NCBI RefSeq assembly: GCF_029871205.1
Contig: NZ_SSOJ01000140.1
Location: forward strand, 1-64,000
Direction of reading: 5' to 3'
Origin: Pseudomonas sp. BN417
GTDB taxonomy: Bacteria; Pseudomonadota; Gammaproteobacteria; Pseudomonadales; Pseudomonadaceae
DNA: 64,000 nt
Shown here: in pieces, positions 1 to 64,000 of the stretch
Layout of the letters: each line of letters opens with the position of its first letter
Position numbering within the stretch: position 1 is the first letter of the stretch
Made by a program: the position numbers and the translations under genes
The notes under the pieces: model-generated
Database searches by the model: none
The model's input: the letters and a program-made list of their open reading frames with translations, nothing else
Told to the model about the DNA's origin: nothing

Positions 1-291
1 GGCTCCGCGTTGGGCTTCGCTGCGCTCTTCCCAACCTGCACACCGCTGATTGTTGTGGGAGGGCCAAAGCGTCTGCTCGATCCCGTAGGTTGCGGCTGAG
101 CTAAGCGAAGCCCAACATTCCCGGCCGGCTCCGCGTTGGGCTTCGCTGCGCTCTTCCCAACCTGCACACCGCTGATTGTTGTGGGAGGGAAGCGTCTGCT
201 CGATCCCGTAGGTTGCGGCTGAGCTAAGCGAAGCCCAACATCCCGGCTGGCTCCGCGTTGGGCTTCGCTGCGCTCTTCCCAACCTACAAAC
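1..291. repeat. tandem intergenic repeat, about 126-bp unit (family D)
   Basis: Two nearly identical units start at 1 and 127 (126 and 122 bp), and a third partial unit starts at 249. Each unit begins GGCTCCGCGTTGGGCTTCGC and contains an inverted partner of the form GTAGGTTG...GAAGCCCAAC, so each unit can fold on itself. The second unit lacks 4 bp within the GGGCCAAAGCG segment. No credible gene lies in this stretch. The same GTAGGTTGGGC/GCCCAAC motif recurs at 41173-41203 and 56869-56958. Confidence 0.85.
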
Positions 292-311
292 AGAACGTCA
301 GCCATAAACGA

Positions 312-335
312 AACCGGCCCCATCAGGGGCCGGTT
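312..335 (-). terminator. rho-independent terminator of the M14 carboxypeptidase gene
   Basis: A perfect 10-bp stem (AACCGGCCCC / GGGGCCGGTT) with a 4-base loop lies 17 bp past the stop codon at 353-355. Read on the minus strand, the stem is followed by a T-rich stretch (TTTCGTTTA), as expected for an intrinsic terminator. Confidence 0.8.
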
Positions 336-352
336 GCGTATCAGGGTGTCGC

Positions 353-1483
353 TCAGCGCAACTTGTCGACCATCGCGGCCACTACCGACAGCACATCCTT
401 GCCCAGGCGCTTGGAACGCTCGCCGTTCCAGGCCGTGCGCGGGTGCGGGTTGTCGTCGTGATCCTTGAACGGCATCTCGATGGTGAATGACAGGCAGTCG
501 AAGGCCATGCCCACGGCGTTGCAGGCCAGGGTGGTATTGGCCTTGCCCGGTTCGTCGCGGGGGTAGCCGAAGGCGGTCTGGAACTCCGCGCCCATGTCCA
601 CCAGGCGCTTGCGGAACTCGCTTTCCAGGGCTTCCAGGCGCGGCGTGTAGCCGGGGTTGCCTTCGCAGCCGGCGGTGAAGACGTGGGGAATTTCCTCGTC
701 GCCATGGATATCGAGGAAGAGGTCCACGCCCACCTTGCGCATCTGCTGCTGGACGAAAAACACCTCGGGCGTCTCGGTGTCGTCGGCCGACTGCCAGGCG
801 CGGTTGAGGTCCTTGCCGGCGGCGTTGGTGCGCAGGTGACCGCGGAAGGCGCCGTCGGGGTTCATGTTCGGCACCAGGTAGAGGTCGGCCTTGGCCAGCA
901 GCGCGTCCATCTCGGCATCGTCACGGCGCGAAAGGCGGTCGATCACCCCTTCCATGTACCACTCGGCCATGTGCTCGCCGGGGTGCTGCTGGGCGATGAT
1001 CCACACCTTGCGCTGGGCGTCGGGGTTGCGGCTGACGCGCAGCAGCGGGATCTCGCGTCCCTCGATGCTCTTGCCGATGGCCAGCACCTCGGCGCCGGCC
1101 TTGTCCAGCGCCTCGCTGACCAGCCACTCGTGGCGGGCGCGGCTGTAGGGCTCGAAATAAGCGAACCAGATCTGCTCGTGGGTCGGCTCCAGGGCGAAGT
1201 GCAGGCCCTTGTCGTCGAAGCTGCTGGGTACGCGGAACCAGTGGACCTGGTCGTAGGAGGCGGCGGCGTTGTAGCCGGTCCAGGCATGGCTGTAGGCGGA
1301 CTGCCCGGCATTGGTCAGGCTGAAGGCGTGGCGCTGGCCAGGGGTGAGACCCTCGACCTTGAAGTGGAACCACTGGAAGTGGTGACTCTTCAGGTCCGGG
1401 CGCATGGCCAGCAGCACCTGTTGCGGGTTGCTGGCATCAATCACTTCGATATTGCCGCTGTCGAAGTCCGAGCTGATCTTCAT
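353..1483 (-). CDS. M14 family zinc carboxypeptidase (cytosolic type)
   Basis: This 376-residue protein looks like a cytosolic M14 (carboxypeptidase A fold) metallopeptidase. It has a beta-rich N-terminal domain (about residues 1-120, beginning MKISSDFDSGNIEVI) followed by the catalytic domain. The zinc-binding HPGEH segment follows WIIAQQ, a third ligand probably lies in the LDIHGDEE segment, and the catalytic glutamate is probably in the late FTIEMPF segment. No signal peptide is visible. The start at 1483 is preferred over an in-frame ATG 24 bases upstream, because GAGG lies 7-8 bases before it and the family normally begins MKIS. The natural substrate is not known from sequence. The gene stands alone, with a terminator downstream. 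Confidence 0.85.
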   Translation of the reverse strand: MKISSDFDSGNIEVIDASNPQQVLLAMRPDLKSHHFQWFHFKVEGLTPGQRHAFSLTNAGQSAYSHAWTGYNAAASYDQVHWFRVPSSFDDKGLHFALEPTHEQIWFAYFEPYSRARHEWLVSEALDKAGAEVLAIGKSIEGREIPLLRVSRNPDAQRKVWIIAQQHPGEHMAEWYMEGVIDRLSRRDDAEMDALLAKADLYLVPNMNPDGAFRGHLRTNAAGKDLNRAWQSADDTETPEVFFVQQQMRKVGVDLFLDIHGDEEIPHVFTAGCEGNPGYTPRLEALESEFRKRLVDMGAEFQTAFGYPRDEPGKANTTLACNAVGMAFDCLSFTIEMPFKDHDDNPHPRTAWNGERSKRLGKDVLSVVAAMVDKLR

Positions 1484-1591
1484 GGATACCTCAGGGCGGT
1501 GTTTCACGGTTGCAACAGGATCGCAGGTCGCATTGCGCGGGGAAATCGTCGGGGCGACACGGACGGACAGCCGGCGCGCCCCGGGCGTGAC

Positions 1592-2251
1592 TCATTCGCC
1601 CCGATCTTCCAGCCTGGCCAGACGCGCTTCCAGGTCGGCGACCCGGGCTTCCAGTTCTTCGATACGGGCATCGGCGGCAGCACGGGATTCGCCACGCTCC
1701 GGCTGGCTGGCGCGGGCTTCCAGCAGGGCCTCGAGGTCGGCCGGCTCGCCCATCAGGTGCATGTAGCGGTCCTCGCGCTGCCCACCCTGGCGCGGCAGCA
1801 GCACCGCCAGGCCCCGGCCGATCAGGCGCTCCAGCTGGTGGCGGACGTGCTCCGTGTCGTCGAAGTCGGCCATGCGGTTGCTGCGGGTCAGTAGCTCGCC
1901 GAGGGTCTGCGGGCCGCGCAGGAGCAGCAGGCCGATCAGGATCAGCTGCGGTTGCACCAGTTCCAGGGCCTTGTCGGTGCGCTGCTCCCAGCGGTCGGCA
2001 CGGCTGCCCATCACCAGCCTTACCAGGCCACGCGACTCGAGGCCACGCAGGCTCTGGCCGGCCTGGCCGGGAGTGACGTTCATCACCGGCTCGCGGCTGG
2101 TCTTCTGGTTGCAGGCCAGCACCAGGGCGTTGAGGGTCAGCGGGTAGGATTCCGGGGTCGTGGCCTGCTTCTCGATCAGGCTGCCGAGGAGTCGGGCCTC
2201 GATGGCATTGAGGGGGGATTCGGCGAACTGGGCATGGATCTCGGTGGACAT
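1592..2251 (-). CDS. yceH: YceH family protein (DUF480/UPF0502)
   Basis: The 219-residue protein matches the YceH family. It has two winged-helix-like domains, with the characteristic early stretch [20 protein letters not shown] and NQKTSREP (about residues 22-55). The C-terminal tail from about residue 180 ([20 protein letters not shown]-like heptads) is predicted to form a coiled coil. YceH proteins are cytosolic and their exact role is not settled. The gene is transcribed on its own between the carboxypeptidase and a LysR gene. The ribosome site before 2251 is weak, but the start agrees with the family length. Confidence 0.9.
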
Positions 2252-2284
2252 TGCGGCATCCGTCTTCTGAAAAGTGCCATTAGC

Positions 2285-3184
2285 CTAACCCGCTGCAGGC
2301 TGTTGAGCGAATCGATCCACCAGGAAATCGATAAAGGCCCGCACCTTGACCGGCAGCCGCCGCCCCGGCGGGCACACGGCGTAGATCTGCGAGCTGGGCA
2401 GCGGGTACTCCTGCAGGACCTCCACCAGCCGGCCGTTGGCCAGGCTCTCCGCCAGCAGGAAGCGTGGCAGCGACACCAGCCCCAGGCCATCCACCGCGGC
2501 CTGCACCAGCACCTCACCATTGTTCGCCATCAATCGCGGTCGTATCGCCACCGAGCGCCATTCTCGGCCCATGAGGAACTGCCACTGGCTGCTGTTGGCG
2601 CGGTTCTTGTACCCCAGGCAGACGTGCTCGCGCAGGTCGTCGGGCACCGTGGGCCGGCCATGGGCCGCGAGGTAGCCGGGGCTGGCGCAGACGGCATGAG
2701 GACAGGGCCCCAGCTCGCGGGCGACCAGGGTCGAATCGCTCAGCCGGCCGATGCGCAGGGTGATGTCGTAGCCCTCGTTGACCAGGTCCACATAGCGGTC
2801 GTTGAGGTCCAGTTCCACTTCCAGGCCGGGATGGGCCTGCATGAACTGGTTGAGCGCCGGCGACAGATACTTGAGGCCGAAGGACATGGGCGCTGCCAGC
2901 CGCAGCCGCCCCCGCAGTTCGCTCTGCAGGCTGCGGGTGGCTTCTTCGGCCTCGGCCAGGTCGAGGAGGATGCGCTGGGTGCGCTCGAAATAGTCCAGGC
3001 CGGTTTCGGTCAGGCTGAGCCGCCGCGTGGTGCGATTGAACAGCCGGCACTCCAGGTGCCGTTCCAGGGCGCTCATGCGCCGGCTGACCACCGATTTGGC
3101 GATGTTCAGCCGCTGAGCCGCCGCCGAAAAGCCACCGGCCTCGACCACGACTACAAATACCCGCATGTCTTCGAACAGGTTCAT
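2285..3184 (-). CDS. LysR-family transcriptional regulator
   Basis: The 299-residue protein has a classic N-terminal winged helix-turn-helix (residues 1-60, FSAAAQRLNIAKSVVSRRMSALE-like) and a periplasmic-binding-type effector domain from about residue 90. The effector domain contains the RIGRLSDSTLVAREL signature of the CrgA/AaeR-like subgroup. It lies downstream of the hydroquinone operon on the same strand, separated by a 213-bp gap carrying a family A repeat, so it is probably transcribed separately. Location makes it a candidate regulator of that operon. However, LysR activators are usually divergent from their target, so this link is inference. Confidence 0.88.
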   Translation of the reverse strand: MNLFEDMRVFVVVVEAGGFSAAAQRLNIAKSVVSRRMSALERHLECRLFNRTTRRLSLTETGLDYFERTQRILLDLAEAEEATRSLQSELRGRLRLAAPMSFGLKYLSPALNQFMQAHPGLEVELDLNDRYVDLVNEGYDITLRIGRLSDSTLVARELGPCPHAVCASPGYLAAHGRPTVPDDLREHVCLGYKNRANSSQWQFLMGREWRSVAIRPRLMANNGEVLVQAAVDGLGLVSLPRFLLAESLANGRLVEVLQEYPLPSSQIYAVCPPGRRLPVKVRAFIDFLVDRFAQQPAAG

Positions 3185-3280
3185 CTCTGGCTGCCAGTGA
3201 GGGGCGATGAGCCTTTATTGCAGGTTAGGCGGATTTGGGCATTGGCATTCGTTAAGACAGGTAGCTGCCCTGCGAACCCT

Positions 3281-3377
3281 TGTGGGGGCGAATTCATTCG
3301 CTGAGGGCAGCGCAGCTGCCCCTGGGAGGCCCAAGGGCGAACCTTCGGTCCGCATAGCGATTGAAATCGCCCCCACA
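3281..3377. repeat. intergenic inverted repeat, family A copy 1
   Basis: A 97-bp imperfect palindrome runs from TGTGGGGGCGAATTCATTCG to its complementary arm ATCGCCCCCACA. It has an inner hairpin (GGGCAGCGCAGCTGCCC). The same element recurs at 32028, 38539, 44551 and 57669, and as a half copy at 10252. It fills the gap between the LysR gene and the Rieske gene and could act as a terminator-like or REP-like structure. Confidence 0.9.
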
Positions 3378-3397
3378 ACAAGAGCAGCACCAAAGCA

Positions 3398-3727
3398 TCA
3401 TCGCACCAGCACCACCCTCCCCTCCACCACTTTCACCGGCACCGCCTCCAGCCGGCTGCCTTCGCAGGGGCCTTCGATGCAGTGCCCATCCTCGAAGCGA
3501 AACATGGCGCTGTGATGGGCGCACATCAGCACCTGGCCACGGTAGGTGCAGAACTCGCCGGGCCGGTAGTCCAGGGGCACGGAGAAATGCGGGCAACGGT
3601 TGCGATAGCCCCATACCTCCTCGCCCCGGCGCACCAGCACCACAGACTGGGCGTGACCTTCCAGCTCGGCCTCCAGGGCCAGGGCACCGCCATCGGCGAT
3701 GGCGGCCAGCTCGCAGAGCCCGCTCAT
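3398..3727 (-). CDS. Rieske-type [2Fe-2S] protein
   Basis: This small 109-residue protein consists of a single Rieske domain. The cluster ligands are visible as C45-x-H47 (RCPHF) and C69-x-x-H72 (CAHHS). There is no signal peptide or catalytic oxygenase domain, so it resembles a stand-alone Rieske ferredoxin. The start codon overlaps the stop of the YciI-like gene (ATGA), and it is the last gene of the hydroquinone operon. Intradiol and HQDO-type dioxygenases do not need an electron donor. Its role may be reductive reactivation of a dioxygenase iron centre, or serving an unlinked oxygenase. That is inference. Confidence 0.85.
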   Translation of the reverse strand: MSGLCELAAIADGGALALEAELEGHAQSVVLVRRGEEVWGYRNRCPHFSVPLDYRPGEFCTYRGQVLMCAHHSAMFRFEDGHCIEGPCEGSRLEAVPVKVVEGRVVLVR

Positions 3728-4035
3728 CCACGCAGCTCCGGATTGCCCAGCCCCCAGTTCCAGGGACGGATCTCGATCTGTTCGAACAACCCGGCGCGCA
3801 CGTAGGGATCGTCGCCGAGAAAGGCCTGCACATCCGCCAGGCTCATGGCCTCCACCACCAGCAGGGTGCCGTTCATATAGCCGTTGCCGGAGTCCAGGGT
3901 GGGGCCGCCCAGGCGCACCACCACCCGGTGCGGATAGGGATTGCGCAGGTGCTCGCGATGGGCCGGACGCACCTGGTTGCGTAGCGCCAGCCTATCCGGC
4001 TTGTCGGTGGCGAAGACGGCGAAGTACTGGCTCAT
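3724..4035 (-). CDS. YciI-like protein
   Basis: The 103-residue protein fits the YCII-related family, a small ferredoxin-like alpha/beta fold. It shows the typical N-terminal strand MSQYFAVFATDKPD, a central histidine-rich segment (RPAHREHLRN) and the DDPYVRAGLFEQIEIRPW closing element. Members occur in several aromatic catabolic gene sets and are thought to have lyase-like or binding roles, but none is assigned here. It overlaps both neighbours by 4 bp (ATGA), so translation is coupled to the hydroxyquinol dioxygenase and the Rieske protein. Confidence 0.82.
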   Translation of the reverse strand: MSQYFAVFATDKPDRLALRNQVRPAHREHLRNPYPHRVVVRLGGPTLDSGNGYMNGTLLVVEAMSLADVQAFLGDDPYVRAGLFEQIEIRPWNWGLGNPELRG

Positions 4036-4901
4036 GCCCGCTCCAGCACGAAGTCGTAGGCGGCCAGGCGGAACGGTCCGTCGAAGTCATACCGCTCCGC
4101 CAGCGGATGGTCCGCCTGGCAACGCTGGTAGACCACCTTGAGGGAATCCTTCACGCCGAACACCACGTCCGACTCCAGGTAAGGGTCGTCATGGTTGAAC
4201 AGGTGGGTGACCAGGGTGCGGCGGCCTTCGGCCATGACCATGAAGTGCAGGTGCGCCGGGCGCCAGGGGTGGCGATCGCTGGCCTGCAGCAGGCGGCCGA
4301 CCGGACCGTCGGTGGGGATGGGATAGCTCACCGGGACTATGGTGCGGATGGCGAAGCGACCTTCCTCATCCGTGCGGTAGCGGCCGCGCAGGTTGCTCAA
4401 CGGCTGCTCCGTGTCCTGGCCGGAATACATGCCGTTCTCGGCGGTCTGCCAGACGTCCAGCACAGTGTTGGCGATGGGCTCGCCGTCGGTATCCAGCACC
4501 CGGCCCAGCACCAGGGCCGGCTCGCCAGGGGTGAAGGCCATGTTCTCGCCCTGGCCGCGTTCGGGCATGCCGGCAATGTAGAAGGGACCGAACACCGTGG
4601 TCTCGGTGGCGGCCTTGGCGGCCCGGTGGTTGATGGCGTCCACCAGCATGGACAGGCCAAGCACATCCGACAGCAGGATGAATTCCTGGCGCACCACGCC
4701 ATCGCACATCCTGCCGGTGTCGGTGAGAAAGCGGATGCCTTCCAGCCACTCTTCCTCGCTCAGCTCCACCTCGCTGGCGAAGGCGTGCAGGTGGCGCACC
4801 AGCCCCTGCAGGACCTGGCGCAGGCGCGGGGTGGGCGTATTGCCGAAGGCGGCGACGGCCTGGGCGGAGATTTTCGCTTCGTTGGGCGGGATATCGTTCA
4901 T
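4032..4901 (-). CDS. hapG: hydroxyquinol 1,2-dioxygenase (intradiol)
   Basis: The 289-residue protein is an intradiol ring-cleavage dioxygenase. It has an N-terminal helical linker domain (about 1-100) and a catalytic beta-sandwich. The four Fe(III) ligands expected for the family are visible: Y159 (GMYSGQD), Y193 (VSYPIPTDGPVG), H217 and H219 (RPAHLHF). The TVFGPFY motif near residue 102 and the overall length fit hydroxyquinol rather than catechol enzymes. It would convert 1,2,4-trihydroxybenzene to maleylacetate, which the reductase encoded upstream reduces to 3-oxoadipate. The gene order matches hapG of the Pseudomonas fluorescens ACB hap cluster as I recall it. The ribosome site is weak. 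Confidence 0.88.
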   Translation of the reverse strand: MNDIPPNEAKISAQAVAAFGNTPTPRLRQVLQGLVRHLHAFASEVELSEEEWLEGIRFLTDTGRMCDGVVRQEFILLSDVLGLSMLVDAINHRAAKAATETTVFGPFYIAGMPERGQGENMAFTPGEPALVLGRVLDTDGEPIANTVLDVWQTAENGMYSGQDTEQPLSNLRGRYRTDEEGRFAIRTIVPVSYPIPTDGPVGRLLQASDRHPWRPAHLHFMVMAEGRRTLVTHLFNHDDPYLESDVVFGVKDSLKVVYQRCQADHPLAERYDFDGPFRLAAYDFVLERA

Positions 4902-4935
4902 CTCTTATTCCCGTGGGTCTCGGTTCGAATCGACC

Positions 4936-4999
4936 GTAGGGTGCGCCGTGCGCACGGAAAATCCCGCACGGAGGCATCGGTGCGCACAGCGCACCCTAC
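4936..4999. repeat. intergenic inverted repeat, family C copy 1
   Basis: The outer arms are GTAGGGTGCGCCGTGCGCAC and GTGCGCACAGCGCACCCTAC, which are nearly complementary. The element sits inside the operon, in the 107-bp gap between the maleylacetate reductase and hydroxyquinol dioxygenase genes. Related copies are at 16468-16546 and 29625-29712. Confidence 0.9.
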
Positions 5000-5008
5000 G
5001 AGAAGGAG

Positions 5009-6076
5009 TCATGTCGGTGGCAGCCCCTGCCAGGCGCGGAGCAGCAGGGCTTCGATGGCGTCGCGCTCGAAGGGGCGCGGGTTGTAGTAGGGGCTGGAGC
5101 AGGCGATCTCCGCGGTTTCCGCCGGGCCCTCCTTGGGCAGGCCGATTTCCGCCAGGGAGGCCGGAATGCCCAGCTTGCGGTTGAGGGCGAAGAGCAACGG
5201 CCCCACCTCCTCCGCTTCCCGTCCCCCCAGGGCGCGGGCGGCACGGCGCAGGGGTTCGGCGGCGGCTTCGCGGTTGTAGTGGGCCGCATGGGGCAACACC
5301 ACGGCGTGGGCCTGGGCGTGTGGCAGGTTGAAGGTGCCGCCCAGGGTGTGGCAGAGCTTGTGGTGGATGGCCATCCCCACCGAGCCCAGGCAGATGCCGG
5401 CGAGCCAGGCGCCATAGAGGGCGCGGCTGCGGGCTTCGGCGTCCAGCGGGTTGGTCACCACCCCGGGCAGGGCTTCGGCCAGGGCGCGGATGGACTCTTC
5501 GGCCATCAGGCCGATGATGGGATTGGCGTCCTGGGCGTAGAGCGCTTCCACCGCGTGGGCCATGGCGTTCATGCCCGAGCAGGCGGAAATGGCCACCGGC
5601 AGGCTCAGGGTCAGCTGCGGGTCGTAGACGACGGTCTTCGGCAATACGCGGAAGTCGCGGCCTGTCTTCTTCAGGCGGTTCTCGGTGAGGCCGTAGATCG
5701 GCGTCATCTCGGAGCCGGCGTAGGTGGTCGGCACCGCCAGGATCGGCAGCCCGGACTCCAGGGCGATGGCCTTGCCCAGGCCGATGGTGGAGCCGCCGCC
5801 AATCGCCACGCAGCAATCGGCGTCGAGCCTTGCCGCCTCGGCGCGGGCGGCGCGGGCCACCTCGACCGGCACATGCATCACCGCCTGCGGATAGACCCCG
5901 GCGGCGCGCTCGCCGAGGATGCCCGCCACCCGCTCGCCCAGGTGGCGCTGCTCGGGGGTGGTGAGGATCAGCGCGCGGCGGGCGCCGAGCTTGTCCAGCT
6001 CCTCGGCGAGGGATTCCAGCTTGCCCCAGCCGAATACCACGCGGGAGGCCAGGCCCTGATAGATGAAGGGGTTCAT
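5009..6076 (-). CDS. hapF: maleylacetate reductase
   Basis: The 355-residue protein belongs to the iron-alcohol-dehydrogenase fold and to the maleylacetate reductase branch. It shows the dinucleotide-binding GGGST (93-97), the PTTYAGSEMTPIYGLT stretch (about 116-131) and the HHKLCHTLGG segment. These are typical of enzymes reducing maleylacetate to 3-oxoadipate with NAD(P)H. The start at 6076 (MNPFIYQG) was chosen over an upstream in-frame codon at 6130 that lies inside the preceding aldehyde dehydrogenase gene. It lies 8 bp after that gene and joins the hydroquinone and hydroxyquinol branches. Confidence 0.9.
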   Translation of the reverse strand: MNPFIYQGLASRVVFGWGKLESLAEELDKLGARRALILTTPEQRHLGERVAGILGERAAGVYPQAVMHVPVEVARAARAEAARLDADCCVAIGGGSTIGLGKAIALESGLPILAVPTTYAGSEMTPIYGLTENRLKKTGRDFRVLPKTVVYDPQLTLSLPVAISACSGMNAMAHAVEALYAQDANPIIGLMAEESIRALAEALPGVVTNPLDAEARSRALYGAWLAGICLGSVGMAIHHKLCHTLGGTFNLPHAQAHAVVLPHAAHYNREAAAEPLRRAARALGGREAEEVGPLLFALNRKLGIPASLAEIGLPKEGPAETAEIACSSPYYNPRPFERDAIEALLLRAWQGLPPT

Positions 6077-6084
6077 GGTCGACC

Positions 6085-7548
6085 TCAGCGCTTGAAGTGG
6101 GGCGGGATCTTGGCGTCCACGTTGACCCACACGGAGCGGGCCTCGGTGTAGTCATGGATGGCCTCGAAGCCCATTTCGCGGCCGTAGCCGGACTGGCCGA
6201 CGCCTCCGAAAGGGCTGCCGGGGCTGACGCGCTTGTAGCAGTTGATCCAGCACATGCCGGCCTGGATGTGCGCCGCCATGCGATGGGCACGCTGCAGGTC
6301 GCGGGTCCAGAGGCCGCTGCCGAGGCCGTACTGGGTGCCGTTGGCGATGGCCAGGGCCTCCTCGTCCGTGGAGAAGCGCAGCACGGTGACGAAGGGGCCG
6401 AATACCTCTTCCTGGGCGACGCGGTGATGCGGCTGGGCTTCCACCACCGTCGGCTCGATGTAGTAGCCATCGGCCAGGGCCGGGTCCGTCGGCGCCTTGC
6501 CGCCAGAGAGGATGCGGCCGCCCTGCTCGCGAGCGATGTCCACGTAGGCCAGCACGCGGTCACGGTGCTGGGCGGAGGTCAGCGGGCCCATCTCGGTGTC
6601 CGGGTCCAGCGGGCTGCCCAGGCGGATGGAACGCGCCAGGCCGATGAAGCGTTCAAGGAACTCGTCGGCGATGCGCTCGTGCAGGATCAACCGCGAACCG
6701 GCGATGCAGGCCTGGCCCTGGTTATGGAAGATGGCCCAGGCGGCGCCATTCACGGCGGCGTCGAGGTTGGCGTCCTCGAAGACGATGTTGGCGCCCTTCC
6801 CGCCCAGCTCCAGTTGCACGCGCTTGAGGTTGCCCTGGGAGGCCTCGACTATGCGCCGGCCGGTGGCGGTGGAGCCGGTGAAGGCGATCTTGCCCACGTC
6901 CTCGTGCTCGGCAAGGCGCTGGCCGGCGGTATGGCCGTAGCCCGGCACCACGTTGACCACGCCATCGGGAAAGCCCACTTCCTTCATCAGCTCGGCGATG
7001 CGCAGGGTGGACAGCGGGGTGATCTCCGACGGCTTGATCACCACCGTGTTGCCGGCGGCCAGGGCCGGGCCCATCTTCCAGCTGGTGAACATCAGCGGGA
7101 AATTCCACGGCACGATCTGCCCGACCACGCCGATGGGCTTGCGCTGCACATAGTTGAGGAAGCCGGTTTCCACCGGGATCACCGAGCCCTCGATCTTGTC
7201 GGCCATGCCGCCGAAATAGCGGAAGCAGGCGGCGGTGCGCGGCACGTCGAGGTTGCGCGAGTCGCGGATCGGGTGGCCGGTATCCAGCGACTCCAGCTGC
7301 GCCAGTTCCTCGAGATGCTCCTCGATCTTGTCCGCCAGCTTCAGCAGCAGGCGCCCGCGCTCGGCGCCGGACAGCGCGGCCCAGGCCGGAAAGGCACGTT
7401 TGGCGGCAGCCACCGCCAGGTCGACGTCCTCGGCTTCGGCGGCGGCGATCCGGGTGATCAGCGAGCCATCGTGGGGCGACAGGACGTCGATGGTCCCGCC
7501 CTTCAAGGCCGGAACGAAGCGGCCGTCGATGAAGAGTTGGTTCTGCAT
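6085..7548 (-). CDS. hapE: 4-hydroxymuconic semialdehyde dehydrogenase (ALDH family)
   Basis: The 487-residue protein is a full-length NAD(P)-dependent aldehyde dehydrogenase. It has the general base E247 (LELGGKG) and the catalytic cysteine C281 (NQGQACIAGS). The NAD-binding PWNFPL and FTGSTATGR segments are also present. In this operon it would oxidise 4-hydroxymuconic semialdehyde, the hydroquinone cleavage product, to maleylacetate. That substrate is assigned from context, because the family fold alone does not define it. A GGAG ribosome site precedes the start. A family E repeat separates it from the dioxygenase large-subunit gene. Confidence 0.87.
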   Translation of the reverse strand: MQNQLFIDGRFVPALKGGTIDVLSPHDGSLITRIAAAEAEDVDLAVAAAKRAFPAWAALSGAERGRLLLKLADKIEEHLEELAQLESLDTGHPIRDSRNLDVPRTAACFRYFGGMADKIEGSVIPVETGFLNYVQRKPIGVVGQIVPWNFPLMFTSWKMGPALAAGNTVVIKPSEITPLSTLRIAELMKEVGFPDGVVNVVPGYGHTAGQRLAEHEDVGKIAFTGSTATGRRIVEASQGNLKRVQLELGGKGANIVFEDANLDAAVNGAAWAIFHNQGQACIAGSRLILHERIADEFLERFIGLARSIRLGSPLDPDTEMGPLTSAQHRDRVLAYVDIAREQGGRILSGGKAPTDPALADGYYIEPTVVEAQPHHRVAQEEVFGPFVTVLRFSTDEEALAIANGTQYGLGSGLWTRDLQRAHRMAAHIQAGMCWINCYKRVSPGSPFGGVGQSGYGREMGFEAIHDYTEARSVWVNVDAKIPPHFKR

Positions 7549-7604
7549 GGAAAAGCTCTCCGGGCGCCGCAGCGAACCGCGACGTCTGTGTGAGATGGAT
7601 TAGT

Positions 7605-7640
7605 CCCCTCTCCCCTCCGGGGAGAGGGCTAGGGAGAGGG
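7605..7640. repeat. intergenic palindrome, family E copy 1
   Basis: The sequence CCCCTCTCCCCTCCGGGGAGAGGGCTAGGGAGAGGG forms a short, very GC-rich hairpin. It lies in the 103-bp gap between the dioxygenase large-subunit gene and the dehydrogenase gene. Similar pyrimidine/purine hairpins occur at 35504-35540, 41229-41262 and 49374-49575. Confidence 0.8.
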
Positions 7641-7651
7641 GTGTGGCGACC

Positions 7652-8671
7652 TCAGAACTCGACCGGATACGGCGGGAGCTCACCGCTCTCGTAGCGCTGC
7701 GGCAGGTTCGGCGTGGCGTTCTCCCAGACCAGCAGCATGGAGCGCTTGGTGGAGTAGCCCTGGTGGCGGATGTCCGCCGGCATCGCGCAGATATCGCCCG
7801 GGCGCATGGTGATGCGCGCGCGCGGTGCGCCATCGTCCTTGTCGGCCACGTCCCAGATGATTTCGTCAGACAGCTGCAGGAACCACTCCACGCGGTCATT
7901 GCCGTGGAACACCGGCAGGATGAACTCCTCGGTGGTCGGGCAGAACAGGCTGGCCTTGCACACCGAGCTGACCGAGGGGTTCCAGGTCACGTCGGAGCGG
8001 GACAGGTACTTGTACAGGTTGAAGGCGTGCAGCTCACCTTCGAAGCCCTCGGCGGCGTGGACTTCCGGTTCGTCCTGGGGCACGTCGGCGAACTGGCGGT
8101 TCACCGGCAGGTCGTTGCGCAGCGGCGAGTCGTCCGGCAGGCCGGGCATGCGCCGGGTGGCCACGCGGAAGCGCTCGATGGCCTCGATATTGTCACCATT
8201 CTTGCGGCCGAAGGCGCTGCCGGTTTCTTCCGGCGCGGCGAAGGGGTCGAAGCCGGCGTTGGTCCAGTCGCGCAGGATGGCCTTGAAGGTAGCCATGATC
8301 TTCGGCGTCTCGAACTGCTCGGTGTAGTCGACGCCCGCCTCGCGCAGCACACCATTGAAGGTGCCGGCGTAGAGGTCGACCTTGCCGTAGTGGTTGCGGG
8401 TGCCGATCACCTCGTCGAAGTTCACCCAGCCGTAGAAGAAGCCCCAGGCCACGTCGCGCATGGTGGCGCGCAGGAAGGCGTCGGCGGGGATCAGGTGCGA
8501 ACGCTCCTGGCCCTTGGCCGGCCACTGGATGCGCACGAAGTACTCGTCGCGGGACAGGGTGAAGGCGCCCAGCTTGAAGGTGCGGTAGCCGGTAACGGTA
8601 TCGGGCAGGCTGGCTTCGACTTCATCGGCGGCGAAGCTGGCGGAGGTGTCGAGGGTTTCGAGCATGGCCAT
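7652..8671 (-). CDS. hapD: hydroquinone 1,2-dioxygenase, large subunit
   Basis: The 339-residue protein matches the large (beta) subunit of the two-subunit Fe(II) hydroquinone dioxygenases HapCD/PnpCD. Numbered from this start, it has H256, N258, E262 (HGNDRVE) and H303 (IRHQGYS). From memory these are the iron ligands in the PnpCD structure, with identical numbering, which supports the start at 8671. GAGGA lies 8 bases upstream. With the small subunit it opens the ring of hydroquinone to 4-hydroxymuconic semialdehyde. The in-frame codon at 8734 was rejected because it overlaps the small-subunit gene. There is no signal peptide, so it acts in the cytoplasm. Confidence 0.93.
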   Translation of the reverse strand: MAMLETLDTSASFAADEVEASLPDTVTGYRTFKLGAFTLSRDEYFVRIQWPAKGQERSHLIPADAFLRATMRDVAWGFFYGWVNFDEVIGTRNHYGKVDLYAGTFNGVLREAGVDYTEQFETPKIMATFKAILRDWTNAGFDPFAAPEETGSAFGRKNGDNIEAIERFRVATRRMPGLPDDSPLRNDLPVNRQFADVPQDEPEVHAAEGFEGELHAFNLYKYLSRSDVTWNPSVSSVCKASLFCPTTEEFILPVFHGNDRVEWFLQLSDEIIWDVADKDDGAPRARITMRPGDICAMPADIRHQGYSTKRSMLLVWENATPNLPQRYESGELPPYPVEF

Positions 8672-8709
8672 GGTGGATGTCCTCTTGTTCTGGTTGTCGG
8701 TCGGGGCTG

Positions 8710-9204
8710 TCACTTCAGGCAGATGTCTGCCCACTTCTCCACCGACAGCGGTCCCTTGATGGTCTGCAGCAGCAATACGCCGGGGCGCGCGCTCTCGAAG
8801 CGGTAGGCGCAGCCAGCCGGCAGCAGCGCCTGGTGGCCGCCCTTCAGCAGCACGTAGCCCATGGGGCGCCCCTTGGGCTGATCCCCCGCCAGCCGGGTGC
8901 CCTCGCCTTCGGTCAGCGGCTGGTCGAGCTTGAGGAAATCCACCCGCAGTTCGCCGTCCACGGAAATCGCGAACTCGTCGTGGGCGCAGGTGAACCAGGG
9001 GGACTGGCCTTCGGCGCGCAGGGTCTCGATGACGTAGCCGAGGTTCAGGCCGACCACCACCTTTTCATAGGGGGCGGACTTTGCGGCGACCTCGAAGATG
9101 TTGGAGAAGGCGTAGTGGCGGGCTTCGCCCTGGATGATCTCGATCGAACCCTTGCGATGGTCCTCGAGCGAGCCGAAGACAGTACGGAACGCGGCAGTGC
9201 TCAT
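8710..9204 (-). CDS. hapC: hydroquinone 1,2-dioxygenase, small subunit
   Basis: The 164-residue protein is the small (alpha) partner of the hydroquinone dioxygenase. It has a cupin-like beta-rich fold with the GQSPWFTCAHDEFAISVDGE segment and ends in a WADICLK tail. It is the first gene of the operon, 38 bp upstream of the large-subunit gene. The ATG at 9204 is preferred over the GTG at 9213, because GGTGA lies 5 bases before the ATG. The upstream region carries a dyad shared with the porin/ABC operon (38385-38431). Predicted size fits the roughly 17-18 kDa subunit known for this enzyme class. Confidence 0.9.
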   Translation of the reverse strand: MSTAAFRTVFGSLEDHRKGSIEIIQGEARHYAFSNIFEVAAKSAPYEKVVVGLNLGYVIETLRAEGQSPWFTCAHDEFAISVDGELRVDFLKLDQPLTEGEGTRLAGDQPKGRPMGYVLLKGGHQALLPAGCAYRFESARPGVLLLQTIKGPLSVEKWADICLK

Positions 9205-9633
9205 CTCATTCACCGTTTGTTGTTGTAGTGGGTGAAGTGAACGTTACGAGCAGGGCCGCCGGCCAACAATTCCAGGGCAGGCGACAACAGTGTTTGCGAA
9301 ACGCGAACAGTGCAGAAGAGGCTCTATTACGCGGATTTCAGCGAATCCCCAGACCTCGCTTCAAGGGAAATTTCCGCCCTGCAGCAAGCGATGGACTGGG
9401 CCTATCGCCCAAATAAATCGAATAAATCGATTATGCCAATTCAAAGGAAAAACCTTTCCATTTTGCGTAAAGGTGCTCTTATTTTCTTTCTAACTTATTG
9501 TTTTTAAAAGACCACACCCAAGTATCACTGGCATCGATAGCAATCATCACGCAGCATCACTTCTTGATCGAAATTACATCAGTAACATGGGCCCCGTAGA
9601 CGAATTCCAACCCCCTTCACCGAGGTGCCCAAA
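9205..9633. other. divergent intergenic region, AT-rich centre
   Basis: No credible gene lies in this 429-bp stretch between the hydroquinone operon (leftward) and the secreted repeat-protein gene (rightward). It contains the shared dyad block at 9263-9313. An AT-rich core follows at about 9405-9560, with a direct repeat AATAAATCG at 9412-9420 and 9421-9429. It should hold both promoters, but I cannot place their -10 and -35 boxes with confidence. Confidence 0.7.
9263..9309 (-). promoter_or_regulatory. putative operator upstream of the hydroquinone operon
   Basis: The block contains CCAACAATTCC (9263-9273) and, 27 bases from its start, GTGTTTGCGAA followed by ACGCGAACA (9290-9309). The second part holds an imperfect dyad, GTTTGCG-AAA-CGCGAAC. 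The same two motifs with identical spacing occur at 38385-38431 upstream of the porin/ABC operon. By hand count, 38 of 51 aligned positions agree. It ends 59 bp before the first gene. The binding protein is unknown, and a LysR regulator is only one possibility. Confidence 0.6.
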
Positions 9634-10137
9634 ATGAAAAAGCAAATCCTTGCCAGCCTGTTCATCGCCAGCCTGTCCGCCTCTGCTTTTGCGCTGTCCG
9701 TCGCGGAGGGTGGCTCCGATCACACCAGCATCCACCGCGTAGCCGAAGGCGGTGCCGATCGCACTGGCGCCAACCGTATCGCTGAAAGCGGTGCCGAACG
9801 TTCCGAGTCCCTGCGTGTAGCCGAAGGTGGTTCCGACCGCACCAAGGGCTTCGACGTAGCTGAAGGCGGCTCCGACCGCACCAAGGGCTTCGACGTAGCC
9901 GAAGGCGGCTCCGACCGCACCAAGGGCTTCGACGTCGCTGAAGGCGGTTCCGACCGCACCAAGGGCTTCGACGTAGCCGAAGGCGGCTCCGACCGCACCA
10001 AGGGCTTCGATGTCGCTGAAGGTGGTTCCGACCGCACCAAGGGCTTCGACGTAGCCGAAGGTGGTTCCGACCGAACCAAGGGCTTCGATGTCGCTGAAGG
10101 TGGTTCCGACCGCACTGGCGCCAACCGCATCAGCTGA
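9634..10137 (+). CDS. secreted protein of eleven 13-residue tandem repeats
   Basis: I do not recognise a characterised family. The 167-residue protein has a signal peptide (about residues 1-20, MKKQILASLFIASLSASAFA). The rest is almost entirely eleven 13-residue units with consensus VAEGGSDRTKGFD. The first three units are divergent (endings SIHR, GANR, ESLR), seven are near-identical KGFD units, and the last ends GANR before a two-residue IS tail. In DNA this is a 39-bp tandem array with mostly synonymous differences, suggesting recent expansion. The units are acidic and rich in Gly, Ser and Asp, without cysteine. The ATG at 9634 is chosen because GAGG lies 8 bases upstream. A strong terminator follows. 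Export to the periplasm or beyond is inferred. Confidence 0.85.
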   Translation: MKKQILASLFIASLSASAFALSVAEGGSDHTSIHRVAEGGADRTGANRIAESGAERSESLRVAEGGSDRTKGFDVAEGGSDRTKGFDVAEGGSDRTKGFDVAEGGSDRTKGFDVAEGGSDRTKGFDVAEGGSDRTKGFDVAEGGSDRTKGFDVAEGGSDRTGANRIS

Positions 10138-10191
10138 TCCCGAGGCAACCAGAGGCAGGCAATCACGATGTATGCATCCCCTCGACAGGCA

Positions 10192-10222
10192 GAAGGCGCC
10201 ACTTGTGGCGCCTTCTTTCTTT
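10192..10222 (+). terminator. rho-independent terminator of the repeat-protein gene
   Basis: A perfect 10-bp stem, GAAGGCGCCA / TGGCGCCTTC, with loop CTTG is followed by TTTCTTTTT. It starts 54 bp past the stop of the 13-residue-repeat gene. Confidence 0.93.
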
Positions 10223-10251
10223 TTGGGAAATGCAAAGGGAACCGTTCTTCC

Positions 10252-10293
10252 TGCGGGGGCGATTTCAATCGCTGAGCAGACCGCAGGGCTGTC
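10252..10293. repeat. half copy of family A repeat
   Basis: The sequence TGCGGGGGCGATTTCAATCG and the following GCTGAGCAGACCGCAGGGCTGTCC resemble one arm of the family A element. It matches the reversed right arm of the copy at 38539-38638. No complementary second arm is visible before the next gene, so this is a partial copy. Confidence 0.7.
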
Positions 10294-10320
10294 CTCCCGA
10301 CCATCCGACGAGCTTCGCCA

Positions 10321-10908
10321 TTACGTCCCCTTCCCCCGCAACTCCTTCGCCACCCTGAACTGCATCTCGTAGGCCGGTCCTTCCACGCTGTCCGGGTCGC
10401 GGGTGTAGCGCGCCGCGAACTCCTCCACGCCCCATTCCCGGTACTGCTGCACATGCCGGAGCTCATGGGCCCAAAGCGCCAGATCCTCCGTGGCGCCCTC
10501 GGGGAAGCGGAAGACGATGATGTCGACAAGGGTAACGGCCTTGATATCCGGGTTCTGCAGCATGGCGCTGGCGGCACTGAGCTCGCTGCTGTCGCCGATC
10601 CGGTAACGCACCGCGTCCAGCAGCGCGGCATCGTAATAAGGCAGCAACTGGCGCCTGATCTCGGGCGGAATAGCCTCGGTTCCCGCAGCGGCCGCAGCCG
10701 CGCGGGATTGCACCAGCCACTGCTGCAAGGCGTCGGCCGCCACCTGGGTGACCTCGCCGGGCAACGGCCCTATCACCTCCCTGGCATCGGGCAGGCAGAT
10801 GCAGGAGGTCACGCAGACCTCGTACTGCCCCGGCGGACAGGCCAGAACTGCGGCATGAAGACTGAACGCGCCGAGTGCCAGCGCGATCCTTGGAACGAAC
10901 TTGGCCAT
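10321..10908 (-). CDS. exported protein with HELRH metalloprotease-like motif (DUF4157-like)
   Basis: The 195-residue protein begins with a signal peptide (ALGAFSLHAAVLA) followed directly by a cysteine. It could be a lipoprotein (VLAC) or a cleaved periplasmic protein. A cysteine-rich patch (CPPGQYEVC, CICLP) follows. Near the C-terminus is WAHELRHVQQYREWG, an HExxH motif like that of the DUF4157 putative metalloprotease domain. A distal third zinc ligand is not evident, so activity is uncertain. The start at 10908 has AGAGG 5 bases upstream and gives a proper signal peptide. The longer reading frame to 11037 has none. The gene is divergent from the mechanosensitive-channel gene. Confidence 0.72.
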   Translation of the reverse strand: MAKFVPRIALALGAFSLHAAVLACPPGQYEVCVTSCICLPDAREVIGPLPGEVTQVAADALQQWLVQSRAAAAAAGTEAIPPEIRRQLLPYYDAALLDAVRYRIGDSSELSAASAMLQNPDIKAVTLVDIIVFRFPEGATEDLALWAHELRHVQQYREWGVEEFAARYTRDPDSVEGPAYEMQFRVAKELRGKGT

Positions 10909-11054
10909 CTGACCCTCTTCGGTACGTTCGAGGTGCTCCAACTGCTCTGACTCCGTTTCCGGGGAAATGGCGCAACCCTTCGGCCAACCGGCCCATACCG
11001 CCTGGGTGCGGCGCTCTGCTAACGTGATGCAGGCCATCTCGCGGAAGGGAATTC

Positions 11055-12482
11055 ATGCTCGCATTCATCCAGAACCACCCCTTGGTATTCGGCGTCGCCC
11101 TGTTGCTGCTCGATCTGCTCGCCTGGCGCTTCATTCCCGCCGAACACCGGACCTGGCGGGTGTGCGGCCGCCTGGGCCTGTTCCTTCTCTACAGCGCGGT
11201 GATCATCGACGCCGGGATGAACCCGCTGCAGCCCCCGCCCTGGCCGGACAGCACCCTCAACCTGGTGGCCACCGTGCTGGAAATCGTCTGGTGGCTGTTC
11301 TGCGCGCGCACCCTGACGGTGGTGCTCGGCCTGCTGATGCCGCGCATCGGCCATGCCGGCCGGCTGCTGCAGGACCTGCTGGGTGCAGTGATCTTCCTGG
11401 TGGCGGTGGTCGCCGCGGCGGCCTATGTGATGCAGCTGCCGGTGAAGGGCCTGCTGGCCACTTCCGGGATCATGGCCATCGTCATCGGCCTGGCGCTGCA
11501 GAGCACCCTCAGTGACGTGTTTTCCGGCATCGTCCTGAACACCACCAAGCCCTACCAGCTGGATGACGTGATCTCCATCGACGGCACCGAAGGCAAGGTG
11601 GTGGAGATCGACTGGCGCGCCACCCACCTGCTCACCAGCCAGGGCAGCACGGTGGTGATCCCCAACTCGGTGGCGGCCAAGACCAAGGTGCACAACTTCA
11701 GCCGCCCCAACGACCTGACGGGCGTGTCCATCAGCCTCAAGGTCGCCACACAGGTACGCCCGCGGCGGGTGCTGGATGCCCTGGAGAAGACGGTGCAAGG
11801 CATCAGCGCCCTGCTCCCCTCGCCAAAACCCAAGGTGGCGATCAAGGGCTCGGACCTGGAATCCATGGAATACGAGGCCAGCGGCTTCATCCGCACCGGC
11901 GAGAACAAGACCGAGATCCGCAACCTGATGTACGACCTGGCGCACCGCCACCTGGAAGCCGCCGGCATCGCCTTCAGCAGCGACGCCGCGCCCCAACCCT
12001 GGTCGCGCCCGCGCCTGCTGCTGGAGGAGGTGAAAGTCTTCCGCGCACTCAGCCACGAGGAAAAGGACAACCTCAGCCAGCTGATGTCGCCCCTGGCCTT
12101 TTCCGCCGGGCAGGTGGTGCTCGGCTTCGGCGAGGTGTCAGACGGCCTGCTGGTGATCGGCACCGGCGTGGTCTCGGCGGCGGTGCCGGACGGCGCCGGC
12201 ATGCTCGAGGCGGGCCGCATGGGGCCGGGGGAGATCCTCGGCGAAGAAGGCATCGCGGGCGACGCGCCGTCCCAGGCGCAGTTCACCGCCCTCACCTCCT
12301 GCGTGCTCTACCGCATCGAGAAAGAGGCCATCCGTACCTGCCTGGACGAGCGCGTGGAAGTCCGCGCCGCCCTCACCCGGCTGCGCAGCTTCCGCGAACA
12401 GGCCAGCCGTTCGCTGCTGCTGCAGAAACCCCAGGCGATCAAGAAAGGCGGCTTCCTCAGCTGGCTGCACAAGAAGCAGTAG
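11055..12482 (+). CDS. MscS-family channel with C-terminal cyclic nucleotide-binding domain
   Basis: The 475-residue membrane protein has about four transmembrane helices in residues 1-170. Next come the MscS pore helix and beta domain (GIMAIVIGLALQSTLSDVFSG, then FSRPNDL) to about residue 300. A cyclic-nucleotide-binding-like domain occupies about 325-440 (EILGEEG motif near 395). This architecture matches the bacterial cyclic nucleotide-gated (bCNG) branch of the MscS superfamily. The phosphate-binding cassette looks degenerate, since I do not see the RA(A/T) arginine clearly, so ligand binding is uncertain. A GGAAGGG ribosome site lies upstream. The gene appears monocistronic. Confidence 0.88.
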   Translation: MLAFIQNHPLVFGVALLLLDLLAWRFIPAEHRTWRVCGRLGLFLLYSAVIIDAGMNPLQPPPWPDSTLNLVATVLEIVWWLFCARTLTVVLGLLMPRIGHAGRLLQDLLGAVIFLVAVVAAAAYVMQLPVKGLLATSGIMAIVIGLALQSTLSDVFSGIVLNTTKPYQLDDVISIDGTEGKVVEIDWRATHLLTSQGSTVVIPNSVAAKTKVHNFSRPNDLTGVSISLKVATQVRPRRVLDALEKTVQGISALLPSPKPKVAIKGSDLESMEYEASGFIRTGENKTEIRNLMYDLAHRHLEAAGIAFSSDAAPQPWSRPRLLLEEVKVFRALSHEEKDNLSQLMSPLAFSAGQVVLGFGEVSDGLLVIGTGVVSAAVPDGAGMLEAGRMGPGEILGEEGIAGDAPSQAQFTALTSCVLYRIEKEAIRTCLDERVEVRAALTRLRSFREQASRSLLLQKPQAIKKGGFLSWLHKKQ

Positions 12483-12579
12483 CGCGGCCGTTCGGCGAAT
12501 TTCCTGAAAAAACCAATAATGGCATTTTTTTATGCTTTAATTGATTTTGTAGGACTTTCCGCCATGCGAGGATTCCGTC

Positions 12580-13212
12580 ATGAAACTCCGGACACTGGCT
12601 TTACTGCTGCTTGTCACGCTCGCCCAACCCCTCTGGACCCAGGCCGCGCAGGAGCCGGCCAAGGCCACCGCCGACAGCGCCGCACTGACCACCCGCCTGG
12701 CGCTGCGCGACCTCTGGGTGGAGCACATCTTCTGGGTCAGGAGCTACGCCATCGCCAACCAGGATGGGCAGAAAAAACAGGCTGAAGCCGCCGCCACCAG
12801 CGTGGTGAGCAACGCCAAGGCCATCGCCAACAGCATCGCTCCGCTCTACGGCCAGCCGGCGGCGGACCAGCTGCTGGAATTGCTGGCCGGTCACTGGAGC
12901 GCCGTGAAGCACTACAGCGATGCCAGCGTGGCCAAGGATGCCGATGGCAAGAAAGCAGCAGTCAGCGACCTGACCCGCAATGCCAAGGGCATCGCCAAGT
13001 TCCTGTCCAGTGCCAACCCCAACCTGCCGGAAGACGCCCTGGTCAACATGCTCAGTGCCCATGGCGGGCACCACGTGGCGCAGGTCGACCAGTTGAGCAA
13101 AGGGGATTTCGCCGGTGAAGCGAATACCTGGGAAGCCATGCGCAAACATATGCTGGTGCTGGCCGACACCCTCACAGCGGCGCTGGTCAAGCAGTTCCCG
13201 GACAAGTTCTGA
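12580..13212 (+). CDS. exported helical protein of unknown function
   Basis: I do not recognise a characterised family. The 210-residue protein has an N-terminal signal peptide (MKLRTLALLLLVTLAQPLWTQA). The mature part is strongly alpha-helical and probably a helix bundle. Conserved-looking aromatic and histidine residues sit in LRDLWVEHIFWVRSYAI (about 48-64), in LAGHWSAVKHY (about 106-116) and in the SAHGGHHVAQVD segment near residue 160. The repeated His/Trp pairs would suit metal or small-ligand binding, but that is speculation. An AT-rich promoter-like region (12505-12565) precedes it. The regulator gene starts 31 bp downstream, so the two may be co-transcribed. Confidence 0.75.
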   Translation: MKLRTLALLLLVTLAQPLWTQAAQEPAKATADSAALTTRLALRDLWVEHIFWVRSYAIANQDGQKKQAEAAATSVVSNAKAIANSIAPLYGQPAADQLLELLAGHWSAVKHYSDASVAKDADGKKAAVSDLTRNAKGIAKFLSSANPNLPEDALVNMLSAHGGHHVAQVDQLSKGDFAGEANTWEAMRKHMLVLADTLTAALVKQFPDKF

Positions 13213-13243
13213 AACCGGCCGCAGGGCCTTGCGAGGTAGTCGA

Positions 13244-13858
13244 ATGCTTCAAGGAATGGGACGAACCCAGCAGGACCTGCTCGGGGCCCTGCTCTACCAG
13301 CCGGGCGGCATGAGCATCGACGAGCTGGCCGGCCACCTGGCGGTGACCCGTACGGCGATCCGCCAGCACCTGGCCGCGCTGGAGCGTGACGGGCTGATCC
13401 TGCGGGGCGAAACGCGGCCCACCGGCCGCCGCCCCGAGCAGCTCTACCTGCTCAGCTCGCACGGACGCGAGCTGTTTCCCCGGCAGTACCAGTTGCTCGC
13501 CGACCTGCTGATCGACGAAGTCGCCGCCATCATCGGCCGCGATGCCCTGCTGCGCCTGATGCGCACCCTGGGCCGCAAGCTGGCCACCGACATGGAAGCG
13601 CAGGTGGTGGACGAGGCACGTATCGTCCAGCACATGAACCAGGCCGGCTACGAGGCGGAAGTCTTCTTCCGCTCCTCCGGCGAGCCGGAGATCGTCGCGC
13701 ACAACTGCGTCTTCCATCACCTGGCGGCAGCCCACCCGGAAGTCTGCGAACTCGACCTGGCGCTGATCGGCACCCTCGGCGGCGGCCAGGTCGAACACCT
13801 CGAATGCATGCTCCGCCACGGCCAGGTCTGCCGCTTCCGGGTCGACCGCAAGCCCTGA
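13244..13858 (+). CDS. HTH regulator with cysteine-rich C-terminal domain (SufR/ArsR-like)
   Basis: The 204-residue protein has an N-terminal winged helix (about 5-70, MSIDELAGHLAVTRTAIRQHL) with the RRPEQLY wing. Its C-terminal domain has four cysteines: C-x12-C, then EC and VC near the end. The first spacing matches the cysteine pattern of SufR-type iron-sulfur regulators. The later spacings differ, so an Fe-S cluster is possible but not assured. GAGG lies 7 bases before the ATG. It follows the exported helical protein by 31 bp and may regulate it. No Suf or Isc genes are nearby. Confidence 0.82.
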   Translation: MLQGMGRTQQDLLGALLYQPGGMSIDELAGHLAVTRTAIRQHLAALERDGLILRGETRPTGRRPEQLYLLSSHGRELFPRQYQLLADLLIDEVAAIIGRDALLRLMRTLGRKLATDMEAQVVDEARIVQHMNQAGYEAEVFFRSSGEPEIVAHNCVFHHLAAAHPEVCELDLALIGTLGGGQVEHLECMLRHGQVCRFRVDRKP

Positions 13859-13885
13859 CCCGCGGCTCGCAACGGCAAGGCTGTG

Positions 13886-14452
13886 TCAGCGGTCGGTCGA
13901 GGGGCGCTGCTGCGCCAGCCACTCCTCCCGTGTCAGCTCCCAGACTTCCGTGCTGAGGCGGCCGGAGACGTAGTCGCGCTCCTCCGTCGCCACCAGGCGC
14001 ATGCCGCTGCGCTCGGAGATCCGCCGGGACGCCAGGTTGGCCGCGGCCTTGGGCACCCGCATCAACGGCCGGCCGAGCACCTCGAACCAGTAGCGGGTCA
14101 CCGCCTCGGCGGCCTCGCTCGCCAGGCCCTCCCCCTGCCAGGCCGGGTCGAGCCAGAAACCGCGGTTGTTGCCCGGCTCCTCGCGCAGATTGATCAGCCC
14201 GATCAGGCGCCCGCGCTCGCTGCGCGGGCGAATGCTCCAGTGCCATTCGCGCCCGGCCGCCATGGCCGGCAAGGCGACGTCGCGCAGGTAGCTCAGCGCG
14301 CCATCCTCGGGATAGGGCCAGGGCACCTGGCAGGACAGATAGCGCACCACCTCCCACTGCGGGAAGACGCCTTGGATCGCTTCTGCATCCTCCAGACACA
14401 GGGGTTCCAGCAACAGTCGCGGCGTGCTGAGGGAAGGCAAGGTGGTGACCAT
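13886..14452 (-). CDS. GNAT N-acetyltransferase (RimJ/RimL type)
   Basis: The 188-residue protein fits the RimJ/RimL-like GNAT subgroup. It opens with [10 protein letters not shown], has the acetyl-CoA-binding segment [17 protein letters not shown] (about 110-126), and then [14 protein letters not shown]. Such enzymes acetylate amino groups of proteins or small molecules, and the substrate cannot be inferred here. It is convergent with the upstream regulator gene, and its ribosome site is weak. Confidence 0.87.
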
Positions 14453-14733
14453 GGGGCGAGTCCATCGAACAGGTAGCGCTCGAGCTTATCCGGCGAACCG
14501 GGGCTTGTCCGCCCTCCGCCGCTTTCCCTGAAAATCGAGATTCCGCTGCAGCAGTGGCGGAAATCCGCCGCCTAAGCCGCCTGAAGCGTCCATTCTTGGC
14601 GGATTCTCGCCAACCCCGCATGCGTTGGCCGGCCCGAGAAGAGCCGACATGGCTATTTCATGGACATTTCACAGATCCGGCACGCCCCTTGCCTACGCAC
14701 CGACCTTTTCGAGAAACGCAAAGGGACGGTCCC

Positions 14734-16311
14734 ATGAAAAAACTCCTCCTAGGGCTCCTCTGCCTCACCGTGCTCGGCTGTGCCAAGCATGAAGAGCCGG
14801 AGAAGACGGTCGACGTGCTGCTGATCGGCGCCGGCATCATGAGCGCCAGCCTCGGCACCTACCTCAACGAGCTGGAACCGGACTGGACCATCGACATCTA
14901 CGAACGCCTGGACCAGGTCGCCGCAGAAAGCTCCAACCCCTGGAACAACGCCGGTACCGGCCACTCGGCCTTCTGCGAGCTGAACTACACCCCGGAAACC
15001 GCCGATGGTGGCATCGACATCAGCAAGGCGGTCGAGATCAACGAATCCTTCGAGATCTCCAAGCAGTTCTGGGCCTATCAGGTCGAGCGCAATGTGCTGA
15101 GCAACCCGAAGTCCTTCATCAACAGTGTTCCGCACATGAGCTTCGTCTGGGGCGACGACAACATCGCCTTCCTCAAGAAGCGCCACGCCGCCCTGCAGCA
15201 CAGCTCGCTGTTCCGTGGCATGGAGTACTCCGAGGACCATGAGCAGATCAACAAATGGGCGCCGCTGGCGATGGAAGGCCGCCCGGCCGAGCAGAAAGTG
15301 GCCGCCACCCGCATGGCCATCGGTACCGACGTCAACTTCGGCGAAATAACCCGCCAGCTGATCGATTCCCTGACCCGCAATGACAAGGTCAAGCTGCACC
15401 TCAAGCACGAAGTGCGCGACATCCAGCGCAATGACGACGGTACCTGGACGGTCACCGTCGCCGACCTCGGCAACGGCGAAGCGGAAACCAGCGTCAAGGC
15501 CAAATTCGTCTTCATCGGCGCCGGCGGTGGCGCCCTCAAGCTGCTGCAGAAATCCGGCATCCCGGAAGCCGAGGGTTACGCCGGCTTCCCGGTGGGCGGC
15601 CAGTTCCTCGTCACCCGCAACCCGGAAGTGGTGGCCCAGCACCAGGCCAAGCTCTACGGCAAGGCGTCCGTGGGCTCCCCGCCCATGTCCGTGCCGCACC
15701 TGGATACCCGCGTGATCGACGGCCAGAAGGTGCTGCTGTTCGGCCCCTTCGCCACCTTCTCCACCAAGTTCCTGAAGAACGGCTCGCTGCTGGACATGTT
15801 CAGCGCCCTGACCACCGACAACATCGGCCCGATGACCCATGCCGGCCTCGACAACCTGCCGCTGAGCACCTACCTCATGGGCCAGCTGATGCTGAGCCAG
15901 GCCGATCGCATGCACGAGCTGCGCGAGTACTTCCCGCAAGCGAAGGACGAGGACTGGGAGCTGCTGACCGCCGGCCAGCGCGTGCAGGTGATCAAGAAAG
16001 ACGCCGACAAGGGCGGCATCCTGCAGTTCGGCACCGAGGTCGTCAGCTCCGCCGACGGCAGCATCGCCGCCCTGCTGGGCGCTTCGCCGGGCGCCTCCAC
16101 CGCCGCGCCGATCATGCTCAGCGTCCTGGAGAAGACCTTCAAGGACGAGGTCCAGACCCCCGAGTGGCAGGCCAGGCTGAAGGAGATCATCCCCTCCTAC
16201 GGCCGCAAGCTGAACAACGACCTGGAGCTGACCAACCAGGTCCGCGCCTGGAGCAGCGAGCGCCTGCAGCTGGAGTACGTGCCCGTCCTGCCGGAAGTGG
16301 CGGTGCAGTAA
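14734..16311 (+). CDS. mqo: malate:quinone oxidoreductase
   Basis: The 525-residue FAD enzyme oxidises malate to oxaloacetate and passes electrons to the quinone pool. The Rossmann motif [16 protein letters not shown] follows the signal, and [22 protein letters not shown] is a hallmark of the family. Unusually visible is a lipoprotein-like signal [16 protein letters not shown] with a VLGC lipobox and lysine at +3. Some other Mqo proteins also carry signal-like N-termini, so surface location needs testing. AAGGGA lies 7 bases before the ATG at 14734, and upstream in-frame codons lack a site. The gene is monocistronic. Confidence 0.93.
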
Positions 16312-16467
16312 GACCTTGATGAACCGGCCGGGGCTTCCGTCTCCCCGCCCCCTGCAGGCGCGAATTCTTTTGAACTTGGGAAACCACGTCCTCAGGGCGT
16401 GGTCATGAGTCACCGGCTCTGCCTGTGACGACTCAGGTTGTCTGGATAGAGCGACGGAGTCGACCCG

Positions 16468-16546
16468 GTAGGGTGCGCCGCGCGCACCAATGGTTGAGCG
16501 CGGCGCAGGGGTTGATTCCGCGCTCGGTGCGCATGGCGCACCCTAC
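16468..16546. repeat. intergenic inverted repeat, family C copy 2
   Basis: The outer arms GTAGGGTGCGCCGCGCGCAC and GTGCGCATGGCGCACCCTAC are nearly complementary around a 39-bp centre. The element lies in the mqo-eptA gap. Confidence 0.9.
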
Positions 16547-16674
16547 GGGGGGGCACGTGCAGGCAAGTCCAGGTTCTACGAGCGTGGATGTTCACTCGCG
16601 AAGCAGGCCGCAGGCCTGCCCTGCAGGACACCGGTCCGCTTCCCGAACGTTCCCTTCACAAACCCAACATTTTC

Positions 16675-16690
16675 CCGAGGTTTTTTTCAC
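16675..16690 (+). promoter_or_regulatory. ColR-binding box upstream of eptA
   Basis: The site CCGAGGTTTTTTTCAC matches the ColR consensus YYNASNNYTTTTTCAC at every defined position (consensus recalled from published Pseudomonas putida work). It ends 79 bp before the eptA start, in forward orientation. Two further matches at 19694 and 28878 have nearly the same distance and orientation relative to their genes. Confidence 0.8.
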
Positions 16691-16769
16691 GAAAGTTTGA
16701 TACGGGCGTTCCTATCCTCGGCGCCCTATCCTTGATGGATAGGTACTCCAATTGGGAGCCGCCTGGTTC

Positions 16770-18413
16770 ATGTTCAAACGTATCTCGGTTCGTCCTGAAA
16801 GCCTCACCCTCCTGACCAGCCTGCTCCTGCTCTCGCTGTACAACGTCCCGCTCTGGCAACACCTCTCGTCCATAGTCCCGGCGGATGCCGGCGGCCTGGG
16901 GATGCGCCTGGCCTTCGGCCTGATGGTGCTCGCCGCGTTCAACTTCGTCCTGGTGCTGGTGTCCTTCCGCTGGGTGCTCAAGCCGGTCCTGATCGTCCTG
17001 TTCCTGGCCAGCTCCGGTGTCGCCTACTTCATGAGCCAGTACGGCGTGCTCATCGACGCCAACATGCTGCGCAACGTCGCCGAAACCGACGTCCACGAAG
17101 TGCGCGACCTGCTCTCCTTCAAGCTGCTCCTTTTTATCCTGCTGCTGGGCGTGCTGCCCAGCTGGCTGCTGTGGAAGCTGCCGGTGCGGCACCAGCCGCT
17201 GCGCCGCGAACTGCTCGGCAAACTCGCGCTCGCCATCGGTTCGGTGGCCGTGCTCGGCGTGGTGGCCCTGGCCAACTACCAGGGCCTGGCGTCACTGTTC
17301 CGCAACCACCATGAGCTGCGCCTGCTGGTGGTGCCCAGCAACTACCTGAACGCCTCCTACGGCTATATGCGCGAGCAGCTGACGGTCGCCAAGGCGCCGC
17401 TGCGGCAGATCGGCCTGGACGCCCGGAAGGCCCCGGCCTGGCAGGACCACCAGCGCAAGTCGCTGACCGTGTTGGTGATCGGCGAAAGCGCGCGGGCGGA
17501 GAACTTCGGCATCCTCGGCTACCCGCGCGATACCACCCCCCTGCTCAAGGCCCAGCAAGGCATCCTCGCCTTCTCCAATGTGCGCTCCTGCGGCACCGAA
17601 ACCGCCGTCTCGGTGCCCTGCATGTTCTCCAACATGGGCCGCGCCGACTACGACGCCGCCCGCGCCCGCAGCCAGGAGGGCCTGCTGGATGTGCTGGAGC
17701 ATGCCGGCCTCTCCGTGAGCTGGCACGACAACCAGTCCGGTTGCAAGGGCACTTGCGACCGGGTTGCCCAGGAGGACCTCAGTCACCGCAAGGACCCCGT
17801 ACTGTGCAGTGGCGGAGAGTGTCATGACGAAATCCTGCTGAAGGGCCTGCAGGCCTATATCGACCAGCTCAAGGATGACTCGGTGCTGGTCCTGCACCAG
17901 ATGGGCAGCCATGGCCCGGAATATGCCAAGCGCTATCCCAAGCGCTTCGAGAAGTTCACCCCGGTGTGTACCAGCAACGCCCTGAACGACTGCAGCCAGG
18001 AAAGCATCGTCAATGCCTACGACAACACCCTGGTCTATACCGACTACGTGCTGTCGAATCTGATCGACCTTTTGCGCAAGAACCAGGACAAGGTCGACAC
18101 GGCCATGGTGTACATCGCCGACCACGGCGAATCACTGGGCGAGTACAACCTCTTCCTCCATGGCACGCCCTACCTGCTGGCCCCGGACCAGCAGAAGCAC
18201 GTCGCCATGCTCAGCTGGTTCTCCGACAGCTACCGGAAGGACTTCGCCCTGGACACCGGCTGCCTGGGCAAGGAGCGCGACATGCCGCTGAGCCAGGACA
18301 ACTTCTTCCACTCGGTACTGGGCCTGCTGCAGGTGCAAACCGAGGAATACAAGGGCGGCCTGGACCTGTTCGCCCCCTGCCGCGCCGATGGCGCGGCCCT
18401 CGCCAAGAGATAG
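16770..18413 (+). CDS. eptA: lipid A phosphoethanolamine transferase (EptA family)
   Basis: The 547-residue protein has five N-terminal membrane helices (about 15-180) and a periplasmic alkaline-phosphatase-fold domain. The catalytic threonine is T278 in SCGTETAVSVPC, flanked by the C274/C284 pair. GESARAENFG, the GSHGPEY segment and IADHGESLGE supply metal ligands. It transfers phosphoethanolamine from phosphatidylethanolamine to lipid A, lowering negative charge. In Pseudomonas aeruginosa eptA is induced by zinc through ColRS. Here a ColR box lies upstream, and the colS gene starts 9 bp downstream. The ATG at 16770 is chosen over TTG at 16752. Confidence 0.93.
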   Translation: MFKRISVRPESLTLLTSLLLLSLYNVPLWQHLSSIVPADAGGLGMRLAFGLMVLAAFNFVLVLVSFRWVLKPVLIVLFLASSGVAYFMSQYGVLIDANMLRNVAETDVHEVRDLLSFKLLLFILLLGVLPSWLLWKLPVRHQPLRRELLGKLALAIGSVAVLGVVALANYQGLASLFRNHHELRLLVVPSNYLNASYGYMREQLTVAKAPLRQIGLDARKAPAWQDHQRKSLTVLVIGESARAENFGILGYPRDTTPLLKAQQGILAFSNVRSCGTETAVSVPCMFSNMGRADYDAARARSQEGLLDVLEHAGLSVSWHDNQSGCKGTCDRVAQEDLSHRKDPVLCSGGECHDEILLKGLQAYIDQLKDDSVLVLHQMGSHGPEYAKRYPKRFEKFTPVCTSNALNDCSQESIVNAYDNTLVYTDYVLSNLIDLLRKNQDKVDTAMVYIADHGESLGEYNLFLHGTPYLLAPDQQKHVAMLSWFSDSYRKDFALDTGCLGKERDMPLSQDNFFHSVLGLLQVQTEEYKGGLDLFAPCRADGAALAKR

Positions 18414-18422
18414 GTCGGCGCC

Positions 18423-19697
18423 ATGGGAGGCAAACAGCCACTGGAGCGGCGGATCATCTTCGCCTTCGTGCTGATGACCCTGATCGTCAGTGGCACCTTT
18501 TCCCTGGGGATAGTCGCCATCGTGCACTTCATCGAAGAGCACCTGGTGTCCGAGGAGCTGGGACGAGAGCTGGACTTCGCGATCAATGAAGAACTCAAGC
18601 TCGACCAGGCGGCCCACATCGACGCCAACACCCGCTTTTTCAGCTCCCACACCGGCCACGCGGCCTTGCCGCCCCGCTTCACCGGTCTGCCAGAAGGCTT
18701 TTCGGAAGTGCTGGACGGCGACGAGGCCTACTACGTGTTCAAGCGCAGCCACGACAGCCATGAAGACGTCCTGGTGGAAGAGCAGCACGAATTCGAGGCC
18801 CGCGAGCGGGCGCTGTTCGACGTGGTCCTGGCTGGTTTCCTGCTCAGCGTGTTCGGCGCCTGGGGCCTGGGACGCCTGCTGGCACGCCGGGTGATGGCGC
18901 CCGTGCGACGCCTGGCGCAGCAGGTGCGCCATCGTGACCAGTTGCTGCCCATGGCTCCCCGTCTGGCGCCCGACTACCCGGACGACGAAGTGGGACGCCT
19001 GGCCGCGGCCTTCGATGAAACCCTGGGCCAGCTGCGCCACTCGCTGGAGCGTGAGCGGCTGTTCACCAGCGATGTCAGCCACGAGCTGCGCACCCCGCTG
19101 ATGGTGATCGCTACCTCCTGCGAACTGCTGCTCAGCGCCCCCCATCTGACCGCCGGCGAACGCGCCCAGGTGGTCCGTATTGCTCGCGCCAGCGCCGACA
19201 TGCACGACCTGGTGCAGACCTTCCTGCGCCTGGCACGGGCCGGCCAGGAGGAAGGCGGTATCGCCGACAAGGCCACCCTGGCCAGCCTCGCCGCCGAGCA
19301 AGTTCGCCTGTGGGCACCGCAGTTCCAGGCCAAGGGCCTGGCCTTCACCCTCATCGACGAAGGCGCCGGCTCCACCCGATACGAAGCCCCGCAACTGCGC
19401 ACGGTGATGTCCAACCTGCTGCGCAATGCCCTGCATTACACCGAGCAGGGTAGCGTGAAGCTGATCCTGGGCGGGGACGGCTTTCGCGTGGAAGACAGTG
19501 GCCTGGGCATTCCGGAAGAGGAGCTGGAACGCATCTTCCACAGCTTCGTGCGCGGTCAGCAGGCGCGCGGCGAAGGCCTGGGGCTCGGCTTGTCACTGGT
19601 CAAGCGCATCTGCCAGCAACAGGGCTGGGAGGTCCGGGTGGAATCGAGCCCCGAGTCGGGCAGCTGCTTCTCGGTAACCCTCGGCGACTGGCGTTGA
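18423..19697 (+). CDS. colS: ColS-like sensor histidine kinase
   Basis: The 424-residue protein has TM1 (about 11-35), a 95-residue acidic and His-rich periplasmic loop, TM2 (about 131-151), HAMP (about 152-205), a dimerisation helix with H220 in SHELRTPL, and an HATPase domain (NLLRNALHY, GLGLGLSLVK). The loop ends with an ExxE motif (E120-Q-H-E123). In Pseudomonas putida ColS an ExxE motif near TM2 senses ferric iron and zinc. It lies 9 bp after eptA and so is probably co-transcribed with it. The matching regulator gene colR is 9.2 kb downstream, which is an unusual split. A ColR box overlaps its stop codon. Confidence 0.87.
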   Translation: MGGKQPLERRIIFAFVLMTLIVSGTFSLGIVAIVHFIEEHLVSEELGRELDFAINEELKLDQAAHIDANTRFFSSHTGHAALPPRFTGLPEGFSEVLDGDEAYYVFKRSHDSHEDVLVEEQHEFEARERALFDVVLAGFLLSVFGAWGLGRLLARRVMAPVRRLAQQVRHRDQLLPMAPRLAPDYPDDEVGRLAAAFDETLGQLRHSLERERLFTSDVSHELRTPLMVIATSCELLLSAPHLTAGERAQVVRIARASADMHDLVQTFLRLARAGQEEGGIADKATLASLAAEQVRLWAPQFQAKGLAFTLIDEGAGSTRYEAPQLRTVMSNLLRNALHYTEQGSVKLILGGDGFRVEDSGLGIPEEELERIFHSFVRGQQARGEGLGLGLSLVKRICQQQGWEVRVESSPESGSCFSVTLGDWR

Positions 19698-19709
19698 CAT
19701 TTTTTTCAC
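19694..19709 (+). promoter_or_regulatory. ColR-binding box upstream of the methyltransferase gene
   Basis: The site TTGACATTTTTTTCAC matches the consensus YYNASNNYTTTTTCAC at every defined position. It overlaps the colS stop codon and ends 74 bp before the methyltransferase ATG at 19784. This creates an internal ColR-controlled promoter position downstream of colS. Confidence 0.78.
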
Positions 19710-19783
19710 AGGCTTTTGACCTCGCCATTACAGCTCGCCCCCTAGATTGGCCACTCTTTCCGCCAGACATGGAGCTGCGGTAC

Positions 19784-20476
19784 ATGCCACAACCACGGCC
19801 GAAGCCTTTCGAGCTGGACAGCGCGCGCGCGACCTACCGAGAGCGCTCCGAGACGCAGCCGCACCCACGCAGCGCAAGCGTGGGCAGCAGGCTGGCGGCC
19901 TGGCGCGAGGAGCGCATGGCACTCCAGGCGCTGCGCATTGCCGGTGAGCCCAACCTGATGCTCGACCTGTGCGGCAGCGGCCGCTTCTGGCCACTGCTGA
20001 CCCGCCACCCCAATCGCCTGGTGCTCGCCGCCGATGATCCGGCCGGGCAGCTGGCGCAACCCCACTCCGCGAAACCTGCGGAAATGGCCGAGCGTATCTG
20101 CGTATTGCCCATCTCCGCCGGCGCCATCGACCTGGGCGAGAACGCCGTGGATTCGATCTTCTGCATGGGTTTGCTGCAGCGGATAGAGACCGTGGACCGT
20201 CGCCTGTCGATGCTGCGCGAGTTCCATCGGGTCAGCCGCGACACCCTGATCCTGTCGCTCTGGGTGGACGGCAACTACCAGGCCTGGCGACGCAAGCGTT
20301 CGGAAAGGCGCCGGGCTCCGATCGATCCCGCCGGCCGGCAACGCACCCGCTGCGCAGTGAGCCGTGAACAGATCGAAGCAGAGTTCCGCAGCGTCGGCTT
20401 CAACATCCTTTCCCACCTGGACCTTTTGCCTGGCATCGCCATGTTGCGGGTCTACGTATTGCGCAAGGTGCCTTGA
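19784..20476 (+). CDS. SAM-dependent methyltransferase (class I)
   Basis: The 230-residue protein has a class I methyltransferase core: LMLDLCGSGRFWPLL (motif I, about 64-78), LAADD (motif II) and VDSIFCMGLLQRI (about 120-132). The substrate is unknown. A putative methyltransferase follows colRS in Pseudomonas putida and P. aeruginosa as I recall, so the linkage to ColS appears conserved. The ATG at 19784 is chosen because GGAG lies 9 bases upstream. The longer frame starts at 19694 inside the ColR box. The propeller gene follows 14 bp downstream. Confidence 0.83.
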   Translation: MPQPRPKPFELDSARATYRERSETQPHPRSASVGSRLAAWREERMALQALRIAGEPNLMLDLCGSGRFWPLLTRHPNRLVLAADDPAGQLAQPHSAKPAEMAERICVLPISAGAIDLGENAVDSIFCMGLLQRIETVDRRLSMLREFHRVSRDTLILSLWVDGNYQAWRRKRSERRRAPIDPAGRQRTRCAVSREQIEAEFRSVGFNILSHLDLLPGIAMLRVYVLRKVP

Positions 20477-20490
20477 GCGCCGGAGCTCCC

Positions 20491-21435
20491 ATGACCGCTG
20501 AAACCACCGCCTTTCCACTTCGACGTTCAGCCATCGGCAAGCGCCCACGCCCGCGATCGCATTGGCTCATCCCCTTGTTCGACAGACGCGCCGCGCGCTG
20601 GCTGCTGGCGGGCTTCGCGCTGCTCCTGCTGGTTGGCGCCAGCTCACCCGCCTGGCGACACCTCTACCCGGCCGTCGCCGCGCCGGGCTGGACCTACCGG
20701 GTGCACCTGGATGCCATCGAGCGCGTCAGCGCACTGGTGCCAGATGGCAAGGGTGGCCTCTACATCAGCCAGGAAATGCAAGACGGCAAGGGCATGATCC
20801 TGCGCAGCGGGACGGACGACGGACTACGCACGGTGGAGTCCGGGCTGTCCAAGCCCGACGGCATGATTGCCTATCGCGGTGGCGTGGCCTTCAGCCAGGA
20901 ACAGGGCAAACACCCAGTGTCCTGGATGAGCGGCGACGGCACCCGGCAACTGTTCAGCGCCGACAGCGTCGAGGGCCTGGCGACCGATGGCCACTTCCTC
21001 TATGCCATCGAGGACCTCCACGGCAATGGCCACCTGCTGCGCTACGACCCGGAGACGACCAGCGTCACGACCCTGCGCAGCGGCCTGGACGAAGCCGAAG
21101 CGGTGACCATCTGCCCGGATGGTCGGCTGTTCTATTCCGAGAAGTCGCGCGGCCAGATCCGCCAGCTGCAGGCGGACGGTCCCGACCCGGTGGTGCTCGA
21201 TGGCCTGCGCGAACCCGGCTTCCTGCTGTGCAACCGGGAGGGTCTGTGGATCACCGAAGACGCCACCCACATGGCCCGCGTGCTGCTGCTCGACGCCCAA
21301 GGCGACTTGAACGTCGTGCTGTCCCACCTGCGCTCTCCCCAGACCATTGTCGAGGCATCCCCGGGCCACTACCTGGTCGCCGAGCAGGGCCGCAACCGGG
21401 TACTCGAGCTGCAACGAGCGACTGCCGAGCCATGA
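20491..21435 (+). CDS. membrane-anchored beta-propeller protein (SMP-30/NHL-like)
   Basis: The 314-residue protein has one N-terminal membrane anchor (about 33-52, WLLAGFALLLLVGASSP) after a basic cytoplasmic tail. A periplasmic domain of repeated four-stranded blades follows, with recurring motifs such as VSALVPDGKGGLYIS, VEGLATDGHFLYAIED and AEAVTICPDGRLFYSE. This resembles SMP-30/gluconolactonase or NHL-type propellers. No enzyme activity can be assigned. It follows the methyltransferase by 14 bp with a GGAG site. A second propeller of a different family is encoded at 27130, so the locus carries two periplasmic propellers. Confidence 0.8.
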   Translation: MTAETTAFPLRRSAIGKRPRPRSHWLIPLFDRRAARWLLAGFALLLLVGASSPAWRHLYPAVAAPGWTYRVHLDAIERVSALVPDGKGGLYISQEMQDGKGMILRSGTDDGLRTVESGLSKPDGMIAYRGGVAFSQEQGKHPVSWMSGDGTRQLFSADSVEGLATDGHFLYAIEDLHGNGHLLRYDPETTSVTTLRSGLDEAEAVTICPDGRLFYSEKSRGQIRQLQADGPDPVVLDGLREPGFLLCNREGLWITEDATHMARVLLLDAQGDLNVVLSHLRSPQTIVEASPGHYLVAEQGRNRVLELQRATAEP

Positions 21436-21465
21436 TTCGGGCCATTTCGGGCACCCGGAAGTATC

Positions 21466-21481
21466 ACCACACAATTTTCAC
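21466..21481 (+). promoter_or_regulatory. degenerate ColR-like box in the ugd leader
   Basis: ACCACACAATTTTCAC keeps the A and S positions and TTTTCAC of the ColR consensus but differs at three defined positions. It lies 115 bp upstream of ugd, farther than the 70-79 bp seen for the three better sites. It is a weak candidate only. Confidence 0.3.
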
Positions 21482-21596
21482 AATTCTCGCGTTAGGTTAG
21501 CCTCACGACCGGTGGTCGGCCCGGTTGGGAGGGAACGGGGCCGGCAGTGCCATGAGGACGCCGGGCGTATAGAGAAAAACAACAAGCAGGCGCTGA

Positions 21597-22940
21597 ATGA
21601 AGATCACCATTTTCGGAACGGGCTACGTCGGTCTGACCCAGGCCGCGTGCCTGGCAGAAGTCGGTCACTCGGTCTGCTGCGTCGACATTGACGAGCAACG
21701 GATCGCCCAACTCAATGCGGGCCACTCGCCCATCTACGAACCCGGCCTGGATTCGCTGCTCCACGGCAACCTCGCCGCGCGACGCCTGCGCTTCACCACG
21801 GACGCCGCCGAAGGCGTCGGCTTCGCCGAGGTCATCTTCATCGCCGTGGGCACACCACCCGATGAGGACGGCAGCGCGGACATGAAGTACGTGTTCGCGG
21901 TGGCCGACACCATTGCCACGCACGCCGCCGAGGCCAAGGTGGTGATCAACAAGTCCACCTCGCCCGTAGGCACCGCCCAGCGCATCAAGGCGCGCCTGGA
22001 CGAGGCGCTGGCCCGCCAGGGCCGCGCGCTGGACATGCAGGTGGTGTCCAACCCCGAGTTCCTCAAGGAAGGCTCGGCGGTCGAGGACTGCATGCGCCCC
22101 GAGCGCATCATCATCGGCATGGACGGCGAGCGCGATGTCGAGCTGTTCCGCGAGCTGTACAAGCCGTTCAGCCGCAACCACGAGAAGCTGATCCTGATGG
22201 ACAGCCGCAGCGCCGAGCTGACCAAGTACGCGGCCAACAGCATGCTCGCCACCAAGATCTCCTTCATCAACGAGATGGCCAACCTGGCCGAGCGCCTGGG
22301 CGCCGATATCGAAATGGTGCGCAAGGGCATCGGCTCGGACTCGCGGATCGGCTACGACTTCATCTACGCCGGCTGCGGCTACGGTGGCTCCTGTTTCCCC
22401 AAGGACATCCAGGCGCTGCAGCGCACCGCCGCTGAAGTCGGCTACCGCCCGCACCTGCTGGAAGCGGTGGAAGCAGTCAACCATCGCCAGAAGCACAAGG
22501 TCTTCGAAAACATCCATCGCCACTACAACGGTGACCTCAGCGGCAAGACCATCGCCCTCTGGGGCCTGTCGTTCAAACCCAATACCGATGACATGCGCGA
22601 GGCGCCCAGCCGGGTCCTGCTGGAGTCTCTCTGGGCGTCCGGTGCACGGGTCCAGGCCTTCGACCCCGAGGCCATGCAGGAAGCCCGGCGCCTCTACGGC
22701 GAGCGCAACGACCTGACCCTGATGGACTCCAAGGAAGCGGCGCTGGACACCGCCCATGCCTTGGTGATCCTCACCGAGTGGCTGAACTTTCGCGTCGTCG
22801 ACTTCGCCCTGATCCGCGAACGCCTGGGCGACAAGGTGATCTTCGACGGCCGCAATATCTTCGATCCGGCGCACCTCGCCCGCGAAGGCCTGGCCTACTA
22901 CCCCATAGGCCGGGCCGCGGTGGGAGTGAGCCAGCCATGA
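21597..22940 (+). CDS. ugd: UDP-glucose 6-dehydrogenase
   Basis: The 447-residue protein is a full-length UDP-glucose dehydrogenase. The NAD-binding GTGYVG lies at residues 7-12, followed by [19 protein letters not shown], and the catalytic C266 in [12 protein letters not shown]. It makes UDP-glucuronic acid from UDP-glucose. Its stop overlaps the start of the next gene (ATGA), and that gene is a 4-epimerase-like enzyme, so the pair should yield UDP-galacturonate. Ugd normally feeds Ara4N synthesis, but no arnA or arnB homologue is in this window. Confidence 0.95.
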
Positions 22941-23935
22941 AATTCCTGGTCACCGGCGCCGCCGGCTTCATCGGCTTCCACACCGCCCTGCGCCTGTGCC
23001 GGACCGGGCACGAGGTACTGGGCGTCGACAACCTCAACGACTACTACAGCGTCGAGCTAAAGCTCGCCCGCCTGGAACAGCTGCGCGGACTCGCCAATTT
23101 CGGTTTCATCAAGCTCGATATCGCCGACCGCGAGGCCATGCAGGTGCTGTTCCGCGAGCACCCTATCGACCGCGTCATCCACCTCGCGGCGCAAGCCGGG
23201 GTGCGCTATTCACTGGACAATCCCCATGTCTATGCCGACGCCAACCTGACCGGCTTCGTCAATGTACTGGAAGGCTGCCGGCAGAACGGCGTCGGCCACC
23301 TTGTCTACGCCTCCAGCAGCTCGGTGTACGGCATGAATGCCAAGGTGCCCTTCTCTATCGAAGACCCCGTCGACAACCCGATCTCGCTCTATGCCGCCAC
23401 CAAGCGTGCCAATGAGCTGATGGCGCACACCTACGCCCACCTCTACCGGATTCCCACTACAGGCCTGCGCTTCTTCACCGTGTACGGCCCCTGGGGGCGC
23501 CCGGACATGGCGCCGTTCAAGTTCACCAAGGCGATCCTCGAAGGGAAGCCGATCGACATCTACAACGGCGGCGACATGTCGCGGGACTTCACCTATATCG
23601 ACGATGTCGTCGAAGGGCTCCTCCGCATCCAGGACTGTCCGCCACCCTACTCCGATGAGTCGGACCAGACCCGCCAAGCGCCACCCGCCAGGCTGTTCAA
23701 CATCGGCCGTGGCTCGCCGGTCAAACTGCTGGACTTCGTCGGGTGCATCGAGGCAGCCACCGGCGTCAAGGCCATCAAGCAGATGAAGCCCATGCAGCCG
23801 GGCGACGTGCCGCAGACCTGGGCCGATGTCAGTGCACTGGCCAAGCGGACTGGGTTCTGCCCCGCCACACCGCTCAACGAGGGCGTCGCGCGCTTTGTCG
23901 ACTGGTACCGCTCCTTTTACGGGGTACGCCCATGA
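22937..23935 (+). CDS. NAD-dependent epimerase, probably UDP-glucuronate 4-epimerase
   Basis: The 332-residue SDR-extended enzyme has the NAD motif GAAGFIG (residues 7-13) and catalytic Y152-x-x-x-K156 (YAATK). It also has the [11 protein letters not shown] segment and the C-terminal [15 protein letters not shown] segment typical of UDP-glucuronate 4-epimerases. It would interconvert UDP-glucuronate and UDP-galacturonate. The gene overlaps ugd by 4 bp, which supports a shared pathway. A UDP-GlcNAcA or other hexose epimerase is a less likely alternative. Confidence 0.88.
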
Positions 23936-24630
23936 TGCCCCTGCGTGCAGTGATCAAGGGCCTCGGGCTCATCCTCAGCCTGGCCCTGGTCGGCTACCTG
24001 TTCGACAGCAGCGACCTGGGCAATGCCGTCAATGAAGCCTGGATCGACGCGCATATCCGTGGCCACGGCCTCGAAGGCACCCTGCTGTTCCTCGCCATGG
24101 GCGCGCTGTTCACCGCCGTCGGCCTGCCCCGGCAGATCATCGCCTTCCTCGCCGGCTATGCCTTCGGCCTGGTTCCGGGCACGCTGCTCGGCACCCTCGC
24201 GGCCTTGCTGGGCTGCCTCATCACCTTCATCTACGCGCGTTCGTTCGGCAGGAGCCTGCTGCGCGAGCGCCTCGGCAAGCGCGCCGCGCGCTTCGACCAG
24301 TTCATCCATGAACATCCCTTCTCCATGACCTTGCTGATCCGCCTCCTGCCGGTGGGCAGCAACCTGCTGACCAACCTCGCCGCCGGCATTTCCAGCGCAC
24401 GCATGGCGCCCTTCCTGGCCGCCAGCTTTATCGGTTTCCTGCCGCAGACCCTGGTGTTCACCCTGGTGGGCAGCGGCATCAATGTCGCACCGACGCTGAG
24501 AGTCGGCTTGGCCACGGTGCTGTTCCTGCTGTCCGGGATGCTCGGCGCCTACCTGTACCACCGCCATCGCCACGGCCTCGGCATCGACGACAAGGTCGAT
24601 GCCGCCCTGGGCGAGGCGGAGCAATCCTGA
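23932..24630 (+). CDS. TVP38/TMEM64 family membrane protein (DedA superfamily)
   Basis: The 232-residue integral membrane protein has the VTT/SNARE-associated domain. Glycine-rich re-entrant segments (AFLAGYAFGLVPGTLLGT, about 67-84) and the central RLLPVGSNLLTNLAAG (about 136-151) are visible. Distant DedA relatives flip undecaprenyl phosphate across the inner membrane, and in some species are needed for Ara4N modification of lipid A. Recycling the lipid carrier for the adjacent GT2/GT39 pair is therefore a plausible role, by inference. It overlaps the epimerase gene by 4 bp (ATGA). Confidence 0.87.
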   Translation: MMPLRAVIKGLGLILSLALVGYLFDSSDLGNAVNEAWIDAHIRGHGLEGTLLFLAMGALFTAVGLPRQIIAFLAGYAFGLVPGTLLGTLAALLGCLITFIYARSFGRSLLRERLGKRAARFDQFIHEHPFSMTLLIRLLPVGSNLLTNLAAGISSARMAPFLAASFIGFLPQTLVFTLVGSGINVAPTLRVGLATVLFLLSGMLGAYLYHRHRHGLGIDDKVDAALGEAEQS

Positions 24631-24738
24631 TGCGCGAGCGATCCGCGTTGTCGTCCGCCTGCAACCCTGGGCAGCCACACTGGCCCGCGCGACGCCGCGC
24701 CAGCAACTTGAACCAACACCTTGATTAATGGATCCAGA

Positions 24739-25479
24739 ATGTCGAACCGGCCCTACCTCTCCGTATTGATCCCGGCCAAGAACGAAGCCGAGAACCTGCC
24801 CGGCCTGCTGGAAGAGATTCGTCAGGCGCTTTCCGGCGAATCCTTCGAAGTGATTGTCGTCGACGATGGCAGCACGGATAACACCGCGGCACGGCTGCTC
24901 GCCCTCAAGCACGCCGGTTACCCGCAGCTGCGCATCCTCAGCCACGACCGCTCGCTGGGCCAGAGCACCTCCATCTACCATGCGGCCCAGGTCGCCGAAG
25001 GCACCTGGCTGGCCACGCTGGATGGCGACGGGCAGAACGACCCGGCGGACATCCCCGGCATGCTGGCCATCGTTCGCGCGCCGGAAGCGCCGATCAACCT
25101 CAAACTGATCGCCGGGCACCGGGTGAACCGCCGCGACACCGCCAGCAAGCGCTGGGCCTCGCGCTTCGCCAACAAGCTGCGCGGCAAGCTGCTCAAGGAC
25201 AACACCCCGGACACCGGTTGCGGCCTCAAGCTCATCGAGCGCGACGCCTTCCTGCGCCTGCCCTACTTCGACCACATGCACCGTTTCATTCCGGCACTGA
25301 TCCAACGCCACCAGGGCGGCATGCTGGTGCACCCGGTGAACCACCGCCCGCGCAGCGCCGGCGTGTCCAAGTACGGCAACCTGGATCGCGCGCTGGTGGG
25401 CATCCTCGACCTGTTCGGCGTGTGGTGGCTGATCCGCCGCACCCGCTTCAACGCCAGCCCCCGCGAGCTGGAGGGCTGA
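24739..25479 (+). CDS. family 2 glycosyltransferase (polyprenyl-phosphate sugar synthase type)
   Basis: The 246-residue protein is a GT-A enzyme of the dolichol-phosphate-mannose synthase/ArnC type. It has VVDDGSTD (about 40-47), the metal-binding LDGDGQNDP (about 93-101) and DTGCGLKL (about 155-162). Unlike ArnC it ends without C-terminal membrane helices. It probably loads a nucleotide sugar, here UDP-galacturonate or UDP-glucuronate, onto undecaprenyl phosphate for the GT39 gene 2 bp downstream. The donor is inferred from ugd and the epimerase. A 108-bp gap separates it from the TVP38-like gene. Confidence 0.86.
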   Translation: MSNRPYLSVLIPAKNEAENLPGLLEEIRQALSGESFEVIVVDDGSTDNTAARLLALKHAGYPQLRILSHDRSLGQSTSIYHAAQVAEGTWLATLDGDGQNDPADIPGMLAIVRAPEAPINLKLIAGHRVNRRDTASKRWASRFANKLRGKLLKDNTPDTGCGLKLIERDAFLRLPYFDHMHRFIPALIQRHQGGMLVHPVNHRPRSAGVSKYGNLDRALVGILDLFGVWWLIRRTRFNASPRELEG

Positions 25480-25481
25480 GC

Positions 25482-27053
25482 ATGGGCCGAATCTCGCCAG
25501 CCGTAGGCGGTAGCGCCGAGCCCATGCGCCTGATCAGCTCCCGGCGCGCCTCGCTGCTGCTCCTGCTGCTGCTCGCCGCGGCAATGATCAGCGCTGGTCT
25601 GGGCATGCGCCATCCGTCCAACGTGGACGAGGAACGTTTCCTTGGCGTGGCCCTGGAAATGCTCCAGGGCGGCGATTGGCTGATTCCCCATCGCGCCGGA
25701 GAGATCTACCCGGACAAGCCGCCACTGTTCATGTGGGCCATCGCCCTCCTCGTCCGTCTCGGCGCCTCGCCGACCATCGCCCTGTTCCTGCCGGCGCTGC
25801 TGGCTGGCGTCGTGGCCACCGCCTGCCTGCACGACCTCGGCACGCGCCTGTGGAACCGCCGCATCGGCCTGATCGCCGGCCTGCTGTTCCTCGCTACCTA
25901 CCAGACCTACAGCATCCAGCGCGCCGGGCAGATCGACGGTTTCCTCCTGCTCTGGACCGCCCTCGGCCTCTACGGCATGGTCCGCCACCTGCTGCTCGGC
26001 CCGGCCTGGGGTTGGTTCTATGTGGCCTGCGCGGCCATGGGCTTCGGCATCATCAGCAAGGGCGTGGGCTTCCTCCCGGCGCTGATGCTCATCCCCTACG
26101 CCTTCGCCGTCCGCCGTGGCTGGAACGGCGTGGCGCGAATGCCCGGCGAAGGCCGCGCCTGGCTCCTCGGCCTGGTGGTGGCCCTGGCGGCCATCGGTAC
26201 CTGGCTGCTGCCGCTGATCATCAAGGTGACGCTGTTCGGCGACGAGGCCAGCCGCGCCTACCTCGACGAGATCCTCCTGCGCCAGACCGCGCATCGCTAC
26301 GCCAATGCCTGGCACCATCGCGAGCCCTTCTGGTTTTTCTTCACCAACGTGATCCCCAAGTACTGGCTCCCCCTGGTGCTGGCCCTGCCCTGGATGGTGC
26401 CGGCCTGGCGTCGCCAGCTGGCCAAGCACGACGGCCGCTACCTGGTGCTGCTCGGCTGGGTGATATTGGTGCTGTTGTTCTTCAGTCTCAGCAGCGGCAA
26501 GCGCAAACTGTACATCTACCCCGCCCTGCCCGGGCTGGTGCTGGCCATGGCGCCGCTGGTGCCCTGGCTGTTGCGCCGCTGGTTCTCCCAGCGCCCGCGC
26601 GGACGGAAGATCTTCATCGGCCTGGCGCTGTTCTGGTTCTTCGCCTGGTTCGCCCGCGGCTTCGTCGAGCCGATCAAGGAGGGCGTCAACCCGCGCCAGA
26701 CCCTGATGGAGGACGTGGCCGAGGCCACCAACGGTGTCGAGCTGATGCTCACCCATTGGCGCGAAGGCCACTGGCTCTATGCCCGCCAGCCGCTGGCGCA
26801 CTTCGGTGTGGTCGCGCCGCAGCAGACGGAAAAGGCTGCGCAATGGCTGCGCAGCCACCCCGGCAACTACGCGCTGATCCGCCCCGAGGAGCTGCCGCGC
26901 TGCTTCTTGCCTGACAAGGCGAAACGAATCGGGGATGGCGACGACGAAGACTGGTACCTGGTGCAGGCCGACGCCGACAACGGCCAGTGCCACGACGCCA
27001 CCGCCATCCCACAACAGCCTTATCGCTTCGCCTGGAAGCAGCCGCTCGACTGA
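25482..27053 (+). CDS. ArnT-like GT39 glycosyltransferase
   Basis: The 523-residue polytopic membrane protein has about 11-12 helices and a C-terminal periplasmic tail. The early acidic pair in NVDEERF (first periplasmic loop, about 38-44) and DKPPLFMWAIALLVRLG (about 76-92) are typical of ArnT/PMT enzymes that use polyprenyl-phosphate sugars. ArnT adds Ara4N to lipid A. Galacturonic acid transferases of the Rhizobium RgtD type share the fold. With ugd and an epimerase but no Ara4N genes, transfer of a hexuronic acid to lipid A or core is the best guess. Confidence 0.87.
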   Translation: MGRISPAVGGSAEPMRLISSRRASLLLLLLLAAAMISAGLGMRHPSNVDEERFLGVALEMLQGGDWLIPHRAGEIYPDKPPLFMWAIALLVRLGASPTIALFLPALLAGVVATACLHDLGTRLWNRRIGLIAGLLFLATYQTYSIQRAGQIDGFLLLWTALGLYGMVRHLLLGPAWGWFYVACAAMGFGIISKGVGFLPALMLIPYAFAVRRGWNGVARMPGEGRAWLLGLVVALAAIGTWLLPLIIKVTLFGDEASRAYLDEILLRQTAHRYANAWHHREPFWFFFTNVIPKYWLPLVLALPWMVPAWRRQLAKHDGRYLVLLGWVILVLLFFSLSSGKRKLYIYPALPGLVLAMAPLVPWLLRRWFSQRPRGRKIFIGLALFWFFAWFARGFVEPIKEGVNPRQTLMEDVAEATNGVELMLTHWREGHWLYARQPLAHFGVVAPQQTEKAAQWLRSHPGNYALIRPEELPRCFLPDKAKRIGDGDDEDWYLVQADADNGQCHDATAIPQQPYRFAWKQPLD

Positions 27054-27129
27054 TGCCCGGATGGCCGCCACGAACTTCGCTGGATGCGGGGTTCGGCGGC
27101 AGCGCTCGCCCGCAAGACAGGACAACCCG

Positions 27130-28089
27130 ATGAACAGTGCCGTTGAACACAACAAGATGAACCTCAAGCCAACGCACAGCCTGAGGACCTTCGGCTTCTG
27201 GGGACTGGCGCTGGCCGCCCTGCTCCTGGCCGGGCTGGCCTGCGCCAGGCTCCACTGGCATGAGCGCGCCTGGTACTACGTCACCAGCCAGATGCACGCC
27301 GGGCAATGGGCCGGGCGCAGCGTCTGGCTACCGGACTACCGGGTGGAAATCGACGCCCAGCCGCTGGCCGATATCGCCGACGACCTTTCCGCCATCGACT
27401 ACGACCCGGACAGGCAGCGCCTGCTGGCCGTGACCAATGCCCCGCCCATGAAGCTGGTGGAGCTGGACCGCGAAGGCACCATCACTGCGCAGTACCCGCT
27501 GAACGGGTTCGAGGACGTCGAAGGCCTGGCCTATATGGGCGACGGCCTGCTGGTGGTGACCGACGAAGACCGCCAGGAGCTGGTGTTCTTCCGCATCCCC
27601 GAGCAACCGGGTCAGGCCGTCGACAAGCAGGACGCCCCGACCCTCGCCCTGAACCTCGCCTCCAGCGCCCACAACAAGGGGTTCGAAGGGGTGGCCTACG
27701 ACGCCGCCCACGACCGCCTGTTCGTCGCCAAGGAGCGGGACCCGCGAAGCCTCTACGCCGTCTCGGGCATCAAGGCGAGCCTCGGCGGCCGCTTGCGGAT
27801 CGAGGTGCGCGACCTCAGCGACTGGATCGAGCGCAGCGTCTTCGCCACGGACATCTCCGACCTGCACTACGACGGAAAGACCGGACATCTGCTGGTGCTC
27901 AGCCATGAGTCGAAGCTGGTGATCGAACTGGACGAGAACGGCGAGATGGTCAGCTTCCGCACCCTGCTCGGGCACCTCGGCGACCTGAAGCGGGGCGTGG
28001 GCCAGGCGGAAGGCCTGACCCTCGACGACGCGGGCCGCCTCTATGTGGTCAGCGAACCCAATCTCTTCTACCGCTTCAGGAAGAACTGA
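27130..28089 (+). CDS. SdiA-regulated-domain (YjiK-like) beta-propeller protein
   Basis: The 319-residue protein has one N-terminal membrane anchor (about 22-40, FWGLALAALLLAGLACA). A periplasmic YjiK/SdiA-regulated propeller domain follows, with LSAIDYDPDRQRLLAVTN, FEDVEGLAYMGDGLLVVTDED and GVGQAEGLTLDDAGRLYVVSEPN. This family has no settled function. The start at 27130 has AGGA upstream and gives a membrane anchor. The longer frame from 26935 lies within the GT39 gene. Its 3' end overlaps the convergent PAP2 gene by 14 bp. Confidence 0.87.
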   Translation: MNSAVEHNKMNLKPTHSLRTFGFWGLALAALLLAGLACARLHWHERAWYYVTSQMHAGQWAGRSVWLPDYRVEIDAQPLADIADDLSAIDYDPDRQRLLAVTNAPPMKLVELDREGTITAQYPLNGFEDVEGLAYMGDGLLVVTDEDRQELVFFRIPEQPGQAVDKQDAPTLALNLASSAHNKGFEGVAYDAAHDRLFVAKERDPRSLYAVSGIKASLGGRLRIEVRDLSDWIERSVFATDISDLHYDGKTGHLLVLSHESKLVIELDENGEMVSFRTLLGHLGDLKRGVGQAEGLTLDDAGRLYVVSEPNLFYRFRKN

Positions 28090-28807
28090 GGCTCGCCACC
28101 TCGTCCTCCGCCAGCGCTTGCGGGGCCGGCGCCGGGCGATAGAGCAGCAGGCGGTAGCAGACCAGGCTGATCATCCAGTCGAAGAGCAAGGTCCAGAGGT
28201 TGTGAGAGAGGAAATGCGCGCCCTGCATCATGCGGCCGATGGAGAACAGCGTACCCAGCGCCAGCGCGCCCACCAGGGCCGCCCTGGCCAGGCGCGGACG
28301 GCGGTCGCGCAGGGCGAAGAACAGCGCCAGCAGCGAGAAGCCGGCCGAGGCATGACCGCCGGGCCAGCAGCGGCCGGGCTTGTCGACATAGGGGTGGTGG
28401 CCCAGCAAGGGCGCGTAGGGCTCCACGCCGCCGAACTCGGCCAGGCTCCAGGGGCACTGCACGGCGGTGACGGCCTTCAGCGGCGTGACGATGGCCGTGG
28501 ACAGCCCCAGGGCCAGCACCAGGTAGCCCAGCCGACGGCGCCACTGGCGCAAGCGGGTGGGCAGCAGGCTGGCGACGAAGCCCGCCACCGCCAGCACGCC
28601 GAGGAGGATCACCGCCTGCTTGGCGCGGTCGTGCAGCACGTCCTCGAGAAAGGCGCTGTGACGGCCGATGAAGCCGGCTTGCGGATCGTAGAACAGGTGA
28701 GCCAGGGCGAAGTCCAGCCGGGGCACATCCACCAGCAGCAGGAGTGCCATGACCGCCAGCGGCAGGCCGCTCCAGAGCAGGAAGTTGAAGGGACGGGAAT
28801 ACGGCAT
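28076..28807 (-). CDS. PAP2-family membrane lipid phosphatase
   Basis: The 243-residue protein has about five membrane helices and the PAP2 phosphatase motifs. The motif 2 equivalent is CWPGGHASAGF (about 148-158), and motif 3 reads GRMMQGAHFLSHNLW (about 190-204) with its R and H residues. Motif 1 (LKAVTAVQCPW) is degenerate, keeping K but not a clear RP. Relatives include LpxE-type lipid A phosphatases, undecaprenyl-pyrophosphate phosphatases and phosphoethanolamine/phosphate transferases. A ColR box oriented toward this gene lies 70 bp upstream, so it belongs with the envelope cluster despite its opposite strand. Confidence 0.86.
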   Translation of the reverse strand: MPYSRPFNFLLWSGLPLAVMALLLLVDVPRLDFALAHLFYDPQAGFIGRHSAFLEDVLHDRAKQAVILLGVLAVAGFVASLLPTRLRQWRRRLGYLVLALGLSTAIVTPLKAVTAVQCPWSLAEFGGVEPYAPLLGHHPYVDKPGRCWPGGHASAGFSLLALFFALRDRRPRLARAALVGALALGTLFSIGRMMQGAHFLSHNLWTLLFDWMISLVCYRLLLYRPAPAPQALAEDEVASLSSS

Positions 28808-28877
28808 CCAGAGGTCCTTTTACAGTTAGGGCACGGGCAGTCTGCCCGGACGCGCGTGAGCAACTGGTAAAGGACTT

Positions 28878-28893
28878 GTGAAAAAACCATCAA
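28878..28893 (-). promoter_or_regulatory. ColR-binding box upstream of the PAP2 gene
   Basis: On the minus strand the site reads TTGATGGTTTTTTCAC and matches YYNASNNYTTTTTCAC except at the S position (T). It lies between the divergent PAP2 and colR genes. It ends 70 bp before the PAP2 start and points toward it, the same geometry as at eptA and the methyltransferase gene. It could also affect colR itself. Confidence 0.75.
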
Positions 28894-28924
28894 CGGCGCC
28901 TGGCCGCCGGACAGAGGGCATTCC

Positions 28925-29608
28925 GTGCGTGTACTGATCATCGAAGACAACCGCGACATCCTCGCCAACGTGCTGGATTACCTCCAGCTCAAGGGCTACG
29001 GCGTCGACTGCGCCCAGGACGGCCTCAGCGGCCTGCACCTGGCCACCACCCAGCACTATGACCTGATCGTGCTGGACATCATGCTGCCGGGCATCGACGG
29101 ACTGCAGCTGTGCAACCGGCTGCGCCAGGACGCCCGCCGCGACACGCCGATCATCATGCTCACCGCCCGCGACACCCTGGAGGATCGGTTGGCCGGGCTG
29201 AAATCCGGTGCCGACGACTACCTGGTCAAACCCTTCGCCCTCTCCGAACTGGTCGCGCGCATCGAGGCCGTGGTGCGCCGCAGCCATGGCGGCCGCAAGA
29301 CCCGGCTGCAAGTGGGCAACCTCAGCTACGACCTCGACACCCTGGAAGCCACCCGCGCAGGCCAGACCCTGCGGCTCAACCCCATTGGCCACAAGCTGCT
29401 CACCACCCTGATGCGCAAGAGCCCGGCGGTGGTGCGCCGGGAAGTTCTTGAAGAAGCCCTCTGGGGCGATAACTGCCCCGACAGCGACAGCCTGCGCAGC
29501 CATATCCACCAACTGCGCCAGGTTCTGGACAAGCCCTTCGACAAAGCGCTTCTGCACACCATCCACGGCGTCGGCTATCGCCTGGCGGAGCTGGTGGAGA
29601 ACGACTGA
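28925..29608 (+). CDS. colR: ColR-like response regulator (OmpR family)
   Basis: The 227-residue protein has a receiver domain with phospho-acceptor D51 (IVLDIMLPG) and conserved K in DDYLVKPF. The winged helix (about 125-222) contains ALWGDNCPDSDSLRSH and HTIHGVGYRLAE. The C-terminal DNA-binding segment is very close to Pseudomonas ColR as I recall it. Translation probably starts at the GTG at 28925 with AGAGGG upstream. No kinase gene follows. The only kinase nearby is colS at 18423, so the two genes bracket the cluster they presumably control. Confidence 0.92.
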   Translation: MRVLIIEDNRDILANVLDYLQLKGYGVDCAQDGLSGLHLATTQHYDLIVLDIMLPGIDGLQLCNRLRQDARRDTPIIMLTARDTLEDRLAGLKSGADDYLVKPFALSELVARIEAVVRRSHGGRKTRLQVGNLSYDLDTLEATRAGQTLRLNPIGHKLLTTLMRKSPAVVRREVLEEALWGDNCPDSDSLRSHIHQLRQVLDKPFDKALLHTIHGVGYRLAELVEND

Positions 29609-29624
29609 AATCGAGAAGCCGGCC

Positions 29625-29712
29625 GTAGGGTGCGCTATGCGCACCAGTCCGATGCCAGGGCCTGACATCGGGTCTGCCGACACCAAAATCTGGTGCGCGC
29701 GGCGCACCCTAC
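29625..29712. repeat. intergenic inverted repeat, family C copy 3
   Basis: The arms GTAGGGTGCGCTATGCGCACC and GGTGCGCGCGGCGCACCCTAC are nearly complementary around a roughly 46-bp centre. The element begins 16 bp after the colR stop codon and may serve as its transcript end. Confidence 0.9.
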
Positions 29713-29766
29713 CCGGACGGGCTAACGTAGACAGGGCCAGCTACACCGGATCGACAGGACAGGGAC

Positions 29767-30951
29767 ATGCCCGCATCCACCACCACCCGCAGCATCCCGC
29801 GCACCGTCTGGGCGCTGGGCTTCGTCAGCCTGTTCATGGACCTCTCCTCCGAACTGGTGCACAGCCTGCTGCCGCTGTTCCTGGTGGGCAGCCTCGGCGC
29901 GAGCATGCTGGCGGTCGGCCTCATCGAAGGCCTGGCCGAGGCCACCGCGCTGATCGTCAAGGTGTTCTCCGGCGCCATCAGCGACTACCTGGGCAAGCGC
30001 AAGGTCCTGCTGCTGTTCGGCTACGGGCTGGCGGCGCTGACCAAGCCGCTGTTCCCCCTCGCAGCCTCGGTCGACCAGGTGTTCTTCGCCCGCCTGCTGG
30101 ACCGCATCGGCAAAGGCATTCGCGGTGCGCCACGGGATGCCCTGGTGGCCGATATCGCTCCAGCGGAGATTCGCGGTGCCTGCTTTGGCTTGCGCCAGGC
30201 CATGGACACTGTGGGCGCATTCCTCGGGCCGCTGCTGGCCATCCTGCTGATGAGCCTGCTGGCCGGCGATATCGGCCTGGTGCTCTGGTTCGCCGTGCTG
30301 CCGGCGCTGGTGTCGGTGGGGCTGATCGTTGTCGGCGTGCGGGAACCCGACGTTCCCCACCCGCCCCAGCGCCTGCGCTCGCCGATTCGTTTCCGCGCCT
30401 GGCGCAGCTTTCCGGCGACCTACTGGTGGGTGGTGGCTCTGGGAGCGCTATTCAGCCTGGCTCGCTTCAGCGAGGCATTCCTGGTGCTGCGCGCGCAGGA
30501 CGCCGGCTTCTCCACCACCTGGGTGCCCCTGGTGATGGTGGTGATGGCGGGCTTCTACATGCTCTCGGCCTACCCTGCGGGGAAATGGTCCGATAGCCTC
30601 AGCCGCAGTGCCCTGCTGGCCTTTTCCCTGGTGCTGCTGATCATCGCCGACCTGTGCCTGGCCCAGGCCGGATCACCCGCCCTGCTCCTGGTCGGCGTGG
30701 CCTTCTGGGGCCTGCACATGGGGTTCAGCCAGGGCATCCTCGCGGCTCTGGTGGCCGAGACCACCCCGGCCGACCTCAAGGGCACCGCCTTCGGCCTCTT
30801 CAACCTCGCCAGCGGCGCCGCCCTGCTGCTGGCCAGCCTGCTCGCCGGCTGGCTCTGGCAAAGCCTGGGCGCGGCCAGCACTTTCCTCGCCGGCGCGGCT
30901 TTCTGTGTGGCGGCGCTGGTGTTGGTCGCGGCCCGAAGGCAAACCCCATAG
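29767..30951 (+). CDS. MFS transporter
   Basis: The 394-residue protein has twelve predicted membrane helices and the MFS cytoplasmic loop motif between TM2 and TM3 (GAISDYLGKRKVLLLFGY, about 74-91). DRIGKGIRGAPRDALVAD follows at about 113-130. This signature occurs in a subgroup of uncharacterised bacterial drug/metabolite exporters. The substrate is unknown. AGGA precedes the ATG. A family C repeat upstream and a family B repeat downstream bracket the gene, so it is likely monocistronic. Confidence 0.88.
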   Translation: MPASTTTRSIPRTVWALGFVSLFMDLSSELVHSLLPLFLVGSLGASMLAVGLIEGLAEATALIVKVFSGAISDYLGKRKVLLLFGYGLAALTKPLFPLAASVDQVFFARLLDRIGKGIRGAPRDALVADIAPAEIRGACFGLRQAMDTVGAFLGPLLAILLMSLLAGDIGLVLWFAVLPALVSVGLIVVGVREPDVPHPPQRLRSPIRFRAWRSFPATYWWVVALGALFSLARFSEAFLVLRAQDAGFSTTWVPLVMVVMAGFYMLSAYPAGKWSDSLSRSALLAFSLVLLIIADLCLAQAGSPALLLVGVAFWGLHMGFSQGILAALVAETTPADLKGTAFGLFNLASGAALLLASLLAGWLWQSLGAASTFLAGAAFCVAALVLVAARRQTP

Positions 30952-30985
30952 GTTGGCCTGTCCTGCGCAGGAGCCGCAGGATTCG

Positions 30986-31043
30986 GTAGCCCGGATGCAA
31001 TCCGGGGAATGTCGGACCCGCTCCCGGATTTCATCCGGGCTAC
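30986..31043. repeat. intergenic inverted repeat, family B copy 1
   Basis: The arms GTAGCCCGGATGCAATCCGG and CCGGATTTCATCCGGGCTAC are nearly complementary. The element lies between the convergent MFS and LysR genes, and copies occur at 35438-35496 and 44661-44720. Confidence 0.9.
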
Positions 31044-31057
31044 GTTCTGCGGACCGT

Positions 31058-31987
31058 CTATTCCTTCACCCAGCCCCGCTCCAGCAACGGCCTGTCCCAG
31101 GCCGGTTCGTCACTGATGCGCTCCACCAGGAACTCGATCAGGCTGCGCACCTTCAGCGCCCGGCGCTGGGTGGCCGGGTAGACCGCGGAGAAGTTGAAGG
31201 AGGTCAGCGAATAGTCGGTGAGCACCGGCACCAGCCTTCCTGCCAGGAGGTCGTCACTGGCCACCAGGGTCGGCAGGCAGACCACGCAGGTGCCGGTGAG
31301 GGCGTAGTCGCGCAACAGGTGCACGGAGTTGGAACGCACCTGGCCGGTGAGGTTGAGCTCTACCTGATCAGTGCCGTTGAACACCCACTTGTTGCGCGAC
31401 GGGTAGCCCTCGTAGAGAGCCACCTTGTGCGCCTGCAGGTCCGCCGGCACGGCGGGGCCGCCATGGCGCTCCAGGTAGTCCGGGGAGGCGCAGAACAGGC
31501 GGCGCACGCTGAACAGCTTGCGTTCGATCAGCGACTCGGCCAGCGGCGGGAACATCTGGAAGGCCACATCGAAGCCTTCCTCTATCGGGTCCACCACCCG
31601 GTCGTTGACGATCACGTCGACTTCTATGTCCGGGTACAGCTCGGTGAACTCCGCCAGCAGCCTGCCGAAGTGGCCGATGGCGAAGCCCGGCAGCATCTGC
31701 ACCCGCAGCTTGCCGGTGGGCTTGGCGCGCAGGTCGCGCATCTGCTCGGTGAGGCTGTTGAAGCTGGCCACCATGTCGGCGCATTCCTTGTAGTAGGTCT
31801 CCCCCACTTCCGAGAGCCGCACATGGCGGGTGCTGCGGTGGAACAGCGGCGCGCTGATGTAGTCCTCCAGCTGCTGGATGCGATGGCTGATGACCGAACG
31901 GGTCACCCCTAGCTGCTGGGCGGCCCTGGCGAAGTTGCCGGTTTCCGCGACGCGGACGAAGGCTTCGATGCTGAGCAGGCGGTCCAT
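31058..31987 (-). CDS. LysR-family transcriptional regulator
   Basis: The 309-residue protein has an N-terminal LysR helix-turn-helix (FARAAQQLGVTRSVISHRIQQLE, about 17-39) and an effector-binding domain of the CrgA-like subgroup. It starts MDRLLSIEAF at 31987, with GGA upstream. The longer frame to 32044 begins within the family A repeat. It lies downstream of the porin/ABC operon on the same strand, separated by that repeat. It is the nearest candidate regulator for the operon, but this is positional inference only. Confidence 0.88.
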   Translation of the reverse strand: MDRLLSIEAFVRVAETGNFARAAQQLGVTRSVISHRIQQLEDYISAPLFHRSTRHVRLSEVGETYYKECADMVASFNSLTEQMRDLRAKPTGKLRVQMLPGFAIGHFGRLLAEFTELYPDIEVDVIVNDRVVDPIEEGFDVAFQMFPPLAESLIERKLFSVRRLFCASPDYLERHGGPAVPADLQAHKVALYEGYPSRNKWVFNGTDQVELNLTGQVRSNSVHLLRDYALTGTCVVCLPTLVASDDLLAGRLVPVLTDYSLTSFNFSAVYPATQRRALKVRSLIEFLVERISDEPAWDRPLLERGWVKE

Positions 31988-32027
31988 GGTGTTTTCCGGT
32001 TTGGCAGTGAATTGCAGGATTGAAACA

Positions 32028-32098
32028 TGTGGGGGCGAATTCATTCGCTATGCATTGGGGCCGCTTCGCGCCCCTTAGCGAATGAATTCGCCCCCACA
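32028..32098. repeat. intergenic inverted repeat, family A copy 2
   Basis: This is the most compact and most perfect family A copy. The arms TGTGGGGGCGAATTCATTCG and CGAATGAATTCGCCCCCACA are exactly complementary, with an inner hairpin GGGGCCGCTTCGCGCCCC. It separates the ABC operon from the LysR gene. Confidence 0.95.
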
Positions 32099-32104
32099 AG
32101 AGCG

Positions 32105-33121
32105 TTAGCCCGCTACCAGCCTGCGTTGCATCGGAAACAACTGCCAGCCGAAGCGATCGCTCACCAGGCCCCAGACACCCTGGGGCGCCTTGAGCATCAT
32201 CAGCACCGCGACGCTGCCGAGGATGATCATGTACAGCGCGCCGAACTCGGCGAAGCAGCTGCGCAGCACGAAGTAGATCAGGGTGCCGATCAGCGGCCCT
32301 TCGAGGGTACCGATGCCGCCGATGATGACGATGAAGATCACCGCGGCGGTCCAGTCCTGCACGCTGAACGCGGCGTCCGGGGAGATGCGCAGCTTCTGCA
32401 GGAAGATCAATGCACCCACTACACCGGTGCAGCCGGCGGCCAGCACATAGACCATCAGCTTGGTGCGGAACACATTGATGCCGAGGCTCCCCGAGGCCGG
32501 CTCCGAGTCACGGATGGCGGTCAGGGCCAGGCCCTGGCGCGAGCGCAGCAACAGATAGACCACCAGCATCGCCGCGACAGCGATGACCAGGGCGCTGAAG
32601 TACAGCAGCATCTCGCGGCCGTCGCGGCTGCTGCCGATCTGCCGCACGATGGAGGCCGGCAGGCTCTGCCCAGAACCACCGCCCAGGCTGCTCACCTGCG
32701 CGAGGCCGAGGCGGAACACTTCGGCCACCACCCAGGTGCCGATGGCGAAATAGGCACCCCGCAGGCGGAACAGCACCAGCGCGGTAGGCACGGCCAGGAC
32801 GGCAACCACCAGTCCCGAGAGGAACACCGCCGCCAGCGGCGGCACGCCCAGGTGCGAAGCCAGCACGAAGAGCAGGTAACCGCCCAGGCCGACGAAGGCC
32901 TGCTGGCCCACCGAAACCATGCCGGCGTAGCCCGCCAGCAGGTTCCACATTTGCGCCAGCGCCAGGTAGTAGGCGAACTCCACCACCAGGCGCAGCACTG
33001 CGCGGTCCGCCCAGAACGGCAGGGAAGCCAGCACCAGCACCAGCACGCCGAGCAGCGCCAGGCCAACCTGGCTACTGCGGGTGGCGCGCTGGACGAGGTA
33101 GGCATTGTTGATCGCATTCAT
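32105..33121 (-). CDS. branched-chain-type ABC transporter permease (LivM family)
   Basis: The 338-residue inner-membrane protein has about nine helices and the LivM signature (NLLAGYAGMVSVGQQAFVGLGGY, about 60-82, and the IRDSEPASGSLGI coupling loop). It pairs with the LivH-like permease, whose stop overlaps its start (ATGA). It is the last gene of the porin-SBP-LivG-LivF-LivH-LivM set. The substrate is not defined by sequence. Confidence 0.9.
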   Translation of the reverse strand: MNAINNAYLVQRATRSSQVGLALLGVLVLVLASLPFWADRAVLRLVVEFAYYLALAQMWNLLAGYAGMVSVGQQAFVGLGGYLLFVLASHLGVPPLAAVFLSGLVVAVLAVPTALVLFRLRGAYFAIGTWVVAEVFRLGLAQVSSLGGGSGQSLPASIVRQIGSSRDGREMLLYFSALVIAVAAMLVVYLLLRSRQGLALTAIRDSEPASGSLGINVFRTKLMVYVLAAGCTGVVGALIFLQKLRISPDAAFSVQDWTAAVIFIVIIGGIGTLEGPLIGTLIYFVLRSCFAEFGALYMIILGSVAVLMMLKAPQGVWGLVSDRFGWQLFPMQRRLVAG

Positions 33122-33990
33122 CAGTCGACACTCCGGGGGAACAGGCCGCGCGGGCGGAATACCAGGATCAGCAGGAACACCAGGTGGCCGGCGAGGATCT
33201 GCCAGCCCGGATCGATGCGCGCCCCCACCGCCTGGGCGACGCCGAGGATCACGCCCCCGGCCAGGGTGCCCCAGAGGCTGCCGAGGCCGCCGATGATCAC
33301 CGCCTCGAATCCGTAGAGCAGGCGCGCCGGGCCGACGCTGGGGTCGAAGCTGGTGCGCACCGCGAGGAACACCCCGGCGATGGACACCACCGCCATCGCC
33401 AGGGCCATGGCCAGGCCGAAGATGTTGCGGTTGTCGATACCCATCAGCTGGGCCGTCTGCTGGTCGTCCGAGGTGGCGCGGAAGGCGCGGCCCAGACTGG
33501 TCTTGTAGAACAGCAGCTGCAGGCCGCCGATCACCAGCAGGGCGCAGCCGAACACCATCAGCGGCATCACCCCGAGGCTGAGCCCGCCGAGGGAAAGGCT
33601 GGCCACTTCCAGGTCGCCCTGGGAGAGCTTCCGGCTGTCGCCGCTGAAGAATTCCAGCAGGACGTTCTGCAGGATGATCGACAGGCCGAAGGTCACCAGC
33701 AGCGGCGGCAGGATGTCCTGGCCGAGGGTGCGGTTGAGCAGCCCGCGCTGCAGGCCGTAGCCGACCACGAACATCACCGGCACCACCAGCGCCAGGCTGG
33801 CGAGCGGCGACAGGCCGAGGGCTTCCACCACCACCAGGGCCAGGTAGGACGCCAGCACGATGAAGTCGCCGTGGGCGATGTTGACCAGCCGCATGATGCC
33901 GAACATCAGCGACAGGCCGACCGCGAACATGGCGTAGAGGCCGCCGAGCAGCACGCCTTGCACCAGGGTATTGAGCCATTCCATCGTCAT
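33121..33990 (-). CDS. branched-chain-type ABC transporter permease (LivH family)
   Basis: The 289-residue inner-membrane protein fits LivH. It shows GVLLGGLYAMFAVGLSLMFGIMRLVNIAHGDFIVL at the N-terminus (split over about 12-46), the RATSDDQQTAQLMGI coupling loop and the AVIIGGLGSLWGTLAGG segment. The ATG at 33990 overlaps the LivF stop (ATGA). Together with LivM it forms the membrane channel of the importer. Confidence 0.9.
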   Translation of the reverse strand: MTMEWLNTLVQGVLLGGLYAMFAVGLSLMFGIMRLVNIAHGDFIVLASYLALVVVEALGLSPLASLALVVPVMFVVGYGLQRGLLNRTLGQDILPPLLVTFGLSIILQNVLLEFFSGDSRKLSQGDLEVASLSLGGLSLGVMPLMVFGCALLVIGGLQLLFYKTSLGRAFRATSDDQQTAQLMGIDNRNIFGLAMALAMAVVSIAGVFLAVRTSFDPSVGPARLLYGFEAVIIGGLGSLWGTLAGGVILGVAQAVGARIDPGWQILAGHLVFLLILVFRPRGLFPRSVD

Positions 33991-34688
33991 GCCTCCGCCA
34001 GGCCGAAATAGGCCGCCTTGATCCGCTCCTTGCTCACTTCGCCCGGCTTGCCGGAAAGGGAAATGCGCCCCTCCTGGAAGCAGTAGAAGCGGTCGGCGAC
34101 GCCGAGGGCCTGGTTGATGTCCTGCTCGACCAGGATCACCGCCGTGCCGTCGGCCTTGATCGACGGCAGCGCGCAATAGATGTCCTTGATGGTGGTGGGC
34201 GCGAGGCCCAGGCTGATCTCGTCGCAGAGCAGCAGGCTCGGGCTCGACATCAGCGCACGGCCGATGGCGACCATCTGCTGCTGGCCGCCGGACAGCGCGG
34301 TGCCGGGGCGCTTGCGCAGCGTCTCCAGCACCGGGAACAGCGCGTAGATGCGCTGCAGGTTCCAGGCGCCCGGGCGCTTGCTGTAGGCGCCGATCAGCAG
34401 GTTTTCCTCGACGCTGAGCGAAGGGAACAGCTTGCGCCCTTCCGGCACCAGGGCGATGCCCCGCTCCAGCACGCGGTTGGCCGGCTGGCTGCCGATGTAC
34501 TCGCCCTTGAAGCGAATGGCGCCGGGGTCGTTGCGGATCAGCCCGGCGAGCGAGCGCAGGAAGGTGGATTTGCCGGCGCCGTTGGAGCCGATGATGGCCA
34601 GGGTCTCGCCCTCGGTCAGGTCCAGGTCGATGTCGAACAAGGCCTGGAAGTCGCCGTAGCCGGCGCGCAGTTTGCGGATCGTCAGCAT
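33987..34688 (-). CDS. branched-chain-type ABC transporter ATPase (LivF family)
   Basis: The 233-residue ATPase has a Walker A GSNGAGKST (about 34-42), signature LSGGQQQM (about 133-140), Walker B LLLCDEISLGLAP and switch histidine replaced by Q in ILVEQD, as is usual in LivF proteins. It starts 4 bp after the LivG-like gene with GGAG upstream, and powers import with LivG. Confidence 0.92.
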   Translation of the reverse strand: MLTIRKLRAGYGDFQALFDIDLDLTEGETLAIIGSNGAGKSTFLRSLAGLIRNDPGAIRFKGEYIGSQPANRVLERGIALVPEGRKLFPSLSVEENLLIGAYSKRPGAWNLQRIYALFPVLETLRKRPGTALSGGQQQMVAIGRALMSSPSLLLCDEISLGLAPTTIKDIYCALPSIKADGTAVILVEQDINQALGVADRFYCFQEGRISLSGKPGEVSKERIKAAYFGLAEA

Positions 34689-34692
34689 GGCT

Positions 34693-35415
34693 TCAGCTCC
34701 CGATGCCCATGTAGATTTCCTGCACCCTGGGGTTGGCCATCACCGCATGGGGCTCGCCTTCGTCCAGCTTGCGGCCGAAGTTGATCACCGCCAGGCGGCC
34801 GACCACCGCCAGCAGCGCGTGGACTATGTGTTCGATCCAGATGATCGCGGTACCCGAGCGGTGGATGCCCTGGATGGTGCCCACCAGCTCCAGGCACTCG
34901 GGCTCGGTGAGGCCACCGGCGATCTCGTCGAGCAAGAGCAGCTGCGGCCGGGTGGCCAGGGCGCGGGCCATTTCCAGGCGCTTGCGCTCCAGCAGGGTCA
35001 GGGAGCCGGCCAGGGCGTTGGCCTTCTTCATCAGGCCGGTGAGCTCGAGGATGTGTGCGCACCAGGCGTAGCTGTCCTGCTCCGCCTGCCCGGCGCCGAA
35101 GGTGGCGCCCACCAGCAGGTTCTCGAACACCGTCATCTTCACGAAGGGGTGGGGAATCTGGTGGGAGCGGCCGATGCCGCGCTGACAGCGCTTGAACACC
35201 GGCTCGCGGGTCACGTCCTGGCCCTGGAAGTGGATACGCCCGCTGTCGGGGGCCACGCCCCCGGCGATCAGGTTGAACAGGGTGCTCTTGCCGGCGCCAT
35301 TGGGCCCGATGATGCCCAGCGCCTCGCCCGGCGCCAGGGCCAGACTGAGGTCGTCGGTCACCTTCACCGAGCCGTAGCGCTTGTGCACCTGCTCCAGTAC
35401 GAGGAGTTGTTGCAT
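34693..35415 (-). CDS. branched-chain-type ABC transporter ATPase (LivG family)
   Basis: The 240-residue ATPase has Walker A GPNGAGKST (about 38-46), the GIGRSHQIPHPF segment typical of LivG, and Walker B LLLLDEIAGGLTEPE. The signature region reads LTLLERKRLEMARALA rather than LSxGQ, which is common in LivG-type subunits. A 138-bp gap with family B and E repeats separates it from the binding-protein gene upstream. Confidence 0.92.
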   Translation of the reverse strand: MQQLLVLEQVHKRYGSVKVTDDLSLALAPGEALGIIGPNGAGKSTLFNLIAGGVAPDSGRIHFQGQDVTREPVFKRCQRGIGRSHQIPHPFVKMTVFENLLVGATFGAGQAEQDSYAWCAHILELTGLMKKANALAGSLTLLERKRLEMARALATRPQLLLLDEIAGGLTEPECLELVGTIQGIHRSGTAIIWIEHIVHALLAVVGRLAVINFGRKLDEGEPHAVMANPRVQEIYMGIGS

Positions 35416-35437
35416 GTTTCGTTACCTGTATGAATCT

Positions 35438-35540
35438 GTAGCCCGGATGCAATCCGGGGGAACCGTGCGGGGATTCCCGGATTTCATCCGGGCTACGAAC
35501 GGCCCCCTCTCCCTTCAGGGAGAGGGCTGGGGAGAGGGAG
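35438..35540. repeat. composite intergenic repeats: family B copy 2 plus family E copy 2
   Basis: The family B arms GTAGCCCGGATGCAATCCGG and CCCGGATTTCATCCGGGCTAC (35438-35496) are followed at once by the family E hairpin CCCCTCTCCCTTCAGGGAGAGGG (35504-35540). Both sit between the substrate-binding-protein gene and the LivG-like gene of one operon. Confidence 0.9.
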
Positions 35541-35553
35541 CCCGCGCTCGGAC

Positions 35554-36864
35554 TCAACCGCCATAGGTGATCGCCTGCATCTCCCCACCCAGGGGAATCT
35601 GCGGCGCGGTCTGGTTGCTGGTGATCACCAGGTCGTAGGTGAAGGGCCCGCCGAGACGCCACTGGCCGGATACCAGCGGAGTCTTGGCGACGTTCTTCAC
35701 CGGGCCGTTCTTCCAGCTCACCGGGCCGACCACGGTGTTCAGCTCGGTCTTCAGCAACGCATCCCGCGTGGCCGCCGGATTGCCGACCTCCTCGGTGCGT
35801 TGGAGGATGTCCACCGCCAGCTCGAACAACGCATGGACGAAGCCCAGCGGCTGGGTCCACTGCTTGCCGGTGGCCTGGGTGTAGCGCGCGGCCAGTTGCC
35901 CGGCGGTGAGGCCGTTGAGCGAGGAGCTGAAGGGGTGGCTCGGGCTCCACCAGATCTCCGTGGAGAGGTTGTGCCCGGCCTTGCCCAGGGCCTCCACCGC
36001 CGAGGGGAACAGCAGCGCCTTGCCCACCGACATCGCCTTGGGCTGGAAGCCCTGCTGGCGCGCCTGGGTCCAGAAGGTGGTGAGGTCCGGCGGAATGACG
36101 ACGCCTGTGACGATCTCCGCCTCGGCCTTCTTGAAGGCGGAAATCTGCGCCGAAAAATCGTCGGTCAGGCTCTGGAAGCGGCCCGGGTCCACCAGCTGGA
36201 AGCCCTTCTGCGACAGCACCGGCGGGAAGCCCAGCTTGTCGTCGCCCCAGGCATTGCCGTCGCCATCGTTGGGGAACAGCCCGCCGATCACCTTGTTGCT
36301 GCCCATGCCGCCCCACATGGCGGTGTAGCTGGCGATCACGTCTTCCAGACCCCAGAAGAAGTGATAGGTCCACTCGAAGCCCTGGTCCGGCTTGCCGCCA
36401 CGGGTAAAGAACCAGGGCTGCCAGGGCGCCACGGTGGAGATGCAGGGGATCTCGTTGATCTCGCACTGGTCCGACACCGGGTTGGTGGTTTCCGGGGTGG
36501 ACGACACCAGCATCAGGTCGACGCCGTCTTCGAGGATCAACTCGTTGGCCACTTCGGCGGCGCGGTTGGGGTTGGACTGGCTGTCCTTGACCAGCACCTC
36601 CAGGCGGCAGCGCTGGCCGCCCACGGTGATGCTGTTCTTCAGCACCGAAGCGAGGCTTTCGATGATGTAGGCATCCGCCGCGGCGAACGGCGCCAGCGGC
36701 CCGGTCTGGGGGCTGACGTAGCCGATGCGGATGACCTTCTCCGCTGCCAGCAGCGGACCTGAAGAAAAGCCTGCGAGCAGCGAGCCGCCAGCCACGACGC
36801 CGCTGGCCCGCAGGAAATCACGCCGGGAAAACCCGGCACCGAGGAGTTTCTTGTTGTTGTCCAT
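35554..36864 (-). CDS. ABC transporter substrate-binding protein with Tat signal
   Basis: The 436-residue protein is a type I periplasmic binding protein (Peripla_BP_6-like). It begins with a twin-arginine signal SRRDFLRASGVVAGGSLLAG (about 13-32) and cleavage near LLAAE. Periplasmic delivery folded via Tat is expected. The motif LAPFAAADAY and the NEIPCISTVAPWQPWFF segment suggest a subfamily distinct from leucine-binding LivJ. The start at 36864 has GAGG 8 bases upstream. It lies 64 bp after the porin gene. The ligand is unknown. The shared operator with the hydroquinone operon hints at an aromatic or related compound. Confidence 0.87.
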   Translation of the reverse strand: MDNNKKLLGAGFSRRDFLRASGVVAGGSLLAGFSSGPLLAAEKVIRIGYVSPQTGPLAPFAAADAYIIESLASVLKNSITVGGQRCRLEVLVKDSQSNPNRAAEVANELILEDGVDLMLVSSTPETTNPVSDQCEINEIPCISTVAPWQPWFFTRGGKPDQGFEWTYHFFWGLEDVIASYTAMWGGMGSNKVIGGLFPNDGDGNAWGDDKLGFPPVLSQKGFQLVDPGRFQSLTDDFSAQISAFKKAEAEIVTGVVIPPDLTTFWTQARQQGFQPKAMSVGKALLFPSAVEALGKAGHNLSTEIWWSPSHPFSSSLNGLTAGQLAARYTQATGKQWTQPLGFVHALFELAVDILQRTEEVGNPAATRDALLKTELNTVVGPVSWKNGPVKNVAKTPLVSGQWRLGGPFTYDLVITSNQTAPQIPLGGEMQAITYGG

Positions 36865-36928
36865 GACGGATACCTCGTACCGGCACGGGCACGCGGGCCC
36901 GGCCGGGGTGCAGTGGGAAGGAGGCGAA

Positions 36929-38278
36929 TCAGAAGAACAGGGTGACGTCGAAGGAGCCCACCAGCTGGCTGTCCTCGCGACCGTCGCCGAAGGCGTCACG
37001 CCCGTTGCCGCTGTGGATGTCGTAGCGCAGCTCGGGCCGCAGGCGCAGGTTCGGCACCGGGGTCCAGGCCAGGTTGGTGGTGAAGCCATAGAAGCTGCCC
37101 CAGCTGGGGTCGGGGATGCCGGTCTGCGGGTCGATGTTGGCCATCACCACATGCACCGGGGCGTCGCTGTAGAACCACTCGGCGCGGCTGTTCCACATCA
37201 GGTTGTCGCCCAGGCGGTGGTACCAGTTGACGTCGGTGCCGTACCAGTGGGCATTGTCCTTGTTGGCGAAGCCGGCGAAGGCCCCGTCTTCCTGCTGGCC
37301 GTAGTTGAACTCGACGGCGACGCGATTGCGCTCGTCCAGCACATGGGAAACCGTCAGGTAGGAGGCGTAGCGGGTCAGGTTCTCGTCGTCGGTGCCGGCG
37401 GGGATCGGCGAGCCGCAGGCGCACTCGGCGAAGCTGTCGCCGGCACCATTGCCGTAGATGTTTTCCCAGTCCACCCAGGTGCGGAAGTCCGCCGATCGCC
37501 AGCGCAGGTTGGCGATCACATCCGGGTCGCCGTTGGGGTCCTGCATGTTGTTCCAGCCCTGCACCAGGCCCAGCTCGAAACCGAGCATGCTGCCGCCATC
37601 TTCCTGCGGCAGCTTGAAGGAATACAGCGCGCCGGTGTGCTTGGCCGGGCCGTGCATGAAGGAATAGGTGTGGCTGTAGAAGTCCGCCGGCGCCGGGCTG
37701 CCGAGGGCGAAGCCGATCTCGTTCTCCAGCGGGGTGTGGAACACGCCGAGCATCAGGTTGGAGCCGCCGAGCACCGGGATGTAGAAATCCAGGTAAGCCT
37801 GGGCGATGTTGAAGTTCTCGTCGTTGCCGTCGGCATCGCGGTTGACGCCCAGGTCTTCGTCGAAGCCGTAGGTCTTGAAGAAGCGCGCATCCTTGCCGTA
37901 GAGGGCGGTGACATTGAAGCCCCAGTCGGCTTCCTGCGGCATGGGGCCGGGGAAGGGACCGACGCGGCCGACCACGTTGCCCTTGGGCACCTTCTCGATG
38001 GCCAGGGCGAACTGGTTGAGGTTGAAGCCTTCGTCATTGTTGAAGAAGGCCTGCTTGCTCACGTCGTCGCTGCCGTTGTCGTTGTAGATCCAGCCGGCCT
38101 GGGCCCAGCCGTGGACCTTGATGCCGTAATCCTTCTCCAGGCCGTCACCGAAGGCGCTGCGGAACAGCGAGCCGCTCGCGCCGGGTTCGGCGGCCTGGGC
38201 GAACTGGGGGAAGAGCGCAGCGGCCGCCAGGACCGGGCCGAGCAGGGAGGACGCGGAAAGATGCTTGCGAGGGATCAT
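36929..38278 (-). CDS. outer-membrane beta-barrel porin (BBP2/OmpL-like)
   Basis: The 449-residue protein has a signal peptide (about 1-29, ending FAQAA). The barrel-like sequence of alternating strands ends in the terminal phenylalanine typical of outer-membrane proteins (SFDVTLFF). Aromatic-rich turns such as VHGWAQAGWIYNDNGSDD and the ECACGSPIPAGTDDEN cysteine pair are visible. It resembles the BBP2 putative porin family. As first gene of the operon it probably provides outer-membrane entry for the ligand of the downstream ABC importer. Confidence 0.82.
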   Translation of the reverse strand: MIPRKHLSASSLLGPVLAAAALFPQFAQAAEPGASGSLFRSAFGDGLEKDYGIKVHGWAQAGWIYNDNGSDDVSKQAFFNNDEGFNLNQFALAIEKVPKGNVVGRVGPFPGPMPQEADWGFNVTALYGKDARFFKTYGFDEDLGVNRDADGNDENFNIAQAYLDFYIPVLGGSNLMLGVFHTPLENEIGFALGSPAPADFYSHTYSFMHGPAKHTGALYSFKLPQEDGGSMLGFELGLVQGWNNMQDPNGDPDVIANLRWRSADFRTWVDWENIYGNGAGDSFAECACGSPIPAGTDDENLTRYASYLTVSHVLDERNRVAVEFNYGQQEDGAFAGFANKDNAHWYGTDVNWYHRLGDNLMWNSRAEWFYSDAPVHVVMANIDPQTGIPDPSWGSFYGFTTNLAWTPVPNLRLRPELRYDIHSGNGRDAFGDGREDSQLVGSFDVTLFF

Positions 38279-38384
38279 GGCAGCTACCTTGTTGTTATTA
38301 GTCAGCCTGGTGCCGAGGCGGGTCCTGCTGGCAATGCAGGTCCTGTCGTCCGGCTGGATCGCAAGCTACAAGCGCCCTCCTCCC

Positions 38385-38431
38385 CCAACAATTCCGGTTT
38401 CGGCGATTTGAGTGTTTGCGAATCGAGAACA
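38385..38431 (-). promoter_or_regulatory. putative operator upstream of the porin/ABC operon
   Basis: CCAACAATTCC (38385-38395) and, exactly 27 bases from its start, GTGTTTGCGAA followed by TCGAGAACA (38412-38431) repeat the block found at 9263-9309 upstream of the hydroquinone operon. The dyad is weaker here (GTTTGCG-AAT-CGAGAAC). The block lies 107 bp before the porin start. Confidence 0.6.
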
Positions 38432-38538
38432 ATGGCGGGCGGGCGGCGAGGTAGAGCGGTTGGTGCGGGGATGGGGTGTGGCGGGGGTGGGCGGTTATCG
38501 GACGGGATTCGTGGAATCCCTCAGTGGACTCAAGTCCC

Positions 38539-38638
38539 TGTGGGGGCGAATTCATTCGCTAAGGGCAACGCAGTTGCCCCGATTCGATGTCTGCGGGGCA
38601 GTCCTGCGGACTGCTCAGCGATTGAAATCGCCCCCACA
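38539..38638. repeat. intergenic inverted repeat, family A copy 3
   Basis: The arms are TGTGGGGGCGAATTCATTCG and CGATTGAAATCGCCCCCACA, with inner hairpins GGGCAACGCAGTTGCCC and GGCAGTCCTGCGGACTGC-like. It lies between the porin operon promoter region and the DUF3820 gene. Confidence 0.92.
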
Positions 38639-38656
38639 AAAAGGGAAAGCGCGGCA

Positions 38657-38872
38657 TCAGCGCTTCTTGCGCAACGGCTCCAGCAGCGGCTTCAACCCGT
38701 TGTGGTCGATCTCCTGCATCAGCATCAGCAGCCGCCCGATCTCGCCCTTGGGAAAGCCCTCGCGGGCAAACCAGTTGAGGTAGTTCCCCGGCAGGTCGGC
38801 GAGCAGCCGGCCCTTGTACTTGCCGTAGGGCATTTCGCGGGTGACCAGGAGCAGCAGGTCTTCAGGATTCAT
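38657..38872 (-). CDS. DUF3820 family small protein
   Basis: The 71-residue protein matches DUF3820. It has MPYGKYKGRLLADLPGNYLNWFAREGFP (split around residues 14-41), the conserved core of this small cytosolic family. It then ends in GRLLMLMQEIDHNGL. The function is not established. The true gene starts at 38872, inside a longer reading frame that extends through the DUF190 gene. It follows the DUF190 gene by 53 bp and may share its transcript. Confidence 0.85.
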   Translation of the reverse strand: MNPEDLLLLVTREMPYGKYKGRLLADLPGNYLNWFAREGFPKGEIGRLLMLMQEIDHNGLKPLLEPLRKKR

Positions 38873-38925
38873 CGAGCTCTCGAGAAAGCGGACACGGATG
38901 GGCGATTGTCGCAGAGCCGCGCGGC

Positions 38926-39252
38926 TCAGGCATCCACCGGTGTGCCCAGCAGCCCGAACTCGGCCGGCACCTTGACGTAGAACAGCGGCACGCCCTCCTC
39001 GTCCAGGCGCTTCAGCAGGGCGTCGCATTCGTCCTCGGAAAGGGCCATGAGGATCAGCATCGGCTGGTCGGCCATCTCGAAGAAGTGGTGGGAATGGAAC
39101 TGCCTCGTATGGCCGAACCCCTCGATACCGGAAACCAGGGTGGCGCCGCGCAAGCCCATGTCCATGGCCAGGCCGACTACCCAGTCGGCGAGCATCTTGC
39201 CCTGGTGCCGGCGGTTCTGCTGCGTGTAGAGCGTAAGCTGGTAACCCTTCAT
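38926..39252 (-). CDS. DUF190 family protein
   Basis: The 108-residue protein fits DUF190, a PII-like alpha/beta fold. It has the typical GLRGATLVSGIEGFG (about 33-47) and the LPM-like MADQPMLILMALSEDE segment. PII-like DUF190 proteins may sense a nucleotide or small ligand, often beside CrcB or transport genes, but none lies here. GGAGG precedes the ATG. Confidence 0.88.
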   Translation of the reverse strand: MKGYQLTLYTQQNRRHQGKMLADWVVGLAMDMGLRGATLVSGIEGFGHTRQFHSHHFFEMADQPMLILMALSEDECDALLKRLDEEGVPLFYVKVPAEFGLLGTPVDA

Positions 39253-39419
39253 GACTGCCTCCTGCCCAATTCAAGCATGGCACCCGGACCGTGGACGGCG
39301 CCCCTTTGTCGATGGCCGGCACCAGCCGATGAAGCGCCCTTCCCAACGGCCGCGGTCGGGCGTAATCAGGAAGGTCCCTCACGTGCTGTTCCACCTCCAA
39401 CCCTGCGGAGGAACACCTG

Positions 39420-40307
39420 ATGAACATCCCCGGTTACCGGCCCCGTCTCGGCGTCGCGGCCAGCGCCATCCACCCGCTGCTGAAAAGCCTCTACGTGATG
39501 GCCGCCCTGGTGGAGGCCCGGGACGCCTATACCGGCGGCCACCTCTGGCGCGTTTCCCAGTTTTCCCAACTGCTGGCCATGGACCTGGGCCTGCCCCCCT
39601 CAGAGGTGGCGCGCATCACCCTCGGCGGATTTCTCCATGACCTCGGCAAGATAGGCGTGCCCGACGCCGTGCTGAACAAGCCAGGGCCGCTCGACGAGCA
39701 TGAGCTGGAAATCATGCGCACCCACCCGGAAGTCGGCCAGCGCCTGCTCAGCGGTCACCCGCTGGCGCCCCTGGTGCTGCCGGCGGTGCTGATGCACCAC
39801 GAGACCCCGGACGGTCGCGGCTACCCGCAGGGCTTGCGCGGCGAGGCTATTCCCCTGGAAGCGCGGATAGTCGGGGTCACGGACGCCTTCGACGCCATGA
39901 CCAGCACCCGCCCCTATCGCAGTGCCATGCCCATCGCCACGGCGCTGGACATCGTCGCCGAGTACCTCGGCAGACAGTTCGATCGCGAATGCGGCGAACG
40001 GCTGATCGCCCTGGGCGAGCGCGGCGCCCTGGAGCACATAGTCGGCCATAGTGAGCCGCATATCCCGCTGCAGCACTGCGCCGGCTGCGGACCGATCATC
40101 GTGGTCAAGCACAGCCAGCCCAGCGGATCCCTCGTCTACTGCCGCGCCTGCGGCGGCGAGCATCGGGTCGAGCGGGACGGCAACCAGGTGCGCCTGGTCC
40201 CCACCGGACAGCTCGGCAGCGCCGCGGCGCTGGAGCCGGACATGGACGACTTCCTGCTGGAGGAACTGCTGGAAGAAACCGAGACGCTGCTGGATGTCGC
40301 GGCCTGA
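39420..40307 (+). CDS. HD-GYP domain protein with C-terminal zinc ribbon
   Basis: The 295-residue protein has an HD-GYP phosphodiesterase domain (about 20-185). Its markers are GGHLWRVSQF, the HD pair in LHDLGKIGVPD (about 72-82), HHETPDGRGYP (about 126-136) and DAFDAMTSTRPYR. Such enzymes hydrolyse cyclic-di-GMP. There is no receiver, PAS or membrane sensor domain. Instead a C-terminal CAGC...CRAC ribbon (about 220-243) and an acidic tail follow. GGAGG lies 8 bases before the ATG. Regulation may act through the ribbon or a partner protein. Confidence 0.9.
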   Translation: MNIPGYRPRLGVAASAIHPLLKSLYVMAALVEARDAYTGGHLWRVSQFSQLLAMDLGLPPSEVARITLGGFLHDLGKIGVPDAVLNKPGPLDEHELEIMRTHPEVGQRLLSGHPLAPLVLPAVLMHHETPDGRGYPQGLRGEAIPLEARIVGVTDAFDAMTSTRPYRSAMPIATALDIVAEYLGRQFDRECGERLIALGERGALEHIVGHSEPHIPLQHCAGCGPIIVVKHSQPSGSLVYCRACGGEHRVERDGNQVRLVPTGQLGSAAALEPDMDDFLLEELLEETETLLDVAA

Positions 40308-40319
40308 GCCGATCCGGGG

Positions 40320-41063
40320 CTACACGATCCCGCCATTGACCCGCAGGGTCTGGCCGTTGACCCAGGCTCCTTCCGGCCCGACCAGAAAGGCCACCAGGCT
40401 GGAGATGTCCTCCGGATTCCCTATTCGTTCCAGGGGCGCCTGCCGGGTCAGGCGCTCCACCAGTTCGGCCGGCTTGCCTTCGAGGAACAGGTTGGTGGCC
40501 GTGGGCCCCGGTGCCACGCAGTTGACCGAGATGTTCCGGCCGCGCAACTCGCGGGCGAAGATCGCGCTCATGGTTTCCACCGCCGCCTTGGACGCGGCGT
40601 AGATGGCATAGCCCGGCAGGCCCATCCCCACTACGCTGCTGGACAGGTTGACGATGCGCCCACCGCTGCGCAGGCGCGTGGCCGCCAACTTGAGGGTGTT
40701 GAAGGTGCCGCGGGTATTGATGGCGAAGAGGCGGTCGTAGAGCGCCATGTCGGTGTCGGCCAGGGGTACAAGACCGGGCTGGATCACCCCGGCGTTGTTG
40801 ATCAGGATGTCGATGCCGCCGAACTCCATTTCCGTCTGGTCGAACAACACGGCCACCGCCACCGGGTCGCTGATATCGGCCAGTATCGGGTAGGCCTGGC
40901 CCCCCGCCAGCCTGATCTCCTGTACCACCTGTTCCGCGGCCTCCGGTCGGGTGGCGTAGTTGACCACCACCTGGATGCCATCGGCGGCCAGGCGTCGCGC
41001 AATGGCGGCGCCTATGCCACGGGATGCCCCGGTGACGATGGCGGTTCTAGCGGATTGCGACAT
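40320..41063 (-). CDS. short-chain dehydrogenase/reductase
   Basis: The 247-residue classical SDR has the cofactor motif TGASRGIG (11-18), NNAG (89-92) and the catalytic serine near 142, with Y155-x-x-x-K159 (YAASK). N35 followed by Y36 (VVVNYATRP) suggests NADP(H) use. The sequence is close to 3-oxoacyl-ACP-reductase-like and sugar-alcohol SDRs, and the substrate is unknown. It is convergent with the HD-GYP gene, only 12 bp apart. Confidence 0.88.
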   Translation of the reverse strand: MSQSARTAIVTGASRGIGAAIARRLAADGIQVVVNYATRPEAAEQVVQEIRLAGGQAYPILADISDPVAVAVLFDQTEMEFGGIDILINNAGVIQPGLVPLADTDMALYDRLFAINTRGTFNTLKLAATRLRSGGRIVNLSSSVVGMGLPGYAIYAASKAAVETMSAIFARELRGRNISVNCVAPGPTATNLFLEGKPAELVERLTRQAPLERIGNPEDISSLVAFLVGPEGAWVNGQTLRVNGGIV

Positions 41064-41172
41064 GCGAGCCTCCCGGGTACCCCTCGAAGCCCCGGCCTAT
41101 GCCGGCTGCAGGGTATTTCAGTGGTATAGCCGGAGTTGGCGCGGTGTGCGGCACCGGCCATCAGCGGACTTC

Positions 41173-41262
41173 GTAGGTTGGGCAGAGCGCAGCGAAGCCC
41201 AACGCTGGTCCGAGTGGACGGACACTGCCCTCACCCCCGCCCTCTCCCAGAGGGAGAGGGAG
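41173..41262. repeat. intergenic repeats: family D fragment plus family E copy 3
   Basis: GTAGGTTGGGCAGAGCGCAG followed by CGAAGCCCAAC (41173-41203) is a short family D hairpin. The CCCTCTCCCAGAGGGAGAGGG hairpin (41229-41262, family E) ends just 6 bp before the stop of the CynX-type transporter gene and could terminate it. Confidence 0.85.
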
Positions 41263-41268
41263 CGCCCT

Positions 41269-42465
41269 CTAGTTCAACTCCACCAGTGGCCGCCTCTCCG
41301 CCACCGGCCGGTAGCTTGCCGGGCTGAACAGCCGGGTCACCCCCAACATCAACACCACGCTCACCACCAGCACCAGCCAGGCGCTTGTGAAGCTGCCGGT
41401 GAGCTCCCGCAGCCAGCCGCTGAGCCAGGGCGAGACGGCGTTGATCAGGAAACCCACGCCCTGCACGAAAGCCGCCAGCTGGCCAGCCTCGCGCGGGTCG
41501 CGGCGGTGGTCGAGGGTGAGGATCAGGCTGAGGGCGAAGCAGGCGCCCAGGCCGAAACCGATCAGCGCCACCCAAAGGCCGGCGAACGCCAGGGGCGCCC
41601 AGATCAGGCCGGCGTAGCCCACGACCTGAGCCAGCAGGCTCACCGACAGCAGTGGCCGGCGGTCGCTGCCGCGTTGCGCCAGGGCCGGCATGCTGAGGGC
41701 GGCCAGCACCTGGAAGATGGTCATGAATGCCAGCAACGAGCCGCTGCGGGTCGGGCTCCAGCCGAGTTGCTGATAGTAGGCCGGCAGCCAGGCCACCATG
41801 CTCATGTAGCCGCAATTCACCAGGCCGAAATAGAGCGCCAGCAACCAGGCGCGGCGATTGCCGAGGAAGCTCGTCGGCCTGGCGGCGGCAACCGGTGCCG
41901 GACTGGGCAAGGGGCGTGCCAGCCAGAGCGCCAGGGCCAGCAGCGCCGGCAGCATCCACAGACCGAGCCCCGCCTGCCAGTGCTCGAACTGCTGCGCCAG
42001 CAGCGGACTGAACAGCGCCGCCAGACCACCGCCGCCCATCAGGGACGCCGAGTAGACGCCCATGGCCAGGGCCACGTGGCCTTCGAAACGGCGTTTGATC
42101 ATGGTCGGCAGCAACGCCTGGATCAACGCCACGCCGGCGCCTCCCAGCAGTGCGGTGGCCAGCAGCGGCCCCGCCTGGCCACAGAGCAGCCGTGCCACGC
42201 AGGCCCCGGCGATCAGCGCGAGGCCGAGGCCAATGCCGCGGCGCTCGCCCAGGCCGCCGAGGCGGTTGCTCAGCAAGGCCACCAGGCCCATGCAGATCAC
42301 CGGCAGGGTCGTGAGCAGGGCGGCAGTCTGGAAGCCCATGCCGGTGGCGGCGCGGATGTCCGCCAGCAACGGGCTGACCGAGCTGAGGATGGGCCGCAGG
42401 TTGAGCCCCAGGACCACCAGCAGCGCCCAGGCGGCGAAGGTTTCGAGGCGATCAGCGCGCGGCAT
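41269..42465 (-). CDS. MFS transporter of the CynX/NimT type
   Basis: The 398-residue protein has twelve membrane helices and the subgroup hallmark LNLRPILSSVSPLLADIRAATG near residues 21-42, as in CynX (cyanate) and NimT transporters. HRRDPREAGQLAAFVQGVGF is also typical. The substrate is unknown. The start at 42465 overlaps the end of the deaminase gene by 14 bp, implying coupling. A nucleobase or related amine is a possible substrate given that neighbour. Confidence 0.85.
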   Translation of the reverse strand: MPRADRLETFAAWALLVVLGLNLRPILSSVSPLLADIRAATGMGFQTAALLTTLPVICMGLVALLSNRLGGLGERRGIGLGLALIAGACVARLLCGQAGPLLATALLGGAGVALIQALLPTMIKRRFEGHVALAMGVYSASLMGGGGLAALFSPLLAQQFEHWQAGLGLWMLPALLALALWLARPLPSPAPVAAARPTSFLGNRRAWLLALYFGLVNCGYMSMVAWLPAYYQQLGWSPTRSGSLLAFMTIFQVLAALSMPALAQRGSDRRPLLSVSLLAQVVGYAGLIWAPLAFAGLWVALIGFGLGACFALSLILTLDHRRDPREAGQLAAFVQGVGFLINAVSPWLSGWLRELTGSFTSAWLVLVVSVVLMLGVTRLFSPASYRPVAERRPLVELN

Positions 42466-42913
42466 GCAGGGTCTTCCAGCGGGCGTAGATCTCGGCCATG
42501 GCCGGTTGCGGCAGGTGCTGGATGTCCAGCTTCTGCTGCTGCAGCGGCAGGGCCATCTGCTGGTAGACGGCGGCGGTGGAAAGACCGAAGGGTTCGCCCT
42601 CGGCATTGGCCGCGGCGAATACCACCCGCGCCACCCCGCACAGGTGCATGGCCGCGAGGCACATGGGGCACGGCTGGCCGCTGGCGTAGATCACGCAGCC
42701 GTCCAGGCGCGGGCCCAGCTGCCGGCTGGCGGCACGGATGGCCTGGAGTTCGGCGTGGGCAGTGGGGTCCTGGCTGAGGTGGATTTCGTTCACTGCGCGG
42801 GACAGGACCTGGCCATCGCGCACCAGCAGCGCGCCGAAAGGACGGCCGCCCTGCTCGACATTCTGTCGCGCCAGTTCCACGGCCTGTTCGAGGTAGTTGC
42901 GGTCTTCCGTCAT
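42452..42913 (-). CDS. nucleoside/nucleobase deaminase (CMP/dCMP deaminase fold)
   Basis: The 153-residue zinc deaminase has H53-x-E55 (TAHAELQAIR) and C82-x-x-C85 (PCPMC). These are the zinc ligands and proton shuttle of the cytidine-deaminase superfamily. The Nterminal GGRPFGALLV and LSQDPTAHAE resemble guanine-deaminase and TadA-like enzymes. The substrate is uncertain, with guanine or another purine base most likely. GGAG lies upstream, and the gene overlaps a CynX-type transporter gene. Confidence 0.87.
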   Translation of the reverse strand: MTEDRNYLEQAVELARQNVEQGGRPFGALLVRDGQVLSRAVNEIHLSQDPTAHAELQAIRAASRQLGPRLDGCVIYASGQPCPMCLAAMHLCGVARVVFAAANAEGEPFGLSTAAVYQQMALPLQQQKLDIQHLPQPAMAEIYARWKTLHAAR

Positions 42914-42928
42914 GGGGTACTCCAGTAT

Positions 42929-43597
42929 TCAGCGGGCGCCGGCAGCGCGCAGCTTGGCGGCAATTTCCCGCTGGCCGCGCTGCTCGGCATGTTGCAAGGG
43001 GGTGACGCCATCCTTGTCGGGCAGGTCGAGGTCGGCGTCGGCGGCGATCAGCAGCTCGACGATGCGCTGGTGGGCCGGGCCGCCGTCGCCCAGCAGCACG
43101 GCTTCCAGCAGGCAGGTCCAGCCCAGCTTGTTGACGTGGTCGAGGTCCACTCCGGCAGCGATCAGGGTGCGCACCGTGTCCACATGGCCGCGCTCGCAAG
43201 CGGGGATCAGCGCGGTGCCGCCGAAGCGGTTGGTGCTGCGCAGGTCGGCGCCATGGGCCAGGGTCAGTTCGAGGATCTGCTGGTAGCCACTGGCGCCGGC
43301 CAGCAGGTAGGCGCTGTCCTGCATGCGATTCTGCAGGTTGACGTCGGCCCCTGCGTCCATCAGCCGGCGCGCCACCTCCACCCGGTTGGCGGCGGTGGCC
43401 AGCAGTAGCGGCGTGTTGCCCTGGGCATCGCGCACGTCCACGGCCATGCCCTGCTCGAGCAGGGCGTCGACCGTCGGCAGGTCACCAGCGCCGGCGGCCT
43501 GCAGCAGGCGCTGTGCCGACGCCTGGTCGGCGTTCGCCTGGCCGCCGAGGAGGAGCCCGGCGGCAAGGGACAGGGTCGGGATGATTCCGGCTTTCAT
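42929..43597 (-). CDS. exported ankyrin-repeat protein
   Basis: The 222-residue protein has a signal peptide (about 1-23, ending GGQANA). About five ankyrin repeats follow, for example GDLPTVDALLEQGMAVDVRD, GNTPLLLATAANRVEVARRLMDAGADV (split) and GVTPLQHAEQRGQREIAAKL. A periplasmic protein-binding role is expected, but the partner is unknown. GGAGG precedes the start. It lies 15 bp upstream of the deaminase gene and is probably the first gene of a three-gene operon with it and the transporter. Confidence 0.88.
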   Translation of the reverse strand: MKAGIIPTLSLAAGLLLGGQANADQASAQRLLQAAGAGDLPTVDALLEQGMAVDVRDAQGNTPLLLATAANRVEVARRLMDAGADVNLQNRMQDSAYLLAGASGYQQILELTLAHGADLRSTNRFGGTALIPACERGHVDTVRTLIAAGVDLDHVNKLGWTCLLEAVLLGDGGPAHQRIVELLIAADADLDLPDKDGVTPLQHAEQRGQREIAAKLRAAGAR

Positions 43598-43701
43598 GGC
43601 GTACCTCCGGGCGCGAAAGAATGGGCGAAATTATGTCCTTCTGGTCAAGTATTCTGAAATTAAATATAACCATGCCTATCAGTTGATCCAGGAATACTCA
43701 C

Positions 43702-44574
43702 ATGTTCGATCCGCTCCTCCTTCGCAGCTTCGTGGCGGTGGCCGACTGCGGCAATTTCACCCGCGCCGCCGAGCGGTTGCACCTGACCCAGTCCACCGTC
43801 AGCCAACAATTGCGCCGGCTGGAGGAAAGCCTGGGTTGCCGCCTGCTGGACCGCAGCCAGCGTCAGGTAGTGGCTACCGCCGAGGGCGAACAGCTGCTCG
43901 GCTACGCCCGGCGCATCCTCGCCCTGCAGGAAGAAGCCGCCGAGGTACTGCTCCACCAGCCCGGCAGCGGCGTGCTGCGCCTGGGCGTGCCCGAGGACTT
44001 CGCCGCCGAACGGCTGATGCCGGTACTGGCGGAGTTCTCCGCCGCCCATCCCGGCGTGCGCCTCGAGGTGACCAGCGGCCTCAGCCCGGAACTGCTGCGG
44101 CTCTACCAGGGCGGCGAGTTCGACCTGCTGCTGATCAAGCGCATGGGCGATGACAGCGACAGCCTGGCGTCCTGGCCGGAGCCCCTCGGCTGGGTCGACA
44201 GCGCCAGGCAACCGGCCTTCGGCCGCGAGCCCATGCCGCTGGTGGTGTTCCCCGCCGGCGGCCTGTACCGCAACGAAATGCTCCATGGCCTGGACGTGCA
44301 AGGCCGGCGCTGGCGCATCGCCTACTCCAGCGCCAGCCTGGCCAGCGTGCGCGCGGCGGTGGCGGCGGGGCTGGGGGTGAGCTTGCTGCCGCTGCGCGTG
44401 CTGGGGCCGGAGCATCGGTTGCTGGGAGAGGAAGAAGGATTGCCGGAGATCCAGGGCTTGCGCCTGGCGCTTTATGGGCGGGCCGGGTTGGGTGGTGCAG
44501 GAGAGGAGTTGGTGGAACGGTTGAAGGGTGTGTGTGAGGGGAATGACCCTTGTGGGGGCGAATTCATTCGCTAA
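43702..44574 (+). CDS. LysR-family transcriptional regulator, end formed by a repeat
   Basis: The 290-residue protein has a LysR helix-turn-helix (FTRAAERLHLTQSTVSQQLRRLE, about 19-41) and an effector domain. It is divergent from the ankyrin-deaminase-transporter operon, the classic arrangement for a LysR regulator and its target. Its last residues (PCGGEFIR) and stop codon are encoded by the arm of the family A repeat starting at 44551. The native C-terminus may therefore have been altered by repeat insertion. AGGA precedes the ATG. Confidence 0.9.
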   Translation: MFDPLLLRSFVAVADCGNFTRAAERLHLTQSTVSQQLRRLEESLGCRLLDRSQRQVVATAEGEQLLGYARRILALQEEAAEVLLHQPGSGVLRLGVPEDFAAERLMPVLAEFSAAHPGVRLEVTSGLSPELLRLYQGGEFDLLLIKRMGDDSDSLASWPEPLGWVDSARQPAFGREPMPLVVFPAGGLYRNEMLHGLDVQGRRWRIAYSSASLASVRAAVAAGLGVSLLPLRVLGPEHRLLGEEEGLPEIQGLRLALYGRAGLGGAGEELVERLKGVCEGNDPCGGEFIR

Positions 44575-44648
44575 GCGGGCCGCAGGCACGCCCTGGATGT
44601 TCCAATGGGACAGCTGCGCTGTCCTTCGCGAATGAATTCGCCCCCACA
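44551..44648. repeat. intergenic inverted repeat, family A copy 4
   Basis: The arms TGTGGGGGCGAATTCATTCG and CGAATGAATTCGCCCCCACA are exactly complementary, with a 58-bp centre. The first 24 bp overlap the LysR reading frame and include its TAA stop. Confidence 0.93.
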
Positions 44649-44660
44649 AAGAAGCAAATC

Positions 44661-44720
44661 GTAGCCCGGATGAAATCCGGGAGCCGCGGTGGGACTATTC
44701 CCGGATTTCATCCGGGCTAC
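44661..44720. repeat. intergenic inverted repeat, family B copy 3
   Basis: The arms GTAGCCCGGATGAAATCCGG and CCGGATTTCATCCGGGCTAC are exactly complementary. The element follows the family A copy by 12 bp and lies between the convergent LysR and opmB genes. Confidence 0.93.
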
Positions 44721-44768
44721 TGACTGTCTTCCTAGGGGGAAACAGATGTGGGAGCGATGCCCCGTGAA

Positions 44769-46268
44769 TCAGGGGGTTTCCTCGGAATCCGAATCCACCT
44801 TCTCCAGCTGCCCCTGGTCCCAACCCCCGCCGAGGGCGGCGATCAGCTGGACACTGGTGGTCAGGCGGCTGCCGAGCAGGGTGAGGACGGTGCGCTCGTT
44901 GTTCAGGGCGGTGGCCTGGTTGGTGACCACACTGTTGTAGTCCACGGTACCGGCCTTGTACTGGTTGCTGATCAGGCGCAGCGCTTCGCGGGCGGCGTCC
45001 AGGGCCTCCTGCTGCACCCCGCTCTCCTCTTCCAGCACATCGAGCTGGACCATGTAGTCCTCGGCTTCGCGGAAGCTGTCGAGCACGGTCTGGCGGTAGA
45101 AGGCCACAGTCTGGTCGTAGCTGGCCTCGGCCTGGGCCACCTGGGAGCGGATCAGGCCACCGTCGAACAGGGTCATGGCGAATTCCGGGCCGATGGACCA
45201 GAAGCGGTTGGGCGTGGTGATCCAGTCCTGCAGGCTGCCGCTGCGGTAGCCGCCGGCGGCGCTCAGGCTGAGGCTGGGGAAGTAGGCCGACTTGGCCACG
45301 CCGATCTGGGCGTTGGCGGCCATCACGTCGCGCTCGGCGGTGGCCACGTCCGGGCGTCGTTCCAGCAGTTGCGACGGCAGCAGGGTCGGCACTTCGGGCA
45401 GCGCCGGCACGCTGTCCACCTCGGCCAGGCTGAACTCCGACGGCGGCAGGCCCACCAGCACGGCGATGGCGTTCTCCAGCTGGGCACGCTGGTACTTGAG
45501 GTCGATGGCCTGGGCCTGGGTGCTCTTCAGCTGGGTGGTGGCCTGGGCCACATCGGCGCGGGTGACTATGCCGGCCCTGTACTGGTTCTCGGTGAGGGTC
45601 AGGGCGCGCTGGTAGGCGGCGATGGTGGCCTCGAGCAGGCGCTTCTGGGCGTCCAGCACGCGCAGCTGCAGGTAGTTCTGCGCCAGTTCCGACTGCAGGC
45701 TGAGGCGCACGGCGGCGAGGTCGGCGGCGCTGCCCTGCATGCTCGCGGTGTCGGCCTCCAGTTGCCGGCGCAGCTTGCCCCAGAGGTCGATTTCCCAGTT
45801 CACCCCGAGGCTGGCGTCATAGCTCTTGGACACGCCGCCGCCACCGGAGCTGGTGACGGTGGAGCCGTCCGCGAGGCGTACCGTGCTGTCGCCACCGCCC
45901 TGCCCCGAGCGGGTCTTGCCAGCGTTGGCGGTGACCGAGGGGAAGAAGGACGCGCGGGCGCCACGGGCCAGGGCCTGGGCCTGGCGGTACTGGGCGACGG
46001 ACTGGGCCAGAGTCTGGTTGGAGGCCTCCAGGCGCCGCTGCAGGTCGTCGAGGGTGGCGTCGCCGTACAGCTCCCACCAGCGGCCACGGTGTTCCAGGTC
46101 CGCCGGGCTGGCCAGGGTCCAGCCTTCGGCGTGCTTGAACTGCGCCGGCACGCTCTGCTCCGGTCGCTGGTAATCCGGGCCTATGGCGCAGCCGGCGAGC
46201 AGCAGGCCGGCAAGGGCCAGGGCCACGGCGCGGCGCAGGGGTTTGACGGGAAGTGCGGCGGTGTTCAT
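44769..46268 (-). CDS. opmB: outer-membrane efflux lipoprotein OpmB (NodT family)
   Basis: The 499-residue protein is a TolC-like outer-membrane factor. It has a lipoprotein signal (LAGLLLAGC, lipidation near C27), then CAIGPDYQRPE as typical of NodT/OprM proteins, and two TolC-type repeats rich in long helices. Its start overlaps the MuxC stop (ATGA). It provides the exit duct for the MuxABC pump, matching the Pseudomonas aeruginosa muxABC-opmB order. Confidence 0.92.
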   Translation of the reverse strand: MNTAALPVKPLRRAVALALAGLLLAGCAIGPDYQRPEQSVPAQFKHAEGWTLASPADLEHRGRWWELYGDATLDDLQRRLEASNQTLAQSVAQYRQAQALARGARASFFPSVTANAGKTRSGQGGGDSTVRLADGSTVTSSGGGGVSKSYDASLGVNWEIDLWGKLRRQLEADTASMQGSAADLAAVRLSLQSELAQNYLQLRVLDAQKRLLEATIAAYQRALTLTENQYRAGIVTRADVAQATTQLKSTQAQAIDLKYQRAQLENAIAVLVGLPPSEFSLAEVDSVPALPEVPTLLPSQLLERRPDVATAERDVMAANAQIGVAKSAYFPSLSLSAAGGYRSGSLQDWITTPNRFWSIGPEFAMTLFDGGLIRSQVAQAEASYDQTVAFYRQTVLDSFREAEDYMVQLDVLEEESGVQQEALDAAREALRLISNQYKAGTVDYNSVVTNQATALNNERTVLTLLGSRLTTSVQLIAALGGGWDQGQLEKVDSDSEETP

Positions 46269-49200
46269 AGCGGTGTTTCCAAAGCAGCGTCGGTACGAAC
46301 GCCGCGCCAGCGGTTGAAGCGGTGGCGCAGACGGTCGAGGTAGAGGTAGACCACGGGGGTGGTGTAGAGGGTCAGCAACTGGCTCAGCACCAGGCCGCCG
46401 ATGATGGCCATGCCCAGGGGCTGGCGCATTTCCGCCCCCTCGGTGCCGCCGATCAGCAGCGGCACGGCGCCGAGGATGGCGGCGATGGTGGTCATCAGGA
46501 TCGGCCGCAGGCGCAGCAGGCAGGCCTGGCGGATGGACTCGTCCGGGGACATCCCATCCTGGCGCTCCAGTTGCAGGGCGAGGTCGATCATCATGATGGC
46601 GTTCTTCTTCACCACGCCGATCAACAGGAACAGGCCGAGCAGCGAGATCAGGCTGAACTCCCCGCCGGTGAGCAGGATCGCCAGCAGCGCCCCGACGCCC
46701 GCCGAAGGCAGCGTGGAAAGGATGGTCAGCGGGTGGATGTAGCTCTCGTAGAGGATGCCCAGCACCAGGTACACCAGCACCAGGGCGGCGAGAATCATCC
46801 AGGGCTGGTTCTGCTGGGTAGTCTGGAAGGCATCGGCGCTGCCGCCCATGCGGGCGATCACCGAGCTGGGCAGGCCGATGGCGGCCACCGCCTTCTCGAT
46901 GGCCACGGTGGCCTTGTCCAGGCTGACGCCGGGCGCCAGGTCGAAGGCGATGCTTTCCGAGGCGAACTGGCCCTCATGGTTGACCCGGTCTTCCTCCAGG
47001 CTGCGCTCGTAGCGGGCGAAGCTGGACAGCGGCACCCGCTGGCCATCGGCGGTGATCAGCTGGACCTGCTTGAGGGTTTCCGGATCCCGGGCGTACTTCG
47101 GGTTGACCTCCATCACCACCTGGTACTGGTTCAGGGTGTCGTAGATGGTGGAAATCTGCCGCTGGCTGTAGGCGTTGTTCAGCGCCGAGCTGACCATGGC
47201 CATGTCCACCCCCAGGCGCTTGGCGGTGTCACGGTCCACCACCAGGGTGATCTGCTGGGCGCCCTCGCCTTCGTTGGCGTCGATGGCGGTGAGCTCCGGC
47301 AGGGACTTCAGCGCAGCGGTGACTTTCGGGCCCCAGGTGCGCAGGTCGGTCAGTTCGCCGGACTGCAGCACGTACTCGTATTGCGAGCTGCGCTGCTCGC
47401 GGCCGCCGCCGAACTGCAGGTCCTGGTCGGCCATCAGCATCAACCGGCCGCCGGGTACCTTGGGCAGGCTGGCGCGCAGCCGCTCGATGACCTTCTGCGC
47501 CGAAACCTTGCGCTCCTTGATCGGCTTCAGGCGCACGATCATGAAGGCGTTGTTGATGCCGCCGCTGCCGCCGATGAAGCCGGCCACGCTTTCCACCGCC
47601 GGGTCCTCGAGCACGGCGCGGCGGAAGATTTCCATCTTCGGCTGCATCACGCTGAAGGACAGGCCGTCGTCGCCGCGGATGAAACCGATCAGCTGGCCGG
47701 TGTCCTGCTGCGGCAGGAAGGTCTTGGGCACCAGCACATAGAGGGCGACGTTGCAGGCGATGGTCACCAGCAGGCTGGCCAGGGTCAGGCGCGGATGGCG
47801 CAGGGCCACGCCCAGGGTACGGTCGTAGGCGCCGACCATGCGCTGGTGCAGCGCTTCGCTCCAGCGTTGCAGGCGGCTGTCCTGGTCCGGCACATGAGGC
47901 TTCAGCCAGCGCGCGCTGAGCATGGGCGTCAGGGTCAGGGACACCAGCAGCGAGACCAGTATGGCCACCGCCAGGGTCAGGGAGAACTCGCGGAACAGCC
48001 GGTCGATGATGCCGCCCATGAACAGGATGGAGACGAACACCGCCACCAGCGAGAGGTTCATCGACAGCAGGGTGAAGCCCACCTCGCGGGTGCCCTGCAA
48101 CGCCGCCTTGAAGGGCGCCATGCCGTTGTTGATGTGCCGGGAGATGTTCTCCAGCACCACGATGGCATCGTCCACCACCAGGCCGGCGGCGAGGATCAGT
48201 GCCATCAGCGACAGCACGTTGAGGGAGAAGCCCATCAGGTACATCACGGCGAAGGTGCCCACCAGCGACACCGGTACCGCCAGCGCCGGGATCAGCGAGG
48301 CGCGCAGGTTGCCGAGGAACAGGTAGACCACCAGTATCACCAGCGCCACCGCGATCAGCAGGGTGCGCTCGGCTTCGTGCAGGGTGGCGCGGATCACGGG
48401 TGAACGGTCCATCGCCAGGTCCAGCTTGACGCTGGCCGGCAGTACCGCCTGCAGCGCGGGAAGCTGCTGCTTGATGCTTTCGATGGTCTCGATGATGTTG
48501 GCACCGGCCTGGCGGTTGATCACCAGCAGCACCGCCGAGTCGTCGTTGAAGAAGCCGCTGTTGTAGCGGTCTTCCACCGCGTCACGGACCTTGGCCACGT
48601 CGCCCAGGCGCAGCGCGGCGCCGTCCTGGTAGCGGAGGATCAGCGGCGCGTAGTCGGCGGCCTTCTCCAGCTGGTCGTTGGCGCCCACCTGCCAATGCCG
48701 GCCGGCATCTTCCACCGCGCCCTTGGGGCGGCGTTGATTGGCCGCAGCGATGGTGCTGCGCACGTCGTCCAGGGCGATGCCGTATTGAGTCAGCAACTGC
48801 GGTTCCAGCTCCACCCGCACCGCCGGCAGGGAGCTGCCGCCGATCTGCACTTCGCCCACGCCCCTGACCTGGGACAGGCTCTGGGCCAGGATGGTGGACG
48901 CGAGGTCGTAGAGCTGGCCTTTCTCCTTTACGTCGGAGGTCAACGACAGCACCATGATCGGCGCCTGGGACGGATTGACCTTCTTGTAGGTGGGCATGCT
49001 GCGCATGCCGCTCGGCAGCAGGTTGCGCGAGGCATTGATGGCCGCCTGCACGTCGCGGGCCGCGCCGTTGATGTCGCGGTCCAGGTCGAACTGCACGATG
49101 ATCCGCGTCGAGCCCTGGCTGGTGCGGCTGGTCATCTGGCTGATCCCGGCGATGGTACCGAGGGACCGCTCCAGCGGCGTGGTGACGCTGGAGGCCATGA

Positions 49201-49372
49201 TCTCCGGGCTCGCGCCGGGCAGGCTGGCCTGCACCGTGATTACCGGGAAGTCCATCTGCGGCAGCGGCGACACCGGCAGCAGGCCGAAGCTGACGCTGCC
49301 CAGCAGCAGGATCGCCAGGCTCAGCAGCATGGTGGCCACCGGACGGTGGATGAAGGGGGCGGAGAGGTTCAT
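46265..49372 (-). CDS. muxC: RND efflux transporter MuxC
   Basis: The 1035-residue RND permease has twelve membrane helices and two large periplasmic loops. The proton-relay pair is visible in GLVVDDAIVVLEN (TM4). It begins MNLSAPFIHRPVATMLLS. The start at 49372 follows a GGAG that belongs to a family E repeat. The longer frame to 49576 is translation of the repeat-filled gap. In P. aeruginosa MuxC works with MuxB as a heteromeric pump (also as MdtBC in E. coli), exporting antibiotics and other compounds. Confidence 0.93.
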   Translation of the reverse strand: MNLSAPFIHRPVATMLLSLAILLLGSVSFGLLPVSPLPQMDFPVITVQASLPGASPEIMASSVTTPLERSLGTIAGISQMTSRTSQGSTRIIVQFDLDRDINGAARDVQAAINASRNLLPSGMRSMPTYKKVNPSQAPIMVLSLTSDVKEKGQLYDLASTILAQSLSQVRGVGEVQIGGSSLPAVRVELEPQLLTQYGIALDDVRSTIAAANQRRPKGAVEDAGRHWQVGANDQLEKAADYAPLILRYQDGAALRLGDVAKVRDAVEDRYNSGFFNDDSAVLLVINRQAGANIIETIESIKQQLPALQAVLPASVKLDLAMDRSPVIRATLHEAERTLLIAVALVILVVYLFLGNLRASLIPALAVPVSLVGTFAVMYLMGFSLNVLSLMALILAAGLVVDDAIVVLENISRHINNGMAPFKAALQGTREVGFTLLSMNLSLVAVFVSILFMGGIIDRLFREFSLTLAVAILVSLLVSLTLTPMLSARWLKPHVPDQDSRLQRWSEALHQRMVGAYDRTLGVALRHPRLTLASLLVTIACNVALYVLVPKTFLPQQDTGQLIGFIRGDDGLSFSVMQPKMEIFRRAVLEDPAVESVAGFIGGSGGINNAFMIVRLKPIKERKVSAQKVIERLRASLPKVPGGRLMLMADQDLQFGGGREQRSSQYEYVLQSGELTDLRTWGPKVTAALKSLPELTAIDANEGEGAQQITLVVDRDTAKRLGVDMAMVSSALNNAYSQRQISTIYDTLNQYQVVMEVNPKYARDPETLKQVQLITADGQRVPLSSFARYERSLEEDRVNHEGQFASESIAFDLAPGVSLDKATVAIEKAVAAIGLPSSVIARMGGSADAFQTTQQNQPWMILAALVLVYLVLGILYESYIHPLTILSTLPSAGVGALLAILLTGGEFSLISLLGLFLLIGVVKKNAIMMIDLALQLERQDGMSPDESIRQACLLRLRPILMTTIAAILGAVPLLIGGTEGAEMRQPLGMAIIGGLVLSQLLTLYTTPVVYLYLDRLRHRFNRWRGVRTDAALETPL

Positions 49373-49373
49373 T

Positions 49374-49575
49374 TCCCTTCTCCCTCTGGGAGAAGGTGGC
49401 CCGAAGGGTCGGATGAGGGATGGTGGATGTCGCTGGAGACCGAGCGGGGCATGGTTACCCTCACCCCAGCCCCGCTCTGCGCCCCGGCCAGAACGCTTCG
49501 CCTTCTGGCGCTCACAGGCACCGGAAGCAGTGCTTCCAAAAGCGTGCCTGATTCGCCCCAGAGGGAGAGGGAGCA
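49374..49575. repeat. family E repeats in the muxB-muxC gap
   Basis: This 202-bp stretch within the mux operon holds no gene. CCCTTCTCCCTCTGGGAGAAGG (49374-49396) and a CCCCAGCCCCGCTCTGCG...CCCCAGAGGGAGAGGGAG pair (49457-49575) are family E-type pyrimidine/purine hairpin elements. The first of them supplies the muxC ribosome site. Confidence 0.75.
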
Positions 49576-49583
49576 AAGGCGGT

Positions 49584-52500
49584 TCATACCGCCACCCCCG
49601 CCGCGCTGCGGCCGGTGAAGCGACGGGCCAGGCGGTCGAAGGCCAGGTAGATCACCGGCGTCGTGAACAGGGTCAGCACCTGGGACAGCAGCAGCCCGCC
49701 GACCATCACCAGGCCCAGGGGCTGGCGCAGTTCGGCGCCGGAGCCGGTGGCGAGCATCAGCGGGATGGCGCCGAACAGGGCCGCCAGGGTGGTCATCAGG
49801 ATCGGCCGGAAGCGCAGCAGCGCCGCCTGGTAGATCGCCGCCTCCGGGGGCATCCCCTGGTTGCGCTCCGCCTCCAGGGCGAAGTCGATCATCATGATCG
49901 CGTTCTTCTTGACGATGCCGATCAAGAGGATGATGCCGATGATGGCGATCAGGCCCAGGTCGTTGCCCGTCAGCAGCAGCGCCAGCAAGGCGCCGACGCC
50001 GGCCGACGGCAGCGTCGAGAGAATGGTCACCGGGTGGATGTAGCTCTCGTAGAGCACGCCGAGGACGATGTACATGGTCACCACGGCGGCCAGGATCAGC
50101 AGCAGGGTGCTGGACAGCGACGCCTGGAAGGCCGCCGCCGCGCCCTGGAAGCGGGTCTGGATGCCTTCCGGCATGCCGATCTCCTGCTGCACCCGCTCGA
50201 TCACCGCCACCGCCTCGCCCAGGGCGACGCCGGGGGCCAGGTTGAAAGACAGGGTCACCGCCGGGAACTGGCCGATATGGTTGATCGCCAGTTGCGCCTG
50301 GCGCTCCTCCACCTTGGCCAGGGCCGAGAGCGGCACCTGGGTGCCGGCGCTGGTGGCGACGTGGATCTGTTGCAGCGCCTGCGGGCCGATGCGCTCGCCG
50401 GCGGCGGATTCCAGCACCACGCGGTACTGGCTGGCCTGGGTGAAGATGGTGGAGATCTGCCGCTGGCCAAAGGCGTCGTAGAGCGCGTCGGTGATGGCGG
50501 ATATTTCCACGCCCAGGCGCCCGGCCATGTCGCGGTCGATGTTGAGGTAGACCTGCAGGCCCTTGTCCTGCAGGTCGCTGGCCACGTCCGAGAGCTCCGG
50601 CTGCTGGCGCAGGGCGTCCACCAGCTTGCCGGTCCACTCGTTGAGCAGCTCGGCGTCAGGCGACTCCATGCTGAACTGGAACTGGGTGCGGCTGACCCGG
50701 TCTTCGATGGTCAGGTCCTGCACCGGCTGCAGGTAAAGACGGATGTCGCTCTGCCGGTCCAGCTCGGGCTGCAGGCGCTGGATCACCTCGCTGGCGGTAA
50801 CGTCGCGTTCGCCGTGGGGCTTGAGGTTGATCAGCATGCGCCCGCTGTTGAGGGTGACGTTGTCGCCGTCCACCCCTATGTAGGAGGTCAGGCTGGCCAC
50901 CGCCGGGTCCTTGAGGATGAGCGCGGCGACCTTCTGCTGGCGCTCGCTCATGGAGCGGAAGGACACCGATTGCGGCGCCTCGGTGATGCCCTGGATAACG
51001 CCGGTGTCCTGCACCGGGAAGAAGCCCTTGGGCACGGCCAGGTAAAGCACAACGGTGAGTGCCAGGGTGCCGACGGCCACCAGCAGGGTCAGCCCCTGGT
51101 GCCTGAGCACCCAGGTCAGGCCGCGGCCGTACTGGGCGATCATGCCGTCGATGAAATCGCCGCTGGCCTTGTAGAAGCCGCCCTCCTCGCCCGATGTTTC
51201 GCGCTTGAGCAGCCGGGCGCACATCATTGGCGTCAGGGTCAGGGACACCACCAGCGAAATCAGGATGGCCACCGCCAGGGTGATGGCGAACTCGCGGAAC
51301 AGCCGGCCCACCACATCGGCCATGAACAGCAGCGGGATCAGCACGGCGATCAGCGAGAAGGTCAGCGAGATCAGGGTGAAGCCGATCTGCCGGGCACCCT
51401 TGAGTGCAGCCTCCAGCGGTGTCGCGCCCTCCTCCAGGTGGCGGGCGATGTTCTCCAGCATGACGATGGCATCGTCCACCACGAAGCCGGTGGCGATGGT
51501 CAGGGCCATCAGGGTCAGGTTGTTGATGGAGAAGCCGGCCAGGTACATCACCGCGAAGGTGCCCACCAGGGACAGCGGCACGGCGATGGAGGGAATGATG
51601 GTGGCGCTCATCCTCCGCAGGAACAGGAAGGTCACCATCACCACCAGGGCAACGGCGAGGAACAGCTCGTGCCGCACGTCGGTGATGGCCGCGCGGATGG
51701 TCTGGGTGCGGTCGGTGAGCACCACCACGTCCAGGCCCGCCGGCAGGTTGGCGGTCATCGCCGGCAGCAGCGCCTGGATGCGGTCCACCACCTCGATCAC
51801 GTTGGCGCCGGGCTGGCGCTGGATGTTCAGCAGCACCGCCTCGTTCTGGTTGGCCCAGGCGGCCAGGCGTTCGTTCTCGGCACCGTCGACGATCTCGGCC
51901 ACGTCCTTCAGGCGCAGGGCCGCACCATTCTGGTAGGCGAGGATGAGGTTGGCGTACTCCTCGGCGGACTTCAGCTGGTCGTTGGCATCCAGCATGGAGA
52001 CGCGGGTCGGGCCGTCGAAGTTGCCCTTGGGCTGGTTGACGTTGGACGCGCCCACCAGGCTGCGCACGTCCGACAGGTTCAGGCCATTGGCCGCCAGGGC
52101 CTCGGGATTGACGCGGATGCGCACGGCCTGGCGCTGGCCGCCGGCGATGCTGACCATGCCGACGCCATTGATCTGCGCCAGCTTCTGCGCCATGCGGGTG
52201 TCCACCAGCGTATGCAGCTTGGGCAGCGGCATGGTCTTCGAACTGATGGCCAGGGTCAGCACCGGGGTGTCCGCCGGGTTGACCTTGTTGTAGACCGGCG
52301 GCGCTGGCAGGTCGTTGGGCAACAGGTTGGTAGCCGCGTTGATGGCTGCCTGCACCTCCTGCTCGGCCACGTCCAGTTTCACTTCCAGGCTGAAGCGCAA
52401 GGTGATGACCGAGGCACCGCCAGAGCTGGTGGACGACATCTGGGTCAGGCCCGGCATCTGCCCGAACTGGCGCTCCAGGGGCGCGGTGACGGCGCTGGTC

Positions 52501-52676
52501 ATCACGTCCGGGCTGGCACCCGGATAGAGGGTCAGGACGCGGATGGTCGGGTAGTCCACTTCCGGCAGCGCGGAAACCGGCAGCAGGCGGTAGGCGATCA
52601 GGCCGGCGAGGAGGATCGCCAGCATGCTCAGGGTGGTGGCGACCGGCCGCAGGATAAACAGGCGGGAGAGGTTCAT
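49584..52676 (-). CDS. muxB: RND efflux transporter MuxB
   Basis: The 1030-residue RND permease has the same architecture as MuxC. It starts [19 protein letters not shown] and carries the TM4 pair in [13 protein letters not shown], plus [13 protein letters not shown]. Two adjacent RND genes of the MdtB/MdtC type form one heterotrimeric pump. Its start overlaps the MuxA stop by 4 bp (ATGA). Confidence 0.93.
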
Positions 52677-53941
52677 ACGCCGCCTTTCGCGTCCTGGCCT
52701 TCAGGCTTGGCGCCCTGCAACTGCTCGGTGGGCTGGACGGGCACTTCGTCGCTGTCGTGCACCACTTCCACCTCGCTGCCGTCGCGCAGGCGGTCGGTAC
52801 CTTCCAGCACCACCCGCTCGCCCGGTTGCAGGCCGCTCCTGACCACAGTGTGCTCGCCGTCGTCCGGACCGGTCTCCAGCTTGCGCACCTTGACCTTCTT
52901 CTCGCCATCCATCACGTAGGCGAAGGTGCCCTGGCTGCCGAACTGCACGGCGGCCGAGGGGATGAGCACGGCTTTGGGCAGCAGCTCGGCGCGCAGGCGG
53001 ATATTGACGAACTGGTTGGGGAAGAGGATTTCGTCCTCGTTGGCGAATCGAGCCTTCAGCTTGAGGGTGCCGGTGGTGGTGTCGATCTGGTTGTCCAGGC
53101 TCTGCAACACGCCTTCGGCCTGCAGGCGCTTGTCGTCGCGGTCCCAGGCCTCGACCACCAGCGGCTGGCCGGCGCGGAAGCGGCTGACCACCGCGGGCAG
53201 CTGGCCCTCGGGCAGGGTGAAGGCGACGCTGATGGGTTTGGTCTGGGTAATGACCACCAGTGGCGTGGTATCGCCGCTGCTGACCAGGTTGCCCAGGTCC
53301 ACCTGGCGCAGGCCGAGGCGGCCGGCGATCGGCGCGCGCACCTGGGTGAAGCCGAGGTTGAGCCTGGCTTCGGCCACCGCCGCCTCATCGGACTTGAGGG
53401 TGCCGCGGTACTGGTTCACCAGCGCTTCCTGGGTGTCCAGGGTCTGCTTGGCGATGCTGTCCTCGGCATACAGGCCGCGATAGCGCGCCAGGTCGATCTC
53501 GGCGTTCTTCAGCTGGGCGCGGTTCTGCGCCAGCGTGCCTTCAGCCTGCTGCAGGGCCACCTGGTAGGGACGCGGGTCGATCACCGCCAGCAGGTCACCG
53601 GCCTTGACCTGCTGGCCTTCTTCGAACTGCAGCTTGACCAGCTCGCCGTCGACGCGGCCACGCACGTTCACCGTGTTCAACGCGGTGACGGTGCCGAGGG
53701 CCTTGAGGTAGACCGGGAAGTCGCCCTGGGTGATGGTGGCTACGCGCACCGGGACGGGACCCGAGAAGGCGCCGAAGCCCGGACGGCCCGGCCCTCCCCT
53801 GCCGCCCTGCTGGTTGGCCTTGGCGGCGGTTTCCGGCCAGAACCACCAGATCAGCGCCAGCAGCGCGAGCAAGGTGAAGGCAATGGTCAGCCAGTGACGG
53901 AGGGAACGGGAAAGCGGGGTCTTCTCAGTTTTCGGGGACAT
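52673..53941 (-). CDS. muxA: RND efflux periplasmic adaptor MuxA
   Basis: The 422-residue membrane-fusion protein has an N-terminal membrane anchor (about 16-33, [19 protein letters not shown]) and a Gly/Arg-rich linker. The lipoyl/hairpin region is [19 protein letters not shown] to [18 protein letters not shown], followed by a beta-barrel domain. The C-terminal tail is charged. It links MuxBC to OpmB. The start at 53941 (MSPKTEK) is preferred although the ribosome site is weak. It is the first gene of the operon, divergent from the TldD-like gene. Confidence 0.9.
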
Positions 53942-54110
53942 GATCGAGGTCGAGCTATGCGAGAGCGTGAACGATAAGCAGTTGAAAGCAGAAGGCAAAG
54001 CCAATTTACCGGCTATTTACCTAGCGCTTACGCCGCTGGCTAGACTAGTGGCGTGCCGACCGCCGCCTTGGCCTGGCACGCAGTGAATTCACAGGTACTG
54101 GGAGAGTTCC

Positions 54111-55544
54111 GTGTTCGAAGGTATCCGGCAGCGTTTCGCCGCCCTCACCACCCGCGCCGAGTTCCACTCGTTGCGCGTTGTCCGCCAGACCGCGGAGCAG
54201 ACCCTGCTGCGCCGCGGCGTCGCCGAGCCGCCGTTCCTCACCCGCGACCTGGGCGCCATGCTCAGTGTGCGCCTGGCCGGCGTCGAAGCCTATGCCGCCA
54301 CCGCCGACCTCAGCCCGGCCGGCCTGCAGCGGGCGCTGGACAAGGCCGAGGAACTGGCCCGGCGCATCGCCCGCCATGCCCTGGTGGAGCAGAGCCGCCT
54401 GGAGCCGCCACGAGATGGCGCGCGCTACCAGTCGCCGGGGCTGGATGCGCCCTTCCCCGGCCTCGCCGAACGCTTCGACCTGCTGGCGGAGGAGTCCGCG
54501 CGCATTCCCACCGACCCGCGCCTGGTCAACTGGAGCCTCTACCTGGACTGCCAGCGCTTCGAGCAGCTCTACCTCAACAGCGCCGGCGCCGAGCAATGGC
54601 AGGACCTGCGCTTCACCTATCCCGGCATCAGCGTCACCGCCTTCGACGGCAACGACAGCCAGACCCGCAGCTTCGGCGGCTACGGCAGCGGCCAGCAGGG
54701 CGGCGGCGAAGTGCTGCAGCGTCTGGGCTTCCAGGGCGCCGCCGCGCGGGTGGCCGACGAGGCGTTGCAGCTGCTGCTGGCGCCCAACACCCCGAGCGGC
54801 ACCACTGACCTGCTGCTGATGCCGGACCAGATGATGCTGCAGATCCACGAATCCATCGGCCATCCGCTGGAGCTGGACCGCATCCTCGGCGACGAACGCA
54901 ACTACGCAGGCACCAGCTTCATCGATCTGGCGGACTTCGGTCGCTATCAATACGGCTCGGAGCTTCTCAACATCAGCTTCGACCCCGGCATCGCCGAAGA
55001 GTTGGCCAGCTACAGCCACGATGACGACGGCATGCCGGCACGCAAGGAAATGCTGATCCAGGGCGGCCTGCTGCTGCGGCCGCTGGGCGGCGCCCTGTCG
55101 CAGTTGCGTAGCGGCCTGCCGGGGGTGGCCAACAGCCGCGCCAGCAGCTGGAACCGCGCCCCCATCGACCGCATGGCCAACCTCAACCTGGAACCGGGCG
55201 ACCAGACCCTGGCGCAGCTGATCGGCGGCATCGAGCGCGGCGTGCTGATGAGCACCAACAGGTCCTGGTCCATCGACGATGCGCGCAACAAGTTCCAGTT
55301 CGGCTGCGAATGGGGCCGGCTGATCGAGGACGGCGAACTCCGGGGTGTGGTGAAGAACCCCAACTACCGGGGCGTTTCCGCGCACTTCTGGCGCAGCCTC
55401 GCCGCCGTGGGCGACGCCAGCACCCTCGAAGTCCACGGGACGCCCTTCTGCGGCAAGGGTGAGCCCAACCAGGTGGTACGCGTGGGCCATGCCTCGCCGG
55501 CATGCGTCTTCAGACAAGTGGAAGTCTTTGGAGGAGCCCAGTGA
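54111..55544 (+). CDS. TldD-like metalloprotease subunit
   Basis: The 477-residue protein belongs to the TldD/PmbA (TldE) family. It carries the HExxxH zinc motif H246-E247-xxx-H251 (HESIGH) and later a NPNYRG segment typical of TldD-like proteins. Zn TldD/TldE complexes cleave small unfolded peptides such as microcin B17 or CcdA. This pair looks like an additional paralogue rather than the housekeeping one, which I infer from the unusual N-terminus. Translation starts at GTG (54111) with GGAGA upstream. The partner gene follows with a 1-base overlap (TGATG). Confidence 0.88.
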   Translation: MFEGIRQRFAALTTRAEFHSLRVVRQTAEQTLLRRGVAEPPFLTRDLGAMLSVRLAGVEAYAATADLSPAGLQRALDKAEELARRIARHALVEQSRLEPPRDGARYQSPGLDAPFPGLAERFDLLAEESARIPTDPRLVNWSLYLDCQRFEQLYLNSAGAEQWQDLRFTYPGISVTAFDGNDSQTRSFGGYGSGQQGGGEVLQRLGFQGAAARVADEALQLLLAPNTPSGTTDLLLMPDQMMLQIHESIGHPLELDRILGDERNYAGTSFIDLADFGRYQYGSELLNISFDPGIAEELASYSHDDDGMPARKEMLIQGGLLLRPLGGALSQLRSGLPGVANSRASSWNRAPIDRMANLNLEPGDQTLAQLIGGIERGVLMSTNRSWSIDDARNKFQFGCEWGRLIEDGELRGVVKNPNYRGVSAHFWRSLAAVGDASTLEVHGTPFCGKGEPNQVVRVGHASPACVFRQVEVFGGAQ

Positions 55545-56872
55545 TGGCCGACGCAGAATCCCGCTTCACCGCCCTCGCCGAGAGCCTCGGCGCCAGCCTG
55601 CAGCCGGGCGAGGACTTCAGCCTCTGGTACAGCGCCGAGGAGTCCGAGTTCATCCGCCTCAATCGTGCCCAGGTGCGCCAGGCAGGCCATGTCAGCCAGG
55701 CCACCGGCCGCTTGCGGCTGATTCGCGACGAGCGCAGCGCGGAGATCGCCATCACCCTCTCCGGCGACCTCGACTGCGACCGCCGGAACCTGGCCGAAGG
55801 CCTGGTGCAACTGCGCCTGGTCGTCGGCCAGATTCCCCCCGACCCTTACCTGCAGCTGGAGCGCTCGGCCTGGCACCGGCGCTCGGTGGACGAGGCCGCC
55901 CTGCCCGACTGCGCCACGGTGCTGGCGGAAATTGATGCCGCGGCAGCTGGCCTCGATCTCGTCGGCATCTACGCCGCCGGCCCGCTCTACCGCGGCTTTG
56001 CCAACAGCTTCGGCGCCTTCGGCTGGCACGCCGCGCACTGCTTCAATTTCGACTGGAGCCTGTTCCACGCCAATCACCAGGCGGTGAAGGCCGACTATGC
56101 CGGCGCCCGCTGGGACGCCACCGAGTTCGCCCGCCGCTTTGCCGGCGCCCGTCAGCAGCTGGAACACCTGGGCAAGCCGCTGCGCCACCTGCACCCCGGC
56201 GACTACCGCGCCTACCTGGCGCCGGCGGCCCTCGACGAAATCCTCGGCATGCTCTCCTGGACCGGCTTCTCCGCCCGAGCCCTGGCCGACAAGGAGAGCC
56301 CGCTGCAGCGCCTGCAGGACGGCAGCGCCCAATTCAGCCCGCTGCTCAACCTGGACGAACAGGTGGCCGGCGCCCTGGCCCCGGCCTTCGGCCCGGAAGG
56401 CGCGCCGCGCAGTGATGTGGCCCTGGTCCGCGACGGCCGCCTGACGGGCCAGCTGGTCTACCCGCGCAGCGCCCGCGAATACGGCCTGGAGGCCAATTGC
56501 GCCGATGCCAATGAAGCGACCCAGTCCCTGGTCATGGGCTCCGGCACCCTGCCCCTGGACGCCGTGCTGGAGCGCCTGGGCACCGGCCTCTATATCGGCA
56601 ACCTCTGGTACCTGAACTGGTCCGACCTGCCCGCCGCACGCATGACCGGCATGACCCGCTTCGCCACCTTCTGGGTGGAGGACGGCCAGATCCAGGCGCC
56701 GGTGGACACCATGCGCTTCGACGACAGCCTCTACAGCGTCCTCGGCGACCAGCTGGAAGCCCTGACCCAGGAGCGCCAGCTGCGCCTGTCCAGCAGCACC
56801 TACGGCGAGCGCCAGACCTGGTCGGCGCTGCTGCCCGGCGCCCTGACCGGAAGGTTGAAGCTGACCCTGTAG
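55544..56872 (+). CDS. TldE/PmbA-like protease partner subunit
   Basis: The 442-residue protein is the TldE-type partner. It shares the family fold (for example NSFGAFGWHAAHCFNFDWSLFH and RDGRLTGQLVYPRSAREYG) but lacks an HExxxH motif, as expected for the non-catalytic subunit. The start overlaps the previous stop (TGATG at 55542-55546), with GGAGG 9 bases upstream. Its TAG stop codon lies at the first bases of a family D repeat. No obvious substrate peptide gene is adjacent. Confidence 0.88.
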   Translation: MADAESRFTALAESLGASLQPGEDFSLWYSAEESEFIRLNRAQVRQAGHVSQATGRLRLIRDERSAEIAITLSGDLDCDRRNLAEGLVQLRLVVGQIPPDPYLQLERSAWHRRSVDEAALPDCATVLAEIDAAAAGLDLVGIYAAGPLYRGFANSFGAFGWHAAHCFNFDWSLFHANHQAVKADYAGARWDATEFARRFAGARQQLEHLGKPLRHLHPGDYRAYLAPAALDEILGMLSWTGFSARALADKESPLQRLQDGSAQFSPLLNLDEQVAGALAPAFGPEGAPRSDVALVRDGRLTGQLVYPRSAREYGLEANCADANEATQSLVMGSGTLPLDAVLERLGTGLYIGNLWYLNWSDLPAARMTGMTRFATFWVEDGQIQAPVDTMRFDDSLYSVLGDQLEALTQERQLRLSSSTYGERQTWSALLPGALTGRLKLTL

Positions 56873-56958
56873 GTTGGGCTGAGCTCGGCGAAGCCCAACG
56901 CAACGGAGCACCGGCGGAACACGAACGTTGGGCCGCGCTGCGCTTGGCCACAACCTAC
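56869..56958. repeat. intergenic repeat, family D
   Basis: GTAGGTTGGGCTGAGCTCGG...CGAAGCCCAAC at one end and CGTTGGGCCGCGCTGCGCTTGG...CAACCTAC at the other form a nested inverted repeat. Its first bases supply the stop codon of the TldE-like gene. It is related to the tandem units at 1-291. Confidence 0.85.
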
Positions 56959-56982
56959 GGGGAATCCGGGTGCGACGGGCAC

Positions 56983-57007
56983 AAAAAAGGGAGGCCACTG
57001 GCCTCCC
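56983..57007 (-). terminator. rho-independent terminator of tpx
   Basis: An 8-bp stem GGGAGGCC / GGCCTCCC with a 3-base loop (56989-57007) is followed, on the minus strand, by TTTTTT (56983-56988). It lies 20 bp past the tpx stop codon. Confidence 0.9.
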
Positions 57008-57026
57008 TTCTTCATCACGCCATCCC

Positions 57027-57524
57027 TTACAGGGCGGCGACGGCCGCTGCGTAGTCAGGCTCGTTGGCGATCTCGGCCACCAGCTCGCTGTGCAGCACCT
57101 TGTCGTTCTCGTCCAGCACCACCACGGCGCGGGCGGCGACGCCGGCCAGCGGGCCGTTGGCGATGGCTACGCCGTAGTCCTTGAGGAAGGAGGCGCCGCG
57201 CATGGTGGACAGGTTCACCACGTTGTCCAGGCCTTCGGCGCCACAGAAGCGCTTCTGGGCAAACGGCAGGTCGGCGGAGATGCACAGCACCACAGTGTTG
57301 GGCAGCTTGCTGGCTTCGACGTTGAACTTGCGCACGGAGGTGGCGCAGGTCGGGGTGTCGATGCTCGGGAAGATGTTGAGTACTTTGCGCTTGCCGCTCA
57401 GGCTGGCCAGGGTCACGTCGGACAGATCACCGCCGACCAGGCTGAAGGCCGGCGCTTGCTGGCCTTTCTGCGGGAGCTGGCCGTCGACGTTGATCGGGTT
57501 GCCCTTGAGGGTTACTTGAGCCAT
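57027..57524 (-). CDS. tpx: thiol peroxidase
   Basis: The 165-residue 2-Cys peroxiredoxin of the Tpx class has the peroxidatic C60 in [12 protein letters not shown] and the resolving C94 in QKRFCGAEG. It begins [11 protein letters not shown]. It reduces hydrogen and alkyl peroxides using thioredoxin, in the cytoplasm or periplasm depending on species. No signal peptide is seen here. AAGGA precedes the start. The gene is monocistronic with a strong terminator. Confidence 0.95.
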
Positions 57525-57668
57525 TGCATGGGTCCTTGTTTCAGGTGGTGTTGTAGTAAAGCGCCGAGTTAATCACGGGTCGAGGAAATTGTCCTGACTT
57601 TCGAGTCAGCCAACGCCTGCAAGACCGCCAGGATGCTAGTCCATTCGCCCGAGATGGCACAGTTACCT

Positions 57669-57763
57669 TGTGGGGGCGAATTCATTCGCTGAGGGCAGCG
57701 CAGCTGCCCCGTCCATCTGTTGGCAGGCCTTCGGCCTGCTTAGCGAATGAATTCGCCCCCACA
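57669..57763. repeat. intergenic inverted repeat, family A copy 5
   Basis: The arms TGTGGGGGCGAATTCATTCG and CGAATGAATTCGCCCCCACA are exactly complementary, with two inner hairpins (GGGCAGCGCAGCTGCCC and GCAGGCCTTCGGCCTGC). It lies downstream of tamB and upstream of tpx. Confidence 0.95.
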
Positions 57764-57796
57764 GGAAAGGCCCCCATGGAAAATCCTATCCACTCC

Positions 57797-60700
57797 CTAG
57801 AAATCCCGCTTGTAGAACAGGTCCAGGGAGCTGGCCAGGCCGCTGGCGGCTTCCAGGTAGAGGCGCTTGGTCAGCTCGTAGCGCAGGGCCACGACGCTGG
57901 TGGGCTCGAGCACGCCGAGGCCGTAGCGGATGCTCAGGCGCTCGGTGATCTGCCCGGTGGCGCCACCGTCGTCCAGTTGCAGGTCCTTGAGGCCGAGGCG
58001 CTGGGCCAGTTCGCTGGCCACCGACGCGCTGCCCGACAGGCCCATGGCCAGGGCCGCCTGGCCCACGGCGTTGCCATCGCCGCTGCTGTTCAGCGGGCGG
58101 CCGAGGATGAGGTACGACAGCGCCTGCTCCTGGCTCATGGCCGGGTTGGAAAAGACCTCGGTGGTGGGCTCATCGGCGCGGCCATTGAGGCGCAGGCCGG
58201 CGGTGACGTCGCCGACGGTGCGGATCGCTTCCACGTCCAGGTAGGGCTGTTCCAGGGGCCCGGCGAACAGCAGTCGCGCGCGGCGCAGGTCGAGGCGCTG
58301 GCCATAGGCGCGGTAGCGGCCGTTCTTCAGCACCAGTTCGCCCCGCCCCGTGAGGTTATCGCCGACCTTGAGGTGGCCCTGGAGGTCCGCCGTCAGGCCG
58401 AAGCCGGAGAACTGCAGGCGGTCCTGGCCCACTTCGACGTCCACATCCATGGCCATCTGCAGCGGCTGCTGTTCGGCGTCCTGTTCACCCACTACGCGGG
58501 CGTCCGGCGATACCTTGACCGCCTGGGGCGGCAGTTCGCGGATCTTGATCTTGCCGCGGGGCACCAGGACCTTGCCGGTCACCGCCAGACGCTCGCCGGC
58601 CAGGCCGATGCGCAGGTCCGGTTCCACTTCCAGGTTGGCGTAGGGCTCCACCACCACCGGCAGGCGCGAACCGCGCAGAGCCAGGTCGAGGTCGAGGCCG
58701 CGAGCCCAGGCCAGGCTGCCGGACAGGTTGCCTTGCCCCTGCTCGCCGCTGCGCCACTGGCCGCTCAGCTCCAGGCTTTCGCCGGCGATGCGCGCATCGA
58801 GGCCGAGGGCCTCGAAACTCATCGGCAGCTCACCGCCGCCGATGCGGCCGTCGCTCAGCTTCAGGTTGCCCAGCACATAGGGCGCAAGCAGCGTGCCGCC
58901 CAGGCTGCCGGCGCCCTGCAGGCGACCTTCCAGCTGTTCCACCTTGGGCACGAAAGGCCGCAGCACGGCGAGGTCCAGGCCGTCCAGACGGAACTGCCCG
59001 GAAAGCGGCTTCTGCGCCGGGCGCGGGTCGATCCGCGCGTCCATCTGCAGTTGACCCAGCCCCTGCCCCTGGAAGCTCAACTGGCTGTCGATACGTTGTG
59101 GACGCAGGGTGCTGTCCAGCAGCAGGCGCTGGTAGGGGAAATCGACCCAGCGGTCCTCTTCCTTCAGGCGCAATACGCCGCTGCCAGCGTCCAGGGTGAT
59201 CTGGCCGTTGGGCCCGCTGGCGGGCAGGTCGAGCTTGAGGTCGGCATTGAGTTCGCCCTGCCAGGCGAAATCCTCCGGCAGCCAGCGCGCCAGGCTGGCC
59301 AGGGGGAAGTCGCGCAGGCGGTAGTCCAGCTTGGGTTCCGGCATCAGGCGCTGCTCGCCGCCACAGAGGCTGGCAGGCCCGGAACGCCAGCAGTGGGCGC
59401 CGAAGTTCAGCTTGCCGTCGGCCAGGCGCTCCAGCCGCGCCGGGGCTTCAAGGTGCCAGTCCTGGCCGCCGGCCTGGACCTCCCCGCGGGCAAGGCGGCC
59501 GCGCCAGTTCGCAGCGTCGAGCTTGCCGTCGACGGCCAGCAGCAGGTCCAGCATCGGTCCCTTGAGATTGAGCTCCAGCTGCTGGCGCACCCGGTCGCCG
59601 GAACCATCAGCGGTGAGGGTGCCGAATTCGTTGTCGCCGGAGGCCAGGCCGTCCACCTGCAGTTGCACGCGGCCCCGCTGGGCGGCGTCCAGCCGGGCGT
59701 CCAGCTTCAGGCTGGTCAGGCGATTATCGGCCTGTCCCAGGCGTTCGCCGGTCAGCACCAGGGTGCCTTGCGGGGCTTGCAGGGTGCCGGCCAAGTCGAG
59801 ACGGCCCTGAACCCTGCCGAAGAGTTTCGGCCAGAGCTGGCCAAGGCGGTTCAGGGCCAGGTCCAGATGGCCGCTGAGCTTCTGGTCCAGTTGGCCCCGG
59901 CCTTCCACCTTGTTGTCGCCCAGGCGCACCTGCAGGGCGTTCAGCATCCAGCGTTCTCCTGCGCCCTGGGCCTTGGCCTGGAGCAACGCCGGCTGACCAC
60001 GCAGCTGGCCCTTGAGGTCGAGGTCGGCATCAAGCTCCAAGCGCTGCTCGCGCCAGGCACCCTTCGATCGCAACTGGCCGGCCAGCTTGCCCGGCAGCTC
60101 CGCCAGCCAGTAGGACGGGTCCAGTTCGCTCAGGGCCAGCTGGCTATCCCAGCCGACGCCATTGGCGAAGTCGATCTTCACCTGGCCCTGGGCCCTGCCC
60201 TGCCCTGCCTTGAGCTGCAGGTCAGCGAGGGTGACGCTGGTCAGGTCGCCGGCCACCGGGCTGCCCAGGTTGAAGTCGCCGGCCGGCCCCTTGAGGCTGG
60301 CGTCGAACTTGCCGTCGTAGCGGGATTCGGCGTAGCGGACTTCGGCATCCAACTGGTGCAACTCCACCGGTGGTGGTTGCTCCTGGGGGAACAGCCGCTG
60401 CCAGGGGAAGTCGCGCCATTGCAGGCGGCTGTCGATGGCCAGGGCCTGCTGCCAATCGACGCGGCCTTGCAGCGCCAGGCTCTGCACCGGCTCGCCGGTC
60501 AGGCGGAGTTGTTGGATGTCCGCGCCCCTGGCGTCGACCCGGCCGGCGAGGTCCAGGGCTATGGCCCCCCCCTCGCCCGGCAGCGCGGCCTTGCCCTGCA
60601 CGGCATAGCCGTCCTTCAGGTCGCCCTTGGCGGTCAACTCCACCTGGTTGAGGGTCAGGGTATCCGGCAGGTCGGCACTGGCCTTGAAGCCATCGGCGCG

Positions 60701-61441
60701 CAAGCGGGCGCTGGCCGGGAGGTTTTCCGTCAGCGGGCGCAGCTCGCCATCCAGGTGCCCGGCGAGATAGCCGCTGCTGTCGGCCTGGAGCTTGAGCACG
60801 CCCTGCAGGTCGCCATTCGCCTTGAGTGCCAGCTTCCATGGCACGTCTCCCGGTGCGGGCAGCTGCAGACTGCCCTGCAGGGCCAGGGGCCAGCCACCTT
60901 CGGGGCGCAGGGAGCCTTGCAGCTCCAGGGCCAGGCTGTCGCGACGCAGGCTCAGGCGCTCCAGTTGCAGGCCGTCGGCTTGCCAGTGCGCCACCAGTTC
61001 AAGCTGCTGCAGCTGGTCGTTGCCATCGAGGAGGAAGCGGCCGATGCGCACCTTCCCCAGCTCTATGGCCAAGGGCAAGCGCAGCTCGGGCAGGCTGATG
61101 GGCCCGCCATCCTCCTCGGCTTCTGACGGTGGTAGGTCGAGCCGGATGCTGTCGCTGGCCAGTTCATCAATGCACAGGGTGCGGCGCAGCAGGCAGGCGG
61201 GCGACCACTCCAGCAGCGGTGCGTCCAGCTCCAGGCGGGTGCCGTCCTGCTGCCAGGCCAGGCGTTCGGCGCTCCAGCGGCCGCCGAGCTGGCCGGCGAA
61301 GCCTTCCACTTCCAGCCCCGGGACCCGACCCAGCAGCCAGCGCCCGCCAGCCTCGCTGAACAGCAGGATGGCCATCAGCGCCAGCAGGCCGACGAGGGCG
61401 ATGGCCAGGCCCGAGAGGCCGAACCTCAGCACGCGCCTCAC
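57797..61441 (-). CDS. tamB: translocation and assembly module protein TamB
   Basis: The 1214-residue protein has a single N-terminal membrane anchor (about 7-28, GLSGLAIALVGLLALMAILLF). A very long beta-taco (AsmA/DUF490-like) repeat domain spans the periplasm, and the C-terminal DUF490 region contains DVEAIRTVGDVTAGLRLNGRA and ends LYLEAASGLASSLDLFYKRDF. With TamA it helps insert some outer-membrane proteins and, in other bacteria, moves phospholipids to the outer membrane. The start overlaps the TamA stop by 4 bp (ATGA). Confidence 0.95.
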   Translation of the reverse strand: MRRVLRFGLSGLAIALVGLLALMAILLFSEAGGRWLLGRVPGLEVEGFAGQLGGRWSAERLAWQQDGTRLELDAPLLEWSPACLLRRTLCIDELASDSIRLDLPPSEAEEDGGPISLPELRLPLAIELGKVRIGRFLLDGNDQLQQLELVAHWQADGLQLERLSLRRDSLALELQGSLRPEGGWPLALQGSLQLPAPGDVPWKLALKANGDLQGVLKLQADSSGYLAGHLDGELRPLTENLPASARLRADGFKASADLPDTLTLNQVELTAKGDLKDGYAVQGKAALPGEGGAIALDLAGRVDARGADIQQLRLTGEPVQSLALQGRVDWQQALAIDSRLQWRDFPWQRLFPQEQPPPVELHQLDAEVRYAESRYDGKFDASLKGPAGDFNLGSPVAGDLTSVTLADLQLKAGQGRAQGQVKIDFANGVGWDSQLALSELDPSYWLAELPGKLAGQLRSKGAWREQRLELDADLDLKGQLRGQPALLQAKAQGAGERWMLNALQVRLGDNKVEGRGQLDQKLSGHLDLALNRLGQLWPKLFGRVQGRLDLAGTLQAPQGTLVLTGERLGQADNRLTSLKLDARLDAAQRGRVQLQVDGLASGDNEFGTLTADGSGDRVRQQLELNLKGPMLDLLLAVDGKLDAANWRGRLARGEVQAGGQDWHLEAPARLERLADGKLNFGAHCWRSGPASLCGGEQRLMPEPKLDYRLRDFPLASLARWLPEDFAWQGELNADLKLDLPASGPNGQITLDAGSGVLRLKEEDRWVDFPYQRLLLDSTLRPQRIDSQLSFQGQGLGQLQMDARIDPRPAQKPLSGQFRLDGLDLAVLRPFVPKVEQLEGRLQGAGSLGGTLLAPYVLGNLKLSDGRIGGGELPMSFEALGLDARIAGESLELSGQWRSGEQGQGNLSGSLAWARGLDLDLALRGSRLPVVVEPYANLEVEPDLRIGLAGERLAVTGKVLVPRGKIKIRELPPQAVKVSPDARVVGEQDAEQQPLQMAMDVDVEVGQDRLQFSGFGLTADLQGHLKVGDNLTGRGELVLKNGRYRAYGQRLDLRRARLLFAGPLEQPYLDVEAIRTVGDVTAGLRLNGRADEPTTEVFSNPAMSQEQALSYLILGRPLNSSGDGNAVGQAALAMGLSGSASVASELAQRLGLKDLQLDDGGATGQITERLSIRYGLGVLEPTSVVALRYELTKRLYLEAASGLASSLDLFYKRDF

Positions 61442-63168
61442 AGTTCAGGCCCCATGGAGAAGTGGATGCGGTAGCCACCTGGATCGTCCAGGGCCTTGGC
61501 CAGGTCGAGGCGGATCGGCCCCACCGGGGAGACCCAGCGCACGCCGAAGCCGGCACCGGTCTTCATCGCCGCATTGAGCGAATCCATGGCGTTCCCGCGG
61601 TCGACGAAGGCGGCCATGCGCCATTTGTCGGTGATCGGATACTGGTACTCGGCGCTGCCCACCAGGAGATAGCGGCCGCCCACTTTCTTGCCGTTGCTGT
61701 CTTCCGGCGACAGGGTCTGGTAATCGTAGCCGCGCACGCTCTGGTCGCCGCCGGCGAAGAAGCGCAGCGACGGCGGGATGGCATCGAAATCGGTGGTGGC
61801 GATGCCGCCGGCCTGGGCGCGACCCAGCAGGCGGTGGCCGCCGGGCAAGGTGTAGAGGCCCTTGGCCAGGGCGCTGGCGTAGGTGAAGTCGGCATCGGAA
61901 AGGATGCCTTCCTTGGCGCCGCGCACGTCGAACAGCAGGGAATAGCCGCGGTTCGGGTCGAGCTTGCTATCGCTGCGGGTCACGCCATAACTGATGCCGG
62001 GAATCAGGAAGCTGCTGCGACCATCGTCGCTACCGTCGCCGAAATCGAAGGTCTCCTGCTCCCAACGCAGGGACACGATCCGCTGCCAGTCGCTGGGTAA
62101 CTTGGACTGCCACTGGCCGCCCAGAGTGAAGCGGCGACTCTCGACGTCCACCAGGTTCTCGCGCTGAAGGCCGGTGGTGAAACGCAGGCTGTCGGTGAGC
62201 GGCGGATCGAGGGGAATCTCGTACCAGGCGCCGACGTTCTGCCGCACCGGAGACACCTCGGTCTCGGCGCCGAGGCGATGGCCCTGGGGGTTGATCCAGT
62301 GACGCGTCCAGTTGGCCCGCGCGCGCGGGCCGACGTCGGTGGAGAAACCGATGCCCAGGCCCACGGTGCTCGGCTTGACCGCCGCCAGCCGGACCTTCAC
62401 CGGTATCAGCGGGCCCGCGCCCTTCACCGGGCTGGCGTCCACCCGCACTTCGTCGAAGTAGCCGCTGGCCTGGAGATTCTGGCTCAGTTTGGCGACCTGG
62501 TCGGAGTCGTATGGAGTGTTGGCCGGGAAAGGCACCAGGCGCGCCAGCAGGTCCGGGTCGAATGGCGTGTCGCCATCAAAGCTGACCGCGCCCAGGCGGT
62601 AGCGCTGGCCGCTGTCATAGACCAACTCGATATCGGCGACGCCGGCGCGCGGGTCGACATCCAGGCGCTGGCGGGTGAAACGGCCGTCGAAGTAGCCGTA
62701 GCGCAGCGCCTGGTTCTGGATCAGTTTCTTGGCGTCCTCGTAGGCGCCGTGATTGAGCTGGGCGCCGGGTTTCAGCGCCTTGCTCTCGGGCACGCGGAAC
62801 GCCTTGTGCGCGCTGGCCTCGCCGTCGATGCGCACCTGGACGTTGCGCAGCCGCACGGGTTCGCCGGGGACCACCAGCAGGTGCAGGGCCGGGTCCTTGC
62901 CACCCTCGACGCGGCTGTCGATCTCGGCCTGGTAGTAGCCCAGCGCCTGGGCGGCCAGGCGCGCCTGCTCCTCGGCGGCACGCCGAAAACGTCGCAGGGC
63001 CTCTTCGTTGCGATCGCCAACAGCGCCGATGTAGGCCTCGATATTGGCCTTCAGCGCCGCGTTGGCAGGGTCGACCTTCACATCCAGCGCGGACTTGGCC
63101 AGCGCCAGACTGCTAATGCAGAGCAGGGCCACCAGCAGCGGCCCGCGCAATCCTTGGCAGAATTTCAT
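61438..63168 (-). CDS. tamA: translocation and assembly module protein TamA (Omp85 family)
   Basis: The 576-residue protein has a signal peptide (about 1-24, ending SSLALA), three POTRA domains (about 30-270) and a 16-stranded Omp85 barrel. The barrel carries the VRGY-type motif (SVRGYDYQTLSPED) and the C-terminal YRIHFSMGPEL strand. The gene is directly followed by tamB with ATGA overlap. A GNAT gene upstream is on the same strand, 48 bp away. Confidence 0.94.
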   Translation of the reverse strand: MKFCQGLRGPLLVALLCISSLALAKSALDVKVDPANAALKANIEAYIGAVGDRNEEALRRFRRAAEEQARLAAQALGYYQAEIDSRVEGGKDPALHLLVVPGEPVRLRNVQVRIDGEASAHKAFRVPESKALKPGAQLNHGAYEDAKKLIQNQALRYGYFDGRFTRQRLDVDPRAGVADIELVYDSGQRYRLGAVSFDGDTPFDPDLLARLVPFPANTPYDSDQVAKLSQNLQASGYFDEVRVDASPVKGAGPLIPVKVRLAAVKPSTVGLGIGFSTDVGPRARANWTRHWINPQGHRLGAETEVSPVRQNVGAWYEIPLDPPLTDSLRFTTGLQRENLVDVESRRFTLGGQWQSKLPSDWQRIVSLRWEQETFDFGDGSDDGRSSFLIPGISYGVTRSDSKLDPNRGYSLLFDVRGAKEGILSDADFTYASALAKGLYTLPGGHRLLGRAQAGGIATTDFDAIPPSLRFFAGGDQSVRGYDYQTLSPEDSNGKKVGGRYLLVGSAEYQYPITDKWRMAAFVDRGNAMDSLNAAMKTGAGFGVRWVSPVGPIRLDLAKALDDPGGYRIHFSMGPEL

Positions 63169-63216
63169 GCGCGGAATGCTACCACGGCAACCTGCCTCGT
63201 CCTTCGGAAATGCCTG

Positions 63217-63870
63217 TCAGCCGCTGGCTTGCATCACCGGCCGCGGGTTGGGATGGAAGAATACGTGCTCGACCACCGGCCCCAGCGCCACCTCCCCCAC
63301 TTCCTCGTAACCCTGGCGCTTGTAGAAGTCGAGGTAGCGGACGTTGCCTGTATCCAGCACCACGCCTTGCGAGCCGTCGTCTTCGGCGCACCAGTTGTGC
63401 AGCGCTTCCAGCAGCTTCTCACCGAGGTGGCGGCCCTGGAACTCCGGGTGGACGCCCAGCAGTGGCAGCACGTGGTACGGGCCAGGCGGCAGGCAGGCGA
63501 GCACGGCGTCGTGGTAGTCGAGGTAGCGGCGGGTGCAGCGGAAGCCAGTGGTCAGCAGCATGCGCAGGCGCCAACCCCAGCTTTCGGTGATGTCCAGGCG
63601 GCGCTGCGGCGGGGCGATCAGGGCGATCCCCACCAGCCGCTCCTCGATCAGCAGGCCGATCGCCGGCAGTTCCTGGAAGAAATGCTGCTGCACCAGTTCG
63701 CGCACTGTGGCGCGCACCCGCTGTTCATAACCGGGGCGTTCGGCCTCGAACAGATAGGCGAAGGTGGGCTCGTGGCGGTACGCGTGGTACAGCAGGGAGC
63801 GGGCTTCGCGGCTATAACCGCCGTCCAGCAGGCGCACCTCGACCGGAGCGCTGGGGATGTAACCGGGCAT
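63217..63870 (-). CDS. GNAT N-acetyltransferase
   Basis: The 217-residue protein has a GNAT fold. It has an N-terminal RHEPTFAYLFE region, the acetyl-CoA loop LLGVHPEFQGRHLGEKLLEALH (about 139-160) and DFYKRQGYEEVGEV. The substrate is unknown. The same neighbour relation (acetyltransferase upstream of tamAB) is familiar from Pseudomonas aeruginosa. The ATG at 63870 with GAGG 8 bases upstream is preferred over a GTG at 63879. Confidence 0.87.
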   Translation of the reverse strand: MPGYIPSAPVEVRLLDGGYSREARSLLYHAYRHEPTFAYLFEAERPGYEQRVRATVRELVQQHFFQELPAIGLLIEERLVGIALIAPPQRRLDITESWGWRLRMLLTTGFRCTRRYLDYHDAVLACLPPGPYHVLPLLGVHPEFQGRHLGEKLLEALHNWCAEDDGSQGVVLDTGNVRYLDFYKRQGYEEVGEVALGPVVEHVFFHPNPRPVMQASG

Positions 63871-64000
63871 TCGCGGCACCTCATTTGTTATGGGATTGTC
63901 GGGCCAAGAGGGAAATTAGCACCTGTTCCTCCACCCGGCCATGCGACTGGCCCGCCATGCGCCTATGGGCTAGCATCCGCTTTTTCCCAGGAAGGCTCAG
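63871..64000. other. intergenic end of window, probable promoter region of a rightward gene
   Basis: The last 130 bp contain no complete gene. They end in CAGGAAGGCTCAG, which could be a ribosome binding site for a gene starting just beyond the window. By analogy with Pseudomonas aeruginosa gene order this might be xthA, but the window does not show it. Confidence 0.35.

Follow-up and report, generated by a model that had tools for sequence, protein, structure and literature searches.

We interpret the gene at 9634-10137 of the window (the window being the whole 64,000-nucleotide stretch of Pseudomonas sp. BN417 DNA analysed here) as encoding an exported, intrinsically disordered tandem-repeat protein which would belong to the MexT stress regulon, and this, taken together with the mechanism below, is the explanation that we favour, though with some reserve. 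The parts of it which the sequence itself supports are the signal peptide, the selected repeat units, the operator match, the MexT orthologue of the source genome and the location of a copy near mexT in 15/18 congeneric genomes. Under the mechanism we propose, electrophile, nitrosative or hypochlorous stress would activate MexT, which would bind both dyads upstream of the gene and drive transcription from a weak promoter, and the protein would then be exported by Sec and be soluble in the periplasm or beyond. The array would present a single short functional motif many times over, in which a near-invariant Arg lies beside an acidic residue, with unit number setting the dose as arrays gain or lose whole units, and its protective job would be to bind multivalently to something that arises in the envelope under this stress, or to react with it sacrificially. 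We regard a protective envelope role as plausible rather than probable.

The repeat gene, its array and its relatives

The features of the gene and its surroundings are listed here with their window coordinates and the evidence used for each.

7655-8734, reverse strand: hydroquinone 1,2-dioxygenase large subunit with a PnpD N-terminal domain (Pfam)
8713-9213, reverse strand: small ORF, the presumed small subunit, with no Pfam match, lying between the dioxygenase and repeat genes
9417-9434, forward strand: distal ATC-N9-GAT dyad ATCGAATAAATCGATTAT (promoter alignment)
9524-9547, forward strand: proximal LysR/MexT-type box ATCACTGGCATCGATAGCAATCAT, which includes ATCA-N7-CGAT at 9524-9538 (promoter alignment and pattern search)
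9560-9588, forward strand: putative promoter CTTCTT-N17-TAACAT with a poor -35 (by eye from the alignment)
9634-10137, forward strand: coding sequence of the 167 aa, predicted exported tandem-repeat protein (ORF translation)
9634-9693, forward strand: signal peptide MKKQILASLFIASLSASAFA (cleavage after AFA, judged by eye)
9700-10128, forward strand: eleven 13-aa units, ending just before the IS-stop
9817-10089, forward strand: seven consecutive identical units VAEGGSDRTKGFD (translation)
10191-10216, forward strand: terminator-like hairpin with a T run after it (pattern scan and downstream conservation)

The first-pass annotation had described a secreted protein made of eleven 13-residue repeats, seven of them near-identical and the ends divergent, and this description was reproduced by the translation and by TRF. 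The protein consists of the signal peptide, LS, the eleven units, IS and a stop, with units 1-3 and the final unit diverging from VAEGGSDRTKGFD, and the 39-bp array reported by TRF (9817-10115, 7.7 copies, 91% matches) had the highest score (479) of the six rows for the window. An N-terminus resembling the window signal peptide was seen in most of the family members displayed, and we consider the window protein very probably exported. The annotation had also given the gene its own terminator, which stands in part, as the hairpin is accompanied by a conserved downstream stretch (mostly 75-140 bases 3′ of the stop, shared among many repeat-gene copies), though the hairpin pattern alone is not above chance (one found against a shuffle mean of 1.4). 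We note that a 303-aa open frame (9720-10631, reverse strand) runs antisense through the array, which we take as a by-product of the 39-bp periodicity and not as a candidate gene, and that the next gene 3′ of the array (10324-11037, reverse strand) encodes a protein with an eCIS_core domain (PF13699).

The protein is under selection, because each of the seven identical protein units has a DNA sequence of its own and all six variable columns among these sequences are third codon positions, and this third-position-only variation rules out a chance repeat or a non-coding array. For all eleven units the pN/pS ratio was 0.45 in frame, compared with 1.07 and 1.44 in the two other frames. A check of frame conservation across homologues, set in advance, found that the frame was kept, with pN/pS below 1 in each of 68 family genes (median 0.395; the set comprised genes of three or more units and covers 68 of 69 distinct genes). 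The ratio was near-neutral in three of them (L122, 0.94; L121, 0.92; L047, 0.80), which are arrays of alternating unit types.

The family is widespread amongst the pseudomonads, and the source genome alone carries four repeat genes, in the window and on contigs C139, C160 and C126. Matches at 1e-6 were found in 18/18 congeneric genomes (2-11 places each), and amongst 198 sampled family-level genomes a profile search was positive in 92 at 1e-8, and the window protein as sole query in 62 at 1e-4. Short peptide patterns, which reach close relatives only, were run against named genomes and found 37 loci, all titled Pseudomonas; the pattern search of viral contigs, with the same reach, found no relative, and a plasmid search matched one record annotated as a hypothetical protein. 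Arrays range from 3 to 24 units across the family with a spacing of mostly 13 and at times 12 or 14 residues, and unit number changes readily, since orthologues at the window locus (beside the hydroquinone dioxygenase genes) have 6 to 15 units, one with a masked gap being omitted. It should be noted that copy and unit numbers from draft genomes are unreliable because several contigs end at repeat genes (those of L027, L033, L052, L054, L055 and L058 stop inside them or within about 100 bases). The 24-unit member comes from Pseudomonas sp. AOB-7 (L045:4001-5044, IAADGADRVGVNR) and is nearly homogeneous (pS 0.105), which suggests a recent expansion. Separately, an IS110-like transposase gene (by eye) lies some 640 bases downstream of the C139 copy (L002/L136, G000:C139 about 45989-47900), which makes mobility a conceivable cause of the dispersal of the copies.

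Unit motif and properties of the protein

The unit core can be written as (V/I)AExG(S/A)(D/E)R. Across 657 units taken from the 13-residue genes only and anchored on xAxxG (the anchor itself fixes positions 2 and 5), V/I/L was found at position 1 in 99%, E at position 3 in 91%, D/E at position 7 in 98% and R at position 8 in 98%, with positions 10-12 variable and R present at position 13 in 71% and at position 12 in 10%. The mature window protein is 20% Gly with a GRAVY of -0.88, contains no W, Y, C or M, has seven Lys, and classes as disordered by the charge-hydropathy criterion. AlphaFold gave no confident fold (mean pLDDT 31.9), which is weak evidence of disorder because the alignment had 8 rows. 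Taken together, these predictions suggest that the protein is probably intrinsically disordered, and the low pLDDT and GRAVY also support the extended polypeptide proposed in the first-pass annotation. The window protein matched no Pfam family at E up to 10, the best E in a PDB sequence search was 0.22, the PHROGs matches were all weak (E 0.027 and worse), and a literature search by motif letters gave nothing related.

These properties also invite a comparison with the hydrophilins and the KGG/GsiB repeat proteins, which are glycine-rich, very hydrophilic and linked to stress. The window protein has both the high Gly content and the high hydrophilicity (20% and -0.88, as above) of the hydrophilin definition, but it differs from these proteins in having a signal for export, a different repeat and no Pfam match. 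It might then act as a soluble Gly/Asp/Ser/Arg polymer which guards periplasmic proteins through its bulk properties, with the motif binding nothing, as the composition, the charge-hydropathy position and the low pLDDT would all allow. For such a shield, composition would suffice, yet positions 3, 7 and 8 are conserved (91%, 98% and 98%) while positions 10-12 vary, and we consider this explanation unlikely.

Operator, MexT and the pump neighbourhood

The repeat gene is divergent from the hydroquinone dioxygenase gene, and a tblastn search found both divergent neighbours (7655-9213) beside the repeat gene in other loci. The promoter had been annotated as shared with the hydroquinone operon region, and although the divergent arrangement holds, sharing is the weaker part of that claim: other copies have about 220 upstream bases and the downstream stretch in common with the window copy while the wider flanks differ, and the promoter can be assigned to the repeat gene because these upstream bases travel with it to other loci. 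The aligned upstream regions contain a conserved ATC-N9-GAT-N4-ACYAT-like block just 5′ of the poor promoter, many copies have a further dyad around -210, and a sigma-70 consensus scan upstream of the window gene found no site.

The box in the window, ATCACTGGCATCGAT (9524-9538), fits the MexT consensus ATCA(N)7CGAT obtained by footprinting (PMC11144800), and the MexT box is also given as ATYA(N7)YGAT (PMC11432991). We compared 67 promoters (the 69 distinct 13-residue genes minus two with too little upstream DNA) and found ATY-N8-YGAT at -120 to -100 before the start in 67/67, compared with 2, 11, 0 and 1 of 67 in four other 21-base slots and 30/67 in the distal-box slot, a conservation which is partly ancestry because the repeat-gene promoters are homologous. 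The same slot contained ATC-N9-GAT in 59/67 and ATYA-N7-YGAT in 39/67 promoters, and ATC-N9-GAT was present at -220 to -200 in 32/67.

When the source genome (6.56 Mb) was searched with the stricter motif ATCA-N5-RTCGAT-N4-ACYAT, there were 2 exact, 2 one-mismatch and 36 two-mismatch matches, or 40 compared with 5 in all for the reversed control pattern. One exact match belongs to the C139 paralogue and the other precedes an operon that contains an ArsR gene (identified by Pfam) and, by eye, genes for MFS-like and old-yellow-enzyme-like proteins; it resembles pyeRM-xenB, which in P. aeruginosa is under MexT regulation (PMC7950407). The one-mismatch matches are the window site and a site inside a long ORF on C85, and the sites of the C126 and C160 paralogues have two mismatches. 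The box motif alone is not decisive, because the looser pattern ATC-N9-GAT-N4-ACYATC has eight matches in the source genome, two of which were inspected. The mexE upstream regions of the source genome and of G130, a P. aeruginosa-group genome, carry ATCA-N7-TGAT.

The source genome has a MexT orthologue (C142:12339-13250, 88% identity to the G130 MexT), two further MexT-like proteins at 65-68%, and a mexEF-oprN operon (MexE, 79%). In 15/18 congeneric genomes mexT has a repeat gene no more than 25 kb away, compared with 0.67 expected at random when ancestry is ignored (the count rests on 85 repeat-gene places copied by hand), and in G000 (the source genome), G001 and G016 the mexT contig is without a repeat gene. 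In G002 (L215) the gene order is mexF, mexE, mexT, mexS, other genes, the repeat gene and the hydroquinone operon, which places the window-type locus beside mexFE-mexT-mexS. In the larger set of 198 genomes, a MexT orthologue (1e-145) was found in 91 of the 92 bearing repeats, 42 of the 133 with MexT had no detected repeat gene and 64 had neither, and both this co-occurrence and the mexT neighbourhood are partly ancestry because they are confounded by phylogeny (and the co-occurrence by thresholds as well). From the operator match and this context, we would place the window repeat gene under MexT control with good confidence. As an aside, some 15 kb separate mexT from mexE in the source genome (L214/L134, G000:C142:12339-28226), whereas the two are adjacent in G003 and G002, and an integrase-like ORF (by eye) lies right after mexT at about 13398 on the same contig; this looks like a genomic island inserted between the two genes.

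The neighbourhood of the pump genes raises the possibility that MexEF-OprN, or some other protein of the envelope, is the binding partner of each AExG(S/A)(D/E)R unit, in which case the long proteins would be multivalent. A single-motif protein with a predicted export signal (SGGGDR, once SGGAER) is encoded directly 3′ of an oprN gene for 11/11 of its nearest relatives within the genus, with one per genome in 11/18 genomes, and a 48-aa predicted exported protein with EGGSDRL lies inside a second RND pump cluster of the source genome (L133, G000:C82:6000-20000, at about 7005-10519), together with MexE-like and MexF-like genes, a LysR-like gene, and AhpD-like and cupin-like genes (the last two by eye). 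However, no OprN-like gene lies within 1.5 kb of the remaining 13 of 24 single-motif places and C154 is situated away from the pumps, and a role as a pump partner seems to us rather doubtful.

Dyads of the ATC-N9-GAT type are common to LysR regulators in general, and the conserved box might instead be read by one other than MexT. Two candidates would be the further MexT-like proteins of the source genome, and another LysR regulator, PA2206, is reported to bind the promoter of PA4881 (PMC3557286), a P. aeruginosa gene to which we return below. Against this, PAO1 without mexT shows log2 changes of -6.5 for PA4881 and -5.8 for PA4623 (PMC12607905), and the pyeRM-xenB-like motif match and the mexT neighbourhood of the repeat genes also point to MexT, making a different regulator improbable. 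Even under the MexT explanation which we prefer, it should be noted that the regulon is not always protective, because P. taiwanensis tolerates HMF better once mexT is lost (PMC11144800).

Either a carbonyl sponge or a binding motif would accord with the conserved Arg and its acidic neighbour. In the first case the Arg next to Asp/Glu in each unit would take up reactive carbonyls of the glyoxal or methylglyoxal type in the periplasm, which to our minds is a long shot. The further suggestion that these carbonyls are made or met during the stress that activates MexT, unit number and gene copies determining the capacity, is equally speculative. The frequency of Arg at position 8 (98% of the 657 units) would fit, as would the 68 mature proteins that we examined (13-residue genes only, with ends set by the AxA rule and one protein with a masked stretch omitted), in which Cys is found in 0/68 and Lys is absent from 31/68. 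Counting against it, the core Arg is Gln in some P. aeruginosa-group units, though another Arg is present there. The lack of Cys in all 68 also argues against a thiol sink.

Comparison with known systems

The only NCBIfam match to the window protein was NF041599, the PtrA N-terminal domain (63.7 bits against a cut-off of 31), and like PtrA (PA2808) it has a signal peptide and then, by the model match, a GGxDR motif. It could by this token be a metal-binding periplasmic protein of the PtrA kind involved in copper or zinc tolerance. However, the 63.7 bits are the sum over 10 stretches, with the N-terminal stretch alone giving 15 bits, and the window protein passes the cut-off only through the summing of its repeats. 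Scores vary similarly among relatives (L130, 84.3; L127, 29.1; the PA4881-like protein, 23.5; no match for the 24-unit L045), and the 48-aa EGGSDRL protein of L133 exceeds the cut-off at 35.5 bits. PtrA is short and reportedly induced by Cu/Zn, whereas the window protein has 11 motifs and a MexT-type box. Few His and Met (Met in 4/68 and His in 38/68 mature proteins, with Cys in none) also argue against the usual copper sink for the 13-residue genes, and we judge a PtrA-like function to be quite improbable. As a name for these repeat proteins, the database label "co-regulatory protein PtrA N-terminal domain" probably misleads; literature searches with the text "co-regulatory protein PtrA", and with the annotation "phage infection protein" together with MexT, returned no match.

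RTX calcium repeats are Gly/Asp-rich tandem units, as are the units of the window protein, and these acidic repeats had led the first-pass annotation to propose a Ca-binding or surface-coating protein, or a precursor cut into peptides. The signal peptide would fit as well, but we regard a Ca-binding adhesin, a surface coat and a precursor of 13-residue peptides all as very improbable: calcium binding gained no specific support, as there is no RTX nonapeptide GGxGxDxUx in the window translation (by eye) and no Pfam match at E up to 10, and a precursor gained none either, since no dibasic site can be seen by eye in the window protein and, although RR or KR ends each unit in some relatives (L128, L130), for which cutting is conceivable, the distribution of R (71% at position 13 and 10% at position 12 in the 657 units) leaves no site shared across the family.

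The closest comparison is with P. aeruginosa. G130 has contiguous mexS, mexT and mexEF-oprN and two relatives of the repeat gene, one beside a two-partner secretion gene and the other flanked by an AsmA-type gene and a response regulator, which on the basis of PAO1 gene order we take to be PA4623 and PA4881. The repeat-family profile finds the PA4623-like protein of G130 at 1.4e-10 and the PA4881-like protein at 5.2e-5, and the link to PA4881 rests on the profile, the promoter and the architecture because pairwise BLASTP of the window protein gives only E 0.059. PA4881 has been described, in one line, as a tandem repeat protein under MexT control, and its mutant did not have raised H2O2 sensitivity (PMC3557286); to this extent a MexT-controlled tandem-repeat protein is already known. 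Both genes are listed with negative values for parS and parR mutants (PA4881, -10.68 and -9.13; PA4623, -4.55 and -4.91; PMC3848899), and both are reported to be up after treatment with an enynone that induces MexEF-OprN (PMC10848761), and PA4881 is termed uncharacterised or hypothetical in the literature (PMC3557286 and PMC3848899 among the sources). Searches of the literature, with most subscription journals outside their scope, returned nothing on the 13-residue multi-copy arrays, on their operator or on a link to the oprN-adjacent protein. As PA4881 and PA4623 are among the most MexT-dependent genes of P. aeruginosa, placing them in a family with an operator, a motif, an oprN-adjacent cousin and a variable unit number offers a way to learn what this part of the MexT response does, and opens motif, dose and ligand to testing in environmental species.

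The window gene shares with the PA4881/PA4623 type a signal peptide followed by tandem units with the core (V/I/L)A-x-x-GS(D/E)(R/Q)T, a box of the MexT consensus and a MexT in the genome. The PA4881-like promoter has a LysR-type box (ATCATCGGGATCGAT) about 107 bases before the start, as in the 13-residue genes, and an AsmA-type gene neighbours both the C160 paralogue and the PA4881-like gene. In G130 the promoter of the PA4623-like gene matches neither ATC-N9-GAT nor ATYA-N7-YGAT, and by eye it has only ATT-N8-CGAT. The two types differ in unit length, with the PA4881/PA4623-like units having about 23 residues in G130 and 21 in further genomes of its genus, compared with 13, and an added DRLHKxM-type segment which contains His and Met. 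In some of these units the core Arg is replaced by Gln, and such units carry another Arg. Finally, the P. aeruginosa-type genus has mostly one or two genes per genome, in contrast to the several dispersed arrays of the 13-residue type.
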